From assembly GCF_025210595.1 (NCBI RefSeq), contig NZ_JAOARH010000080.1, positions 1 to 58,343 of the forward strand: a stretch of 58,343 bases of DNA, in the 5' to 3' direction. Under the pieces are notes generated by a model. That model saw only the letters and a program-made list of their open reading frames with translations. It was not told the DNA's origin and ran no database searches. The translations under genes were made by a program, and so were the position numbers. The stretch's first letter is position 1. Each line of letters opens with the position of its first letter. This stretch comes from Winogradskyella sp. (lineage in GTDB: Bacteria; Bacteroidota; Bacteroidia; Flavobacteriales; Flavobacteriaceae). Shown piece by piece: positions 1 through 58,343 of the stretch.

Positions 1-295
1 TAATTCTTATAGCATCCATTACGTATATTCTTAATAAATTAATTTGAGTTTATAACTCAAAAACAATGATTGCAAAACTAAAACAATTCTTGCAGCATCA
101 AGCAAGACCTTAAACAAAATTAATATTAGCTCTCTAACTTAATTTTTTGTAACGCATTATTTGTTTACAAACATGTTTTGAGTTATCCATTTTAATTAAC
201 ATATAATCATCCTAAGTATACCGATTAAGATGCCTTAACAGACATTAAAATATCAAAAAAAGTGACTTTAATCTTAAGCATGCGTCTTATTATCT

Positions 296-316
296 ATGTT
301 AACCGTTTGTTAACAT
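296..316. promoter_or_regulatory. Perfect 8-bp inverted repeat, possible operator
   Basis: The arms ATGTTAAC (296-303) and GTTAACAT (309-316) are perfectly complementary around a 5-base spacer. The repeat lies about 30 bases upstream of the putative -7 box at 346-353, where a dimeric regulator could contact the -33 region. No long T-tract follows, so it is not a typical terminator. The regulator is unknown and the role is inferred only from symmetry and position. Confidence 0.4.
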
Positions 317-345
317 CTAAATTATTTCTGTACCTTTAGTTTTAT

Positions 346-353
346 TATATTTG
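346..353 (+). promoter_or_regulatory. Putative Bacteroidota -7 box for the T9SS protein
   Basis: TATATTTG fits the Bacteroidota -7 consensus TAnnTTTG and lies 59 bases before the ATG at 413. A clear TTTG -33 element at the usual spacing of about 19 is not present, so the call rests on the -7 box alone. Confidence 0.4.
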
Positions 354-412
354 ACTTCCATTTCTTACACAAAACCTCCTACTTTTTTGATAATTTTTTA
401 TTTAATCTAAAC

Positions 413-3400
413 ATGAAGAATTTTTACACGCTTTTGATTGTATTCCTTTTTTCTGCGTTTACATTTGCGCAGACTACAATAGCAATACAAGATTTTGAAA
501 CTTCACCTCAGACACCAGTATTGAACTTTTCAAATTCTGGTGGCTCAAACTCGACTGGTAGTGGACCATACCCTACAGGCGATGATAATTTTGTTTCTGG
601 CAGCAGAGGTTGGGAAGCCAACAACACTACATCTACCCTAACATTTAACTCACTAGATGTTAGCGGTTTTTCCAATATTGAACTTAACTTTAGGCTTGCA
701 TCTTTCGCAGGATCTAGCGGGAATGGAAATGATGGCTCTGATGAAGTTTTAATAGAAATTAGCACAGATGGAGGGTCTACATTTTCTAATGAGCTTGAAA
801 TCGAAGGAAACAGTAATGCAAAATGGTCATTTGACACAGGAACAGGAAATGCAACAACAGCTTATGATGGTGATGACAATCAAACCATTTTTGAACCAGC
901 AGGCGGAGGGTTCAGAACTAGCGATGGATATTCGTTCATTTCAATTACTGGTATACCTAGCACTACACAACTCGTTGTACGCATTACTATGAATAATAAT
1001 AGTAGCAATGAATATTGGACAATTGATGATGTAACTATTTCTGGAATAGCATCTTCTGGCCCAGACAATCCAGATGCATTTTCTGCTTCTGCAGTTTCTT
1101 CAACTCAAATAGATTTAACTTATGACGACAACACCTCAGGTGATAATATTGTTATAGTATTTAATACAGATAACAATTTCACAACACCTACAGGTGCACC
1201 AGCAAGTGTTGGTAATGCTTTTGCAGGCGGCACTGTTTTATTTAACAGTAATGGGGCTGGGACATACAACCATACTGGCTTAAGTGAAAACACAACCTAT
1301 TATTATGAAGCTTATTCTTATGATGGATCTGAATATTCTCTAGGCTTAAATGCAAATGCTAGTACACCATGCGCAACACCAACAGATGTAACTTCCTTTA
1401 TGATTACTGCTGGCAATACCACGTTAGACTTATCTTGGACTAATGAAAATTGCTTTGATGAAATCTTAATAATTGCTAAGGAAACTTCTTCGGTCACTAA
1501 CACCCCATCAGGAGATGGCACTTCTTATACAGCTAACACTACTTTTGGCTCTGGTACAGACCTAGGCAGTAATGAATATGTTGTATATAAAGGCACAGGA
1601 GAATCTGAAACCATTAATGGATTAACCAACAATACTGTATATCATTTTACTGTATTTGCAAGAAAAAACACTACATGGAGCACTGGTGTTTCAAGCAACG
1701 GCACACCTGTATTAAGTTGGTGTTCTCCATCACCATCATCTGTTGACGGAGATGGTATCACAAATGTTTCTTTTGGATCTATTAATAATCCTACAAGTAC
1801 TGAAACAAACAATTACGGAGACTATTCCGCTCAATCAACCGATGTAGAGCAAGGCGGTATTGTAAATCTAGATATTACTTACGAAACTGGTTACACCTAC
1901 AATACTAAAATATGGATAGACTATAACAGTGATGGTGATTTTGAAGATTCTGGTGAAGAAGTTTATTCTGGTGAATCTTTAAACGACAATCCTACAACAC
2001 TTAGTACCAACTTTACTGTTCCAATGAGTGCAACGTTAGGCCAACATCGTTTACGAATTGGAGGTGCAGATTTAGCCACACCTACACCTTGCTACACTGG
2101 TACTTTTGCTAGTTACGAAGATTACACCATTAACATCATTCCAGCAAGTACAGATACCGAAGTAGAGTTTACATCAGCTTCAGCATCAGTTTCAGAAGGT
2201 GTAACTACAACCGACTTAACGTTTTCGATAATAAATGCTGATGCTACAAATGCTACTTCTTTTGATGTGGTTTTAACCTCTGGAAACAATGCAGATATTG
2301 ATGGCTACACCACACAAACTGTTACATTTCCTGCAAATTCTTCTACCGATGAAACTTTAACTATTACAGTTACTGATGATATGGTATATGAAGGTGATGA
2401 AACTTTAACCTTCACAATTCAGAATATTACTGGTGGCAATAATGCTGCTGTTGGCTCTCAATCTACTTTTGATTTGACCATTACAGAAAATGATCCTAGC
2501 CCTGATTTTGCATTTTGGCATGAACCTTTTAATAACAGTAATTTATACACTGTTACCTTAGGTGGTGAAGGTAATGATGGTCCTCAAGACTATTTTCAAA
2601 TCACTAATGGTTCTAATATAAACGAATCTTATTCTAATACTAATGGCACTTTCTTTGCTGGTCAAGATCTTGATGATGGTGGATGGACAGGTAGTGCAAA
2701 TCCTAGCCAGTTAACATGGACTGGAATTGGCATTAGTGACTATACCAGTTTATCATTTATAGGTTCTTTTGCATCTAATGGTGGTGGTATTGATTCTTCA
2801 GATTTTGTACTTATTGAATACCAAATTGATTCTGGCGGATGGACAAATTTATTAGCTTTTGAAAATAGTGGAGGAACTAACACCTCTTTCCTTGAAGATA
2901 CTGATTTTAATGGTACTGGAGACGGCACCTCTTTAACAACATCATTTTCTGAATTTTCAAAATCTATAGGCTCAACAGGCTCCTTATTAGATATAAGAAT
3001 TACAGTTTCTATGAATTCTGGAAATGAAGATTTAGCTTTTGATGATTTTAAAATAAAAGGGATATACAGTGGCCACAGCTATTCTAGTGGCGCTTGGTAT
3101 CCAAGTAATCCTGATGGTACTACAGGTGCATCAAACGCAATTATTGTTGATGGTGTAGCTGTATTAAGCTCAGATGCTAGCCTTAATAATGTTGTTGTTA
3201 ATCCTGGAGCAGCATTAGACGTAGAAGCTGGCAATACACTAACTGCTAACAGCGTAACACTTCAATCTACATCAACTTCTTACTCTAGTTTAGTTTTAGA
3301 TGGATCCATTACAGGCACTGTAACCTATAACCGTTATGTCAACACCAACAATGCTGTTAATGGCAATGATTTAATTAGCGCTCCTTTAACAGGACAAGCT

Positions 3401-4654
3401 TTTAATACTTTTATTGGAAACAACTCAAATATCCTTTCCAACCAAAGCGGTCCTGAAGTATTATTTGGTGGTTTTGATAATGATAATGGCACCACACCTT
3501 ACGAACTTTGGAATGACACCGATACTACACCTCTAACCGCTGGTGTTGGCTACCGTACAGGTATTACAGTTGGATCACCTTCTAACCTCGTGTCTTTTGA
3601 AGGTACTGTAAATAACAGTTTAGTAGAGGTTGCTATAGACCAAGGTACTGCAAGTATTTTAAATTTAGTTGGTAACCCATTCCCTTCTTATTTAGATGCT
3701 CAAGCTTTTTTAACGCAAAATTCTGCATTATTAGACCCTAGTGCTCAAGTTATTTATGGCTATAATGATAGTACAAACGGAACTTCTACTGATGATTACA
3801 CTATTATTAGCGCATTAGAGAACACTAGTTTAAATATTGCACCAGGTCAAGGTTTCTTTGTAGCCTCTAATGCTAGTGGAGGTAATATTCAATTTACAAC
3901 TACAACTCCAGATATGCGTATAACCTCAACCGCTGATGATTTTATAGCAGGCAGAACAGCTTCTGAAACCACTAATATAAATCTTAACTTGAGTAATGCT
4001 ACTGATAGCTTTATTACTAAGGTTTATTTTACAGCTTCTTCTGGGTTAGGCTTAGATCCAGGATATGACGCTAGTTTATTAGGTGGTATTGCACCAGCAT
4101 TTTCTATCTATTCTCATTTAGTTGCAGACAACAACAATGTTCCGTTTGCAACCCAAGCTATTGGCAAAACAGATTATAATGACATCACCATAGCTTTAGG
4201 TGTTAATGCTAATATGGGAGAGCAATTAACATTTAGTATTACAGAGAGTTCTTTGCCTTCTTCAATAGATGTATATCTAGATGATAGCTTAACAGGCTCA
4301 TCTACATTGATTAGCGCTAGTGATTATATTATAACTCCAACTGAAGATTTAAATGGTGTTGGGCGTTTTTATCTTAGATTTACTAATAGTGCTTTATCGA
4401 TCTCTGATAACATTTTTGATGGCATTAGCATTTACACCAACCCGATTAATCGTACAATTAACATTGCAGGTGAATTAACAAAAAACACTACTGCTAATGT
4501 ATATGACATACAGGGACGTTTAGTGATTTCTAAACCACTAAACAATAACTCGAGACTACAAGTATTAAACACTAACTCTTTAAACACAGGAGTCTATATT
4601 GTAAAACTTGTAGATGGAAATAACGTTAAAACTGAAAAAATTATCTTAAAATAG
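413..4654 (+). CDS. Large secreted multidomain protein with Calx-beta/GEVED domains and T9SS type A sorting domain
   Basis: A 1413-residue protein with an N-terminal Sec signal peptide (hydrophobic stretch ending in FAQ near residue 20). Domains in order: a jelly-roll-like region (about 25-210), two fibronectin-III-like repeats (about 215-430), a GEVED domain rich in Asp with a WIDYNSDGDFEDSGEE core (about 475-575), a Calx-beta domain with the usual YEGDETLTFTI signature (about 580-695), a second copy of the jelly-roll-like region (about 700-885), a beta-rich stretch, and a C-terminal T9SS type A sorting domain (about 1330-1413) with the typical NVYDIQGRLV and GVYIVKL motifs. Expected to be exported through the T9SS and attached to the cell surface or released. 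No catalytic motif was recognised, so adhesion or matrix binding is only a guess. A hairpin follows the gene at 4696-4736. Confidence 0.9.
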   Translation: MKNFYTLLIVFLFSAFTFAQTTIAIQDFETSPQTPVLNFSNSGGSNSTGSGPYPTGDDNFVSGSRGWEANNTTSTLTFNSLDVSGFSNIELNFRLASFAGSSGNGNDGSDEVLIEISTDGGSTFSNELEIEGNSNAKWSFDTGTGNATTAYDGDDNQTIFEPAGGGFRTSDGYSFISITGIPSTTQLVVRITMNNNSSNEYWTIDDVTISGIASSGPDNPDAFSASAVSSTQIDLTYDDNTSGDNIVIVFNTDNNFTTPTGAPASVGNAFAGGTVLFNSNGAGTYNHTGLSENTTYYYEAYSYDGSEYSLGLNANASTPCATPTDVTSFMITAGNTTLDLSWTNENCFDEILIIAKETSSVTNTPSGDGTSYTANTTFGSGTDLGSNEYVVYKGTGESETINGLTNNTVYHFTVFARKNTTWSTGVSSNGTPVLSWCSPSPSSVDGDGITNVSFGSINNPTSTETNNYGDYSAQSTDVEQGGIVNLDITYETGYTYNTKIWIDYNSDGDFEDSGEEVYSGESLNDNPTTLSTNFTVPMSATLGQHRLRIGGADLATPTPCYTGTFASYEDYTINIIPASTDTEVEFTSASASVSEGVTTTDLTFSIINADATNATSFDVVLTSGNNADIDGYTTQTVTFPANSSTDETLTITVTDDMVYEGDETLTFTIQNITGGNNAAVGSQSTFDLTITENDPSPDFAFWHEPFNNSNLYTVTLGGEGNDGPQDYFQITNGSNINESYSNTNGTFFAGQDLDDGGWTGSANPSQLTWTGIGISDYTSLSFIGSFASNGGGIDSSDFVLIEYQIDSGGWTNLLAFENSGGTNTSFLEDTDFNGTGDGTSLTTSFSEFSKSIGSTGSLLDIRITVSMNSGNEDLAFDDFKIKGIYSGHSYSSGAWYPSNPDGTTGASNAIIVDGVAVLSSDASLNNVVVNPGAALDVEAGNTLTANSVTLQSTSTSYSSLVLDGSITGTVTYNRYVNTNNAVNGNDLISAPLTGQAFNTFIGNNSNILSNQSGPEVLFGGFDNDNGTTPYELWNDTDTTPLTAGVGYRTGITVGSPSNLVSFEGTVNNSLVEVAIDQGTASILNLVGNPFPSYLDAQAFLTQNSALLDPSAQVIYGYNDSTNGTSTDDYTIISALENTSLNIAPGQGFFVASNASGGNIQFTTTTPDMRITSTADDFIAGRTASETTNINLNLSNATDSFITKVYFTASSGLGLDPGYDASLLGGIAPAFSIYSHLVADNNNVPFATQAIGKTDYNDITIALGVNANMGEQLTFSITESSLPSSIDVYLDDSLTGSSTLISASDYIITPTEDLNGVGRFYLRFTNSALSISDNIFDGISIYTNPINRTINIAGELTKNTTANVYDIQGRLVISKPLNNNSRLQVLNTNSLNTGVYIVKLVDGNNVKTEKIILK

Positions 4655-4695
4655 ATAAAGCTTATTTTATGATGCTTATAAAGTATCTACAGATT

Positions 4696-4736
4696 GTAAG
4701 GCTTTTTAATTTAGCATAAAAGTTGAAAAGCCTTAC
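4696..4736 (+). terminator. Hairpin after the T9SS protein
   Basis: The 11-bp arms GTAAGGCTTTT (4696-4706) and AAAAGCCTTAC (4726-4736) are perfectly complementary, followed by TTTT. The 19-base loop is long for an intrinsic terminator, but the position 41 bases after the stop codon fits transcription end of the T9SS gene and separates it from the next cassette. Confidence 0.6.
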
Positions 4737-4829
4737 TTTTAAAATTAGCTTTAAAAAGGGAAGTATTATACCTTTCCTACAGATAAATAAATTATTTTAT
4801 TATTTTTAAACCAAACTTAGGCAAACGCC

Positions 4830-4991
4830 ATGAAGAAAGACAATAATCTAGAAAAAATCACTCGTAAAGATGCCATTAAAAAAATGGGGAAGTATGCGGC
4901 ATTAACAGCTGTAGGTACTTTTGTGATTTTAAATCCCCTTAAAGCACAATCATCTTCTCCACCAGATCCAGGTGGAAATCCTTTTGATTAA
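4830..4991 (+). CDS. Small 53-residue peptide with Tat-like leader and Ser/Pro/Gly tail (putative modified-peptide precursor)
   Basis: An ATG at 4830 opens a 53-codon frame ending in TAA at 4991; an in-frame TAG at 4818 rules out a longer form. The N-terminal part holds TRKDAIKKMGKYAALTAV, which resembles the (S/T)RRxFLK Tat motif with RK instead of RR, then a hydrophobic stretch and NPLKAQ, a plausible signal-peptidase site. The remaining tail is SSSPPDPGGNPFD, 13 residues with three Ser, four Pro and no Cys. The gap to the next gene is 11 bases, which suggests translational coupling with the HPr-kinase-like gene. The family is not recognised. It may be a precursor whose tail is modified by the two enzymes downstream, or a short exported protein. 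That it is a real gene is supported by the coding style, the gene spacing and the clean leader/tail layout; its function is inference. Confidence 0.7.
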   Translation: MKKDNNLEKITRKDAIKKMGKYAALTAVGTFVILNPLKAQSSSPPDPGGNPFD

Positions 4992-5002
4992 TTTCATAAG
5001 TT

Positions 5003-6136
5003 TTGAATAACAATTTAGCGCCAACATATCAACGCTTGTTTGGTTCTTACTGGGTGCTTTGGTATAAAAACTCTAATGTATATAGCATTGTAGAATTAGA
5101 TTTTAAAGATCTATTAGACGATTATTTTGAATCTAATTCTATAGATGCTTTTGGCAAAAAACTAGCTTTAGTAGATTCTAATGTTGATTATATCAACATA
5201 GCCAAGACCTTGAACTCCTATTTAGAACAATGTCATCTAGAAAAAGATTCTTTTGACAAAAAAACATTGCACTTTGAAAGCGACGACTGTGCTATTTCAA
5301 AGCATTATTGTGCAAACGGCAGGTATTTTCAAGTTAATTATGACACCGACTTAGTACAAAAAACTATACATCCTGCAATTGCTCATCTTGAAGTAGAAGC
5401 TCTTCATGCCTCTAAAATTGTTTTTGATATTTTCCTTGAAGGAAATCAATTAGTTTTATTAAAAAACAATACAATCATTACCTCTGTACAAAAAAGAAAT
5501 TACCATCTCTTACAAGGTAAATTTATTATGGAAATGCTCTCGTATATTCATAATAAAAAAGAATCTGATTGGTTAGGCACTTTTCATGGCTCTACTATTA
5601 CTGATGGTAATAATTCTATTTTATTTATAGGCGAATCTGGCAAAGGCAAAAGCACTTTAAGCGCACTATTAGTTGCTCATGGTTTTGCGTTGTTAGCAGA
5701 TGATGTTTCTCCTATTTCATCAGAAAACTCACATATTTATTACAATCCATCAGCCATATCAATTAAAAAAGGAGCCTTTAATACTTTACGTCCTTTGATT
5801 GATGATTTTGATGATATTCCTAATACTTTCTTCAACAAAACTAAAGGATTACTAAAATATGTTCCGTGTAAAACACCTAAAAAAGACAGCTACCCTTGTA
5901 AATCTATTATTATGGTTAACTACAAAAGTAGTGCTGAAACAACCTTAGAGAATGTTTCTATAAAAAAGGCCTTAGAAACTCTTATACCAGACTCTTGGTT
6001 ATCTCCAAACCCTACGCATGCTAAACAGATACTAGACTGGCTTACACAAGTAAATATTTACGAATTAACCTATAGCAACACCAATAATGCTATTGAAGAA
6101 ATAACTACTTTGTTTAGAAAAATGAAAAACAATTGA
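5003..6136 (+). CDS. HPr-kinase-like (HprK C-terminal domain) protein of a small peptide cassette
   Basis: A 377-residue cytoplasmic protein. A P-loop GESGKGKST (210-218) and a following LADD block (231-234) match the C-terminal kinase domain of HPr kinase. The HPr-binding N-terminal domain of true HprK is not evident; instead there are about 190 residues of unknown type. Proteins of this sort occur as tailoring kinases in lasso-peptide clusters (for example the paeninodin type), where they phosphorylate a Ser of the peptide. Here the likely substrate is the SSS tail of the peptide encoded 11 bases upstream. The start is TTG at 5003: a TAA at 4997 blocks anything upstream and no ATG occurs before the P-loop region. 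The nucleotidyltransferase gene follows after 29 bases. The fold is clear; the substrate is inferred. Confidence 0.8.
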   Translation: MNNNLAPTYQRLFGSYWVLWYKNSNVYSIVELDFKDLLDDYFESNSIDAFGKKLALVDSNVDYINIAKTLNSYLEQCHLEKDSFDKKTLHFESDDCAISKHYCANGRYFQVNYDTDLVQKTIHPAIAHLEVEALHASKIVFDIFLEGNQLVLLKNNTIITSVQKRNYHLLQGKFIMEMLSYIHNKKESDWLGTFHGSTITDGNNSILFIGESGKGKSTLSALLVAHGFALLADDVSPISSENSHIYYNPSAISIKKGAFNTLRPLIDDFDDIPNTFFNKTKGLLKYVPCKTPKKDSYPCKSIIMVNYKSSAETTLENVSIKKALETLIPDSWLSPNPTHAKQILDWLTQVNIYELTYSNTNNAIEEITTLFRKMKNN

Positions 6137-6165
6137 TTTATATTTAGCACAACATTTGTAATCCA

Positions 6166-7230
6166 ATGGCTAATCTAGCTATTACATACCAACATATAGC
6201 TGATATTCTTAGCTTTAAGACGGCTAACTCAGAATTAGAAAAGGTCTTTAGTAATCCTTTATTTGATTGGGATGGCATTGTTATAACAGGAAGTAAACAT
6301 CTTGTTTTACCAGCTATTTATTGTCGTTTAAAATCTAGGCAACTTACTCACTTATTGCCTGATGAATTAAATACTTACCTGAAGGAAATTACATTATTAA
6401 ACAGTACTAGAAACAAATCTATACTTGAGCAGATACATCATATTTCTGAACTATTTAGAACTCACAATATAGACCATGTTTTTTTAAAAGGCTCAGCTTT
6501 AATAGCAGCTGGTTTTTACAACGATTTTGCTGAACGTATGCTAGGTGATATTGATATTTTGGTTGCAGAGCACCAACTTGATTTAGCCTTTTCTATTTTA
6601 AAAAAAGACTCCTATTATCCCATTAAACAAACTCTAGGCCATGATTTCTTTGAACATAAACACCTTCCTAGATTAAAAACAGATAAATACATTTGCGCTG
6701 TAGAATTGCACCGAAAATTATTTGTAAATTATAAAGATAAAGCACTAACTAATTCTAATATCCTATTATTAAAACAAGAAAACAACGGCATCTATATACC
6801 TGCATTACAACACTTAACAAAACACAACATCTTAAATTATCAGGTTAATGACAAAGGCCGTTTATATAATAGCATAAGCTTTAGATCTGCTTATGATTGC
6901 ATTACCTTAATGAGGTATTACAATCATCATTCAGAGTTAAAACAAAACAAAATAATTAAACGCTACTATAACACACTAAATCTTTTTTTTAATGACATAT
7001 CATTTAACAAGCAAAAAAAAATTAATCTCTACACCTCTTTTTATCTCTTTAAGTTAAAGCATCTTAAATTTTATAAATATTGGAATAGGTTTTTAAAAGT
7101 TAGCGATTTCCTATACACCTTAGTGGGTAGAATCCCTCATTTCTTAACTAACAATGCCTACAGAAAAGCACTCATAAATGATAAAAAACGTGTTTTTAGC
7201 TATTTTAAACATGTCTTAAAAAACTCATAA
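6166..7230 (+). CDS. Nucleotidyltransferase family protein (NTP_transf_5 type)
   Basis: A 354-residue protein with the hallmark of the uncharacterised nucleotidyltransferase family 5: KGSALI (108-113), an Arg at 124 and the metal-binding pair in GDIDIL (Asp128 and Asp130). Such proteins occur with HPr-kinase-like enzymes in lasso and other peptide clusters, where they may transfer a nucleotide to a phosphate or hydroxyl group. The C-terminal third is basic and rich in Lys, Tyr and Phe. It lies 29 bases after the kinase gene on the same strand, so the peptide, kinase and transferase probably form one transcript. The acceptor is unknown. Confidence 0.8.
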   Translation: MANLAITYQHIADILSFKTANSELEKVFSNPLFDWDGIVITGSKHLVLPAIYCRLKSRQLTHLLPDELNTYLKEITLLNSTRNKSILEQIHHISELFRTHNIDHVFLKGSALIAAGFYNDFAERMLGDIDILVAEHQLDLAFSILKKDSYYPIKQTLGHDFFEHKHLPRLKTDKYICAVELHRKLFVNYKDKALTNSNILLLKQENNGIYIPALQHLTKHNILNYQVNDKGRLYNSISFRSAYDCITLMRYYNHHSELKQNKIIKRYYNTLNLFFNDISFNKQKKINLYTSFYLFKLKHLKFYKYWNRFLKVSDFLYTLVGRIPHFLTNNAYRKALINDKKRVFSYFKHVLKNS

Positions 7231-7274
7231 ATAAGTTTAGTTATACTTTACCCTAAATAATCTTTACGTCTTTA

Positions 7275-7305
7275 TTTGTTTTATACGTCATAAAGTTTAA
7301 CTTTG
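7275..7305 (+). promoter_or_regulatory. Bacteroidota promoter TTTG-N19-TAACTTTG
   Basis: TTTG (7275-7278) and TAACTTTG (7298-7305) are spaced by 19 bases, matching the -33/-7 consensus of Bacteroidota. The -7 box covers position 7303, where a longer reading frame of the next gene would begin, which supports the ATG at 7330 as the true start. Confidence 0.75.
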
Positions 7306-7329
7306 ATTTTTATAATAAATATTCATTTC

Positions 7330-7899
7330 ATGAGAAAATCACTTTTACTAACAGCACTTATAGCATTTACATTAAGCTCATTTGGCCAATCTTCAAGCTC
7401 TAATGAATGGTTTGGAAGTATCGGTTTAAATGCAATCAATAGCCAAGGCTCTCAATCTCCAGTAAACGGTATGGGCGATTGGGCTATTAACCTACCTGTT
7501 TCTCTTGCTGTTGAGGTGGGTTGGACTTCAGGATTATCTATAGAACAATCTTTTACACTTAATTCATTTGCTAAAGGTGATGAAATTGATGGCATAGAAC
7601 TACAAGAAGATTATACGTACTTTTCTTTTGACACTCATGCAAAATATTATTTTGGTAAACATCTACTTCCTTCTGCAGACTGGATAGATTTTTACGGTAA
7701 TGCTGGTGTTGGATTTTTTAATATTGACGAAACAAATATCTCTTTAAATTTAGGTGGAGGTATTTTATTTTGGCTAAATAGAAGACAAACTATTGGTATT
7801 AGAGCACAGGTTATAGGTAAATTTGCTATGGACCATGCTGAAAGCGGTATAGACAACAACCACTACCAAACACATATACAAGCTTTTTTCGCACTTTAG
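7330..7899 (+). CDS. Small outer-membrane beta-barrel protein
   Basis: Starting at the ATG at 7330 the protein has 189 residues and begins with a clean Sec signal peptide (MRKSLLLTALIAFTLSSFGQ). The mature part shows alternating polar/hydrophobic strands, a glycine-rich strand near FYGNAGVGFF, and ends in a hydrophobic strand closing in FFAL, typical of small OmpA- or OmpW-sized barrels. The frame is open back to 7303, but that start lies inside the promoter. It has its own promoter and a strong hairpin after it, so it is probably a single-gene unit independent of the peptide cassette upstream. Exact function unknown. Confidence 0.75.
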   Translation: MRKSLLLTALIAFTLSSFGQSSSSNEWFGSIGLNAINSQGSQSPVNGMGDWAINLPVSLAVEVGWTSGLSIEQSFTLNSFAKGDEIDGIELQEDYTYFSFDTHAKYYFGKHLLPSADWIDFYGNAGVGFFNIDETNISLNLGGGILFWLNRRQTIGIRAQVIGKFAMDHAESGIDNNHYQTHIQAFFAL

Positions 7900-7926
7900 A
7901 CAAAAGATTGTTAACTTACATAGAAC

Positions 7927-7960
7927 AAAAAAAGTCCTTTTTAAAAAAAGGACTTTTTTT
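7927..7960. terminator. Bidirectional intrinsic terminator
   Basis: The runs AAAAAAAGTCCTTTTT and AAAAAGGACTTTTTTT are fully complementary, giving a strong A/T-flanked hairpin that works in both directions. It sits between the converging outer-membrane protein gene and the UDP-glucuronate decarboxylase gene. Confidence 0.85.
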
Positions 7961-7979
7961 TATAAGCGACTTTGATTAA

Positions 7980-8921
7980 TTATTCTCTGATTACCTTATC
8001 AAAGTAATTGATTGTGCTTTTTAAACCTTCTCGCAACTGTATTTTTGGTTCCCAACCTTCTAATTCTAGCTTTGCTAAACTAATATCTGGTTGACGTTGC
8101 ATAGGATCGTCTTGAGGAAGTGGTAAAAAGGTTATTTTGGATTTTGAATTTGTTAATTCGATAATTTCATTTGCTAATTGTAACATTGTAAACTCTCTTG
8201 GGTTACCTATGTTTACAGGACCTGTAAAACCGTCTCTAGAATTCATCATCCTAATTGTTCCTTCTATAAGATCGTCTACATATTGAAAACTTCTAGTCTG
8301 TGTACCATCACCAAAAATTGTGATGTCTTCACCTTTTAGTGCTTGAACAATAAAATTAGACACAACCCTACCATCTTCTGGATGCATCCTAGGCCCATAC
8401 GTATTAAATATTCTTATGATTTTAATTTTTACTTTGTTCTCTTTATGATAATCCATAAACAACGTTTCAGCACAACGTTTCCCTTCATCATAACACGAAC
8501 GTAAACCTATAGGGTTTACATTTCCCCAATAACTTTCTAACTGAGGATGAACTGTTGGATCTCCATATACTTCGCTCGTCGATGCTTGTAATATCTTAGC
8601 TTTAACACGTTTAGCTAAACCTAACATATTAATGGCACCCATTACAGAAGTTTTCACAGTTTTGATTGGGTTATATTGATAATGAACAGGTGATGCTGGA
8701 CATGCCAAGTTATAAATCTCATCTACTTCTACCATATAAGAATTCGTAATATCATGACGCACCAATTCAAAATAATGATGATCCATTAAATGTTCTATAT
8801 TACGTTTAGAACCTGTAAAATAATTATCTAAACAAATGACTTCATTTCCTTCGTTTAAAAGTCGTTCGCAGAGGTGAGAACCTACAAATCCTGCCCCTCC
8901 AGTTACTAATATTCTTTTCAT
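7980..8921 (-). CDS. UDP-glucuronate decarboxylase (UDP-xylose synthase), SDR family
   Basis: This 313-residue extended short-chain dehydrogenase/reductase should convert UDP-glucuronate to UDP-xylose with bound NAD+, supplying sugar for surface polysaccharide. The Rossmann motif [10 protein letters not shown] starts at residue 8, the catalytic pair is in YDEGKR, and the block [10 protein letters not shown] followed by DGRVVSNFI is characteristic of UXS rather than of dTDP-glucose dehydratase or UDP-galactose epimerase. Length fits the soluble bacterial form. The gene lies 48 bases after the M90 peptidase gene on the same strand and could share its transcript. No glycosyltransferases are adjacent. 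Confidence 0.88.
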
Positions 8922-8969
8922 ATACTATATTGTTGTTAACACTTAAAAATGATGTTTATTTCTTTTGCT

Positions 8970-9830
8970 TTAATAATTAGCAAAATTAAAATTTAACATT
9001 TGCTTCATATGCTTATAAAGTTCTGGAAAATTAGATTTAAACTCAATTGGAGTTTCAATAAAATTTTCTAAAAGAACAGCAAAAAACTCAAAATGATTGG
9101 TATAAGCGTATGCTCTAAAATATCGGGAGGTTATTAAATCCTCTCTCACTACTTTATGATGTTGTAAATAGTCTGTTAGTTGATTAAACCCACTTTTAAA
9201 AATCTCACTACTTATATCGTTATTACTGAATGCATTTAAATGAATGGCGTGACCAAACTCATGTATCCCCAAATTTAAGTTATCATCACCTATATGATAA
9301 CCTTGTTTAAAATCTTCCCAAGAAAAAACAATAGCTCTTAATTGCGGATTAGTTTCACCCTTATGATATGTTTCATTGATTTTTGAATAATAACTTTCAG
9401 GATATATGATGATTTTATCAAATAAATCGAGATGGTAATTTCTAAAACCAAATGTTAGCATTACCGCTGTAGCGGATATGAGAGTTACCATCTTATCATC
9501 TACAAAAAGTCCATCTCTTCCAATAAATTCTTTTTGGTTTATAAATGTTGCTAGTCGATGTCTAAATACAGATTGCTCTTTCTCGTTGAGATTATTATAA
9601 AAACTAAACTCTTTTTTTAGAATTGATAATTGTTGTCTTGAAAGTTCTTTTTTAAACAGCACAACATTAAGGAAAAAAGGTTTTTTATTCTTTGAGGCAT
9701 AAAGCTTTTCTATAACAAAATAAACCCTCGTTAAAACTACAGAACCTATTACAACACATAGAACAATTAAGAAAAACACCTTAGGCATTGCATTTATCTC
9801 TGGCGGTTGGGTTTCCTGTAGGTAAATCAT
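8970..9830 (-). CDS. M90-family (MtfA-like) zinc peptidase with N-terminal membrane anchor
   Basis: A 286-residue protein with one N-terminal transmembrane segment (about residues 17-38, VFFLIVLCVVIGSVVL) and a zinc site HEFGHAIH near residue 190, preceded by LNLGI. These features match the zinc-dependent peptidase family of MtfA, the Mlc-titrating factor. Unlike E. coli MtfA it carries a membrane anchor, as is common in Bacteroidota homologues. The acidic third ligand is probably in the helix after HEFGHAIH but cannot be fixed by eye. A second Met at residue 15 is a possible alternative start but would cut close to the anchor. Confidence 0.75.
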   Translation of the reverse strand: MIYLQETQPPEINAMPKVFFLIVLCVVIGSVVLTRVYFVIEKLYASKNKKPFFLNVVLFKKELSRQQLSILKKEFSFYNNLNEKEQSVFRHRLATFINQKEFIGRDGLFVDDKMVTLISATAVMLTFGFRNYHLDLFDKIIIYPESYYSKINETYHKGETNPQLRAIVFSWEDFKQGYHIGDDNLNLGIHEFGHAIHLNAFSNNDISSEIFKSGFNQLTDYLQHHKVVREDLITSRYFRAYAYTNHFEFFAVLLENFIETPIEFKSNFPELYKHMKQMLNFNFANY

Positions 9831-9948
9831 GCTTAAATATATGGATAAAGCATAAAAGAAGAATGATTATATATACTTTATATTATGTACGAAATCATAA
9901 TTACAAAGATTACTCACAATTTTGTTTTGATTGATTTGAAAATACTTC

Positions 9949-9989
9949 AAAAAAAAAAAAAAAGGCAGCAATCTAAAATTACCACCTTT
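9949..9989 (-). terminator. Intrinsic terminator with 15-T tract after tRNA-Arg
   Basis: On the minus strand AAAGG-TG-GTAAT pairs with ATTGC-TG-CCTTT (one internal TG/TG bulge, one G-T pair) and is followed by an unbroken run of T (15 A at 9949-9963 on the plus strand). It ends the yqeY/tRNA-Arg transcription unit and explains the long A-run. Confidence 0.75.
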
Positions 9990-10034
9990 GACTTATTAAT
10001 TCTGTAACGTTATTAGGACGCTACACATTATTAG

Positions 10035-10108
10035 TGACCTCGAGAGGATTCGAACCTCCAACCCTCAGAGCCGAAATCTGATATTCTATCCAGTTGAACT
10101 ACGAGGCC
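10035..10108 (-). tRNA. tRNA-Arg (anticodon TCG)
   Basis: A 74-base cloverleaf on the minus strand. The acceptor stem GGCCTCG pairs with CGAGGTC (one G-T pair), the anticodon stem TCAGA/TCTGA encloses the loop TTTCGGC, giving anticodon TCG for arginine CGA codons, and the T arm carries GGTTCGAATCC. The discriminator base is A; CCA is not encoded. It sits 28 bases after yqeY on the same strand and is followed by a strong terminator. Confidence 0.93.
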
Positions 10109-10136
10109 AGAACTACTTGTGAAAGCAGATTCTCTA

Positions 10137-10589
10137 TTAAGACATCAACTTAGCCTTCACGATGCTAGATATCGTCTTTCCGTCTGCTCGCCCAGCTAAT
10201 TCTTTATTTACAATCCCCATAACTTTGCCCATATCTTTCATACCTTCTGCGCCTATTTCATCTATAGTCATCACTACAATCTTTTCTATTTCTTCCTCAC
10301 TTAATGCTTCTGGTAAAAATTGACCAATCACTTCAGCTTGTGCTAACTCTGGATCAGCTAAATCTTTACGATCTTGTTCTAAAAAAATGGCAGCACTATC
10401 TTTGCGTTGCTTTACCATTTTAGATAAGATTTTCAACTCTTGTTCTTCTGTTAAATCGTCTTCAGAATCTGCTGCTGTTTTAGCGAGCAATATTTCAGAT
10501 TTCACTGCTCTTAATGCTGCTAAAGCTGTTTGGTCTTTTGCTTTCATGGCTGCCTTCATAGCAGTCATAATATCTTGTTGTAAGCTCAT
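10137..10589 (-). CDS. yqeY: GatB/YqeY domain protein
   Basis: A 150-residue cytoplasmic protein of the usual YqeY length. The N-terminal helical part begins with SLQQDIMTAMKAAMKAKD and contains the conserved LRAVKSEIL block; the C-terminal part has the family motif MGKVMGIVNKELAGRADGK. YqeY resembles the tail domain of the GatB amidotransferase subunit and is thought to bind tRNA, but its role is not settled. It follows ftsZ on the same strand, with a terminator at 10658-10695 in between, so it probably has its own promoter. The tRNA-Arg gene lies directly downstream. Confidence 0.9.
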   Translation of the reverse strand: MSLQQDIMTAMKAAMKAKDQTALAALRAVKSEILLAKTAADSEDDLTEEQELKILSKMVKQRKDSAAIFLEQDRKDLADPELAQAEVIGQFLPEALSEEEIEKIVVMTIDEIGAEGMKDMGKVMGIVNKELAGRADGKTISSIVKAKLMS

Positions 10590-10657
10590 TTTTATCTTAA
10601 TTGAATTGAATTGCGAAGATACTAAAAAACTTAGCTAAGTTGAGATTTATACAATTA

Positions 10658-10695
10658 ACAAAAAAGCCCAAAATATTGAAAGATATTTCGGGCTT
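10658..10695 (-). terminator. Intrinsic terminator after ftsZ
   Basis: On the minus strand AAGCCCGAAATAT and ATATTTTGGGCTT form a 13-bp stem with one mismatch and a 6-base loop, followed by a T-run. It lies 36 bases after the ftsZ stop codon and closes the dcw cluster. Confidence 0.85.
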
Positions 10696-10730
10696 GACAT
10701 GGTGTAAAAACACTTAACTTAAACTTGCTA

Positions 10731-12656
10731 CTAATCTACGTTATCGTGTAAAAAAGAATTATTACTTCTTAATTGAATATCGTTATTATCATCTGTACCA
10801 ACAGATAATCTTGAAGCATTGGTTTCTGAAGAATGTTGAGCATCTTCTAGATTAACTCCTTGTCTTTTGTAAGCCGGCTCCTTTTCTATTTCGTCTATCT
10901 TAGCTGTATTGAATTTATAATTAAAATCCTTCATGTGTTTTCTTCGCTCATCTGCACGAGCTTTAATAAGTTCAGAAATTGGGCTGTTCATTGGATCTAT
11001 TTCTTCCTCTGTTAGCTCTTCAGTTTCTTCAACAGGAACAACTTTCTTTTCGAAAACAATTTCTTCTTTTACTTCAGTTTGCTCTGCTTTTGTATTAATA
11101 GAAGATTCATAGGTTTCAAAATCATCTAAAGCATAACGTTTCTCACCAGCTTCATTAACCTCGGTCACAGGAATTACTTCAACAGGTTCATTAACCTTAA
11201 TATCTTTTACCTCTTCATCTAAACTAAAAAACATCATACCTTCATTAGATTCAGGCTCTTCAATAGTTTCTGGTTCTTTTTTAGAAATAGGCAAATCAAA
11301 AGTTAAAGTAATTTGTTCATCTTCTGGCTCTATTTTAGTTGTCTCTACTTTATTCTCAATTGGTGTAATGATAAACTCTTCTGGTTCTACATTTAATTCT
11401 GCCTTTGAATCTAACACTTCATCATAAACCACATCCATGTTTTTAAGCAAATCTGTAGTTGGAATTAAATCCATACCTTGGTTTGCTTTAGTTTCAACCT
11501 CATCTTCATCTAATAGTGTATGACGCACAATTGGATCTTCTTTCTTTTCTTCTAATACAATATCTGGAGTAATAATAGCTGGCTCCTTTTCTTGTGTACT
11601 TATTTCCTCTGCAACCTCCTCTAAGGCATGAATTACTTTTTTAGTTTCGGTATTAGAAATTTCATTTTGCTGATCGATATCAAAACCTGTTGCAATTATA
11701 GTTACCGCAATAGACTCTTGTAATGATTCATCTTCACCAACACCCATAATAATATTAGCGCCATGACCAGCTTCATTTTGAATATGGTCATTAATTTCGC
11801 CAATCTCATCTATAGTTATTTCTTGAGAACCAGAAACAATAAGTAACAATACATTTTTAGCACCTGTAATTTTATTATCATTTAATAATGGTGAGTCTAA
11901 GGCTTTCATTATTGCATCTTGCGCTCTGGTTTGACCAGATGCTGTTGCAGACCCCATAATAGCGGTACCGCTGTTACTCAATACCGTTTTAGCATCACGT
12001 AAATCGATATTTTGCGTGTAGTGATGTGTAATTACTTCTGCAATACCTCTGGATGCTGTAGATAACACCTCATCCGCTTTAGAGAAACCTGCTTTAAAAC
12101 CAAGATTTCCGTAAACTTCTCTTAATTTATTATTATTAATTACAATTAATGAATCTACATGCTCTCTTAACTTTTCTATACCGCGTTGCGCTTGCTCATT
12201 ACGCATTTTCCCTTCAAACTGAAATGGCATAGTTACAATACCTACAGTAAGAATGTCTAATTCTTTAGCCATTTGAGCTATAATTGGTGCAGCACCTGTT
12301 CCTGTACCACCACCCATTCCTGCAGTAATAAATACCATTTTTGTATTGGTATCTAACATTCTGCGGATATCTTCTATACTCTCTACAGCTGCTTGCTCAC
12401 CAACATCTGGATTTGCACCAGCCCCTAAACCTTCGGTTAAGTTAACTCCTAATTGAATTTTATTTGGAACACCACTACTTTGAAGTGCCTGAGCATCGGT
12501 ATTACATATAACAAAATCGACACCTTTTATACCTTGTTGAAACATGTGATTTATGGCATTACTACCACCACCTCCAACACCAATAACCTTAATGACATTA
12601 GATTGGTGTTTAGGCAAATCAAATGAGATGTTTCCAAATTCGTTATTACTACTCAT
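10731..12656 (-). CDS. ftsZ: Cell division protein FtsZ with long acidic C-terminal extension
   Basis: The tubulin-like GTPase that forms the division ring. The nucleotide-binding region has [13 protein letters not shown] (27-39) and the tubulin signature GGGTGTG (115-121). The conserved GTPase part ends near residue 330; about 310 further residues are rich in Glu, Lys, Val and Pro and look disordered. The very end, [12 protein letters not shown], is a conserved Flavobacteria-type tail that probably takes the place of the usual FtsA-binding peptide. At 641 residues it is far longer than the 380-400 of most bacteria. It follows ftsA after 44 bases and is the last gene of the dcw cluster. Confidence 0.97.
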
Positions 12657-12700
12657 ATTTTTTGAGATTATGGGATTTTATATCTTGATTAATTAATTAT

Positions 12701-14035
12701 CTACTCTGCGTTATCTAAAAACTCTTTAACACGCTCTGTCAACTTATCTAAAAAAGAACGACGCTCTTTCTTTGGTTCTTCTACAATTTCTTCTGGTTGC
12801 AATTCGTCATCAATTTCATTCTCTGCAACATCAGCATGCATCTCTACTTCAACTCCCTCAGCTTTTTTTCGTTCCTGACGTTTAAGACCATCCATTACCA
12901 AACCAACTGCTGTAGCAAACAGAGGGCTAGCAATATCCTCATCGCTATCACCTGCTAAATGCTCATTAGGATATCCTATTCTGGTATCCATGCCTGTAAT
13001 GTACTCTACAAGTTGCTTTAAATGCTTTAATTGGCTTCCACCTCCTGTTAAAACTATACCTGCAATTAATTTTTTCTTTTGCTCTTCGTGGCCGTAATTC
13101 TTTATCTCTACATAAACTTGTTCTATAATTTCTACGACACGAGCGTGAATAATTTTAGACAGGTTTTTTAATGTTATTTCTTTTGGTTCTCTACCTCTTA
13201 ACCCTGGAATAGATACAATTTCATTATCCTTGTTTTCACCAGGCCAAGCAGATCCGAATTTTATTTTTAGTAGCTCTGCTTGCTTTTCTATAATAGAACA
13301 CCCTTCTTTTATATCTTCTGTAATAACATTACCACCAAATGGAATCACTGCAGTATGTCTAATAATTCCATCTTTAAAAACTGCTAAGTCCGTTGTTCCT
13401 CCACCTATATCAATCAAAGCTACACCAGCTTCTTTTTCTTCTTGACTTAATACTGCGTTTGCAGATGCTAATGGTTCTAGAGTGATGCCTTCTAATTCTA
13501 ATCCGGCACTTTTAACACATCTACCTATGTTTCTAATCGATGATACTTGACCAACGACTACATGAAAATTGGCTTCTAGTCTTCCACCGTACATTCCTAT
13601 TGGTTCTTTGATCTCTGCCTGACCATCAACTTTAAATTCTTGTGGTAGTACATGAATAATTTCTTCACCAGGAAGCATCACTAACTTGTGTACCTGATTA
13701 ATTAGACGATCTATATCCGTTTCATCAATAACTAAATCTGAATTTGCTCTTGTGATATAGTCGCTATGTTGCAAACTACGAATATGCTGACCTGCAATAC
13801 CTACGGTAACATCTTCTATTTTTTCTGATGCTGCTGCTTCTGCTTCTTGAACAGCTTGCTGAATCGATTGAATAGTTTGCGTAATATTATTTACAACACC
13901 ACGATGAACTCCTAAGCTTTTAGATTTACCGACACCTAGAATTTCTAATTTACCATACTCGTTTTTACGACCAATCATGGCCACAATCTTTGTGGTTCCT
14001 ATATCTAAACCTACCGAAATGTTATGATTGTCCAT
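12701..14035 (-). CDS. ftsA: Cell division protein FtsA
   Basis: An actin-like ATPase that tethers FtsZ to the inner membrane. Phosphate-binding motifs are visible: DIGTTKIVAMIG (11-22) and, near residue 210, DIGGGTTDLAVF; the adenosine motif LTGGGSQL lies near residue 335. The C-terminal end, RSFLDKLTERVKEFLDNAE, is an amphipathic helix like the membrane-targeting sequence of other FtsA proteins, preceded by an acidic linker. At 444 residues it is slightly longer than E. coli FtsA. It starts 3 bases after the ftsQ stop codon and is thus probably translated from the same message. Confidence 0.97.
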   Translation of the reverse strand: MDNHNISVGLDIGTTKIVAMIGRKNEYGKLEILGVGKSKSLGVHRGVVNNITQTIQSIQQAVQEAEAAASEKIEDVTVGIAGQHIRSLQHSDYITRANSDLVIDETDIDRLINQVHKLVMLPGEEIIHVLPQEFKVDGQAEIKEPIGMYGGRLEANFHVVVGQVSSIRNIGRCVKSAGLELEGITLEPLASANAVLSQEEKEAGVALIDIGGGTTDLAVFKDGIIRHTAVIPFGGNVITEDIKEGCSIIEKQAELLKIKFGSAWPGENKDNEIVSIPGLRGREPKEITLKNLSKIIHARVVEIIEQVYVEIKNYGHEEQKKKLIAGIVLTGGGSQLKHLKQLVEYITGMDTRIGYPNEHLAGDSDEDIASPLFATAVGLVMDGLKRQERKKAEGVEVEMHADVAENEIDDELQPEEIVEEPKKERRSFLDKLTERVKEFLDNAE

Positions 14036-14038
14036 AGC

Positions 14039-14758
14039 TTATATTTTGGTGCAAATGACTTGTTTGTCGAATTTTAGATTAACTAACTTATACTTGTTTA
14101 ATATGTTATCTTTTAATGCCTTTTGATAAAAAGCCTTAAAATTATTTATCTTTTTATTTAGCTTTTTTAAAGTTCCTAAATGAACTCTAAAATTGCTTTT
14201 TCGAATTTTAAAATCGATAGTTTCATCATCGTTCTGATGAATTTCTATCACATGCTTTTTTAAAAATTCGTCTTCATTGACAGCTTTTGCAAATTGAAAA
14301 ACTGTCTCTAAATTGTTTTTTTTAATATTACCCGTAACTAAAGGCACTCTTGCTGCAAAATTAGACGACAAAGGCATATATAAACCTTCATCATCTATAT
14401 AATATGATGCATTTGTATGTACTCTAGCAATAGGTTGTTTTTGTTTTATTTCTACCGAAAGCTCACCATTTACTGACATAAACACTTCTGCTTTCTTAAT
14501 CATTGGATTAGATTTCAGGGCAGTTTCTAACTCATTCAAATCTATGATATCTTTGGATTGTCCCGCAACATGATCTTGATTTTGTATTAACAATTTACTA
14601 ACAGCCTCTTCGGTGATAAACAAGGTGTTTTCGCCCAAAAATTGGATATTTGGTTCTGTCACTTTTCTGTAGTCATTTCTATATTTAGAAAAGGCAAACA
14701 AAAAACCAACCACAAGCACTAACCCTATGACCTTTATGTAGTTATAATTAATTCGCAA
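14039..14758 (-). CDS. ftsQ: Cell division protein FtsQ (DivIB-like)
   Basis: A 239-residue bitopic protein with a short cytoplasmic start, one transmembrane helix (about residues 8-25, VIGLVLVVGFLFAFSK) and a periplasmic part. Sequence identity to model FtsQ is low, as usual in Bacteroidota, but the ELETALKSNPMIKKAEVFMSVNGEL segment is the typical POTRA-FtsQ core, and the position between murC and ftsA fixes the call. It overlaps the end of murC by 11 bases. FtsQ links FtsL/FtsB to the divisome; no ftsB is seen here. Confidence 0.9.
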   Translation of the reverse strand: MRINYNYIKVIGLVLVVGFLFAFSKYRNDYRKVTEPNIQFLGENTLFITEEAVSKLLIQNQDHVAGQSKDIIDLNELETALKSNPMIKKAEVFMSVNGELSVEIKQKQPIARVHTNASYYIDDEGLYMPLSSNFAARVPLVTGNIKKNNLETVFQFAKAVNEDEFLKKHVIEIHQNDDETIDFKIRKSNFRVHLGTLKKLNKKINNFKAFYQKALKDNILNKYKLVNLKFDKQVICTKI

Positions 14759-16154
14759 TACAAAGTGCTTTTTTTATATGTTTTACTTCTGCTCCAATAT
14801 CTCCTGCACCAAGCGTTAAAACAACTTGAGCTTTTGAAGTTTTAATTTCATTAATAATTTCTGATTTTGAAATCAGCTTTTTATTAGGATTTTCAATTTT
14901 ATCTAAAAGCCATTTTGAAGTGACTCCTTCAATAGGCAACTCTCTTGCTGGATAAATATCTAACAATAAGACTTCGTCAAATTTTGAAAGACTATTAGCA
15001 AACTCATCTACAAAGTCTCTTGTACGACTAAATAAATGCGGCTGAAATACAGCTAATACTTTTTTATCTGGATACATTTCTCTAACTGCCTGATGTACTG
15101 CATTAATTTCCTCTGGATGATGAGCATAATCATCGACAAATACAAAATCATTTGTTTTAATCTGGTAAGTAAATCTACGTTTAACCCCTTTGTAAGATGC
15201 TAAACCCTTGGCGAGCTGGTTGTTAGGGCAACCATATATTACAGCCATCGCCAAGGCGATTATTGCATTCGACAAATTATGTCTACCAGGTAGGTTAAAT
15301 TGAAAACCTTCATACAACTCATTAGGCGTTTGCAAATCAAACACATAAGAACCGTTTTCTATTTTTATATTTTTTGCACAAAAGTCAGAATCATCTTCTA
15401 TACCATAGGTTATTCCTTTGAGTGGCAAACCATTTTTCACAAACAATCTACCATTTGGCTTTATACATTCTGAAAACTCTTTAAATGTTTTTGTAAGCTC
15501 TGAAGCATCTCCATAGATATCTAAATGATCTGCATCCATAGATGTTATGCATGCTAAATCTGGAGATAGAGTTAAAAACGAACGATCAAACTCATCAGCT
15601 TCTACAACAGTTACTTCAGTACCATTCAAAATTAGGTTTGAGTTATAGTTTTCACTTATGCCACCTAAAAAAGCCGTTACAGAAACACCACAACTATTAA
15701 GTAAATGACCTAAAATACTCGTTGTTGTGGTTTTACCATGTGTACCAGCAACAGCTAAACACGTGGTTTGTTTCGTGATTTCTCCTAAAATTTCAGATCT
15801 CTTATAAATATTAAAATCATTATTCTTAAAGTAATTTAGCTCAGAATGATTTTTTGGAATTGCTGGTGTATAAACCACCAAAGTATCCTTATTATTTAAA
15901 TACTTTGTATCAATTTCAGTAATATCATCATTAAAATGAATAGCAACTCCTAAATTTTGTAAATCATTAGTAATGTCAGTTGGAGTTTTGTCATAACCAG
16001 CCACATGGTTTCCATTAGCCACAAAGTAACGCGCCAATGCACTCATGCCAATACCACCTATTCCAACAAAATAAACATTAGAAGCCCATGCCAAACCTTT
16101 TCCATTAGGAAAGGCTTTTTCACTAAAACTAATATCTTTACTCTTATCTATCAT
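14748..16154 (-). CDS. murC: UDP-N-acetylmuramate--L-alanine ligase
   Basis: Adds L-Ala to UDP-MurNAc, the first step of peptide stem synthesis in the cytoplasm. The 468-residue protein has an N-terminal UDP-binding glycine motif GIGGIGMSAL (31-40), the ATP-binding loop GTHGKTTT (137-144), and DDYAHHPEE in the central/C-terminal part, which is characteristic of MurC. It shares one base with murG at its start and overlaps ftsQ by 11 bases at its end, which points to translational coupling. Confidence 0.96.
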   Translation of the reverse strand: MIDKSKDISFSEKAFPNGKGLAWASNVYFVGIGGIGMSALARYFVANGNHVAGYDKTPTDITNDLQNLGVAIHFNDDITEIDTKYLNNKDTLVVYTPAIPKNHSELNYFKNNDFNIYKRSEILGEITKQTTCLAVAGTHGKTTTTSILGHLLNSCGVSVTAFLGGISENYNSNLILNGTEVTVVEADEFDRSFLTLSPDLACITSMDADHLDIYGDASELTKTFKEFSECIKPNGRLFVKNGLPLKGITYGIEDDSDFCAKNIKIENGSYVFDLQTPNELYEGFQFNLPGRHNLSNAIIALAMAVIYGCPNNQLAKGLASYKGVKRRFTYQIKTNDFVFVDDYAHHPEEINAVHQAVREMYPDKKVLAVFQPHLFSRTRDFVDEFANSLSKFDEVLLLDIYPARELPIEGVTSKWLLDKIENPNKKLISKSEIINEIKTSKAQVVLTLGAGDIGAEVKHIKKALCIAN

Positions 16155-17254
16155 TAATTCAATAGTTTTTCAACTTCATCTACAATATCTTGCGTAGCAT
16201 TTATTAAAGCTAAATCTTTAATATTCTTACTTAATTCTTCACGTTTATCTTTATCTAAAATCAATTCTGAAAATTGTTTTTGAAACTCAGATTCTAAATC
16301 TTTTTCTCTTATTAATAGTGCAGCATTTTTATCAGAAACCGCTTTTGCGTTTTTAGTCTGATGATCCTCTGCTACATTAGGTGATGGAATAAAAACCGTA
16401 GGTTTACCAACTATACACAGCTCCGAAACTGAAATCGCGCCTGCTCTAGAAATAATAACATCTGCAGCAGCATAAGCCATATCCATGTTGTTTAAAAATG
16501 CGTGTACCTGAACATTTTTCAGTTTATTATATTGCTTGTATCGATCATAATATAGCTTACCACATTGCCAAATTAATTGCACGTTATTCTCTTCAAAAAA
16601 ATCTAGGTTAGATTCAATTAATTCGTTTATTCTTCTTGCACCCAAACTACCTCCTAAAACTAATAAAGTATGCTTACTATGAATGAGTTTAAAAATATCT
16701 TTAGCTTTAACATTTACTCCTTCTATTTCAAGCAAATTCTTTCTAATTGGGTTTCCTGTAAGCCTTATCTTTTCTTTTGGAAAAAATCTATCTAAACCAT
16801 CATAAGCCACACAAATTGTATTTACTTTTTTACCTAAAAGCTTATTTGTAATTCCTGGATAAGAATTTTGCTCCTGAATTAAACTTGGTATCTTTTTAGC
16901 CGTAGCCATTTGCAATAATGGGCCACTAGCAAAGCCACCAGTACCAATAACAACATCGGGTTTAAATGACTTTATAATTTTTTTTGACCTCAAGAGACTA
17001 ACCAACAACTTAAATGGGAACATTACATTTTTTAGCGTAAGTTTTCTTTGAATCCCAGAAATCCACAAGCCTTCAATTTTATAACCTGCCTGAGGCACTT
17101 TATCCATTTCCATTCTATCAGAAGCACCAACGAATAAAAACTCTGCGTTTGGATAGCGCGTTTTTAACTCATTTGCAATAGCAATTGCAGGATAGATATG
17201 ACCTCCTGTACCTCCTCCTGAAAGGATAAATTTGTATGTTTTATTATTACTCAA
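16154..17254 (-). CDS. murG: UDP-GlcNAc:undecaprenyl-PP-MurNAc-pentapeptide GlcNAc transferase (lipid II synthase)
   Basis: Makes lipid II from lipid I at the inner face of the cytoplasmic membrane. The 366-residue protein has the N-terminal GGGTGGH loop (13-19) of the GT-B fold and a second glycine-rich block [10 protein letters not shown]; the donor site includes [10 protein letters not shown] and the [14 protein letters not shown] segment, all MurG hallmarks. It sits 17 bases after ftsW and overlaps murC by one base. Confidence 0.96.
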
Positions 17255-17271
17255 ATTTTAAAAATCCCATC

Positions 17272-18471
17272 CTAAATTGTTTCACTTAATATATCTAAAG
17301 GATTATCTCCTTCAATAATTTCATTCTCTTTTATTTCTTGTCTTTTAGCACTAACACTAAGTATAATTCCTATAGCCATACACGTCATCCAAATTGAAGT
17401 TCCACCACTACTAATTAAAGGTAATGTTTGCCCTGTTACAGGAAACAACTCAACTGCAACTGCCATATTTATTAATGCCTGAAATACTATTGGCAAACCA
17501 ACACCAAGCACTAATAACCTTCCAAAAACAGTATCTGATTTTTGAGATACAATAACAATTCTAAACAGCAACCAAGAATACATCACTAACAGAAACAACC
17601 CTCCAACTAAACCATACTCCTCTATGATAATTGCAAAAATGAAATCTGAAGATGATTGTGGCAATAGATATTTTGTTGGGCTTTTACCTGGACCAAGCCC
17701 AAAAATACCACCTGATGCAATTGCCGTTTTAGATCTTTCTATTTGGTAGTCTGCTTCAGTATCTTCACTATTTGAGAAATTTTCAATTCTACTCATCCAA
17801 GTATCAACTCGGTTTGGCATTGCCTCCGGAAATGCTTTTGCAACTAAAACAAAAAGCGTTAAGGACACTAAACCAGTACCAATGATTATTAATAAATATT
17901 TAATGGGATAACCTCCTATAAATGTCAACATCATCACCATTGTAAAAATAATTGCAGTTGTTGAAAAATTAGCTGGAAGAATTAAGATTAACACAAAAAA
18001 CACAGGTACCCAAAGTGGCAAAATGGTATCTTTAAACGAAATGACTTTATCTTTAATCTTAGACAAATAGCGTGCTACATATACCATTAAAACTACAGCA
18101 GCTAAAGTTGATGTCTGAAACGACATATTTACCACAGGAATATTAATCCACCGACTTGTATTTGTTCCTTGAGAATTTGTAGAGCCTTGTAAAATTGTAA
18201 TTAAAAGCAATACCAATACTACAGGAATCAAAATCATAGATAACCCTTTAAAGTACCTATACGGAACTTTATGAACAGCAAACATAATTGCAAATCCAAG
18301 TGACAAATGCATAAAATGCTTTACAAAAAAAGAAAAAGTATTAGCGCTCTCACCATAGTCAGCTAAGTTACTTGCAGCACTATACACAGGCAAAAACGAG
18401 AAAATAGCCAACAATGTAGCTATCGCCCAAATGGCTCTATCTCCTTTTATTTGTGAAAATATGTTTTGCAT
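17272..18471 (-). CDS. ftsW: Septal peptidoglycan glycosyltransferase FtsW
   Basis: A 399-residue SEDS-family polymerase with about ten transmembrane helices. Family marks include RWINIP in the first third, the GLGPGKSPTKYLLPQSSSDFIF stretch that contains the conserved periplasmic loop, and GQTLPLISSGGTS near the end. It polymerises lipid II at the septum together with the transpeptidase encoded by ftsI in the same cluster. The short-repeat remnant at 18484-18560 separates it from murD, the largest break but one in the cluster. Confidence 0.94.
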   Translation of the reverse strand: MQNIFSQIKGDRAIWAIATLLAIFSFLPVYSAASNLADYGESANTFSFFVKHFMHLSLGFAIMFAVHKVPYRYFKGLSMILIPVVLVLLLITILQGSTNSQGTNTSRWINIPVVNMSFQTSTLAAVVLMVYVARYLSKIKDKVISFKDTILPLWVPVFFVLILILPANFSTTAIIFTMVMMLTFIGGYPIKYLLIIIGTGLVSLTLFVLVAKAFPEAMPNRVDTWMSRIENFSNSEDTEADYQIERSKTAIASGGIFGLGPGKSPTKYLLPQSSSDFIFAIIIEEYGLVGGLFLLVMYSWLLFRIVIVSQKSDTVFGRLLVLGVGLPIVFQALINMAVAVELFPVTGQTLPLISSGGTSIWMTCMAIGIILSVSAKRQEIKENEIIEGDNPLDILSETI

Positions 18472-18483
18472 CTTTTTTTTGTT

Positions 18484-18560
18484 ATTCCTTCAAAAAACAG
18501 GAATCTAATTATTATTCATTTTAATTCTTACGGATTCCACATCAAGTGCGGAATGACAGT
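18484..18560. repeat. Degenerate interspersed palindromic repeat between murD and ftsW
   Basis: Contains two short palindromes: ATTCCT/AGGAAT (18484-18504 region) and GGATTCC...GGAATGAC (18532-18556 region). Similar pieces occur at 25034-25056 and 27580-27598 in this window. The spelling resembles short intergenic repeats that are frequent in Flavobacteriaceae genomes (from memory). It may act as a weak hairpin within the dcw message. Confidence 0.45.
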
Positions 18561-18564
18561 TTTG

Positions 18565-19896
18565 TTATAAATTGCGTATAGCTTTTTTAAATTGACGCCC
18601 TCTATCTTCGTAATTATCAAACAAATCAAAACTTGCACAAGCAGGTGACAATAACACATTATCACCAGCATATGCTATTTTATAAGCAACCTTAACCGCT
18701 TCATTCATACTCTGTGTCTCAACAACAACATCTACCAAGTTACCAAATGCTTCAATCAGTTTCTTATTATCAACTCCAAGACAGATAATTGCTTTTACTT
18801 TTTCATTAACAAACTGAAACAATTCTCTATAATCATTACCTTTATCTACACCACCAACAATCCATACTGTTGGTGCATTCATGCTTTCTAAAGCAAAATA
18901 AGTAGCATTTACATTAGTGGCTTTAGAGTCATTAATGTATTGCACTTTATTTATTTTTAGCACATGCTCTAAACGATGCTCTACACCCTGAAAATTCTCT
19001 AAACTCTCGCGTATCGTTTGCTTTCTAATTTTAAGTAAATGCGCCACAGTAGAAGCTGCCATTGCATTCTTAATATTATGTTTCCCTTCTAATGTTATGT
19101 TCTCTGTTGGCATAATGGTTTGATTATTATCTATTGTTATTATTATTTTTTTGTCTTTATAGTACGCACCTTCTTCTATAACCTGTGTTAATGAAAAAGG
19201 CAATTTTTTAGATTGAATTTGATTATTCTGTAACCAAGTTGTAATCACTTCATCATCTGCATCGTAAATGAAATAGTCATCTTTAGTTTGGTTTTCTATA
19301 ATTCTAAATTTTGAAGCGATATAGTTTTCAAACTTATAATCATAGCGATCTAAATGATCTGGTGTGATATTAGTTAAAATTGCCACTTTAGGCTGAAACT
19401 CATAGATATCATCTAACTGAAAACTACTTATCTCTAACACATAATTTCTATAATCTTCTTCAAGGATTTGCTTAGCAAAACTATCTCCTATATTACCAGC
19501 CAAACCAACTTCTAACTCTTGCTTAAGCAAATGATGCGTTAATGTTGCCGTGGTTGTTTTACCATTGCTTCCTGTTATTGCGATTAGCGTTGCATCTGTA
19601 TACTTTGAAGCAAATTCTATTTCTGAAACTATTTTTATCCCAGCTTCACGGATTTGTTTTATTAAAGCTACTTTATCTGGAATTCCAGGACTTTTCATAA
19701 CAATATCTGCGTTCAAAATCTCAGATACAGTATGCTGTTCATCTTCAAATTCAATCTCATTATTTAAAAGAACGTTTTTATACTTTTTTTTGATTTTTCC
19801 TTTATCGGAAACAAATACTTCGTAACCTTTTTCCTTTCCTAAAAGCGCAGTACCTACTCCACTTTCTCCTCCACCAAGAATCACCAATCTTTTCAT
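18565..19896 (-). CDS. murD: UDP-N-acetylmuramoyl-L-alanine--D-glutamate ligase
   Basis: Adds D-Glu to UDP-MurNAc-L-Ala. The 443-residue cytoplasmic protein starts with LVILGGGESGVG (UDP-binding domain), has the ATP loop GSNGKTTT (109-116) and the LTNITPDHLDRYDY segment, and YINDSKATNVNAT in the second half, which is specific for MurD among Mur ligases. It shares one base with the end of mraY, so coupling is likely. Confidence 0.96.
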   Translation of the reverse strand: MKRLVILGGGESGVGTALLGKEKGYEVFVSDKGKIKKKYKNVLLNNEIEFEDEQHTVSEILNADIVMKSPGIPDKVALIKQIREAGIKIVSEIEFASKYTDATLIAITGSNGKTTTATLTHHLLKQELEVGLAGNIGDSFAKQILEEDYRNYVLEISSFQLDDIYEFQPKVAILTNITPDHLDRYDYKFENYIASKFRIIENQTKDDYFIYDADDEVITTWLQNNQIQSKKLPFSLTQVIEEGAYYKDKKIIITIDNNQTIMPTENITLEGKHNIKNAMAASTVAHLLKIRKQTIRESLENFQGVEHRLEHVLKINKVQYINDSKATNVNATYFALESMNAPTVWIVGGVDKGNDYRELFQFVNEKVKAIICLGVDNKKLIEAFGNLVDVVVETQSMNEAVKVAYKIAYAGDNVLLSPACASFDLFDNYEDRGRQFKKAIRNL

Positions 19897-21137
19897 TACC
19901 TAATCTTCAATGTTACGATTGACAGTATTGCCAATAGGATCCCTATAATCCAAAATCGTGTCACAATTTTACTCTCGTGATATCCAGATTTTTGATAATG
20001 ATGGTGTAATGGTGACATTTTAAAAATTCGCCTACCTTCTCCATATTTCTTCCTCGTATATTTAAAATAACTCACTTGCAGCATTACTGATAAATTTTCA
20101 GCCAAGAAAATGCCACATAACAAAGGAATTAACCATTCCTTTCTTACAGCAATGGCAATCACCGCAATGATTCCTCCAATAGTTAAACTTCCTGTATCAC
20201 CCATAAAAACTTGAGCCGGATAAGCATTGTACCATAAAAAACCTACCAAAGCTCCTACAAATGCTGCTATGTAAATTGTTATTTCTTCTACCTGTGGGAT
20301 ATACATTATATTCAGATACTTTGAGAATATGATATTACCCGAAACCCAAGCAAAAATCCCTAAGGTTAACACCACAATAGCAGATGTACCAGCTGCAAGC
20401 CCATCAATACCATCTGTTAGATTAGCTCCGTTAGATACAGCCGTTACTATAACTATAGTCACTAAAACAAAAATGATCCAAGCATACTTTTCTAAATCTG
20501 GACTTATCCAGGTAATTAAATCTGAATAATCAAACTCATTATTCTTTACAAAAGGAATTGTTGTTTTAGTAGATTTTTTTGCTACATCAAACAATTGCGC
20601 CTCTGTTGTATTAGGATTTTCAGCAAGCAATTCTTGTTGTTGCTTAATTGGCAATTCTTCCTTTATTGTAACATCGTTATGAAAATACAGCGTTAACCCT
20701 ACAATAAGACCCAATCCTACCTGGCCTAGCACTTTAAATTTCCCTTTAAGCCCTTCTTTATCGTTTTTAAATTTCTTAATATAATCGTCTATAAAACCAA
20801 TTGCTCCCATCCACAATGTTGTTATGATGAGTAGAATGATATATATGTTTTCGAGCTTTGCTAATAATAAAACCGGAATCAAAGTCGCCAAAATAATAAT
20901 GATTCCTCCCATAGTTGGTGTGCCTGCTTTTTCAGACTGACCTTTTAAACCTAAATCACGGATAGTTTCCCCAACTTGTTTCTTTTGCAAAAACCTAATT
21001 ATACGTTTTCCGTATATCGTTGATATTAACAATGACAAAATAATAGCCATGGCTGCCCTAAAGGTTAGGAAACCAAATAATGACGCTCCAGGAAGCTGGA
21101 ATTGTTGTTCTAAATATTCAAATAAATAATACAGCAT
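19896..21137 (-). CDS. mraY: Phospho-N-acetylmuramoyl-pentapeptide transferase (lipid I synthase)
   Basis: Transfers phospho-MurNAc-pentapeptide to undecaprenyl phosphate at the inner membrane. The catalytic DDY (117-119) and the [15 protein letters not shown] block (236-250) are present, and [15 protein letters not shown] lies near the end. About ten transmembrane helices. The protein has 413 residues, around 50 more than E. coli MraY; the surplus is a hydrophilic stretch at about 153-205 between two helices, probably on the periplasmic side. It directly abuts murE. Confidence 0.96.
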
Positions 21138-22601
21138 CTATTTTTGTAATTGTTTTAAAAATTCTTGAACCGTTTTATAGTCATCAAAATCAAAGCGCTT
21201 ACCTTTAATTTCCTGATAGGTTTCGTGTCCTTTTCCAGCAATGAGAATAATATCTTTAGAGTAAGCCATTTGACATGCCGTCTTTATAGCTTGCTTTCTA
21301 TCTGTTATTGATAGCGTCTTTTTATAATTTTGAGGCTCAACTCCTTTCTCCATATCTTCAATGATCACCTCTGGCACTTCACTACGTGGATTATCACTAG
21401 TAAAAATCACCTTTGTACTCAAAGCTGAAGCAATGTGTGCCATTTTTGGTCGCTTGGTTTTATCTCTATCACCACCACATCCTACTACAGTAATTAGCTC
21501 TTCATTTTTAGTACGAATACTATTAATGGTTTCTAAAACATTTTTCAAAGCATCTGGCGTATGTGCATAATCAACGATGGCAGTAATTTTTTCATCCGAA
21601 ATAAAATACTGAAAGCGTCCAGATACATTTTCTAACTCACTTATCAGCCTTAAAATCTCATCTTTTTCTAAGCCTAATAATTCCGAAGCTCCATATATTG
21701 CCAAAATATTATATGCATTAAAATTTCCTATTAATCGCGTCCAAAGTTCATTATCATTAACTTTAAGCAACAAACCACTAAACTCGTTTTCTAAAATTTG
21801 AGCTCTATAGTCTGCATAATTTTTAAGCGCATAAGTCAATTTTCTTGCCTTTGTATTTTGCAGCATCACCAAGCCATTTTTATCATCTAAATTTGACAAT
21901 GCAAAAGCATCTTTTGGCAATTGATCGAAAAACGTCTTTTTTACATCTCTGTACTCAGCAAATGTTTCGTGATAATCTAAATGATCGTGTGAGAGATTGG
22001 TGAAAATTCCACCTGCAAACTTCAACCCTTCTGTTCTTCTTTGATGAATACCGTGAGAACTCACCTCCATAAAACAAAACTCAACACCCTCATCGTTCAT
22101 TAACTTTAAATACTTATTAATTGTTAAAGAATCTGGCGTGGTATGTGTTGCCTTATAAGTTGTATTATCTACCATAATTTTTACCGTAGACAACAGACCT
22201 ACTTTGTATCCTGCTTTCTTAAATAGCTGATACAACAAACTTGTTACCGTAGTTTTCCCATTAGTTCCAGTAACACCAACTAATTTTAAGTTTTCTGAAG
22301 GATGCTCATAATAATTAGAAGCCATATAAGCCAATGCTTGATTAGAGTTAACAACCTCTATATAAGTTATTCCATCTACCAATATTTCAGGTAGTGTTTC
22401 GCACACTATAGATTTTGCACCATCTGTAATAGCTTTTTCAATATACTTATGACCATCAGTTATGGTTCCTGATATTGCAACAAAAACATCATTAGATTCT
22501 ATTTTCCGCGAATCGAATTCAATCTTATTTACTGCAACACTAGTATCACCAACCACAGCATTGATAGTAACTTTATACAATATGTCTTTTAAATATTTCA
22601 T
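21138..22601 (-). CDS. murE: UDP-MurNAc-tripeptide synthetase, meso-diaminopimelate-adding type
   Basis: Adds the third amino acid to the peptide stem. The 487-residue protein has the ATP loop GTNGKTT (112-118), the SHDHLDYH segment, and the specificity motif DNPR (403-406), which in known MurE enzymes selects meso-diaminopimelate rather than L-lysine. The cell wall is therefore expected to be of the DAP type, as in other Bacteroidota. Its start overlaps the end of ftsI by four bases, and mraY follows without a gap. Confidence 0.96.
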   Translation of the reverse strand: MKYLKDILYKVTINAVVGDTSVAVNKIEFDSRKIESNDVFVAISGTITDGHKYIEKAITDGAKSIVCETLPEILVDGITYIEVVNSNQALAYMASNYYEHPSENLKLVGVTGTNGKTTVTSLLYQLFKKAGYKVGLLSTVKIMVDNTTYKATHTTPDSLTINKYLKLMNDEGVEFCFMEVSSHGIHQRRTEGLKFAGGIFTNLSHDHLDYHETFAEYRDVKKTFFDQLPKDAFALSNLDDKNGLVMLQNTKARKLTYALKNYADYRAQILENEFSGLLLKVNDNELWTRLIGNFNAYNILAIYGASELLGLEKDEILRLISELENVSGRFQYFISDEKITAIVDYAHTPDALKNVLETINSIRTKNEELITVVGCGGDRDKTKRPKMAHIASALSTKVIFTSDNPRSEVPEVIIEDMEKGVEPQNYKKTLSITDRKQAIKTACQMAYSKDIILIAGKGHETYQEIKGKRFDFDDYKTVQEFLKQLQK

Positions 22602-24613
22602 GATGCTTCTAAGACAATTGTTTGATTAGGTTTTAATTTCTGATGCTTTTCTACAGACTGCTTTTTCACTGTTCCGCTTCCTTTTAGTTTTACTTTTACA
22701 TTAACTTGAAGGTTTTCTAACAAAGCAATTGCATCCATAGCTGGCATACCAACAACACGAGGCATTAATTCTTTATACTTGCGTGAATTCTCGAAGTAAT
22801 TTTCAAAATCGTTGTTAACCAAATTGTTATTAAAATCGAGCGTTTTCACCTCATCAATTATTGGTGTATCTGTGTATATTTTTTGAGCAATACGCTTAAA
22901 AACTGGACCAGAAACATCGGCACCATAATAACCTACTTTTGTACTTGGTTTATGGATGACCACAATGCAGGAATACTTAGGGTTATCTACAGGAAAATAA
23001 CCTGCAAATGAAGAAATGTACTTTTTATCTTTTTTCCATTCTTCAAAATTAGCATAGTCTGTACGCGCAGTCCCAGTTTTACCAGCCATTGAAAATGTTT
23101 CAGAATACATTCGCTTGCCTGTACCACGTATAACAATGTTTTTTAAAATATCTTTAATCTCCGCCAATGTTTTGTCTGAACATATTTTATCTAGAATCAC
23201 CTCCTTTTCAAACACCTCAATATCTTTATCAAAAGATTTTACCGAACGGATAAAACGCGGCTTAATCATTTCTCCATTATTAGCAATAGCATTATAAAAG
23301 GTTAATGTTTGCAATGGTGTTATAGCCAAATTATAACCATAAGCTACTGAAGGCAAAGCATTTCTACTCCAATTAGATTTCCCTGGTTCTGGTATATTTG
23401 GAATACCTTCCCCTTGAATAGGAATATCTAATGAATCGTTTAATTTCCAATGCTTAATATGATCGATAAACTTTTTTGGATTCTTTGAATAATGATCATC
23501 AACAATTGTTGCCAAACCAATATTTGAAGACACCTCTAATGCTTTAGCCGCAGAAATTTTACCATAACCACCACGATGAGAATCACTTATTGTTCTACCA
23601 TAAAAATATTTCACACCTTTTTTGGTATCTATAACTGTAGACGTATCAATCACCTTATCTTCTAAAGCTGCCATCATTGCCATAACCTTAAATGTAGATC
23701 CTGGCTCATGCGATTCGTAAACAGCGTAATTTCTTTTTTCGTAATAAGTCCCTTTTGATGTTTTTGCGAGATTTGCAATTGCTTTAACTTCACCTGTCTT
23801 AACATCCATTACCACAACACAACCATGCTCTGCTTCATATTTTTCTAACTGACCTAATAATGAATGATGCGCTATATCTTGAATGTTAACATCTATAGTT
23901 GTATAAATATCAAAACCATCTTGCGGCTCTACCTGATCAAAATCTGCGATAGGTTTCCATTTTCCATTACCTATTTTCTGCTTGAGGCGCTTTCCTTTAA
24001 CACCTCTTAGATATTTTTCACCAAAAGCACCATCAATTCCTGCTCTTGCTGTATCACCATTACTATCTATACGTTCATAACCCACAGATCTTGCAGCAAT
24101 CTCACCCATAGGATGTTCACGTCTTATATTTTGCTCTACAATTAAACCTCCACCTATAGCACCTTTATTAAGTAATGGAAAATTCCGAACTCTTATATAG
24201 TCTGAATAACTTATATTTCTTGCTAGTAGAAAATATCTATTTTTATTTCTACGTGCTTTTCTAATAATATCTTTGTAGTATGATGCCGACTTCCCTTTGT
24301 ATGCAGAAAGCGAATCTGCTAAAGCTCCTATATGCTCATCAAAAACTTTCTGTTTAGCTTGAACAGCATCTATTCTAATATCGTACTTTGGAATTGAAGT
24401 CGCTAAAAGACTCCCATCAGCAGAATAAACATTCCCTCTATTAGGTTCAATATCAAAATCTTGAACCGTTCTCTTTTCAGCAAGCTGCCTGTATTGATCG
24501 CCTTGAATAAACTGAATACTACATAACTTAAAAACCACAGCTAACGCAAAGACAAACATACAGCCTGCTACGAAATACAATCTGTTTAATATGTTGGTTT
24601 CTAATGTTGCCAA
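22598..24613 (-). CDS. ftsI: Septal peptidoglycan transpeptidase FtsI (class B PBP) with C-terminal PASTA domain
   Basis: Cross-links septal peptidoglycan. A single transmembrane helix (about 11-30) anchors the protein; the dimerisation domain follows, then the transpeptidase domain with the active-site tetrad STFK (306-309), SSN (362-364) and KTGT (512-515). The last 58 residues (about 614-671, MPRVVGMPAMDAIALL onward) form one PASTA repeat, a feature of Bacteroidota FtsI that E. coli lacks. Total length is 671. It precedes murE with a four-base overlap. The 93-base gap before it holds two short palindromes. Confidence 0.96.
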   Translation of the reverse strand: MATLETNILNRLYFVAGCMFVFALAVVFKLCSIQFIQGDQYRQLAEKRTVQDFDIEPNRGNVYSADGSLLATSIPKYDIRIDAVQAKQKVFDEHIGALADSLSAYKGKSASYYKDIIRKARRNKNRYFLLARNISYSDYIRVRNFPLLNKGAIGGGLIVEQNIRREHPMGEIAARSVGYERIDSNGDTARAGIDGAFGEKYLRGVKGKRLKQKIGNGKWKPIADFDQVEPQDGFDIYTTIDVNIQDIAHHSLLGQLEKYEAEHGCVVVMDVKTGEVKAIANLAKTSKGTYYEKRNYAVYESHEPGSTFKVMAMMAALEDKVIDTSTVIDTKKGVKYFYGRTISDSHRGGYGKISAAKALEVSSNIGLATIVDDHYSKNPKKFIDHIKHWKLNDSLDIPIQGEGIPNIPEPGKSNWSRNALPSVAYGYNLAITPLQTLTFYNAIANNGEMIKPRFIRSVKSFDKDIEVFEKEVILDKICSDKTLAEIKDILKNIVIRGTGKRMYSETFSMAGKTGTARTDYANFEEWKKDKKYISSFAGYFPVDNPKYSCIVVIHKPSTKVGYYGADVSGPVFKRIAQKIYTDTPIIDEVKTLDFNNNLVNNDFENYFENSRKYKELMPRVVGMPAMDAIALLENLQVNVKVKLKGSGTVKKQSVEKHQKLKPNQTIVLEAS

Positions 24614-24626
24614 AGTTTAAGTTTTT

Positions 24627-24653
24627 ACTCAATGAGTTAACTCGATAATCGAG
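24627..24653. repeat. Two tandem short palindromes before ftsI
   Basis: ACTCA-A-TGAGT (24627-24637) and CTCGAT-A-ATCGAG (24641-24653) are both perfect and lie 14 to 40 bases before the ftsI start codon. They could be an operator or simple hairpins in the mRNA leader. Nothing else supports a role. Confidence 0.35.
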
Positions 24654-24706
24654 ATTAATTATGATTTTTTTATTATCTAATTTTATATTATTGGGCGAAA
24701 TTTTAT

Positions 24707-25027
24707 TCACTTTTCTGAGCCAACGACTTTAATTTTTGTTGGTGGTATTTCAGAAATTTGAATTCCTTTTTCTGCCACTTTATTTATAATGGATGACTCC
24801 ATTTTTAAACGCATTAATTTTGATCTCCCATCTACAAAAGCAGATCTCAGTTCTTTTACCTCATTTGCCAATTTTGCAATTTCATGCACTTTATTGTCTG
24901 CACTATGAGAACTCGCTATCATTATTACTGCTAGAAATGAAATAAAAATGATGATGCGCCAATTTTTAAACGAATCATCACTGATTAGAAATTTTCCGCG
25001 CAATATGCTATAAACACTTTTCTTCAT
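24707..25027 (-). CDS. ftsL: FtsL-like division protein
   Basis: A 106-residue bitopic protein: about 25 cytoplasmic residues, a transmembrane helix (about 25-42, IIIFISFLAVIMIASSHS), then a helical, probably coiled-coil region (VHEIAKLANEVKELRSAF). Sequence similarity to model FtsL is low by eye; the call rests on topology, size and position between rsmH and ftsI, where ftsL always lies. FtsL normally joins FtsQ and FtsB and activates FtsWI. A 109-base repeat-containing gap separates it from rsmH. Confidence 0.85.
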   Translation of the reverse strand: MKKSVYSILRGKFLISDDSFKNWRIIIFISFLAVIMIASSHSADNKVHEIAKLANEVKELRSAFVDGRSKLMRLKMESSIINKVAEKGIQISEIPPTKIKVVGSEK

Positions 25028-25033
25028 TTCATT

Positions 25034-25056
25034 TCCTACGTAAGCAGGAACCTGTT
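25034..25056. repeat. Degenerate interspersed repeat between rsmH and ftsL
   Basis: TTCCT-acgtaagc-AGGAA is a short palindrome of the same style as the repeat at 18484-18560. The rest of the 109-base gap holds only AT-rich sequence with a further GATTCACTTCGACTTCG piece. Confidence 0.35.
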
Positions 25057-25136
25057 TTTGATTTATTTTGTTTCTCTATTAAACACTACTGATTCACTTC
25101 GACTTCGTTCTGCAATCAACATTCAGATACCTATAA

Positions 25137-26042
25137 CTATATTTTTTCAGCAACACGAAGCTTTGCGCTTCTAGCCCTATTATTAAGTTTTATCTCTTCA
25201 ACAGACGGAACAATAAGACCTCCTACTTTTTTTAATGGCACTTCAAAATTCCCAAACATATCTCGCTCTGGCTCACCTTCAAACAGCCCATTTCTTATAA
25301 ATCGTTTCACCAATCTATCTTCTAAAGAGTGATAAGAAATAAAACTCAACCTACCACCAACTTTCAACACTTCAGGCATTTGTAACAACAGTTCTTTTAA
25401 CACTTCAATCTCTTGATTAACCTCAATCCTAATTGCCTGATAGATTTGCGCCAACACCTTGTTTTCTTTTCTATGATTAAGAAATGACTTTAAAACCAAT
25501 TTTAATTGCTGACTTGTTTCTATGGGCTTATTTTTTCGTTCCGAAACAATAACTCTTGCCATAGCTGGCGCTTGTCTCAACTCACCATATTGCAACAACA
25601 CAGACTTTAACTTATCTTCCTCATATTCATTAATCACCTCAAAAGCAGATAGTTTATTTTGCTGATTCATTCTCATATCTAATTTTGCTTCTAATCGTGT
25701 TGAAAAACCACGCTCAGCAACATCAAATTGATGAGAAGACACTCCAAAATCTGCCAAAACACCATCTACCGCTTTTACACCATAAAATCTTAAGAACCTT
25801 TTTATATATCTAAAATTCTCATTAATGAGAACAAACCGATCATCTTCTATAACATTAGCAAGCGCATCTTTATCCTGATCAAACGCAAACAACTTACCAT
25901 TTGGACCAAGTCTAGATAAAATCTCCCGGCTATGCCCTCCACCTCCAAAAGTGACATCTACATAAACTCCATCTGGCTTTATAGCTAAACCATCTACCGT
26001 TTCTTTTAAAAGAACTGCATTATGATATTCCATCTCCTTCAT
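25137..26042 (-). CDS. rsmH: 16S rRNA (cytosine1402-N4)-methyltransferase
   Basis: Methylates N4 of C1402 in 16S rRNA with S-adenosylmethionine. The 301-residue protein has the SAM-binding GGGGHS loop (33-38) preceded by VDVTF, the DFGVSSHQFD block, and SYHSLEDRLVKRF near the C-terminus, all typical of RsmH (MraW). It overlaps the end of mraZ by 23 bases; a second Met at residue 4 would give an overlap of 14. It is the second gene of the dcw cluster, as in most bacteria. Confidence 0.96.
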   Translation of the reverse strand: MKEMEYHNAVLLKETVDGLAIKPDGVYVDVTFGGGGHSREILSRLGPNGKLFAFDQDKDALANVIEDDRFVLINENFRYIKRFLRFYGVKAVDGVLADFGVSSHQFDVAERGFSTRLEAKLDMRMNQQNKLSAFEVINEYEEDKLKSVLLQYGELRQAPAMARVIVSERKNKPIETSQQLKLVLKSFLNHRKENKVLAQIYQAIRIEVNQEIEVLKELLLQMPEVLKVGGRLSFISYHSLEDRLVKRFIRNGLFEGEPERDMFGNFEVPLKKVGGLIVPSVEEIKLNNRARSAKLRVAEKI

Positions 26043-26490
26043 CTTCTTGTCCCATTACCTCTTCTGCTAAATCTGCAAAATCCGAAGCAGCATCATCAAT
26101 AGCCTGTTCGTATTTTTCTTTATCCCAGATTTCGACAATATTTACCGCAGAAGCCAACACTACTTCTTTTGAAATACCAGAAAACCCAACTAAATCCTTA
26201 GGAATCAATAAACGCCCTGCACTATCAACCTCTACTATTTTCACTCCAGCAGTAAATCGCCTAATAAAATCATTATTCTTTTTCTTAAAACGATTGAGTT
26301 TATTGATTTTTGCCATCAGAACATTCCACTCAGACATTGGATATAATTCTAAGCAAGACTGAAATACCGCACGTTTAAGAACAAAACCATCTTGTAAAGC
26401 AGCAGACATTTGCTTTTTTAAAGCAGCAGGTATCATCAACCTTCCTTTGGCATCTGCTTTGCATTCGTATGTTCCTATAAATGAATTCAA
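26020..26490 (-). CDS. mraZ: Transcriptional regulator MraZ
   Basis: A 156-residue protein with two SpoVT/AbrB-like halves, each with the DxxGRLxIP motif (DAKGRLMIP at 13-21 and DSAGRLLIP at 89-97). MraZ forms ring-shaped oligomers that bind repeated GTGGG-type sites before its own gene and control the dcw cluster. Such repeats are present just upstream here (26543-26567). The C-terminus is acidic. It is the first gene of the cluster, divergent from the hydrolase gene. Confidence 0.96.
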   Translation of the reverse strand: MNSFIGTYECKADAKGRLMIPAALKKQMSAALQDGFVLKRAVFQSCLELYPMSEWNVLMAKINKLNRFKKKNNDFIRRFTAGVKIVEVDSAGRLLIPKDLVGFSGISKEVVLASAVNIVEIWDKEKYEQAIDDAASDFADLAEEVMGQEDEGDGIS

Positions 26491-26502
26491 TGTCTTTGCT
26501 TT

Positions 26503-26567
26503 CCCACTTCAACGTTTAAGAATCAAATATATTGAAAAATTTACCACATTTTACCACTGACTCCCAC
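26503..26567 (-). promoter_or_regulatory. mraZ promoter with tandem MraZ-type GTGG repeats
   Basis: On the minus strand TATATTTG (26531 to 26524) fits the -7 box. Upstream of it lie three repeats with an exact 10-base period: GTGGG (26567-26563), GTGGT (26557-26553) and GTGGT (26547-26543). A further GTGGG (26507-26503) is in the leader. In other bacteria MraZ binds TGGG-like units separated by five bases; the repeats would cover the -33 region, fitting autoregulation. Confidence 0.65.
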
Positions 26568-26715
26568 TTTTGTTGATAAGTTTTAATTTTTAAACCCTTC
26601 AACACTAAAAAACTCAATAAATTCATCGCGTTAAAACAAAAACCAGAAACAGTGCTTATCAACATGTTATATGCTACTGAATAAAAACTACACACATTGA
26701 AAGCATTAATTTTAT

Positions 26716-26745
26716 TTGTTTTAAAAAGGATTTAGTTATATTTGT
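26716..26745 (+). promoter_or_regulatory. Promoter of the alpha/beta hydrolase gene
   Basis: TTTG (26716-26719) and TATATTTG (26738-26745), spaced 18 bases, fit the Bacteroidota -33/-7 pattern; the ATG follows 27 bases after the -7 box. Confidence 0.65.
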
Positions 26746-26772
26746 TTCTAACACTAAGCACTAACTTTATAG

Positions 26773-27537
26773 ATGGCACACCTTTTAAAAAAAGAAAAGG
26801 ATTATAGATATATTGAAGTAGGAGAAGGCACACCAATTATAGTGCTCCATGGTTTAATGGGTGGACTAAGTAATTTTGATGCTGTTACTGAATTTTTCAG
26901 TAACAATGGTTACAAAGTCATTATTCCTGAATTGCCTATTTACACCATGTCGCTTTTAAAAACCAATGTTAAAAGCTTTGCTAATTACCTTAAGAAATTT
27001 ATTGAATTTAAAGATTTAGACAATGTTATTCTACTAGGCAACTCACTTGGTGGACATATTGGTCTTTACCACACAAAACTATATCCCGAAAAAGTAAAAG
27101 GACTAATCATTACAGGAAGTTCTGGCCTATATGAAAGTGCTATGGGAGGCGGCTACACTAAACGTAGTGATTACGAAGTTATTAAGAAAAAAGCACAAGA
27201 TGTCTTCTATGATCCAGCCGTTGCTACAAAAGAAATTGTTGACGAGGTTTACGAAACTGTAAATGACAGAAATAAGCTTATTAAAACCTTAGCTATAGCA
27301 AAAAGTGCCATACGACACAATATGGCTAAAGATTTACCTAAAATGCAAACGCCAACTTGTATTATTTGGGGAAAAAACGATACAGTTACTCCGCCAGAAG
27401 TAGCAGAAGAGTTTCATGAACTCTTACCTGATTCCGACTTATTTTGGATTGATAAGTGTGGACATGCAGCTATGATGGAGCATCCAGATGAGTTTAATTC
27501 AATTTTGAATACTTGGCTTGAAAAAAGAGCACTCTAA
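26773..27537 (+). CDS. Alpha/beta-fold hydrolase
   Basis: A 254-residue cytoplasmic hydrolase. The oxyanion region HGLMGG (26-31), the nucleophile elbow GNSLGG with Ser91, and the probable acid Asp203 and base His231 (CGHAAMMEHP) make a complete catalytic triad. The family covers esterases, C-C hydrolases and haloperoxidase-like enzymes, and the substrate cannot be told from sequence. It is divergently placed next to mraZ and is followed by engB after 65 bases, an arrangement that appears to be common in Flavobacteriaceae. Confidence 0.85.
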   Translation: MAHLLKKEKDYRYIEVGEGTPIIVLHGLMGGLSNFDAVTEFFSNNGYKVIIPELPIYTMSLLKTNVKSFANYLKKFIEFKDLDNVILLGNSLGGHIGLYHTKLYPEKVKGLIITGSSGLYESAMGGGYTKRSDYEVIKKKAQDVFYDPAVATKEIVDEVYETVNDRNKLIKTLAIAKSAIRHNMAKDLPKMQTPTCIIWGKNDTVTPPEVAEEFHELLPDSDLFWIDKCGHAAMMEHPDEFNSILNTWLEKRAL

Positions 27538-27579
27538 AGTTGAAGTTGAAAAGCGAATTTTTTATATAACTTAATAAGA

Positions 27580-27598
27580 TTTCTGCCTTCGCAGGAAG
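27580..27598. repeat. Degenerate interspersed repeat before engB
   Basis: TTCTGC-cttc-GCAGGAA is a nearly perfect hairpin (one base missing in the left arm) of the same family as the pieces at 18484 and 25034. It lies immediately before the engB start codon. Confidence 0.4.
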
Positions 27599-27602
27599 TA
27601 CG

Positions 27603-28217
27603 ATGAAAATAAAATCTGCTGAATTTATAATGAGTAATTCTGATGTGGCAAAATGCCCTAAGAATCCTATCCCTGAATATGCTTTTATCGGTAGAAGTAA
27701 TGTTGGTAAATCATCGCTTATTAATATGCTAACTGACCGAAAAAGTTTAGCAAAAACTTCTGGCCGACCAGGAAAAACTCAACTCATTAATCACTTTTTA
27801 ATTAACAAAAACTGGTATCTAGTTGATTTACCAGGCTATGGTTACGCTAGAGTTTCAAAAACCTCTAAAAAGAAGTTTCAGAAATTTATCACCAACTATT
27901 TTGAACAAAGGCAACAACTGGTTTCTGCATTTGTATTAGTAGATATAAGACATAAACCTCAGCCTATAGATTTAGAGTTTATGCAATACTTAGGAGAAAG
28001 CGGCATTCCTTTTGGTATTATTTTCACCAAAGTAGATAAGCTAAAACCTAATGCTATTGAAAAACATGCCAATGATTATTGTAACGTCTTATTAGAAACC
28101 TGGGAAGAGTTACCACCTTACTTTATTACTTCTTCTTCAAAAAAAATAGGGCAAGATGCTGTTTTAGATTTTATTGATGCCACTAATGAAGAGATTGAGC
28201 AGTTAAGGAATCAATAA
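27603..28217 (+). CDS. engB: Ribosome biogenesis GTPase EngB/YihA/YsxC
   Basis: A 204-residue TRAFAC GTPase needed for assembly of the large ribosomal subunit. The G motifs are complete: GRSNVGKSS (30-38, G1), DLPGYG (75-80, G3), TKVDK (142-146, G4) and a TSSSK-like G5 near residue 179. Length matches the family. It follows the hydrolase gene by 65 bases and converges on the ABC permease gene with a 2-base gap and no visible terminator between them. Confidence 0.95.
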
Positions 28218-28219
28218 AG

Positions 28220-29311
28220 TTAACCCCTCACATCTAAAGCATCTCGCAAGGCATTACCTACAAGCATAAATGCCATTACCAAAATCATAATACAAACACC
28301 TGGTATTAAAGCTAAATAAGGTTTTCCTAAGATAATATAATTATAATGATCTTTTATCATCGCTCCCCAACTTGCCATTGGTGGCTGTGCACCAATACCT
28401 AAAAAGCTTAACCCACTTTCTATTAAAATAGCAGCTGCAAAATTTGCTGCTGAAATTACAATTAAAGGCCCAAATACATTAGGTAAAATATGCTTTGTTA
28501 TAATCCTATAATCATTATAGCCCAATGCTCTTGCAGCAGTAACATACTGCATTTCTTTTGCACTTATAATTTGCCCTCTAACCACCCTAGCCACTTCAAC
28601 CCACATGGTTAAGCCTACAGCAATAAACACTTGCCAAAAACCTTTCCCTAAAGCTAAAGTTATAGCAATTACTAATAATAATGTGGGTATAGACCATGTA
28701 ATATTAATAATCCACATAATAAACGCATCTATTTTACCACCATAATAACCTGCAATGCTACCCATTAACAAGCCTACTATAAGCGAAATAAATACTGCAA
28801 CAAATCCTATGAAAAAGGAGATACGAGAACCAATTAAAACACGACTTAGATAATCTCTTCCGTATTTATCTGTACCAAAAACAAAACGTCTATTTTCTAT
28901 ATAACTTTTATAATCCGAATTAGGAAACTGCTGTAATTCCACCTGCTTTTCAATACCTTGCAAGCCATCAGATGCATATTCAACATAATGAAGTTTTTCA
29001 CCAACGACTTTGTATGATTGTAAAGGTATTTCAGCATCTGTGTTTTCAGTTCCGAAAAATAGTTTTGATAAAAAACTTTGATCTGATTCAATCCCAGAAG
29101 GAATGGTTAACATTTGCACTTTAAATCCAGGTGATTTAGAATGAATGGACAAATGCATTTGATTGGCATTCTCTGAAGCATCGGGTGCAAAAAGATAGGC
29201 AAAGATTGAGATTACACCTATACAACCTATAATTCCTAAACTAAAAACGCCCCAAAAGTTTTTTCTAAACTTTTGAAGCGCTAAACTAGTTAATGAGTTA
29301 TTGTTATTCAA
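28220..29311 (-). CDS. ABC transporter permease, DppC/OppC family
   Basis: A 363-residue inner-membrane protein. One transmembrane helix near the N-terminus (about 17-39) is followed by a roughly 110-residue extracytoplasmic segment and then the binding-protein-dependent permease core of five helices, with the ATPase-coupling loop ARALGYNDYRIITKHILPN. This is the layout of OppC/DppC subunits, though the extracytoplasmic segment is longer than usual. The partner permease, ATPases and binding protein are not in the window, so the substrate (peptide, nickel or other) cannot be set. It lies 63 bases or so after the protease gene on the same strand. Confidence 0.82.
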   Translation of the reverse strand: MNNNNSLTSLALQKFRKNFWGVFSLGIIGCIGVISIFAYLFAPDASENANQMHLSIHSKSPGFKVQMLTIPSGIESDQSFLSKLFFGTENTDAEIPLQSYKVVGEKLHYVEYASDGLQGIEKQVELQQFPNSDYKSYIENRRFVFGTDKYGRDYLSRVLIGSRISFFIGFVAVFISLIVGLLMGSIAGYYGGKIDAFIMWIINITWSIPTLLLVIAITLALGKGFWQVFIAVGLTMWVEVARVVRGQIISAKEMQYVTAARALGYNDYRIITKHILPNVFGPLIVISAANFAAAILIESGLSFLGIGAQPPMASWGAMIKDHYNYIILGKPYLALIPGVCIMILVMAFMLVGNALRDALDVRG

Positions 29312-29374
29312 TTTTTATTTACAAAGAGATGCTTCAACACTTAACCAAGTTGTCTTAGCAAAATATTAGAACAT

Positions 29375-31552
29375 TTAATTCTTAACATTGGCTACGTTAG
29401 CCTTAATAGCATAAGTCATTTTTAAATCATTGAGCACATTTAAAGCCTCTTCTATATAAACATCTTTAGCTAAGCTTTGGTGCCATCGATTACGTTTTTC
29501 CTTTAAAACAGAATCTTGTTCCATAAGTTTAATTTCATAAGGCAAAGAGCTAAAGGTTAAATCTGTTTTATATTCTGAAAGTTTTTCAAATCGTTTTGCT
29601 TCTTCCTCATTAAGTTCCATCTCTTTTTTATACTCTTCATAATTTAAGGAATATACTTCACGATCTCTTATCTTTTTCACCCATCTGGCATTAGCATCAA
29701 TTAACTTTAACTGCTCATTAGCTGCCATACGTGCTTTACTTTTTTGAATGGTAGTATCATAATCAAAATAATTACTCCAAAGATCATAATCTACCGCATC
29801 TATCTTATCCCAAGGCAATGGATTTTCTTGATCTTTTTCACCTATATCAATGTAACTATAACGGTCTGGAACTATAACATCACTCTTTACTCCTTCTAAT
29901 TGAGTAGACCCTCCATTAACTCTATAAAACTTTTGAGTTGTGAATTTTAAAGCGCCTAAATCACCATTAGAGTTATTACGCACCAAACGATTTAAATCTA
30001 ATACATTTTGAACTGTTCCTTTTCCGTAAGTTTGTTTGCTTCCAATAACAATAGCACGCTTATAATCTTGCATTGCAGCCGCTAAAATTTCTGAAGCTGA
30101 AGCAGACAATTCATTCACCATAATAACCAAAGGTCCATCCCAAATAATAGATTTGTCTTTATCTTTTAAAACCTCTTTTGGCTGACCTGTTTCTTTCACT
30201 TGTACCACAGGACCTTCTTCAATAAACAATCCAGCAATATCTACTACTGTTTGTAATGATCCACCTCCATTATTTCTAAGATCTAAAACCAAACCTTCCA
30301 CACCTTCTTGCTTAAGGCGTATTATTTCTTGCTTTATATCTGAAGCAGCATTACGCTTATTATAATCTTGAAAATTCACATAAAACTTTGGCAGATTTAT
30401 TACACCAAATTTCTTGTCGTTTTTAATTACTGTAGAAGACTTTGCGTAAGTTTCTTCTAATTCTACAATATCTCTTGTAATTGATATATCTTCAATAGTG
30501 CCATCAACTTTTTTTAAAGTTAAGACTACTGTGGTTCCTTTAGGACCTTTAATAAGTTTAATAGCATCATCTAAACGCATACCAACTATATTAACAGATT
30601 CTTCTTCATCAGACTGTCTCACTTTTATAATTTGATCACCTACTTCTAATTCATTTGCTCTCCATGCAGGCCCTCCACTAATAATTTCATTAACCATTAT
30701 GGCATCCATTTTCTTTTGAAGCCTTGCTCCAATGCCTTCAAAATTACCTGACATGGCTACATCGAAACGATCTTTATCTTCTGGCGCAAAATAGAATGTA
30801 TGAGGATCAAACTCTTCTACAATAGCATTGATATATACAGAAAACCAATCTTTACGTTGTCTATCATCTATAAAGTCATAAAGCTCATCTAGAGATCGTT
30901 TAGTTGTTTCTCTTGCTTCTTTTTCTAGTTCTTTTAAAGATTTAGCCTCCTTTGTTGTAGATTTTTCATTTTGAGCAGAAAACACACTTTCTGGAAGTTC
31001 ATTTACATCAATATCAGAATCGCGTTGAGAAATAGCATCATCATAATTTGCAATGGTAGAAAACTTAAGTTGTTGTCTCCAACGTTCTTTCATTTCGCGT
31101 TTATTCTTTACATAAGTAAGTTTTTCGTAATCTGCTGTATAGGTCTCATTTTTAGAGAAATCAAAAGGTTTTTCTAAAATTTCTGTATAGATTTTCTTAG
31201 ATTCTGCAATGCGTTTTAATAAACGCTCATGTGTAAGATTAAAAAACGTTACATTATGATTTTTAATCTGATCATCTAATTGATCTTTGTACGCTTCAAA
31301 ATCTTTTATATCAGATTCATAAAAATAACGCTTAAAAGGATCTAACTGATTTAGATAACCATCAAAAACATGTTCTGAAAAATCATCGTTTAAATCCTGA
31401 GGATCAAAATGTCCATTATCTAACACATAAGTTATTAGCTGAATAAGTAACTTATCTTTATCTGGATCATTATCAAATGTTTTGTTTGTAAAACTACACG
31501 AAGCAAATGCTATTAGCAATGCTAGAAGTAAAAACTTATAATTCCCTTTCAT
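29375..31552 (-). CDS. Carboxy-terminal processing (tail-specific) protease, lipoprotein
   Basis: A periplasmic S41-family protease. The chosen ATG at 31552 gives 725 residues and a lipoprotein signal ending in IAFASC; the open frame reaches back to 31597 but that would bury the signal behind 15 residues. Order of domains: N-terminal Tsp-type helical domain, PDZ (about 225-315, with GIGARL and GPAW), the catalytic region with the NELSASASEI block (Ser near 483) and the Lys in QTYGKGTVQ, then a C-terminal DUF3340-like helical domain. Expected to degrade or trim periplasmic proteins from the C-terminus. Confidence 0.9.
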   Translation of the reverse strand: MKGNYKFLLLALLIAFASCSFTNKTFDNDPDKDKLLIQLITYVLDNGHFDPQDLNDDFSEHVFDGYLNQLDPFKRYFYESDIKDFEAYKDQLDDQIKNHNVTFFNLTHERLLKRIAESKKIYTEILEKPFDFSKNETYTADYEKLTYVKNKREMKERWRQQLKFSTIANYDDAISQRDSDIDVNELPESVFSAQNEKSTTKEAKSLKELEKEARETTKRSLDELYDFIDDRQRKDWFSVYINAIVEEFDPHTFYFAPEDKDRFDVAMSGNFEGIGARLQKKMDAIMVNEIISGGPAWRANELEVGDQIIKVRQSDEEESVNIVGMRLDDAIKLIKGPKGTTVVLTLKKVDGTIEDISITRDIVELEETYAKSSTVIKNDKKFGVINLPKFYVNFQDYNKRNAASDIKQEIIRLKQEGVEGLVLDLRNNGGGSLQTVVDIAGLFIEEGPVVQVKETGQPKEVLKDKDKSIIWDGPLVIMVNELSASASEILAAAMQDYKRAIVIGSKQTYGKGTVQNVLDLNRLVRNNSNGDLGALKFTTQKFYRVNGGSTQLEGVKSDVIVPDRYSYIDIGEKDQENPLPWDKIDAVDYDLWSNYFDYDTTIQKSKARMAANEQLKLIDANARWVKKIRDREVYSLNYEEYKKEMELNEEEAKRFEKLSEYKTDLTFSSLPYEIKLMEQDSVLKEKRNRWHQSLAKDVYIEEALNVLNDLKMTYAIKANVANVKN

Positions 31553-31801
31553 TTTATCAATTTTATTTTTTTGTAGAAAATGTAATTCGCCAAACAACTA
31601 AAATATAAAATTTAGCATTTTATTTGACACATTACTTGCTTTCTTTTTTTGTATTACACAATAAGCAGGTTCAATAATTCACTAAAATAGAAGAAAAAAC
31701 CATGCCATAAAAAATCATGACACTAATTTTTTGTTAAAGGTATAAATCTCTTAGTTATTAAGCTTTTTAGTATTTTTACACTATCGTAAATTTAATTGCA
31801 A

Positions 31802-32572
31802 ATGGCTAAACGTCCTTTAATTTTAGTTACCAATGATGATGGTATTACAGCACCAGGAATACGTACACTAATTAGTGTAATGAATACCATTGGAGATGTT
31901 GTTGTTGTTGCACCAGACAGTCCACAAAGCGGAATGGGACATGCTATTACTGTAGATGCCACACTGTATTTAGAAAAAGTAAACATTGATGGTAAACAAC
32001 CAGAATATAGTTGTTCTGGCACACCTGCTGATTGTGTAAAACTTGCCGTAAGAGAAATTTTAGACCGTACACCAGACATCTGCGTGTCTGGTATAAATCA
32101 TGGCTCTAACTCTTCTATAAATGTCATATACTCCGGCACAATGAGCGCTGCCTTAGAAGCTGGTATTGAAGGAATTCCAGCTATTGGATTTTCGCTTTTA
32201 GATTATAACTGGAATGCTAATTTTGAACATTGTAAAGATTTTGTTGAAACTATTACCAGACAAGTTATAGAACATGGCTTACCTGATGGTGTGGTATTAA
32301 ATGTAAACTTACCAAACCTAAACAAAAAAGACATAAAAGGCATAAAAGTATGCCGACAAGCTCGTGCCAACTGGGTAGAAGAGTTTGATAAACGCACCAA
32401 TCCTATGGGTAGAGAATACTATTGGCTGGCTGGCAAATTTGTTAATAAAGATAACGGAGAAGATACAGATGAATGGGCTTTAGCTAATGGATACGTTTCT
32501 ATTGTTCCTGTTCAATTTGATCTTACAGCGCATCATGCCATTCAGAAATTAAATACCTGGACATTAAATTAA
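31802..32572 (+). CDS. surE: 5'/3'-nucleotidase SurE
   Basis: A metal-dependent survival-protein phosphatase acting on nucleoside monophosphates. The start is the ATG at 31802, giving 256 residues beginning MAKRPLILVTNDDGI; an in-frame TTG two codons earlier is less likely. The metal site DDG occurs at about residues 12-14, SGINHGSN near 99, and the GTPADCVKLA block in between. It starts 13 bases before the end-to-start gap with lpxB; the surE-lpxB order is common in Flavobacteria. Confidence 0.95.
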   Translation: MAKRPLILVTNDDGITAPGIRTLISVMNTIGDVVVVAPDSPQSGMGHAITVDATLYLEKVNIDGKQPEYSCSGTPADCVKLAVREILDRTPDICVSGINHGSNSSINVIYSGTMSAALEAGIEGIPAIGFSLLDYNWNANFEHCKDFVETITRQVIEHGLPDGVVLNVNLPNLNKKDIKGIKVCRQARANWVEEFDKRTNPMGREYYWLAGKFVNKDNGEDTDEWALANGYVSIVPVQFDLTAHHAIQKLNTWTLN

Positions 32573-32584
32573 GTATTGCCATAA

Positions 32585-33700
32585 ATGAAATATTACATTA
32601 TTGCAGGAGAAGCTTCGGGAGATTTGCATGGCTCTAACCTTATGAAAGCTTTATTACAAGAAGATAGTGAAGCTAACATTAGGTTTTGGGGAGGAGATTT
32701 AATGCAAGCTGTAGGTGGCAACCTAGTTATGCACTACAAAGAACGTCAGTTTATGGGTTTTGCTGAAGTTATAATGAATCTCAGAAAAATTTCTGGCCAC
32801 ATTAAATTTTGCAAAAAAGATATTGAAACTTTTCAACCCGATGTTATCATTTTTATTGACAACTCTGGATTTAACTTAAGAATTGCTAAATGGGCTAAAG
32901 AACTAAATTTTAGAACTCATTATTATATCTCACCTCAAGTTTGGGCATCTAGAGCTGGTCGTGTAGAAAAAATTAAACGCGATATTGACGCTATGTATTG
33001 TATTCTTCCTTTTGAAGAAGAATTTTATAAAAAATATAATTACGATGTTCACTTTGTTGGCCATCCTTTGATAGATGCCATTGCAGATCGTCCTCAAATT
33101 AACGAAAACAAATTTAGAAAAACCCACCAGCTTAGCACAAAACCTATTATCGCTTTATTACCAGGCAGCCGAAAGCAAGAAATTACCAAAATGCTTGGCG
33201 TTATGCTAAGTCTGGTAGATGATTTTAAAGACTATCAATTTGTTATTGCTGGCGCACCAAGTCAAGATTTTGAGTTTTATAAACCGTTTATAAAACAAAA
33301 CAATGTTAGTTTTATATCTAACAAAACATACGATTTACTTAGCGTTGCTAACGCTGCCTTAGTTACTTCTGGTACTGCAACTTTAGAAACCGCTTTATAC
33401 AAAGTACCGCAGGTGGTTTGTTATAAAGCTAATGCTATTTCGTATCATATTGCTAAACGCATTATTACTTTAAAATTTATTTCGCTGGTTAATTTAATTA
33501 TGGATCGTGAGGTAGTTACTGAACTGATACAAGGAGACCTTAATAAAAACCGATTAAAAAAAGAATTAACCTCAATTTTAAATCCTAAAAAACGCGAGCA
33601 ACTTTTTCTAGATTATTACGAATTAGAACAAAAACTTGGTGGCAAAGGAGCTAGTGAAAAAGCAGCGAAGTTAATTGTGTATAAAATTTCAAATAATTAA
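32585..33700 (+). CDS. lpxB: Lipid-A-disaccharide synthase
   Basis: A GT19 glycosyltransferase that joins UDP-diacylglucosamine and lipid X to make the lipid A disaccharide at the inner membrane. The 371-residue protein opens with YYIIAGEASGDLHGSNL, has the YYISPQVWASRAGR block and LLPGSRKQEI in the middle, and TSGTATLETAL in the C-terminal half, all LpxB signatures. It follows surE after 12 bases and is followed by a NlpC/P60 lipoprotein gene after 28, so the three are probably one operon. Confidence 0.95.
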   Translation: MKYYIIAGEASGDLHGSNLMKALLQEDSEANIRFWGGDLMQAVGGNLVMHYKERQFMGFAEVIMNLRKISGHIKFCKKDIETFQPDVIIFIDNSGFNLRIAKWAKELNFRTHYYISPQVWASRAGRVEKIKRDIDAMYCILPFEEEFYKKYNYDVHFVGHPLIDAIADRPQINENKFRKTHQLSTKPIIALLPGSRKQEITKMLGVMLSLVDDFKDYQFVIAGAPSQDFEFYKPFIKQNNVSFISNKTYDLLSVANAALVTSGTATLETALYKVPQVVCYKANAISYHIAKRIITLKFISLVNLIMDREVVTELIQGDLNKNRLKKELTSILNPKKREQLFLDYYELEQKLGGKGASEKAAKLIVYKISNN

Positions 33701-33728
33701 AAACTAATTTTCAAAAGCCATTACATTA

Positions 33729-34238
33729 ATGAAAAGAGTTTTACCTATTCTATTTTTAATTTTCTTAGTAGCTAGCTGCAAGTCTAAAAAAAACTACTCA
33801 AGTAAAAAAAGGCAAACTCATACTGTAAAGGTTAACACACCTACTAAATCGTCTAAAAAAGCTGAAGCAATTGCTAAGTATGCTAAAAAATTTAATGGTA
33901 CGCGTTACAAATATGGTGGATCTACAAAACGTGGCATGGATTGTTCTGGCTTAGTGTACACGTCTTTTAAAGACAATAATGTTTCTGTTCCAAGAACCAC
34001 AAAAGATTTAAAAAGCTTTGGTAAATGGGTAGATTTAAAAAAAGTTAATATTGGTGATTTAGTGTTTTTTGCTACCAAAAAAAATAGCCGAAATGTAAAC
34101 CATGTTGGTATTGTTACTCATGTACGAACTGGTAATATTGAATTCATTCATGCATCAACCAGTAAAGGAGTAATGATTTCGTCATTAGCAGAAAAGTATT
34201 GGTATTTTGCTTTTGTACAGGCAAGACGAATACTATAA
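33729..34238 (+). CDS. NlpC/P60 (C40) peptidoglycan endopeptidase, lipoprotein
   Basis: A 169-residue lipoprotein: the signal peptide ends in LVASC, giving a lipid-modified Cys near residue 17, then a Lys/Ser-rich linker. The NlpC/P60 domain (about 45-169) has the catalytic Cys in GMDCSGLVYTSF and the His in NHVGIVTH, with HAST as the third polar site. It most likely cuts the peptide stem of peptidoglycan between D-Glu and DAP. Last gene of the surE-lpxB group. Confidence 0.9.
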   Translation: MKRVLPILFLIFLVASCKSKKNYSSKKRQTHTVKVNTPTKSSKKAEAIAKYAKKFNGTRYKYGGSTKRGMDCSGLVYTSFKDNNVSVPRTTKDLKSFGKWVDLKKVNIGDLVFFATKKNSRNVNHVGIVTHVRTGNIEFIHASTSKGVMISSLAEKYWYFAFVQARRIL

Positions 34239-34360
34239 AATAGTTTTCCACTAGTATCATCAAAACTTTATACTCCAAATCCCTGTAATTTGATATGATT
34301 CTAATTATTAATAATTAAATAACAAAGTTTACATTAGACATACTTTTTCTTAATACTCTA

Positions 34361-34394
34361 TTTGAAATATGTTAATACTATCAAAGTAGTTTTG
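34361..34394 (+). promoter_or_regulatory. Putative promoter of the PhoX-like/peroxidase pair
   Basis: TTTG (34361-34364) and TAGTTTTG (34387-34394) are separated by 22 bases, within the range known for Bacteroidota promoters. The ATG lies 23 bases after the -7 box. Confidence 0.5.
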
Positions 34395-34417
34395 CCTTAT
34401 CAAACAATACTACTAAA

Positions 34418-35875
34418 ATGAAAACACTAAAACACATTTCTCTATCTTTAGTTCTTTGCTTATCATTATCATGCAATAATGACGACGACAACAACGGTCA
34501 GCATCAAAACTTGGTTGAGTTAAAATCACACTCTCAAAGCCCTGTTTTACTTAAATTAGAACCAGAGTTCTCTAACGTAAATGTCTATAATTTTCTTAGT
34601 TCGGAAGATCAGTTAGAAAACACACCAAATTTCATATATGGTTCAATGGCTGACGGTGCTGGTCTTTTAAAAAACATAGACAACACCTACACATTAATCA
34701 ACAATATTGAGGCTGACTATTCTATTGCTAGAATATCACTAGACGAAACCTTTAAGCCAGTTGCTGGTGAATATATTTTAAATGCTGCTGCTACAGCATC
34801 TACAGCACAGTGCTCTGGTTCTTTAATCTCTATGGAAGAGCATGGTTTTGGACCACTATACTTGTCTGGTGGAGAATGGGGAGGAGCTTCTAAAGGAGTT
34901 TTTGCTACAGACCCATATAAATCTGCTAACTCTGCTACTTCAGCATTAATGCTACCAGCATTTGGTCAATGGTCTACAGAAAATGCTGTGGTTATTGGTA
35001 AAGATGCATACCCTAACAAAACCGTTGCTTTTATTGGTGACGATCATTCAGACAATACAGTTCCTTCGGGTCAGTTAGGTATGTATGTAGGTGATTTTGC
35101 TGATTTAAATGGTGGACAACTTTATGGATTACGAGTAACCCAAGCTGGAATTAACTTTGAAGTTGACATGCAACAAGGTATATCTTACCCTATTGATTTT
35201 GTTGCTTTAAACGAAACCAATATAGACCTATTAGATGCAGAAGCCAAAACCAAAGGAGTTATGGGCTTCTCTAGGCTTGAAGACATAGATTGGAGAAGAG
35301 GCTCAGCAGCTAACAACCGCGAGATCTATTTCTGTGTAACTGGTAGAAAAAAACCAGATTTAGTAGGCAAAGGCACAATTTATGGTCGTATTTACAAAGT
35401 AGTTTTAAACGAAAACGACCCAACTGGATCTGGTACTATTACTTGCGTTTTAGATGGAGATTTACCAAGCGGTATTGCTAAAAGCTTTCACAGTCCTGAT
35501 AACATCTTAGTTACTGAAAACTACGCTTACATTCAAGAAGATCCTAATGGTTATTTTGACTCTGCAGATAAAATACACTACGCACGTTTATACCAATACA
35601 ACCTTAACACTGGTGCTTTAAAAGTTGTTTTAGAATGCGACCAAGATGCAGCTGCAACTCAAGGATATGGTACAACTAATAGCATATGGGAATTAACCGG
35701 AATGATAGATATTTCTAACATTATAGGTATTAACGAATCATTCATCCTTATTACTCAAAATCACGGTTGGGAACCCACAGACGGTTCTGCTTTCACTGAC
35801 CCTAATGCAAACCCAGCAGCAGAAAGCAGGAAAGAAGGCAGTATGCTATATGTAATTCAAGGTTTAGATAGATAA
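34418..35875 (+). CDS. PhoX/DUF839-like lipoprotein (predicted beta-propeller)
   Basis: A 485-residue lipoprotein. The signal ends in LSLSC near residue 19 and the mature start NNDDDNNG resembles the acidic export signal that directs Bacteroidota lipoproteins to the cell surface. Two stretches recall PhoX alkaline phosphatases: an early CSGSLISMEEH segment and SPDNILVTENYAYIQED late in the protein; GTIYGRIYKV lies between. Full PhoX proteins bind Ca and Fe and hydrolyse phosphate esters, but conservation of all metal ligands cannot be judged by eye, so phosphatase activity is uncertain. The stop codon is one base before the ATG of the di-haem peroxidase gene, so the two are translationally coupled. 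Confidence 0.65.
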   Translation: MKTLKHISLSLVLCLSLSCNNDDDNNGQHQNLVELKSHSQSPVLLKLEPEFSNVNVYNFLSSEDQLENTPNFIYGSMADGAGLLKNIDNTYTLINNIEADYSIARISLDETFKPVAGEYILNAAATASTAQCSGSLISMEEHGFGPLYLSGGEWGGASKGVFATDPYKSANSATSALMLPAFGQWSTENAVVIGKDAYPNKTVAFIGDDHSDNTVPSGQLGMYVGDFADLNGGQLYGLRVTQAGINFEVDMQQGISYPIDFVALNETNIDLLDAEAKTKGVMGFSRLEDIDWRRGSAANNREIYFCVTGRKKPDLVGKGTIYGRIYKVVLNENDPTGSGTITCVLDGDLPSGIAKSFHSPDNILVTENYAYIQEDPNGYFDSADKIHYARLYQYNLNTGALKVVLECDQDAAATQGYGTTNSIWELTGMIDISNIIGINESFILITQNHGWEPTDGSAFTDPNANPAAESRKEGSMLYVIQGLDR

Positions 35876-35876
35876 T

Positions 35877-37667
35877 ATGAATATTAAAATTTTAAAAAAG
35901 GCATACATCTTAATGGTATGCCTTTTTACATTAAACTTTGGTTGTAAAAACGACGAAAGTTATGTAACCATAAATACTGAAAGTCCACAACCTCTAGTAG
36001 TCTTAGAAGACAATTACAAAACAACTTTAAAGTCTTGTATTATTGCATTAGAAGCACTTGAGAATGCAACAAATTTTGAAACTGCTCTTGCTAATTATAA
36101 AAAAGCTAGAAATCATTTTAAAAGTATTGAGCCTATTATAGCATTCGTTGACAAGAACAACTATACGGCTTTAAACGCTCCAAATATTTTAAAAATTGAA
36201 GAAGAAGATGCTACAGACATAAAAATTAAAAACCCTTTTGGTTTTCAAGTAATAGAAGAAATACTACACGAAGAACCTTTAGATTTAATCTCTATTTCGA
36301 AAATTACAAAAAAAACAAAAAATAGGTTAAAACTAATAGAACAAAACACATATATAAAACTTAAAAACTACCACATCATTTGGCTCATAAGAGACCAAGT
36401 AGTAAGGATTGCCTTAACTGGCATTACAGGATTTGATTCCCCTATTCTTGAAAACTCTCTAAACGAAGCCCAAATAAGTTATGCTACTATTGAAGATATT
36501 TTAAATTTATATTCTACTAACTTTTCAAATAAAGAATTATTAAATCAATGGAAATCTGAAATTAAAGCATCAACTAAAATGCTTAACGGAGACTTTAATA
36601 CTTTTGATAGATATAATTTTATTAAAAACCATACTCATTCACAATTAAAACTACTTAACAAAACTATAAAAGACTGGGATATTGAATTCCCTTTTGAATT
36701 GGCTTTCAATAATAACATATCGTCTTTGTTTTCTAACAAAACTTTTAATATTGATTTTTTTGCAGATTATGTAGAAGTTGACTCCTTAAAAACAAAAAAA
36801 CAAAAACTCGGAAAAGCACTTTTTAACGACACCAAGCTATCTAATAACAATCGTATGAGTTGTGCTACTTGTCACAAACAAGAATTGGCATTTACAGATG
36901 GATTAAAAACATTTCCTAAACAAAAACGAAACACACCAACATTAAGCTACTCTGCGCTTCAGCAAAGCTTTTTTTATGATGGCAGAACAGGAAATCTCGA
37001 AGGTCAGATAGTAGATGTAGTTAATAATGTTAACGAATTTCATAGCAATTTAACCAATCTCTCTAAAGTTGTAGAATTAGACACCATATACCATAACAGC
37101 TTTAAAAAACTATATCCTCAAGGAGTTACCGATGCTAACATTAGAAATGCTATAGCCGTTTATGTAAGGAGCTTAAACAAATTTAATTCTAAGTTTGACA
37201 ACAACATTAACAATCTCGAAAACACACTAACAGCATCAGAGATAAATGGTTTTAACCTCTTTATGGGTAAAGCTAAATGTTCTACTTGTCATTTTGCTCC
37301 TGTTTTTAATGGTACTGTACCACCAAATTTTACAGAAACAGAATTTGAACTATTAGGTGTACCAAAATCTACAGACTTACCTGCTGTTGCCGATACCGAT
37401 TTAGGAAGGTATGACGTATTTAAAACACCAGAACGCAAACATTTCTTCAAAACACCAACAATAAGAAACATTTCTAAAACTGCACCTTATATGCATAATG
37501 GTATTTACCTTGACTTAGAGTCTTTAATGAATTTTTATAACAACGGAGGCGGCACTGGTCTTGGGTTAGAATTAAAACACCAAACTCTGCCTACTGATTC
37601 TTTAAATCTAAAATCTAATGAGATAAAAGATATTATTGCTTTTATGCAAAGTTTAGAAGACAAATAA
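35877..37667 (+). CDS. Di-haem cytochrome c peroxidase/MauG-family lipoprotein with imelysin-like N-terminal region
   Basis: A 596-residue lipoprotein (lipobox FGC, Cys23, followed by KNDES). The C-terminal half (about 300-596) is a di-haem peroxidase/MauG-type domain with two haem sites, CATCH (329-333) and CSTCH (468-472), and a likely Met ligand in YMHNG (Met539). The front half (about 40-280) has no haem motif; it is helical and carries HFKSIEP and PFGFQVIEEIL, which recall the GxHxIE-type motif of imelysin-family iron-uptake proteins. Ordinary bacterial peroxidases are near 320-350 residues, so this is a fusion. Joined to the PhoX-like gene with a 1-base gap. A role in iron oxidation or uptake is inferred. 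Confidence 0.8.
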   Translation: MNIKILKKAYILMVCLFTLNFGCKNDESYVTINTESPQPLVVLEDNYKTTLKSCIIALEALENATNFETALANYKKARNHFKSIEPIIAFVDKNNYTALNAPNILKIEEEDATDIKIKNPFGFQVIEEILHEEPLDLISISKITKKTKNRLKLIEQNTYIKLKNYHIIWLIRDQVVRIALTGITGFDSPILENSLNEAQISYATIEDILNLYSTNFSNKELLNQWKSEIKASTKMLNGDFNTFDRYNFIKNHTHSQLKLLNKTIKDWDIEFPFELAFNNNISSLFSNKTFNIDFFADYVEVDSLKTKKQKLGKALFNDTKLSNNNRMSCATCHKQELAFTDGLKTFPKQKRNTPTLSYSALQQSFFYDGRTGNLEGQIVDVVNNVNEFHSNLTNLSKVVELDTIYHNSFKKLYPQGVTDANIRNAIAVYVRSLNKFNSKFDNNINNLENTLTASEINGFNLFMGKAKCSTCHFAPVFNGTVPPNFTETEFELLGVPKSTDLPAVADTDLGRYDVFKTPERKHFFKTPTIRNISKTAPYMHNGIYLDLESLMNFYNNGGGTGLGLELKHQTLPTDSLNLKSNEIKDIIAFMQSLEDK

Positions 37668-37753
37668 AACGAAGCAACTTTCTTTAATAGCATTACTTTA
37701 CTATTAAAAACAACTTATTAACATGTGTTTCACTATATTAGTAACTCATAATC

Positions 37754-39289
37754 ATGAAGTTACTAAATTTTACCATTATAAAATTTACGCTTTGTCTTAT
37801 CATAGGCATTGTACTTGCTCATTATTTTAATTTAAATTTCCGCATAGCTCTTTATTCCTCTTTAGGGCTAATCGCCATGCTTGGTATTTATTGGTTAGCC
37901 ATAAGACAAAAAATAAATCGTTCACCATATTTTGCAATACTCACTTATTTATGCATAATTAGCATTGGTATTAATGCTTACAATATTAAAAATGAAAAAC
38001 TACGCCCTCGTCATTATACTAATTTAGAGACAAGCAGCACTTACAAGAGCATTAGCTTTAAAATTGAACAACGTCTCAAACCTGATGCTTATAACGATAA
38101 GTATATTGCATCTCTGATTTCTATAAATGATGAGTCTATTTTTGGAAGGTTACTAGTAAATATAAAGCGAGATTCTACTCAAGATTGCTTACCTGTAGAT
38201 GCAGTTTTATACACTAAAACTCAGTTTAAAAACATTCAAAAACCATTAAATCCACATCAATTTGATTATAGTAAATATCTAGAATTAAAACAGGTATATC
38301 ACCAATTATATCTTAAACACAATGAAATACTAATACTATCAAAACAACCAACAACAATTTACGGTTATGCAGATCAGTTAAGGTCAACTATTAACAACAA
38401 CCTTGTTAAAGCTGGATTTGAAAATGATGTTTTAAGTATTATTAATGCATTGCTTCTAGGACAACGACAAACCATTAATAAGCATATTTATAATAACTAT
38501 GTAAATTCTGGCACTATACATATTTTAGCTGTTTCTGGTTTGCATGTTGGTATTATATTAATAATGCTCAATTTTATTCTTAGACCGCTACTCTACCTAA
38601 AACATGGTCGGATTTTGAGACCACTCATTATTATTAGTTTACTTTGGCTTTTTGCAGTTGTTGCAGGTTTATCTCCTTCTGTTACAAGAGCTGTAACAAT
38701 GTTTAGCATTATAAGTTTTGCTCAGCATTTAAAACGACCAGCAAATATCTACAATACCTTAGCGATTTCGGCTTTTCTTATTTTACTAATTAAGCCTACG
38801 TTTTTATTTAAAGTTGGTTTTCAAATGAGTTACTTAGCTGTTCTTGGTATTGTTAGCATTCAGCCTATATTGTATAAATTATGGCAGCCAAAATATTTAA
38901 TTTTAGATTATCCTTGGCAAATATTTACAGTAACACTTTCAGCACAAGCTGGTGTCGTACCAATCAGTTTATTTTATTTTCATCAATTTCCTGGGTTATT
39001 TTTCATCTCTAATCTTGTTGTTATTCCTTTTTTAGGATTAATTCTTGGTATTGGTTTATTTGTTATTTTATTAGCACTAATAAATATGCTTCCAGATTTT
39101 TTAGTAGTACTATACAGCGGAATAATTCACAGCCTAAATACATTTATTGCTTGGGTAGCGGAATTTGAAGATTTCCTCTTTAGAGATATTCCTTTTCCTT
39201 TAATTCAGGTTATTTGCGCATATTTTATAATTGCCGCTTCAGTGCAAGTCTACAAACACAAAACCTTTAGGTGGGTGCATTTTGCTTAA
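37754..39289 (+). CDS. comEC: ComEC/Rec2 competence protein, N-terminal part (membrane channel)
   Basis: A 511-residue membrane protein. It contains the DUF4131-like N-terminal helices and soluble OB-like part, then the Competence core with the hallmark HILAVSGLHVGII near residues 255-267 and about eight transmembrane helices. ComEC forms the inner-membrane channel for DNA uptake during natural transformation. The reading frame closes in TAA at 39289, and an overlapping frame from 39271 carries what looks like the rest of the protein, so this gene appears to be cut by a frameshift after the last transmembrane helices. The metallo-beta-lactamase-type domain of full-length Gram-positive ComEC is not expected intact in this short Flavobacteria form. 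Confidence 0.85.
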   Translation: MKLLNFTIIKFTLCLIIGIVLAHYFNLNFRIALYSSLGLIAMLGIYWLAIRQKINRSPYFAILTYLCIISIGINAYNIKNEKLRPRHYTNLETSSTYKSISFKIEQRLKPDAYNDKYIASLISINDESIFGRLLVNIKRDSTQDCLPVDAVLYTKTQFKNIQKPLNPHQFDYSKYLELKQVYHQLYLKHNEILILSKQPTTIYGYADQLRSTINNNLVKAGFENDVLSIINALLLGQRQTINKHIYNNYVNSGTIHILAVSGLHVGIILIMLNFILRPLLYLKHGRILRPLIIISLLWLFAVVAGLSPSVTRAVTMFSIISFAQHLKRPANIYNTLAISAFLILLIKPTFLFKVGFQMSYLAVLGIVSIQPILYKLWQPKYLILDYPWQIFTVTLSAQAGVVPISLFYFHQFPGLFFISNLVVIPFLGLILGIGLFVILLALINMLPDFLVVLYSGIIHSLNTFIAWVAEFEDFLFRDIPFPLIQVICAYFIIAASVQVYKHKTFRWVHFA

Positions 39290-39783
39290 TAGGTGTGATA
39301 TGTTTTCAAGGCACATTTTTCTATCTTAATTTCAAAAAACAAAATGATGCTTTTATTGTTTTTAATAAAAGTCGATTTTCAATAATTGGTCAAAAACAAA
39401 ATGACAGACTTATTATTCATCACAATTTAGACTCTATAAAACAATTCACAGATAATGTTGTTAGAAATTATAAAGTAGGCGAAATGATTGATTTAGTTTC
39501 TACAGATAGTTTACAAAATACCTATAAGTATAAAGACAAAACCATCTTGGTTATAGACAGCTTAGGTGTTTACAAAAGTTTAAGTTTTAATACAGATTAT
39601 GTTTTACTTAGAAATTCACCAAAAATTAACCTCAATCGTGTTATAGACAGTTTAAAACCAAAGGTTTTTATTGCAGATGCCAGTAATTACAAAACTTATA
39701 TTAAACGTTGGAAAGCGACATGTATTGATAAAAAAATCCCTTTCCATTATACTAATGAAAAGGGAGCATTTATTTTACAGTAA
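39271..39783 (+). CDS. ComEC C-terminal part in a shifted frame
   Basis: A 170-residue frame beginning at GTG 39271 and overlapping the previous one by 19 bases, shifted by -1. It starts with the end of a transmembrane helix (GAFCLIGVICFQGTFFYLNF), continues as a soluble basic domain, and has VLLRNSPKINLNRVIDSL and ADASNYKTYIKRW near the end, which I recall as the C-terminal part of Flavobacteria ComEC proteins of about 670 residues. 511 plus about 165 residues gives that length. It may be a real frameshift mutation, an assembly error of one base, or a split gene translated by coupling from the GTG. It lacks its own signal or promoter. Confidence 0.65.
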   Translation: MGAFCLIGVICFQGTFFYLNFKKQNDAFIVFNKSRFSIIGQKQNDRLIIHHNLDSIKQFTDNVVRNYKVGEMIDLVSTDSLQNTYKYKDKTILVIDSLGVYKSLSFNTDYVLLRNSPKINLNRVIDSLKPKVFIADASNYKTYIKRWKATCIDKKIPFHYTNEKGAFILQ

Positions 39784-39788
39784 TACTT

Positions 39789-40358
39789 TTACTCTTTAAA
39801 AGTTGGCTTAAAGTTTTTATAATACTCATTGAACTTTTCTTGCGTATCCATCTCCTTGTGTTTATCTGTTTTAAACAACTTTAAATACAATTCTATTTGT
39901 TTAGGTTTTAGATAGCCAGAAATAGGTGCAATAAAATTAGCTTCTTCATCAAAAAACACCATTGTTGGATATGCTCTTACATTTAAAACTCTAGTAAACT
40001 GATGTGCACTATTACGTCTATTTGCTTTACCAGCATCGTAATTTGGGTTGGTATATGTTTTATCCTTATACGTTACAGTATCATTACCTTCACCATTAAA
40101 TTTCACAGCATAATAATGTTCATTGATATAGTTTACAACATCTTCATTATGAAACGTATTTTTATCTAGCAACTTACATGGACCACACCAATTGGTATAT
40201 ACATCCATAATAATTTTTTTTGGTGCTTTCTTTTGAAGTTCAATAGCTTCTTCTATTGTCACCCAATTAATTTCTTTTTCCGATGTTTCTGCTGCATTTT
40301 GAAACGATACTAGTGTTATAAAAGCGACAAACGTTAGTATGAAATGTATTTTTTTCAT
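39789..40358 (-). CDS. Exported thioredoxin-fold protein
   Basis: A 189-residue protein with a Sec signal peptide (MKKIHFILTFVAFITLVSFQ) and a thioredoxin-like domain with the redox pair in NWCGPCKLLDKNTF near residues 57-63, a DVYT strand before it, and the cis-Pro in VRAYPTMVFF. The layout matches the Thioredoxin_7 / DsbD-gamma-like family found in the Bacteroidota periplasm, thought to handle disulfides of exported proteins. It converges on the comEC C-terminal part with a 5-base gap. Confidence 0.87.
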   Translation of the reverse strand: MKKIHFILTFVAFITLVSFQNAAETSEKEINWVTIEEAIELQKKAPKKIIMDVYTNWCGPCKLLDKNTFHNEDVVNYINEHYYAVKFNGEGNDTVTYKDKTYTNPNYDAGKANRRNSAHQFTRVLNVRAYPTMVFFDEEANFIAPISGYLKPKQIELYLKLFKTDKHKEMDTQEKFNEYYKNFKPTFKE

Positions 40359-40437
40359 TTTATGCTGAATTTATTTTTACTGAACTTATTTCAGTAGCAT
40401 GACAACTCATTGGTTGCAAATGTTGTACCGAACTTAC

Positions 40438-40467
40438 AAAAAATGCTCCTAATTAGGAGCATTTTTT
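40438..40467. terminator. Perfect bidirectional terminator after the POT transporter genes
   Basis: AAATGCTCCT-AATT-AGGAGCATTT is a perfect 24-base palindrome (40441-40464) flanked by A and T runs. It lies 20 bases after the stop codon of the first POT gene on the minus strand. Confidence 0.9.
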
Positions 40468-40486
40468 AGTTATTTATAACTTAAAA

Positions 40487-42253
40487 TTAATGAATTCCGT
40501 GCATTAATTTTTTTATCTTTTTGTTTAATGCTAATATTACTAATCCAGCAACAAAAGGAATTACGGTAAAAATTAAGAAGAAACCAGATAATCCAGACTC
40601 TTCAGCAATTGAATCTGAATACTCAGCTAAAATTCCAGCAGTTTTGTTTGCTAAACCTGTAAATATATACCAAATACCAAACATGAATCCCATCATACGC
40701 GCTGGTGCTAATTTACTTACATAAGATAATCCTACAGGTGAAATAGATAACTCACCCATTGTGTGGAATAAATAAGCTAACAGTAACCAAATCATACTTA
40801 CAGATGCCGTTTTTGCACCTGCTGGAATACTTGATGCTCCAATTACAAGCATTAAAAAACCTAATGCCAATAATGTAAGTCCTCCAAAGAATTTTTGAGG
40901 TCCCGAAAAATTAGTACGTTCCCAAAACTTAGAATATAGAGGAGCTAATGAAACAATAAACAGTGGGTTTAAAATCTGAAACCAAGTTACGTCTACTTCT
41001 AAATTAGTACTCATAAGCTTATCATAAACTCTAAATATGACTAAAGCCCAAATTATTAAGAAACTGATACTTGTAAATAACACAGTTAATTTATACTTCT
41101 TATAAATTGCTTTTGCCAACTTAACAATTACCCAAGTTAATACTAACATTGGTCCAATTGATATAATAAAATCTATGACTTTAAATATTATCGCAGAGGT
41201 ATCGGACAATGTTCTGCTTGTATAATCTTTTGCAAAAACTGTCATTGTTGATCCTGCTTGCTCAAAACTTGCCCAGAAAAACACCACAAAAAATGCTATT
41301 AAAAAGAATGCCTTTAAACGATCTCTTTCAATAGGTTCAAAACGTTTTAATCTAGATAACCCTAAAGTTATCAAAACAACTAATGAGATTAAAAACAATA
41401 CTAAACCAGACGAGATGTTATAACCCATAAAAGTTTCTGGCAAGAAATGATATCCTCTTGTTACCACAGAAGTAACACCTTCTACAACCCAAACACCAGC
41501 TAACACAACTGCAATTATTCCTAAAATCTTATCCTTTTGTGTAAATGGTACTTCTTTAGTCGTTTTCTCTTCATTAACATCAACATTTTTTAAACTTGGT
41601 GTAGAAGCCTCTTTTCCAAAGACGTCTCTAGCAAAATAAAACTGAAGTAAGCCAAACAACATAAAAACACCTGCTAAACCAAATCCCCAACTCCAGCTAA
41701 AAGTTTCAGCTATCCATCCAACTAAAAGCGTTCCTATAAATGCACCTGCATTTACACCCATATAAAATATTGAATATGCCGAATCCTTTTTTTCTGGTCG
41801 CTTGGTGTACATTTTCCCAACTATTGAAGACATGTTTGGTTTAAACAAGCCTGTACCAAGAACAATTAGAAGCAAGCCAACATAAAACAAAAATGTTAAA
41901 TCAACACCTATTTGCAAATCGGCAATTGCCATAGTGGCATGACCAGATGTTATAACCAAGGAGCCTACGATTACCGTTTTTACGTGTCCCCATTTATGAT
42001 CGGCTATCCAACCACCAACCATTGGCAAAAAATACACTAACATCACATACCATCCGTAAAGCGCATAGGCTTCTTTACGTTCCCAGCCCCAACCACCATC
42101 TGTTACTTTAGTGATTAAGAAAAGGATTAATATTGCTCTCATACCATAATACGAGAAACGCTCCCACATTTCTGTAAAAAACTGAACAAAAAGCCCAACA
42201 GGATGTCCTAATATTTCTGTTTCTGCTGTTATATTTTTAGTTTGTTCGCTCAT
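40487..42253 (-). CDS. POT-family proton-dependent oligopeptide transporter
   Basis: A 588-residue inner-membrane protein with 12-14 predicted helices. The first helix region holds the POT signature FFTEMWERFSYYGMRAIL (the ExxERFxYYG motif that binds protons and substrate) and the second signature is FYMGVNAGAFIGTL. Di- and tripeptides enter with protons. It ends a run of three POT genes behind a dipeptidyl peptidase gene and starts 2 bases after the neighbouring POT gene. A C-terminal KKLMHGIH end is shared with the third copy (KKLMHGVE), showing close kinship between them. Confidence 0.92.
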   Translation of the reverse strand: MSEQTKNITAETEILGHPVGLFVQFFTEMWERFSYYGMRAILILFLITKVTDGGWGWERKEAYALYGWYVMLVYFLPMVGGWIADHKWGHVKTVIVGSLVITSGHATMAIADLQIGVDLTFLFYVGLLLIVLGTGLFKPNMSSIVGKMYTKRPEKKDSAYSIFYMGVNAGAFIGTLLVGWIAETFSWSWGFGLAGVFMLFGLLQFYFARDVFGKEASTPSLKNVDVNEEKTTKEVPFTQKDKILGIIAVVLAGVWVVEGVTSVVTRGYHFLPETFMGYNISSGLVLFLISLVVLITLGLSRLKRFEPIERDRLKAFFLIAFFVVFFWASFEQAGSTMTVFAKDYTSRTLSDTSAIIFKVIDFIISIGPMLVLTWVIVKLAKAIYKKYKLTVLFTSISFLIIWALVIFRVYDKLMSTNLEVDVTWFQILNPLFIVSLAPLYSKFWERTNFSGPQKFFGGLTLLALGFLMLVIGASSIPAGAKTASVSMIWLLLAYLFHTMGELSISPVGLSYVSKLAPARMMGFMFGIWYIFTGLANKTAGILAEYSDSIAEESGLSGFFLIFTVIPFVAGLVILALNKKIKKLMHGIH

Positions 42254-42255
42254 AA

Positions 42256-43923
42256 TTATTCCGTTTCAGTTGCTGCGCCATTTTTTTCTCTCGGCTTTAC
42301 AACAAGGTTGTCATAAACTATAAGTGCTGAAACTGTAACAACACCTATTCCTGAAATTACCCACCATATTTTATTTGGCGAATAATTGTCCCAAATAACA
42401 CTTGTCATTTCCCATTTAGACATATCTAAACTTTCGGCAGCAGCTAAAATATAATCGTTCTTAGAAAACTCAGCGCTTAAAGCACCATAATCCTCTATCC
42501 CATTTTCTTCGGCATATTCTTTAAGCTCTTTAATTCCTAGGGACCAGTCTTTATTTGCAAAAACATCATTAGATAATAACATCCTTACCTTTTCTACTGA
42601 AATAGAAAACGCATTAGCAGATTTTTCTAAAAATTGATTTTCAGTATATCTTGTTCCTACTTCAGTTAATGCTATATCTTTTGTTCCTAAATAATTTTTA
42701 ACTAACGTTAGTTTATCTGACCAAGCTTGATACAAATTACCAGATACAAATGTGGTTAACAAATTACCCACAAAAATTGGAACAAAATATGTACCTTGAT
42801 ACAATGCCTCTTTACCTTTAGGAGATATTATTGCAATGAATGATGAAAATGTAGGATTTGTAGTCATTTCACCAATAGCAAAAATCACTACACCTAATAT
42901 TGTAAAAGTTACATCTTTGAAATAGAAAGTTAAAGAAATACCAATAATAGCTATTATAAACCCTCTTATCATTGCAGTAACATGACGCATTTTTATTACA
43001 AAAGAAGACACAAGGATTTGTAATAAGATTATCATACCAGCATCTATATTAGTAAACCATTCTGGCTTGATTTGTCCATCGGACGAAATATAATTTCCTA
43101 TTGCAGGAGAAAAATCTGTTATTGCTTTACTAACGGAACTTGTATCTACCCAATCTTCAATAAATGTAGGCAATGTGTAAAATAATTGATTAAACATTGT
43201 CCAGAAACCAATCATAATTAAAAGCAACACTGAAAGCTTAGTATCTTTTAAAGCTTCAACAATATTGTTTAATGACTCTTTTATAGTTTCTAATACTCCT
43301 TTGTTTGATTTTACTCTTTCTTGCTCTTTGTAGAAAATAAGGACAATAATCAAATTAATTCCTATTACTATAGCAGCCTGAATGAATACTAATCCCCAAC
43401 CTTTTTCTCTTAATCCAGAAGAAAAAGCAGGACCTATAAATCCACCTATATTCACCATCATATAGAATATACCAAATCCTAATGTAGAGTTCTTCTTAGT
43501 TGTAGATTTTGTTACAATAGCTGAAGCAACTGGCTTAAACATTGCTGCACCAACAGCAACCCATAAAAATATTAAAAAGACAGCCGTGTAAGAGGTTACT
43601 TCTCCCATGAAATAATACCCTGTCATCAGCATTATATAAGAAATTACTAAAGACAGTTTATAGCCTATTTTATCTGATATAATGCCTGTAAACAAAGGAA
43701 GTAAATAAAGAATTGCTGTAACAATTCCCATTATTTGTCCTTTCTCTGTATGCGTAAATCCTAAACCACCATCATCGGTTGAACCCGTAAGATATAAAGC
43801 TAAAACAGCAAATAAACCATACCAAGCCCAACGCTCAAAGAGTTCCATTATACTGGCAACCCAAAACATTGGATCAAAAGATTTAATTAAAGATAGTGTT
43901 GATTCGTTTTTTCCTGTACTCAT
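42256..43923 (-). CDS. POT-family transporter, divergent copy
   Basis: A 555-residue membrane protein of the same family. The first signature is IMELFERWAWYGLFAVLALY, which keeps ExxERxxxYG but differs from the two neighbouring POT proteins, and the second is FYMMVNIGGFIGP. A hydrophilic stretch of about 110 residues near the C-terminal third (LGTKDIALTEVG through DYILAAAESLD) is absent from the other two. It may therefore take a different peptide or another substrate. It lies behind the terminator at 43942-43977 and before the first POT gene with a 2-base gap. Confidence 0.87.
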   Translation of the reverse strand: MSTGKNESTLSLIKSFDPMFWVASIMELFERWAWYGLFAVLALYLTGSTDDGGLGFTHTEKGQIMGIVTAILYLLPLFTGIISDKIGYKLSLVISYIMLMTGYYFMGEVTSYTAVFLIFLWVAVGAAMFKPVASAIVTKSTTKKNSTLGFGIFYMMVNIGGFIGPAFSSGLREKGWGLVFIQAAIVIGINLIIVLIFYKEQERVKSNKGVLETIKESLNNIVEALKDTKLSVLLLIMIGFWTMFNQLFYTLPTFIEDWVDTSSVSKAITDFSPAIGNYISSDGQIKPEWFTNIDAGMIILLQILVSSFVIKMRHVTAMIRGFIIAIIGISLTFYFKDVTFTILGVVIFAIGEMTTNPTFSSFIAIISPKGKEALYQGTYFVPIFVGNLLTTFVSGNLYQAWSDKLTLVKNYLGTKDIALTEVGTRYTENQFLEKSANAFSISVEKVRMLLSNDVFANKDWSLGIKELKEYAEENGIEDYGALSAEFSKNDYILAAAESLDMSKWEMTSVIWDNYSPNKIWWVISGIGVVTVSALIVYDNLVVKPREKNGAATETE

Positions 43924-43941
43924 AAAATTATTAGTTAGAAT

Positions 43942-43977
43942 AAAAAAAGCCCAAGCAATAACTTACTTGAGCTTTTT
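43942..43977 (-). terminator. Intrinsic terminator between POT genes
   Basis: On the minus strand AAAGCTCAAG pairs with CTTGGGCTTT (one G-T pair) around a 10-base loop, followed by a long T-run. It lies 54 bases after the third POT gene and would separate or attenuate transcription into the next two POT genes. Confidence 0.8.
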
Positions 43978-44030
43978 ATAATATGTATTTATTGTTTTAT
44001 CATAAAGTTGAAATGAAATGTGAATATCTA

Positions 44031-45521
44031 TTATTCAACTCCATGCATTAGTTTCTTAAGTGGTTTGCTAAATATTATAATTAAAACAGCAATACCTATT
44101 AACACAAATCCTATTGTAGAAAACACGGTTGTATATTTTTCTAATCCTTGGGCTGCATTTAATGCTTCACCACTATCACCATGACCTCCTGTTAATGTAG
44201 CAATCTTACCACCAACATAATTTGCAATTGCAAAACTTAAGAACCATGCTCCCATTGCTGTTCCTGCAATATTCTTAGGAGATAATTTTGTTACCATTGA
44301 CAGTCCAATAGGAGATAAGAACAACTCTCCTGTTGTATGTAATAAGTATAACACTACTAAAGTTAATAATGGCACTTGGTAAGCTTCGTTCACAAACTGT
44401 AAACCAATATTTGTAACTAAGAAACCTAATGCTAATTGTAAAATACCAAAAGCAAATTTTAATGGAATACTTGGGTTTTTTCCTTTCTTAGCTAATTTCA
44501 CCCACATTACTGAGAAAATAGAACCAAATACTATAATAAAGAAAGGATTAAAGAACTGTGTCATTGAAGCTGGCATTTCCCAACCAAAAATACTTCTATC
44601 AACGTTTCTGTCTGCAAATAAGGTTAACGAAGTTCCTGCTTGTTCAAAACATGCCCAAAATGCAATATTAATAACCATAAAGATTAACAATGCTATCATT
44701 CTGTCTTTCCACATTTTTACTTTTTCAGTAGTATCTGCATCTATTCCTGCTTTTACTAATACAAACGAAATAAATATGAATAAACCTATAAGAATATAAT
44801 CCATAAATCCATTGTTCTGGATTAAGAAGTAACACACAGGAATTAACACTAATGATAAAATTGAAACCATATGTGCTTTGTTTAATGGTCCAGCAACTTT
44901 TTGTTTTCCTTCTTCTGTAAATCCTAAACCTTCAGCAGCAGCGTAGTTATCTCTACCAAAGTAGAAAATGAATAAACCTAATAACATACCAATACCTGCT
45001 AATCCAAATCCGTATTTAAAACCATAAGTTTCACCAACATAAGCAATAACTGTTGTTGCTAACAAGGCTCCAATATTAATTCCTATATAAAAAATTGTAA
45101 ATCCTGAATCTCGTCTTGGATCTCCATCTTCGTATAATTTACCAACAATTGTAGAAATATTAGCTTTAAAATACCCATTACCCACAATTAAAGCTCCCAT
45201 TCCTATTAATAGAAAATGCTCAGAACCTCCAAGAATTAAAAATTCACCAATTGCCATTAAAACAGCTCCAAGTAACACTGCGTTTCTGTAACCAAGATAC
45301 TTGTCTGCCATTTTACCTCCCAAAATTGGCGCAGCATATACCAACCCTGTATATGCTCCATAAATTAAGGCAGCGTCTGCATCACCTTTCATTAACGATT
45401 TTACTAAATATAGTGTTAGAAGAACACGCATTCCGTAATAACAAACTCTTTCCCACATTTCTGAGAAGAATAAGGTCATCAACCCTCTTGGGTGTCCTTG
45501 CTTAACTTGATTGTTTTCCAT
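44031..45521 (-). CDS. POT-family proton-dependent oligopeptide transporter
   Basis: A 496-residue inner-membrane protein with about 12-14 helices. The first signature is FFSEMWERVCYYGMRVLLTLY and the second FYIGINIGALLATT, both close to the POT consensus; the end is KKLMHGVE as in the POT protein encoded at 40487-42253. It begins 27 bases after the dipeptidyl peptidase gene, so the peptidase and this transporter very probably share a message. Expected to import the dipeptides released by that enzyme. Confidence 0.92.
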   Translation of the reverse strand: MENNQVKQGHPRGLMTLFFSEMWERVCYYGMRVLLTLYLVKSLMKGDADAALIYGAYTGLVYAAPILGGKMADKYLGYRNAVLLGAVLMAIGEFLILGGSEHFLLIGMGALIVGNGYFKANISTIVGKLYEDGDPRRDSGFTIFYIGINIGALLATTVIAYVGETYGFKYGFGLAGIGMLLGLFIFYFGRDNYAAAEGLGFTEEGKQKVAGPLNKAHMVSILSLVLIPVCYFLIQNNGFMDYILIGLFIFISFVLVKAGIDADTTEKVKMWKDRMIALLIFMVINIAFWACFEQAGTSLTLFADRNVDRSIFGWEMPASMTQFFNPFFIIVFGSIFSVMWVKLAKKGKNPSIPLKFAFGILQLALGFLVTNIGLQFVNEAYQVPLLTLVVLYLLHTTGELFLSPIGLSMVTKLSPKNIAGTAMGAWFLSFAIANYVGGKIATLTGGHGDSGEALNAAQGLEKYTTVFSTIGFVLIGIAVLIIIFSKPLKKLMHGVE

Positions 45522-45548
45522 AGTATATATAAAAGTTAGTTAGTATTA

Positions 45549-47738
45549 TTAATTTATTTTATCGCCTAAATTAACATCGATAAATTTAGTCATTTTCTTG
45601 TATAAATGTAATCTGGTATTGCCACCATAAATGCCATGATTTTTATCTGGATAAATCATCCATTCAAATTGCTTATTTGCTTGCACTAAAGCTTCAACCA
45701 TACGCATGGTATTTTGCAAATGCACATTATCATCTCCAGATCCATGAATTAATAAGAAATCTCCTTTTAATTTATCAACATGATTTATTGGTGAATTTTC
45801 ATCATAACCACTAGGATTCTCATTTGGTGTTGTCATATAACGCTCAGTATAAATGGAATCATAAAATCTCCAACTCGTTACTGGCGCAACTGCAATAGCC
45901 ATTTTAAAAACATCATTACCTTTAAATAGTGCATTGCTACTCATAAAGCCTCCATAACTCCATCCCCAAATTCCTATTCGAGATTCATCTATATATGGCA
46001 AAGCTCCTAGTTTTTTGGCGGCAGCGATTTGATCTTCAACTTCATATTTACCTAATTCATTCTGTGTTACTTTTTTAAAGTTAGCACCTTTAAATCCTGT
46101 TCCTCTACCATCAATACAAACTACTACATAGCCTTTTTGCGCTAACATTTGATACCAATAATCATTTGCACCATTCCAACGATTTGCAACTTGTTGTGAA
46201 CCTGGCCCAGAATATTGATACATAAATAAAGGATATGCTTTATTTTCATCAAAATTAGCAGGTTTAATCATCCACATGTTTAAATCGTTACCATTGACAT
46301 TTATGGTACTGAATTCTTTTTTAGATGTTTTATAACCTTCAACTTTCTCAGCAAGCTTATTGTTGTTTTTAATTCCTTTTACAAGTTTCCCTGTTTTAGA
46401 ACTGTGTAAGGTATATTTTGGTGGTGTTGTTGCGCTAGAATGTGTATTTATAAAATAGGTGAAATCTGCACTAAACGCTGCACTATTGGTTCCATCTATT
46501 TTAGTTAAACGTTTTTTAGTCTTTCCGTTTAACTTAATGGAATATACATCTCTATTTATAGAACCATTTTCTACAGATTGGTAATAAATTGTATTCTCTT
46601 TTTGATTAAATCCGTAATAATCGGTCACTTCCCAATTTCCATTAGTAACCTGATTGATTAACTTCCCTTCTTCCGAATAATGATAGATATGGTTATAACC
46701 ATCTTTCTCGCTCGTCCAAATAAAACTACTGTCTTTTAGAAAGGTTAAATTGAAAGTAACATCAACATAGGCTTTGTCCTTTTCTTCTAGAACCAAATCA
46801 TAATTCATGGTATTAGTATCAATAAACCATAAATCTAGTTCGTTCTGATGGCGATTCATATATTGTGCACTCAGTACGTTATCCTTATTTGTCCATTTAA
46901 TTCTCGGAATATAAAAATCGTTGTAAGCTTTACTTGGTTTCACTTCTTTGTTAGTACTGGTATTTAAGTCATAAACATGAAGTGATATTTTAGAATTAGC
47001 TTCACCTGCTTTAGGATATTTAAACACGTGTTGTGTTTGGTACAAATCAGAACCAAAAACATCCATTGAAAATTCTGGCACTTCAGATTCATCAAAACGG
47101 ATAAAAGCAATTTTATCACTTGCTTTGTTCCAATCAAAAGCTCTTACAAAACTAAATTCTTCTTCATAAACCCAATCTGTAATTCCGTTGATGATTTTAT
47201 TCTTTTCACCATCAAAAGTAAGCTGCTGTATTTCACCAGAATTTAAATCTTTCACATAAAGATTATTCTCAAAACCGTAAGCAATTTTAGTACCATCTGG
47301 AGAAAGTGTTGGCTCTTGAACCCAATCTTCAGAAACTTTAGTAAGTTTTTTATCTTTTATATCATAAACATAATACTCACCAAGTCTAGAACGTCTATAG
47401 ACTGGCATTTCCTTAGTGGTTAATATTACTTTAGATTCGTCATTACTAAACTTGTAATCAAAAAAACCTTGAATTTCTGCAATATCAGCAGAAGTCACCA
47501 AGGTTTTTACTTTTTCTAAAGTTTTATAATCGTAAATATCTATTGTAGACGCATTAGTTTGTCTATTGAAATTTAAAACAGAATACTGTTTACCGTTTTT
47601 CATAGAGTGAAGCGCTTGCATACCTTCTGTTCTAAAGGCACCACTCCAAATCTCTTCGAGTGTAATTTGTTTGTTTTGACAATAAATGGACGAAGTAATT
47701 AAAAATCCTATTATCGCAACAAAGGGTCTTAATTTCAT
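45549..47738 (-). CDS. Dipeptidyl peptidase IV (S9B), exported
   Basis: A 729-residue serine peptidase with a signal peptide (MKLRPFVAIIGFLITSSIYC). The N-terminal part is a beta-propeller carrying DWVYEEEF, the double-Glu motif that binds the free N-terminus and defines DPP4 enzymes. The C-terminal alpha/beta hydrolase domain has GWSYGG with Ser594, the acid in HGSGDDNVH and the His in DKNHGIYGG. It removes X-Pro or X-Ala dipeptides in the periplasm. The Cys at the signal end (YCQN) could also allow lipid attachment. The gene heads the POT transporter group. Confidence 0.93.
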   Translation of the reverse strand: MKLRPFVAIIGFLITSSIYCQNKQITLEEIWSGAFRTEGMQALHSMKNGKQYSVLNFNRQTNASTIDIYDYKTLEKVKTLVTSADIAEIQGFFDYKFSNDESKVILTTKEMPVYRRSRLGEYYVYDIKDKKLTKVSEDWVQEPTLSPDGTKIAYGFENNLYVKDLNSGEIQQLTFDGEKNKIINGITDWVYEEEFSFVRAFDWNKASDKIAFIRFDESEVPEFSMDVFGSDLYQTQHVFKYPKAGEANSKISLHVYDLNTSTNKEVKPSKAYNDFYIPRIKWTNKDNVLSAQYMNRHQNELDLWFIDTNTMNYDLVLEEKDKAYVDVTFNLTFLKDSSFIWTSEKDGYNHIYHYSEEGKLINQVTNGNWEVTDYYGFNQKENTIYYQSVENGSINRDVYSIKLNGKTKKRLTKIDGTNSAAFSADFTYFINTHSSATTPPKYTLHSSKTGKLVKGIKNNNKLAEKVEGYKTSKKEFSTINVNGNDLNMWMIKPANFDENKAYPLFMYQYSGPGSQQVANRWNGANDYWYQMLAQKGYVVVCIDGRGTGFKGANFKKVTQNELGKYEVEDQIAAAKKLGALPYIDESRIGIWGWSYGGFMSSNALFKGNDVFKMAIAVAPVTSWRFYDSIYTERYMTTPNENPSGYDENSPINHVDKLKGDFLLIHGSGDDNVHLQNTMRMVEALVQANKQFEWMIYPDKNHGIYGGNTRLHLYKKMTKFIDVNLGDKIN

Positions 47739-47858
47739 ATATTTTTAATTTCAATAAAGCAATGCCAAGTTTACTAAAAATTATGCAGAAAACAGCGATT
47801 ATTAACAGTAAATCGGCAATAATAAAAGATTAAGCACCCATTTTATCCGTTTCCTAAG

Positions 47859-47866
47859 TATCTTTG
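47859..47866 (+). promoter_or_regulatory. Putative -7 box for HMG-CoA reductase
   Basis: TATCTTTG fits TAnnTTTG and lies 22 bases before the ATG at 47889. No good TTTG -33 element was found at the usual spacing. Confidence 0.5.
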
Positions 47867-47888
47867 CTTTTTAAAAAATGATTAATCT

Positions 47889-49196
47889 ATGCCAAACACT
47901 ATTTCTGGCTTTTCTAAACTTTCAAAATCTGAAAAAATCGAATGGCTTTTAGATACTTATTTTAAAGATAAGGCATCCGCAAGAACTTTAGTGAAACAGT
48001 ATTGGAATACTGATAAAAAACTTCAGAAATTACACGATGAGTTTATAGAAAACACAGTAACCAACTTTTATTTACCTCTAGGTGTGGCTCCTAATTTCTA
48101 TGTAAATCAAAAGCTATACACCATTCCTATGGCTATAGAAGAAAGTTCTGTAGTAGCTGCTGCAAGTAAAGCAGCAAAGTTTTGGCTAGACAGAGGAGGC
48201 TTTAAAGCAGAAGTGATTGCTACTGAAAAAATTGGTCAAGTTCATTTTACTTACAGTGGAGACTCAAAGACACTACAATCGTTTTTTAAAACCATTAAAT
48301 CAAAGTTAATTTCTGAAACTAAAGACATTACCAAAAACATGGAGCGTCGTGGTGGTGGAATTTTAGATATTGAACTCAGAGACATTAGTAGCGAATTAGA
48401 TAATTACTATCAATTACACGCTACGTTTGAAACATTAGATGCCATGGGTGCTAATTTTATTAACTCTTGTCTTGAGCAATTTGCTAAAACCTTTAAAAAC
48501 GAAGCTAAGAACCATCTTAAGGGTGAAGTAGATATTGTTATGAGCATTCTTTCTAACTATGTTCCAAATTGCTTAGTTAGAGCAGAAGTGTCTTGCCCTA
48601 TTGATGATTTAAAAAGCAAAGACATTTCTAACCCACAACTTTTTGCTACAAAATTTAAACAAGCCATTAATATTGCTGAAATAGAACCATACAGAGCCGT
48701 TACCCACAATAAGGGTATTATGAATGGTATTGATGCGGTTGTATTGGCTACAGGTAACGATTTTAGAGCCGTTGAAGCTGGCATACATGCTTATGCATCA
48801 AGACATGGAAAGTATTCTAGTTTAACACATTGCACCATTGAAGATGATATTTTTAAATTTTGGATTGAAATTCCTTTGGCTTTAGGTACTGTAGGTGGCT
48901 TAACCACATTACACCCTTTAGTTAAATTTTCTTTGGAAATGCTCGAAAAACCTTCAGCAAAAGATTTAATGCAAATTGTTGCTGTTGCAGGATTGGCTCA
49001 AAATTTTGCTGCTGTAAAATCATTGACTACAACAGGAATTCAAGAAGGACATATGAAAATGCATTTGATGAATATCTTAAATCAGTTTGAAGCTACCACT
49101 GAAGAAAAAAAGAAATTAACAGAACATTTTAAAACCAACACAGTAACACACAGTGCTGTGGTTGAAGCTATTAAAAATTTACGATTAACAGATTAA
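47889..49196 (+). CDS. Hydroxymethylglutaryl-CoA reductase, class II
   Basis: A 435-residue soluble enzyme of the class II (often called degradative) type. Marks: ENTVTNFYLPLGVAPNF with the catalytic Glu, NKGIMNGIDAV with the catalytic Lys, ATGNDFRAVEAG with the Asp, and the His in QEGHMKMHL. Class II enzymes typically use NADH. In Flavobacteria, which make isoprenoids through mevalonate, this enzyme is expected to work in the biosynthetic direction. A GHMP kinase follows after 59 bases. The other mevalonate-pathway genes are not in the window. Confidence 0.93.
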   Translation: MPNTISGFSKLSKSEKIEWLLDTYFKDKASARTLVKQYWNTDKKLQKLHDEFIENTVTNFYLPLGVAPNFYVNQKLYTIPMAIEESSVVAAASKAAKFWLDRGGFKAEVIATEKIGQVHFTYSGDSKTLQSFFKTIKSKLISETKDITKNMERRGGGILDIELRDISSELDNYYQLHATFETLDAMGANFINSCLEQFAKTFKNEAKNHLKGEVDIVMSILSNYVPNCLVRAEVSCPIDDLKSKDISNPQLFATKFKQAINIAEIEPYRAVTHNKGIMNGIDAVVLATGNDFRAVEAGIHAYASRHGKYSSLTHCTIEDDIFKFWIEIPLALGTVGGLTTLHPLVKFSLEMLEKPSAKDLMQIVAVAGLAQNFAAVKSLTTTGIQEGHMKMHLMNILNQFEATTEEKKKLTEHFKTNTVTHSAVVEAIKNLRLTD

Positions 49197-49255
49197 CGAT
49201 TTCATCCCAAAAATTAAACTCCAAAACTCCTTAGACAAAATCTAGATTATACATT

Positions 49256-50185
49256 TTGAATTTTAAATCTAAAACATACAGAAGCAACGGTAAACTTTTA
49301 TTATCTGGTGAATATGTGGTATTAGATGGTGCAAAAGCTTTGGCTATACCTACTAAATATGGACAAAGCTTAACTGTTGAAGAAAATGACACTTATTCCA
49401 TTATCTGGAGAAGCTATGATGATAAAGGCGAACTTTGGTTTAAGGACGAGTTTACTTTAGAAGAGATTGCCACATCTCAAAATATTGAAATTCGCAATGA
49501 TATTAGCAATAGACTTATTCAAATTATTAAGGCTGCACAAGATTTAAATCCTGAGTTCTTAAATTCTAACCAAGGTTATAATATTGCAACGCATTTAGAT
49601 TTTAACCGAAAATGGGGTTTAGGAACTTCATCAACTCTAATAAACAATGTAGCTAATTGGGCAAAAATCAATGCTTATCAACTTTTAAACAAAACCTTTG
49701 GTGGCAGTGGTTATGATATTGCTTGCGCAGAGCATAATACTCCTATAACTTATCAATTAAAACAACCTGAAAGCCCTTTAATAGAACCTATTACGTTTAA
49801 CCCTGTATTTAAAAACCAACTGTATTTTGTTTATCTTAATCAGAAACAAAATAGCAGAGACGGTATTAAAGCTTATAAAGCATTAAATAAAGTAAGCCAT
49901 GCTACTATAGAAAGCATAAATGGCATTACAGACGCTATGATAAATTGCTCTTCTCTAGATTCATTTGAACGCTTAATAACAACACACGAAAGCATTATAG
50001 CTGATTTAATTAATCAGCCCACCATTACATCTAAACTATTTAATGATTATCATTTAGGTGAGATTAAAAGCCTTGGTGCTTGGGGAGGCGATTTTGTTTT
50101 AGCAACTTCTAAAACAGATCCTTCAGGTTATTTTAAAAGTAAAGGTCTTGATGTCGTTATTCCATATACTGAAATGGTTTTGTAA
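49256..50185 (+). CDS. GYDIA-family GHMP kinase, probably of the mevalonate pathway
   Basis: A 309-residue GHMP-fold kinase. It begins with the substrate-side GKLLLSGEYVVLDGAKALA, has the phosphate loop GLGTSSTLINN near residue 121, and GGSGYDIACA, the block after which this Bacteroidota group is named. The start is TTG at 49256: a TAG at 49232 closes the frame and no ATG lies between. Located behind HMG-CoA reductase, it is likely to phosphorylate mevalonate or phosphomevalonate, though which is not shown. A strong terminator follows. Confidence 0.88.
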   Translation: MNFKSKTYRSNGKLLLSGEYVVLDGAKALAIPTKYGQSLTVEENDTYSIIWRSYDDKGELWFKDEFTLEEIATSQNIEIRNDISNRLIQIIKAAQDLNPEFLNSNQGYNIATHLDFNRKWGLGTSSTLINNVANWAKINAYQLLNKTFGGSGYDIACAEHNTPITYQLKQPESPLIEPITFNPVFKNQLYFVYLNQKQNSRDGIKAYKALNKVSHATIESINGITDAMINCSSLDSFERLITTHESIIADLINQPTITSKLFNDYHLGEIKSLGAWGGDFVLATSKTDPSGYFKSKGLDVVIPYTEMVL

Positions 50186-50250
50186 AAATATAGAATTAAA
50201 GTTTATAAACTTCAACAAGCTCAGTCTAACAAAATATTTCACACAAACTA

Positions 50251-50278
50251 AAAGGCTTTGCATTTCTGCAAAGCCTTT
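50251..50278. terminator. Hairpin terminator between converging genes
   Basis: AAAGGCTTTGC and GCAAAGCCTTT form a perfect 11-bp stem with a 6-base loop. It sits between the GHMP kinase gene and the converging PpiD-like gene and can serve both. Confidence 0.85.
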
Positions 50279-50303
50279 ATAACTTTTAAAGCTCATTTAC
50301 TAA

Positions 50304-52460
50304 TTAGTAAACCGTTTTAGCCCTGTTATCTTCTATATCTGTTGCTTTTTCTAGTGCTTGATATACTTTTCCTTGCACTGAGTTTCTAAGTGTTGTATTT
50401 AATCTATTCATAATAGATGTGTAGTTATCTAACTTTGTAGCGTCAGTAACTTTAGTCACTTCTATAACATAAACACCTTTCTCACCATCTATAAGTTTTG
50501 ATGTCTTACCTTGCTCTAATCCAAAAGCAGCACCAATAACCTTAGGCTCTACTCCTGCACCAGAAAGTGTTGTGTTCTTTAAAGTTAAAGCAGCAGCTGT
50601 TCTAGGGCTTTGCCCTTGATTCTTTGCTATTTCATCAACAGTAGTTGCTGTTATTTTTTCGCGAATCATTTTCGCTTTCTTTTCTTTTCTAATTTCAGGT
50701 AATGCAGTAATAGAAGCATCTTCTACACTCATCAATCCTTTTTCGTTCTTTTCTACCAACTTAGCAACGATAAATCCAAATCCTGAAATTGGGAAGTTTT
50801 TATAATCACCTATTGCTGTTCCTTCTTCAAAAGCCCAACGTACCACTTGTCTCTGACTTCCTAAACCAGGCATGTTTTCATCTAATTCTTTAAACGTAAT
50901 TGGCTTTACTGCTAACTCACGCTCTTCTGCTAATTTGTTAAAATCACCATCTTTAGCAGCAATTTCAAACTTAGACATGCTGTTGAAAACACCATCTAAT
51001 GTTTCTTGAGATGGTTCAATTTTTCTTGCTATTGTTCCTACTTTATACGTGTTATTAAAACTCGTTTGCTCTAAAATTTCAATAACGTGGTATCCGAATG
51101 AAGTACCTACTACATCAACATCACCTTTTTTATTATCAAAAGAAAAAGCTTTAAACTCTGGTGCCATGCCTGCATTGTAAGCAAACTCAATCTCACCATC
51201 TTTTTCATTACTCACTTTATCAGATGATAACTCTAACAAGTCCATAAACTTAGTACCACTTTTAATTTTTGCTAAAATACTATCTGCTGTTTGCTTAGCT
51301 TCTTCTGGTGTTTTTGTTACAGAAGCGTCTGCTCTTTGTCCACCTGCAAAAGGAATTAAAATGTGTCTAACTTTTACAGAATCTGCCTTTTCTTCAACAG
51401 CAATCATTTTAGAAAGCTTAAAGTATTCTCCATCTTTATAAGGCCCATAATATTCACCAACTTCTAATTTTGCTAAACTATCTTTAGCAACAGCTGGTAA
51501 TTGTGCTGTTCTTAAAAAAGTATCGTTGTATTTTATATCAGAATTAGAGTTGATAAATTCTGCAACATCTTTTACTGTATCGAAACCAGGAATAGTATCT
51601 GTATTCTTACTACTCTCATTATATTCAGCTCTATCACTCTTCAATTTTAACAAATCAGCTTTAATAGCATCCTCGTCTGCTTTAGAAGCTTCTTCTTTAA
51701 ATTCTACATAAACTACTTCTCTATTAGCTTCTGCTTCAAACTTTTCTTTGTGCGCTTGCATGTAAGCCTTAATATCTGACTTTGACACTTCTACCAAACT
51801 ATCTGTAATTGTAGTATATGGCACTTGCACATAACGTATATCTACATTTTTAGCATCTGCTAAATAGTCATCCTCTGCTTCAGAAATTGTAGTACTAACA
51901 CCAGCTTTAATCATATTATAATATGTTTGCTGAAGTGCATTAGAAGCAATAGATTGCTCATTATTTGTCCAAATATCATAATTGATATTAAAAGATTGCC
52001 CAGCCGAAGTCAACGGAGCAGAATCTGGACTAATATCCTTAAGGTTGCTTATAAATGCATTAAGACGATTTACATCAAAGTTTCCGTTTTCATCTTGAAA
52101 CTCTGGATAAGACTGAAAACTATTTTTAAGCAATTCTCGCATTTCATCTTTTTCTACAGACAATCCTAGTGCTTCATATTCATTATCCATAATAATTTTA
52201 CGAAGTTCTTGATTGTAAATTGCATTCATAGCTTGTGTAGAAGTTATTCTACCACCTGCTCTATCTTGATAGTTTTTTACTTTTTGCTGAAAATCATTTC
52301 TATCAATATCTACTCCATTTACCGTTGCCACAACTCCTTGCGAATCTGAAAAAGCATTTGGATTATCAATAACACCTTGAATTACAAAAGCAAATAACGC
52401 TAATGCTATTACTAATATTAAGATGAGTGAACGCTGTCTAATTTTATTTAAAATTGCCAT
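50304..52460 (-). CDS. PpiD/SurA-like membrane-anchored peptidyl-prolyl isomerase
   Basis: A 718-residue periplasmic folding factor. It has one N-terminal transmembrane helix (about 10-30, RSLILILVIALALFAFVIQG), a SurA_N-type chaperone region, one clear parvulin domain (about 365-465, with KVRHILIPF and GYHVIEIL) and a second, degenerate rotamase-like part toward the end. The layout follows PpiD, which helps outer-membrane proteins fold at the inner membrane. It lies downstream of the CorC-like gene on the same strand, separated by 185 bases with no recognisable function. Confidence 0.88.
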   Translation of the reverse strand: MAILNKIRQRSLILILVIALALFAFVIQGVIDNPNAFSDSQGVVATVNGVDIDRNDFQQKVKNYQDRAGGRITSTQAMNAIYNQELRKIIMDNEYEALGLSVEKDEMRELLKNSFQSYPEFQDENGNFDVNRLNAFISNLKDISPDSAPLTSAGQSFNINYDIWTNNEQSIASNALQQTYYNMIKAGVSTTISEAEDDYLADAKNVDIRYVQVPYTTITDSLVEVSKSDIKAYMQAHKEKFEAEANREVVYVEFKEEASKADEDAIKADLLKLKSDRAEYNESSKNTDTIPGFDTVKDVAEFINSNSDIKYNDTFLRTAQLPAVAKDSLAKLEVGEYYGPYKDGEYFKLSKMIAVEEKADSVKVRHILIPFAGGQRADASVTKTPEEAKQTADSILAKIKSGTKFMDLLELSSDKVSNEKDGEIEFAYNAGMAPEFKAFSFDNKKGDVDVVGTSFGYHVIEILEQTSFNNTYKVGTIARKIEPSQETLDGVFNSMSKFEIAAKDGDFNKLAEERELAVKPITFKELDENMPGLGSQRQVVRWAFEEGTAIGDYKNFPISGFGFIVAKLVEKNEKGLMSVEDASITALPEIRKEKKAKMIREKITATTVDEIAKNQGQSPRTAAALTLKNTTLSGAGVEPKVIGAAFGLEQGKTSKLIDGEKGVYVIEVTKVTDATKLDNYTSIMNRLNTTLRNSVQGKVYQALEKATDIEDNRAKTVY

Positions 52461-52645
52461 AGTTTATAATTATCTATTTAAATTTTTAACACTATTACTG
52501 AGTAATCTACAACTAATAATAGACTAGATTAACCATTACATGTTAAACACCCTTTATGGGCTTTAGTGTAAATAAGTGTGCGAAAATAGTATTTTCTAAT
52601 AAATTATAAAAGGAGATACCTAGTTTTTGTCTGCTATTGAAGTTA

Positions 52646-53935
52646 TTAATCTACTTCAAGTATTCTTAACCTCACAATATCTATTTTTGTTAAGGATACT
52701 TCTTCTATAGTAAATTTAAAATTCTCTATCTGAACAGCTTCATTTTCTTCTGGAATACCTTCGGTTTCATTAACTATTAATCCACCTAAGGTTTCATAAG
52801 TTTCACTTTCTGGAAGATTTAATTTGTAGGTTTCGTTGATATAGTCTACTTCTAATCTTGCTGACAACCTATAAGTGTTCTCGTCTATTTGCTCTTCAGT
52901 GAGGTCTAATGTATCGTGCTCATCTTCAATTTCACCAAACAACTCTTCTACAATATCTTCTACAGACATTATACCCGAAGTACCACCATATTCATCAATT
53001 ACAACAGCCAAACTTTGGCGTTTTTTTGTTAAAATATTAAGCACATCTTTAATAAGAATGGTCTCTGGCACAAAACTTACAGGTATTACAATAGACTTAA
53101 TATTTTTTGGTTTTTTAAAAAGCTCAAAGGCATGCACATAACCCAAAATATCATCGATATTGTTTTTATATACAATGATTTTTGTGTGTCCTGTTTCAAT
53201 AAAAAGCTGACTTAAATTTCCTATTGATTCTGAAATATCAACCGCTGTAATTTCTGTACGAGGTACCATAACCTCTCTAGCCTTTACATCGGAGAATTCG
53301 AGCGCATTTTGAAAAATTTGAATTTCACTATCTACTTCTTCATGGTCTTCAACCGATTCCATTTGTTCGCTTATATAATTACCAAGCTCTACCTTGGTCA
53401 TTGCTAAAACAGCATCCTCTCCTTTAGCTTTAAATACGTTTTTTAAGATGGTATCAGATATCCAAAGCACAAAATCAGAAATCCAACTAAAAATCACATA
53501 AAACATATAAGTTGGTAGCGCTAAAACTTTCATTAAAGTGTTGGCATAGATTTGAAAAAACACTTTTGGAAGAAACTCTGCTGTAATTAAAATAACAAAA
53601 GTAGAAATTGCGGTTTGCGTTAATAATTGCAAATCTTGAAATAAATACGTTAATATCGTATTCTCTATAGGCAACATAGACTGAAACCACTTAACCAAAA
53701 CATCGCCCATTTTAAGCCCATAAATTACTAGTGCTATATTGTTTCCAATTAGCATTGTTGCAATGTATTTTGAAGGCTTAGCTGTTAATTTTCTTAATAT
53801 TCGTCCTAAGAAGTCTTCTTGTTTTTTTTCTAAGGCTATATGTATCTTATTAGAAGACACATAGGCTATTTCCATCCCAGAAAAAAATGCTGAAAGAATA
53901 AGTGTTGTAACTATAAGGACAATATCAACAGTCAT
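52646..53935 (-). CDS. CNNM/CorC-type membrane protein with CBS pair (hemolysin family, GldE-like)
   Basis: A 429-residue inner-membrane protein: DUF21/CNNM transmembrane part (about 1-180), a CBS pair (about 205-335, with VMVPRTEITAVD and IVIDEYGGTSGIMSVEDIVEEL) and a CorC_HlyC domain (about 350-429). Such proteins are often called hemolysins but act in Mg/Co efflux or transport control; in Flavobacterium a related protein, GldE, supports gliding. Without a neighbouring gldD the gliding role cannot be claimed here. It starts 6 bases after the 62-residue membrane protein gene. Confidence 0.88.
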   Translation of the reverse strand: MTVDIVLIVTTLILSAFFSGMEIAYVSSNKIHIALEKKQEDFLGRILRKLTAKPSKYIATMLIGNNIALVIYGLKMGDVLVKWFQSMLPIENTILTYLFQDLQLLTQTAISTFVILITAEFLPKVFFQIYANTLMKVLALPTYMFYVIFSWISDFVLWISDTILKNVFKAKGEDAVLAMTKVELGNYISEQMESVEDHEEVDSEIQIFQNALEFSDVKAREVMVPRTEITAVDISESIGNLSQLFIETGHTKIIVYKNNIDDILGYVHAFELFKKPKNIKSIVIPVSFVPETILIKDVLNILTKKRQSLAVVIDEYGGTSGIMSVEDIVEELFGEIEDEHDTLDLTEEQIDENTYRLSARLEVDYINETYKLNLPESETYETLGGLIVNETEGIPEENEAVQIENFKFTIEEVSLTKIDIVRLRILEVD

Positions 53936-53941
53936 GGACTA

Positions 53942-54130
53942 TTATTTATTTCTGTCCTGAAACTTATTGGAAAAGCGTTTTCTAAAAAAGAACATGAATA
54001 TAGCAAGAGCAACAAAAAACAACGACATATACGATCTATTGCGATCTATAGACCAATTATTAATTGCATCCCAAAGAAAGAGCAATGCAAAGATGATATA
54101 AGCGTATTGAAATAATTTTAGAATCTGCAT
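53942..54130 (-). CDS. Small membrane protein of unknown function
   Basis: A 62-residue protein with two hydrophobic segments (about 7-22 and 36-49) and a basic C-terminus (FFFRKRFSNKFQDRNK). It lies 38 bases after lptC and 6 before the CorC-like gene on the same strand, so it belongs to this envelope operon. The gene position and tight spacing support a real gene. No family was recognised; it may be a partner of the CorC-like protein. Confidence 0.7.
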   Translation of the reverse strand: MQILKLFQYAYIIFALLFLWDAINNWSIDRNRSYMSLFFVALAIFMFFFRKRFSNKFQDRNK

Positions 54131-54168
54131 TAGTTAGTTAATCTTGAATTATTGAATTACAAAGATAG

Positions 54169-54735
54169 TTAATTATTGAGTTCAAAATCACCACCATATT
54201 CTAACATCTGAAATTTCTTAAAATCTTTATCTGAATCAAAACCAAGACCACGAGACACGCCTTCAACTCTATTGAATACCCAAGGCTCGTTGGTAAACAC
54301 CCATTCTAACTTTTCATTGTAGAACAATTGTTCAGTGACGAGTTTTTCGTTCTGGTGAGTTGTAATTGTTACATCTCCTCTTAAATCTATAATATTGGTT
54401 TCTGTATAAAAAATAGCATAGCGCGATGTTATAGTGGTCATTTTACCTTCCTTATCATACACTTTTAAAAGAATACCATTAGGAAACTCTGAAAAAGCAA
54501 AACCTCTATTAGAATAATCTAGCATTTTAGAACTTATAAGGTTTGCTTTTAAACGAACAGTATCCTCAATAAATTCCGTATACTTTAAATCGATATTTTC
54601 TGCTTCTCCTATGGGTTGGTTTTGAAGTATACCAACTTTTTGAACATCACTAAAGTCATTTTCACATGAAAAAAACAAAGTCACAACTAATGTTGTGACT
54701 AAGCTTTTTATGATATGTAAATATTTGTTTTGCAT
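54169..54735 (-). CDS. lptC: LPS export protein LptC, lipoprotein
   Basis: The protein that receives LPS from LptBFG and passes it to LptA. The start at 54735 gives 188 residues with a lipoprotein signal (VVTLFFSCEN, Cys near 24), unlike the simple membrane anchor of E. coli LptC. A start at 54774 would place 13 extra residues before the signal, overlapping the upstream gene. The domain has the LptC-type pairs RGDVTITTHQNEKLVTEQL and FNRVEGVSRGLGFDSD. The TPR gene ends in TAATG with this start, so the two are coupled. Confidence 0.85.
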   Translation of the reverse strand: MQNKYLHIIKSLVTTLVVTLFFSCENDFSDVQKVGILQNQPIGEAENIDLKYTEFIEDTVRLKANLISSKMLDYSNRGFAFSEFPNGILLKVYDKEGKMTTITSRYAIFYTETNIIDLRGDVTITTHQNEKLVTEQLFYNEKLEWVFTNEPWVFNRVEGVSRGLGFDSDKDFKKFQMLEYGGDFELNN

Positions 54736-56099
54736 TAAATACTTGGTACTGTTACAGTACGTCCTATCCAACATCCAATCTTAATTGATTGACCTGCATT
54801 ACCTTCAGTAAAGATATCTGATTTAGATGGCGCACTTGCTCTGTAACTTGCTGCAGATTTAGTTGCTGCAGATTTTAAACGACCATCTACTCTTCCTGCT
54901 TTCTCTGCAGTACTAGCAGCTAACCAAAATACAGCTCTTTTATTAAAGTTAGAATCACCACAGTTATTAGCACTCTTAGCATACATTGCAGCTATTGCTA
55001 AATAAGGTGAACCATCTGAAGGATTTAACTTCATAGATTCTGTATAGTATTGTCTTGCTCTACTATAACTTCCTTTAGATTTTAAATCTTGCGCTAACTT
55101 CTTATATAACTTCGCCTTTTTTAATGGATCTGATTCTAAAGAAATTGTCTGGTCAAAATACTGCTTTTCTCCTGTCAGTAAGTATAGATAGAATGCTGTA
55201 TCTGCACTTGGCTCAATACTGTTTTTTTGCTGAACTAATTTTAAAAATAATGGATCTTCTTTACACCCTTTGGCATACATACGATTCATAGCTCTTTGCA
55301 ACCAAACTCCATCATTCTTATTTTCTTCATAATTCTTTTGGTATAAAGGAATCAGTACGTCGCAATTTGCTCTATCACCTAACTTCTTATCCATACTGCT
55401 TAAAATCTGGTTTTCAAAAGCATCAATGTTAGACTCGTAACTAGACTTGTACTTTGCTTCTTTTTTAGACAAAACCTGTCCAGCTTCTTCCTTAGCTGCA
55501 TACTTATTAAGCTTAGTTGTATAACCAGCTATTAAGCTTTGGATTAACTCATTAACATCATCATATTTATTAAACATGTCTTGAGCTGGTTTCTTTCCAG
55601 CATCAAACAAATCTACTGCTAAAGAGAAATAAGTATAAAGCCCTTTTGCACTGGTAAAGTTTTTAGGATCTTTTTTATAGGCTTCATCAAACATATTAAA
55701 CAATTGCTCTTTAGATTTACCTAACTCTTTCTTATACTTATAAGCTAAGTTAGCTTTGTCTACTATAATTTCACCTTCATCATATTTAGATGCAAAATTC
55801 GTTCTACTTTGATCGTACAGTAACATTAAATCATTAATATGTGCTATTTGATCTGCTCCTGTAGAATTCTTTATTTTATGCTTCAATATTTTTTCACCGT
55901 GAACATATATTGCTCTATTAAACTTTGGGCATTTGTTTCGTACAATATTCCAAGGTCCATAAGCATCATCGTACTTTTTTGTTTTCACATAACTATCAAA
56001 AATTGATAAGTTATTCATGCACTCTTCATCTTGCTGTGCAAAACCACTGCTGACACTCACAAAAAGAGCTGCTAGTAGTATTGTAATTTTCGTCTTCAT
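54735..56099 (-). CDS. Exported tetratricopeptide-repeat protein
   Basis: A 454-residue protein with a Sec signal peptide ending near GFAQQ. Most of the rest is alpha-helical, with degenerate TPR units; the clearest is SYSRARQYYTESMKLNPSD near residue 350. The C-terminal 70 residues contain an unusual Cys/Asn/Ser region. It probably acts as a periplasmic scaffold. Its stop codon overlaps the lptC start and its start lies 17 bases after the outer-membrane protein gene, so a role with LPS or outer-membrane assembly is plausible but not shown. Confidence 0.8.
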   Translation of the reverse strand: MKTKITILLAALFVSVSSGFAQQDEECMNNLSIFDSYVKTKKYDDAYGPWNIVRNKCPKFNRAIYVHGEKILKHKIKNSTGADQIAHINDLMLLYDQSRTNFASKYDEGEIIVDKANLAYKYKKELGKSKEQLFNMFDEAYKKDPKNFTSAKGLYTYFSLAVDLFDAGKKPAQDMFNKYDDVNELIQSLIAGYTTKLNKYAAKEEAGQVLSKKEAKYKSSYESNIDAFENQILSSMDKKLGDRANCDVLIPLYQKNYEENKNDGVWLQRAMNRMYAKGCKEDPLFLKLVQQKNSIEPSADTAFYLYLLTGEKQYFDQTISLESDPLKKAKLYKKLAQDLKSKGSYSRARQYYTESMKLNPSDGSPYLAIAAMYAKSANNCGDSNFNKRAVFWLAASTAEKAGRVDGRLKSAATKSAASYRASAPSKSDIFTEGNAGQSIKIGCWIGRTVTVPSI

Positions 56100-56116
56100 C
56101 TTGTTAATTATTATTG

Positions 56117-57436
56117 TTAGTTGTACTTCTTTTGTCTAAACCATCTAGAGTTTAAAGATAAACTTACATTAAAGTTTATAAAATTCTCTTGGATTAAGTT
56201 ATTATTAGTTGTACCTCTTTTTCCTATTTCAAAGCCAAAATTAGCATTAGAAAATAACGTTCGGTTTCCAACTGGTAATCCTAGACCAAAAGATATGCCA
56301 AACTCTTTAATCGATTCATTTTTCACAACTAAACCTGTATTAGCATAGTTAAAACCTGCTCTATAAACTACACGTTTAAAATATCCAGAAAATGCATCAA
56401 AGTCTGGAATATAAAAACCTCCTACTGATATTTGAGAAGCATTCTCAAAGGTAGAAACATCATTACTATAAAACGGATTAGAAAAATCACTTGTATTTTG
56501 AAACGTATATTCTGCTCCTACAAACCAAGATTTTGGTTTACCTAAGCCTGCACCAAATGATAGTCTTGAAGGTAAAGTTAATTTAGTTTCTCTTAGATTT
56601 TGAGCATCTAAATCAACTTCAGAAGTATTTAATGTTGCTTCTATATCTGTTTGTGTATTAATTACAATTGTTGAGAAAGTTCTTGCATTATCTGAAGTTA
56701 ATTTACTTTCTGGCGCATAAGTAGCCGTAGCAGAAAGCTCTAGTTTATCAGAAATTCTTGTTTTGTACGCTAAACCAAAATTTAAATTTAAACCACTTAA
56801 ATCTGACCTACTATTTTCTCTAGTTTGATATTGCACTAAATTACCATCTGGTGTATATGCAAATTCAATTGCAGTATTTTGAACATTTCCAAAATTATAA
56901 TTAACATCTACACCAGCATTTAATTTTTTAGAAATCTGATAACCAAACCCAGCAAAAACCCTATTAACACCACCCTCTCCTCTAAAACGATTTACAATAT
57001 CCCCATCGTTATCGATATTGTCTAGCTTATATCCAACCGATGTATATGGCAATAAACCAAAACCAAAACCAAACTTACCAATAGGTACAGACAAAGCTAT
57101 ATAATCAAACGAAGAGCTGTTAGCATTATCCTCACCAGATTCACCTTTTAGAGTAACTCTAGAAGCTGTACCAGCTACTGCAAATTTTACCGGTCTACTT
57201 TCACCATCAAAAGGGTAAGCATCAATATTTTTACCAACATAAGATGCTGGGTTTCTGAGGTTAATATGAATACTATCTAAGTACACACCTATTCCACCCA
57301 TACTTCGGTTTTCTACAGTCCCTTTAAATTTAAGACTACCTATTCCATAAAATGAGTAAGGTGATGCTGTACCTTGCTGAGCAAAAACACTAGAACTTAG
57401 AATTGTAATACAAATTACAATGAGTCGTTTTATCAT
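56117..57436 (-). CDS. Outer-membrane beta-barrel protein (FadL/PorV-like)
   Basis: A 439-residue outer-membrane protein with a Sec signal peptide (MIKRLIVICITILSSSVFAQ). The mature start ASPYSFYGIGSLKFKG and the NRSMGGIGVYL segment match large Bacteroidota barrels annotated as porin- or FadL-like proteins. Many alternating strands end in a C-terminal strand with the aromatic residues FNVSLSLNSRWF. The start codon overlaps the coaX stop as TAATG. The cargo is unknown. Confidence 0.82.
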   Translation of the reverse strand: MIKRLIVICITILSSSVFAQQGTASPYSFYGIGSLKFKGTVENRSMGGIGVYLDSIHINLRNPASYVGKNIDAYPFDGESRPVKFAVAGTASRVTLKGESGEDNANSSSFDYIALSVPIGKFGFGFGLLPYTSVGYKLDNIDNDGDIVNRFRGEGGVNRVFAGFGYQISKKLNAGVDVNYNFGNVQNTAIEFAYTPDGNLVQYQTRENSRSDLSGLNLNFGLAYKTRISDKLELSATATYAPESKLTSDNARTFSTIVINTQTDIEATLNTSEVDLDAQNLRETKLTLPSRLSFGAGLGKPKSWFVGAEYTFQNTSDFSNPFYSNDVSTFENASQISVGGFYIPDFDAFSGYFKRVVYRAGFNYANTGLVVKNESIKEFGISFGLGLPVGNRTLFSNANFGFEIGKRGTTNNNLIQENFINFNVSLSLNSRWFRQKKYN

Positions 57437-58164
57437 TATTTTGAATTAAAATCTAGAATAAAATTCAAACCCTCTAATAAGAAATTTGAATTCGCAAATA
57501 TGCTATTTTTTAATTGGTTTGACAAAAAATTGGCATCTCCTCCTGTTAAAATAACTGTTAAATCTTGATGTTTTTCTCTATATTGATCTATAACACCATC
57601 TATTTCTTTAACAACACCCATTACAACACCAGAATGCATAGACGATTCTGTAGAGTCTCCAATAATTGTTTTTGGTTGGCATTTCTCTAATAACGGAAGG
57701 TTTGCTGTTAAATTATGAAGTGTATGATATCTTAATCTAATACCTGGCGAAATTGCACCACCTAGATACTCATTTTTATTAGTTACAAAATCATATGTAA
57801 TACAAGTCCCAGCATCTATTATTAGTACATTATTATTTGGAAACTGACTTATTGAAGCACTCACCAAAGCAATACGATCTACACCTAAAGTTTGTGGTGT
57901 TTTATAAAGGTTTTTAAATGGTTGTTTCGTTTTATGATTAAGCTCTAAAGTCTTTAAATCTTTATCAATGACTCTTATTTGATCTTTAGACAAACTTCCA
58001 ACAGAAGAAATCATGGCTTTTTTAAGTTTAGGAAACTCTTTTTTAAGCATTTTATATTGCTTTTTAAGCTCTGAAAGCTCAAAACTTACTTTATAAACTA
58101 GTTCTTCATCATTAAAAACGGCAAATTTCACAAAGGTATTCCCAACATCAACTATAAGATTCAT
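57436..58164 (-). CDS. coaX: Type III pantothenate kinase
   Basis: Phosphorylates pantothenate in the first step of coenzyme A synthesis. With the ATG at 58164 the protein has 242 residues, beginning MNLIVDVGNTFVKFAVF, the phosphate-binding start of the family. Further marks are GVDRIALV, IDAGTCITYDF and GGAISPGI; the ASKHA fold fits the type III enzymes, which do not respond to CoA. A longer frame from 58185 is possible, but it would overlap the -7 box at 58183-58190. It is the first gene of a minus-strand operon. Confidence 0.94.
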   Translation of the reverse strand: MNLIVDVGNTFVKFAVFNDEELVYKVSFELSELKKQYKMLKKEFPKLKKAMISSVGSLSKDQIRVIDKDLKTLELNHKTKQPFKNLYKTPQTLGVDRIALVSASISQFPNNNVLIIDAGTCITYDFVTNKNEYLGGAISPGIRLRYHTLHNLTANLPLLEKCQPKTIIGDSTESSMHSGVVMGVVKEIDGVIDQYREKHQDLTVILTGGDANFLSNQLKNSIFANSNFLLEGLNFILDFNSK

Positions 58165-58182
58165 AGGCTTTTTCAGTATATG

Positions 58183-58190
58183 CAAATTTA
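58183..58190 (-). promoter_or_regulatory. Putative -7 box for the coaX operon
   Basis: Read on the minus strand, TAAATTTG fits TAnnTTTG and lies 18 bases before the coaX ATG at 58164. No clear -33 element was seen. Confidence 0.45.
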
Positions 58191-58215
58191 TAAAATCAAA
58201 TTTTACAATTTTATT

Positions 58216-58246
58216 TTTGGTAATACTAAAAATGAATTTATATTTG
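58216..58246 (+). promoter_or_regulatory. Promoter of tRNA-Phe
   Basis: TTTG (58216-58219) and TATATTTG (58239-58246) are spaced exactly 19 bases, the consensus arrangement. The tRNA begins 21 bases later. Confidence 0.75.
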
Positions 58247-58267
58247 CATCCGCTTAATTAAGCAACT

Positions 58268-58343
58268 GGTGCCTTAGCTCAGTTGGTAGAGCAAAGGACT
58301 GAAAATCCTTGTGTCCCTGGTTCGATTCCTGGAGGCACCACCA
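58268..58343 (+). tRNA. tRNA-Phe (anticodon GAA)
   Basis: A complete 76-base cloverleaf including an encoded CCA at the end. The acceptor stem GGTGCCT pairs with AGGCACC, the anticodon stem AAGGA/TCCTT encloses CTGAAAA (anticodon GAA), and the T arm has CCTGGTTCGATTCCTGG. The window ends at the last base of CCA, so whether other tRNAs follow cannot be seen. Confidence 0.96.

Follow-up and report, generated by a model that had tools for sequence, protein, structure and literature searches.

The window, a stretch of 58,343 nucleotides from a Winogradskyella contig, carries three closely spaced genes on its forward strand. The first is a 53-codon ATG frame (4830..4991) encoding a precursor peptide of 53 aa, composed of a leader (residues 1-40) and a short Ser/Pro/Gly-rich tail. 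It is followed by the genes of a 377-aa HPr-kinase-like protein with a TTG start (5003..6136; P-loop GESGKGKST and LADD) and of a 354-aa nucleotidyltransferase of family PF14907 (6166..7230; motif GDIDIL), the intergenic gaps being 11 and 29 bases. The frames, motifs, common strand and gaps of this trio reproduce the initial annotation. Upstream on the same strand lies the gene of a 1413-aa T9SS cargo protein (413..4654) with GEVED, weak Calx-beta and C-terminal sorting domains; downstream, a small barrel-like outer-membrane protein is encoded at 7330..7899, also on the plus strand (ORF from 7303, likely start ATG at 7330).

The trio recurs in relatives. Among 75 named related loci, a peptide copy stands before the kinase gene in 71, including L069, where the copy is interrupted; the exceptions are L077, L090 and L112, in which a contig edge falls at the start, and L097, which retains only a frameshifted remnant. 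The small frame is therefore conserved before homologous kinases, as the proposal of a peptide-modifying system had supposed. The nucleotidyltransferase is encoded downstream of the kinase in 74/75 loci, immediately next to it in 73. The barrel-like gene follows 3' of the nucleotidyltransferase on the same strand in 65/75 loci (median gap 81) and was not found in 10/75; its product matches TIGR04565 weakly, below the cut-off. A protein with the module described below is encoded upstream on the same strand of 99/113 peptide copies, a set that contains duplicates as L031-L059 and L060-L134 partly overlap, and in 91/104 distinct peptide-upstream pairs. The initial description of the system as minimal, with three genes, needs to be revised accordingly: the conserved unit adds the upstream T9SS cargo gene and usually the downstream barrel-like gene.

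The peptide is under strong purifying selection, with a dN/dS of about 0.08 (53 codons, 14 Winogradskyella-type copies), which, together with its recurrence before the kinase, indicates that the small frame is a real gene and not a chance one. Constraint on the tail (pN 0.085) is close to that on the leader (pN 0.059), and the tail is similar across genera. A comparison of the tails, in line with the check suggested in the initial annotation along with a family-wide search for the trio, showed a serine at one position, Ser43 (codon 4956..4958, plus strand), seven residues past the conserved Pro36, in 83/84 unique tails and in 108/109 copies with a tail read by pattern. The sole exception is Tyr, from a genome in which the search detected no kinase. 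We propose this invariant residue as the phospho-acceptor. The leader carries a conserved hydrophobic stretch, KYAALTAxGTFxIL, and an A-x-A-like motif that precedes the invariant Ser; it resembles a signal peptide with A-x-A at its end, which may direct export and be cut off. A canonical Tat signal was ruled out, the second Arg being missing: of the 113 copies, 111 were read, and none of these has the twin arginine R-R; they carry R-K or R-N, in one case R-T, and one of the 111 readings stems from a start placed too early. TatC was found in 32/33 genomes searched, and since it is widespread, its presence is uninformative on Tat export.

The window kinase matches the model of HprK-related kinase A, TIGR04352, at 6.9e-16 (58.2 bits, below the curated cut-off of 200), PF07475 at 1.3e-5 (below cut-off) and the HPr(Ser) kinase model TIGR00679 with 25.7 bits (below the cut-off of 240). 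TIGR04352 was matched by all 24 kinases scanned, the best at 1.4e-23. A kinase profile matches HPr kinase 3tqf across the His, P-loop and DD positions (E 3.5e-5), and H195, K216, D233 and D234 are invariant in 65/65 kinases. Judging from motif order, we infer that they correspond position by position to the His-Lys-Asp-Asp set described as essential for lasso-peptide kinases in the available part of PMC9266682. Class-wide, the full-kinase profile detected 7/247 genomes at E <= 1e-10 (the best eight or fewer candidates per genome scored); full-length matches were confined to G000 and G131, both from the family of the window, while the other five span only parts of the kinase domain (profile position 195 to at most 329).

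Ahead of its catalytic domain, the kinase has an N-terminal domain (residues 1-77; 5003..5233, plus strand) modeled by AlphaFold with a mean pLDDT of 93.6 as three strands then three helices, a predicted topology that would fit the RRE/PqqD winged-helix fold. Against the PqqD profile, these residues produced a weak match, scoring 17.15 versus <=14.39 in 40 column shuffles (above 40/40), with an E of 0.0086 and a probability of 4.7%. No PqqD or RRE structure occurs among the 28 PDB sequence matches (E <= 10) of the N-terminal region, the best of which, a heat-shock-factor winged helix, is not significant (E 0.086), and no named N-terminal kinase domain appears among the matches listed (the first 25 of 55 and the first 25 of 105 families). 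One of the 24 kinases has a weak match to the archaeal winged-helix family PF21120 (E 0.0057; location in the protein not given). The kinase may carry its own PqqD/RRE-like recognition domain, fused rather than lacking. The nucleotidyltransferase is a clear member of its family (PF14907, 1.5e-28, 100.4 bits, above the gathering cut-off of 31.2), with K108, G109, R124, D128, D130, H166, E180 and H182 invariant in 25/25 proteins; a PDB search at E <= 0.1 returned no sequence relative.

Pfam assigns GEVED (1.2e-17) and Por_Secre_tail (1.9e-11) to the cargo protein, whose T9SS type A sorting domain (4412..4651, plus strand) matches TIGR04183 with 51.9 bits, above the cut-off of 23; all of the 45 sorting domains searched reach E <= 0.01 with this model. 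The T9SS sortase PorU was detected in 31/33 genomes searched, in 30 of them above cut-off. Inside the cargo protein lies a ~230-aa 'GLDPGYDA' module (3752..4441, plus strand; profile A6), which has no Pfam match at E <= 0.01 in the window protein and appears to be undescribed. The association of module and peptide extends beyond the kinase locus, as 14/20 peptide rows away from the kinase follow a module gene, or 12/18 distinct ones when L041/L123 are counted once and L058, in which only the gene order differs, is left out. No module gene was scored upstream in 6/20 non-adjacent and 8/93 kinase-adjacent rows; in some tandem arrangements, the module gene is separated from the peptide by a further peptide copy, at a distance of up to 1685. 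Module proteins are multi-copy, whereas peptide and kinase are mostly single: the window genome encodes at least five of the former against one peptide and one kinase, the additional module genes standing elsewhere in the genome without a nearby peptide. Because of this multiplicity, the enzymes may serve a class of T9SS cargo in trans.

Module, peptide and kinase are co-distributed across 299 genomes of the family, in which they were found in 33, 32 and 29 genomes, respectively. Module and kinase share 28 genomes (Fisher p 3.6e-33), module and peptide 29 (p 1.1e-32), and kinase and peptide 28 (p 5.5e-34), all p values ignoring relatedness; shared inheritance within one family can yield co-occurrence without a biochemical link. 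Matches regarded as spurious were dropped from these counts (kinase in G246, 22.7 bits; peptide in G297, E 0.0055). The high-scoring form of the module is nearly restricted to genomes with the peptide or kinase, at a cut-off of 120 bits chosen post hoc, the lowest genome above it scoring 121 (G161) and the best below it 102 (G206). Profile A6 was built on the upstream proteins, so that their own scores are circular; this does not apply to the shortage of high scores among the other genomes. Module copy numbers are lower bounds, with the best nine or fewer candidates scored per genome. The peptide occurs with no kinase, even by profile, in G136, G275, G283 and G295 (82-92% complete), and the module with neither peptide nor kinase in G066, G121 and G161.

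We propose, with a probability of about 0.5, that the locus encodes a peptide-modification system serving a subclass of T9SS cargo. The N-terminal domain of the kinase would bind the long conserved leader, and the HPr-kinase-type domain would phosphorylate the single invariant Ser43, a step suggested by the invariance of this residue and the intact catalytic residues. The PF14907 enzyme would then place a nucleotidyl or sugar group on that phosphate, by analogy with pseudomycoidin, the single lasso case described, in which a nucleotidyltransferase homologue led to a hexose on phospho-Ser (PMC9266682, available part). The signal-like leader would direct export of the peptide from the cytoplasm and be removed, yielding a short modified peptide of the Ser-Pro-Pro-Asp-Pro-Gly-Gly type. 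Outside the cell, this product would act with the module-bearing T9SS proteins, one encoded adjacent and others elsewhere. A long shot, in our estimate, is that the product is a ribosomally made T9SS anchor that takes the place of the aminoacyl linking sugar. Its phospho-Ser would bear a sugar, a nucleotide or a lipid-linked group, the N-terminal amine freed by leader cleavage would be the acceptor to which PorU joins cargo cleaved at its type A sorting domain, and the kinase-nucleotidyltransferase pair would define a new class of covalent attachment to the surface for module-bearing proteins.

Other readings account for parts of these data. The peptide could be a diffusible, RiPP-like secreted phosphopeptide, a natural product or signal for which the adjacent T9SS protein is a receptor, carrier or immunity partner. 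Such a role, which we consider rather unlikely, would fit a short tail behind a conserved leader, the presence of kinases and nucleotidyltransferases beside the precursor peptides of some lasso clusters (PMC9266682, available part) and an M90-family metallopeptidase gene, in principle a processing enzyme, located nearby on the opposite strand in 42/75 loci (family assigned on the window copy). Against it, the tail is constrained almost like the leader and similar across genera, which the cores of antimicrobial peptides usually are not. Visual inspection of the 30 neighbour clusters that recur most often (frames >=90 aa, sequence starts) revealed no transporter or immunity gene, and the window genome has several module proteins for one peptide. 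HPr kinases act as switches, and the kinase might similarly turn on and off an unmodified or simply phosphorylated small factor, in the membrane or periplasm, that helps to assemble the adjacent T9SS protein, with the conserved hydrophobic stretch of the leader as its anchor; we find this unlikely, since it leaves unexplained both the pairing with the nucleotidyltransferase and the A-x-A-like motif before the Ser.

The T9SS gene could instead be functionally independent of the peptide, kinase and nucleotidyltransferase, with inheritance of the gene order and a common ecology as the only ties. The region is indeed partly syntenic, with ftsZ/ftsA-like genes nearby in 35/75 loci, and the three genomes with the module alone point the same way. 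We hold this to be quite doubtful, as the module gene also precedes most of the distinct peptide copies that are not next to the kinase and the module is nearly confined to genomes with the system, although further module genes stand away from the peptide. Finally, enzymes of lasso-cluster kinds could be the residue of a degenerate cluster that lost its cyclase and protease, a scenario that we find scarcely credible. The initial annotation had noted that cyclase, PqqD-like protein and leader protease are missing from the window; the genome, 97% complete and searched as a whole on that basis, has 0 matches to PqqD (B1, PF05402) and Transglut_core3 (B2, PF13471), and its five Asn_synthase-family matches, in four frames, all lie off the window contig. 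That part of the claim stands and argues against an active lasso system, whereas a recognition domain may be present after all, fused to the kinase. Visual inspection of the genes that recur around the 75 loci showed no cyclase, B1 or B2 protein, the peptide is under strong purifying selection, and the conserved Ser lies near the tail start, not the C terminus. On the absence of B1 and B2 genome-wide and of a cyclase family match on the contig, identity as a lasso cluster was ruled out, which upholds the earlier view of a conserved system of another kind.

In some marine flavobacteria, then, the set goes together with a particular class of large surface proteins that are secreted, which suggests a new route of finishing or anchoring them. 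To our knowledge, the mechanism that retains T9SS proteins on flavobacterial surfaces is still largely open. If the proposed modification system is real, peptide tailoring by a kinase and a nucleotidyltransferase would extend beyond lasso peptides, and one class of T9SS cargo would have a dedicated accessory of its own, encoded as a ribosomal peptide. A branch of HPr-kinase-like proteins also gains a visible candidate substrate in the peptide, and with a single invariant Ser, its two enzymes and a defined module on the cargo, retention of the cargo can be put to a concrete test. A literature search, judged on titles and abstract openings and with subscription journals largely outside its scope, found no earlier description of a T9SS-linked kinase/nucleotidyltransferase peptide system.

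Several known systems resemble the locus in part. In HprK-related kinase A (TIGR04352) systems, the kinase is accompanied by a nucleotidyltransferase and a stand-alone PqqD-family protein. Their model is matched by our kinases, but the window kinase stays far below its cut-off and has ~95 extra residues ahead of the kinase domain relative to the profile; here, no separate PqqD is encoded in the genome, the target peptide is visible and a T9SS partner is present. The paeninodin (PadeK) and pseudomycoidin (PsmK and PsmN) clusters, as presented in the available part of PMC9266682, share an HPr-kinase-like kinase with H-K-D-D, a nucleotidyltransferase and a Ser of a short precursor. Unlike them, the Winogradskyella system lacks B1 and B2 in the genome and a cyclase nearby, has a signal-like leader, a conserved tail and a tie to T9SS cargo, places its Ser near the leader end and tail start and not C-terminally, and has a kinase with its own predicted recognition-like domain. 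In the Wbp/Vim pathway of P. gingivalis and T. forsythia, the linking sugar is an aminoacyl sugar, part of LPS, amide-bonded to the cargo C terminus (PMC7468200; PMC13086638, available parts). The type A sorting domain, the PorU sortase and the polysaccharide-type genes near 43/75 loci are points of likeness, whereas neither a ribosomal peptide nor a kinase nor a PF14907 protein is mentioned in the available parts of these two accounts. Some T9SS type B cargo has a dedicated PorP/SprF-like barrel partner, a large T9SS protein being encoded alongside an outer-membrane barrel-like protein (PMC9143113, available part), as at our locus. Here, in contrast, the cargo is of type A, the barrel-like protein is small and not always found, and a peptide with two enzymes is added to the pair.

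The three frames proposed in the initial annotation, a 53-codon frame (4830-4991), an HPr-kinase-like kinase (5003-6136) and a nucleotidyltransferase (6166-7230), all on the plus strand, were confirmed. The window kinase matched the HprK-related kinase A model TIGR04352 (6.9e-16; 58 bits, below the required 200) and the HPr kinase C-terminal domain (1.3e-5; 25 bits, below the required 33). The third gene matched the uncharacterised nucleotidyltransferase family PF14907 above its cut-off (1.5e-28), and Pfam and NCBIfam gave nothing better than E 0.08 for the 53-codon frame. The window is one entire contig of a 3.12-Mb, 97%-complete genome, and a scan of named genomes identified Winogradskyella as the closest named relatives of its kinase, so the window genome probably belongs to this genus.

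Of 299 genomes sampled from the family, 30 matched the window kinase, among them the window genome and one (G246) that matched in the P-loop region only; the kinase was present across 24 of the 236 sampled genera. Named genomes scanned with a six-sequence kinase alignment yielded 75 loci spanning Winogradskyella, Psychroserpens, Gelidibacter, Mangrovimonas, Lutibacter, Hanstruepera, Tenacibaculum, Bizionia, Xanthomarina and others. The nucleotidyltransferase was encoded 3' of the kinase in 74 of these and was the immediately next gene in 73; the locus without it (L130) lies on a contig that stops about 450 bases past the kinase, and locus L095 has two kinase frames, with a peptide copy between kinase and nucleotidyltransferase. 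A search of the relatives for a small frame before the kinase upheld the suggested peptide gene, which precedes the kinase in 71 of the 75 named loci, one copy (L069) being itself broken by a frameshift. Three of the four other loci start at a contig edge (L077, L090, L112), and the fourth (L097) holds a frameshifted remnant. Peptide dN/dS was about 0.08 over 14 Winogradskyella-type copies of equal length, with constraint on leader and tail alike.

In an alignment of 49 copies, the leader sequence ITRKEAxKKMGKYAALTAxGTFxILNP hardly varies, and R12, A15, K21, Y22, A23, T26, A27, G29, T30, L34, P36 and S43 (numbered as in the window peptide) are the same in every copy. Most tails are short, typically SSPPDPGGNPFD; a few copies have long ones. 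At the seventh residue after P36, 83 of 84 unique tails have Ser (108 of the 109 copies read); L151 alone has Tyr, and it comes from a genome (G283, 89% complete) in which no kinase was found with either the single kinase or the profile as query. Four further copies fall beyond the tail pattern; three carry the Ser at this position, as judged by eye, and the fourth is the interrupted L069. In most tails the invariant Ser is directly preceded by A-[QH]-A or similar, which by its sequence resembles a signal peptidase site; the second Arg of a Tat motif was absent from all 111 peptide copies read. In some Gelidibacter-type peptides (L041/L123, L113, L116) the tail is extended and rich in Gly, Asn and Lys; the Ser is retained there, and the last residues are IWN or close to it.

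In the kinase, H195, K216, D233 and D234 were invariant in 65 sequences. Lasso-peptide kinases, whose target is a Ser of the precursor, are described as depending on a His-Lys-Asp-Asp set, and the nucleotidyltransferase homologue PsmN as leading to hexose on the phospho-Ser of pseudomycoidin, nucleotidylation not being excluded there (PMC9266682). An AlphaFold model built with 65 sequences (mean pLDDT 93.6, pTM 0.90) predicted N-terminal strands at residues 9-13, 16-21 and 26-31, followed by helices at 32-43, 47-55 and 63-77. RRE/PqqD domains have this order of strands and helices. A profile of the region was compared with 25 PqqD-like proteins, collected by searching 148 phylum-level genomes, 41 of which gave a match; the alignment was collinear and its score of 17.15 exceeded all 40 column shuffles (maximum 14.39), though the match is weak (E 0.0086, probability 4.7%). 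No PqqD/RRE chain occurred among the 28 PDB sequence matches to this region at E <= 10. Together, model and profile hint that an RRE/PqqD-like recognition domain is apparently fused to the kinase.

The gene 5' of the peptide (413-4654, plus strand) encodes a type IX secretion system (T9SS) cargo protein, whose C-terminal part contains a module of about 230 residues (3752-4441) and, after it, a type A sorting domain. A Pfam search with the window module returned no match, and one of 24 module members matched PF08522 weakly; all 45 sorting domains scanned matched TIGR04183. A same-strand module protein was found upstream of 99 of 113 peptide copies (91 of 104 distinct pairs), with a second peptide copy in between in a few tandem cases. 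By position, this held for 85 of 93 kinase-adjacent rows versus 14 of 20 others, corrected to 12 of 18, as L041 and L123 represent a single locus and the L058 peptide belongs to a cassette with the two enzymes swapped. The non-adjacent rows in which no module gene was found upstream are L146, L148, L150, L152, and L155 and L156, these last two at a contig edge. G197 gave one more weak peptide match (L153 region), which did not emerge as a reading frame and is left out of these counts. In the small genomes G275, G136 and G055, peptide copies (L148, L150, L156) adjoin a glyoxalase-like gene, with no T9SS gene beside them, and L148 and L150 also have a FolD-like gene, named by eye. In G123, whose kinase lies elsewhere, the stretch 4037-6959 of L146 has a peptide copy between two similar secreted-looking proteins, 3' of a short T9SS-like protein.

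On the other side, 65 of the 75 loci have a small barrel-like protein encoded after the cassette and on its strand. PorP-like barrels may hold type B cargo (PMC9143113). An M90-family metallopeptidase was encoded on the opposite strand in 42 loci. The window itself has an NDP-sugar epimerase family protein (7980-8921) and an M90-family metallopeptidase (8970-9830) directly after the cassette, both on the minus strand; the genes that follow (10.1-26.5 kb) have the appearance of a cell-division and murein cluster. Polysaccharide-type genes (NDP-sugar epimerase, GDP-mannose dehydratase, UDP-glucose dehydrogenase, flippase-like, NusG-like, DegT) were present in the fetched flanks of 43 loci, the clusters being chosen by eye with one protein per type confirmed in Pfam. 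Since ftsZ/ftsA-like genes lie near 35 loci, and 22 loci have both kinds, plain synteny may account for part of this proximity. Of 33 genomes searched for the T9SS sortase PorU, 31 gave a match, 30 of them above the cut-off; G004 and G149 gave none and G275 only a trace. In P. gingivalis and T. forsythia the known linker of T9SS cargo is the Wbp/Vim aminoacyl sugar, a component of LPS that forms an amide with the C terminus of the cargo (PMC7468200, PMC13086638).

The module profile exceeded 120 bits in 33 of the 299 genomes; the remainder reached at most 102 bits, with matches that look like generic T9SS proteins. With the spurious matches in G246 (kinase) and G297 (peptide) removed, module and kinase shared 28 genomes (33 and 29; Fisher p 3.6e-33), module and peptide 29 (33 and 32; p 1.1e-32), and kinase and peptide 28 (29 and 32; p 5.5e-34), p values that ignore relatedness. 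The exceptions were G066, G121 and G161 (module alone), G275 and G283 (module and peptide, kinase absent), G136 and G295 (peptide without kinase or high-scoring module), G067 (kinase and peptide; its best module match, at a contig edge, reached 77 bits) and G048 (kinase, at a contig edge, and module, no peptide detected). The complete genome G121 encodes a lower-scoring module-like T9SS protein (L171, 155-158 bits) whose sorting domain has a PNP-type start, unlike the aligned ones; peptide and kinase were not found there. The window genome holds five module copies at >=258 bits and G157 nine, each genome with one peptide and one kinase; two peptide matches occurred in 7 of 33 peptide-positive genomes. 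At the window genome's other four module loci, no peptide frame was found within the 10 kb examined. The T9SS proteins encoded there (L167-L170, on contigs C86, C139, C90 and C69) share the module and have sorting domains that lack the usual PNP-type start. The most straightforward interpretation is that the system acts in trans and serves a class of cargo.

Our observations concern the order of the genes, their conservation and selection, their co-distribution and the catalytic residues; all chemical and cell-biological steps of the mechanism we propose are inferred. The leader-bound peptide would be phosphorylated on Ser in the cytoplasm, and the PF14907 enzyme would perform a second transfer; the peptide would then be exported, lose its leader and act with module-bearing T9SS cargo. 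More speculatively, the peptide amine could be the sortase acceptor, in place of the aminoacyl linking sugar. Among the papers listed by the literature searches, none described a non-lasso peptide of this kind, the apparently fused recognition domain or a tie to a T9SS cargo subclass. The enzyme families themselves are already known, as is their pairing on a peptide in lasso clusters.
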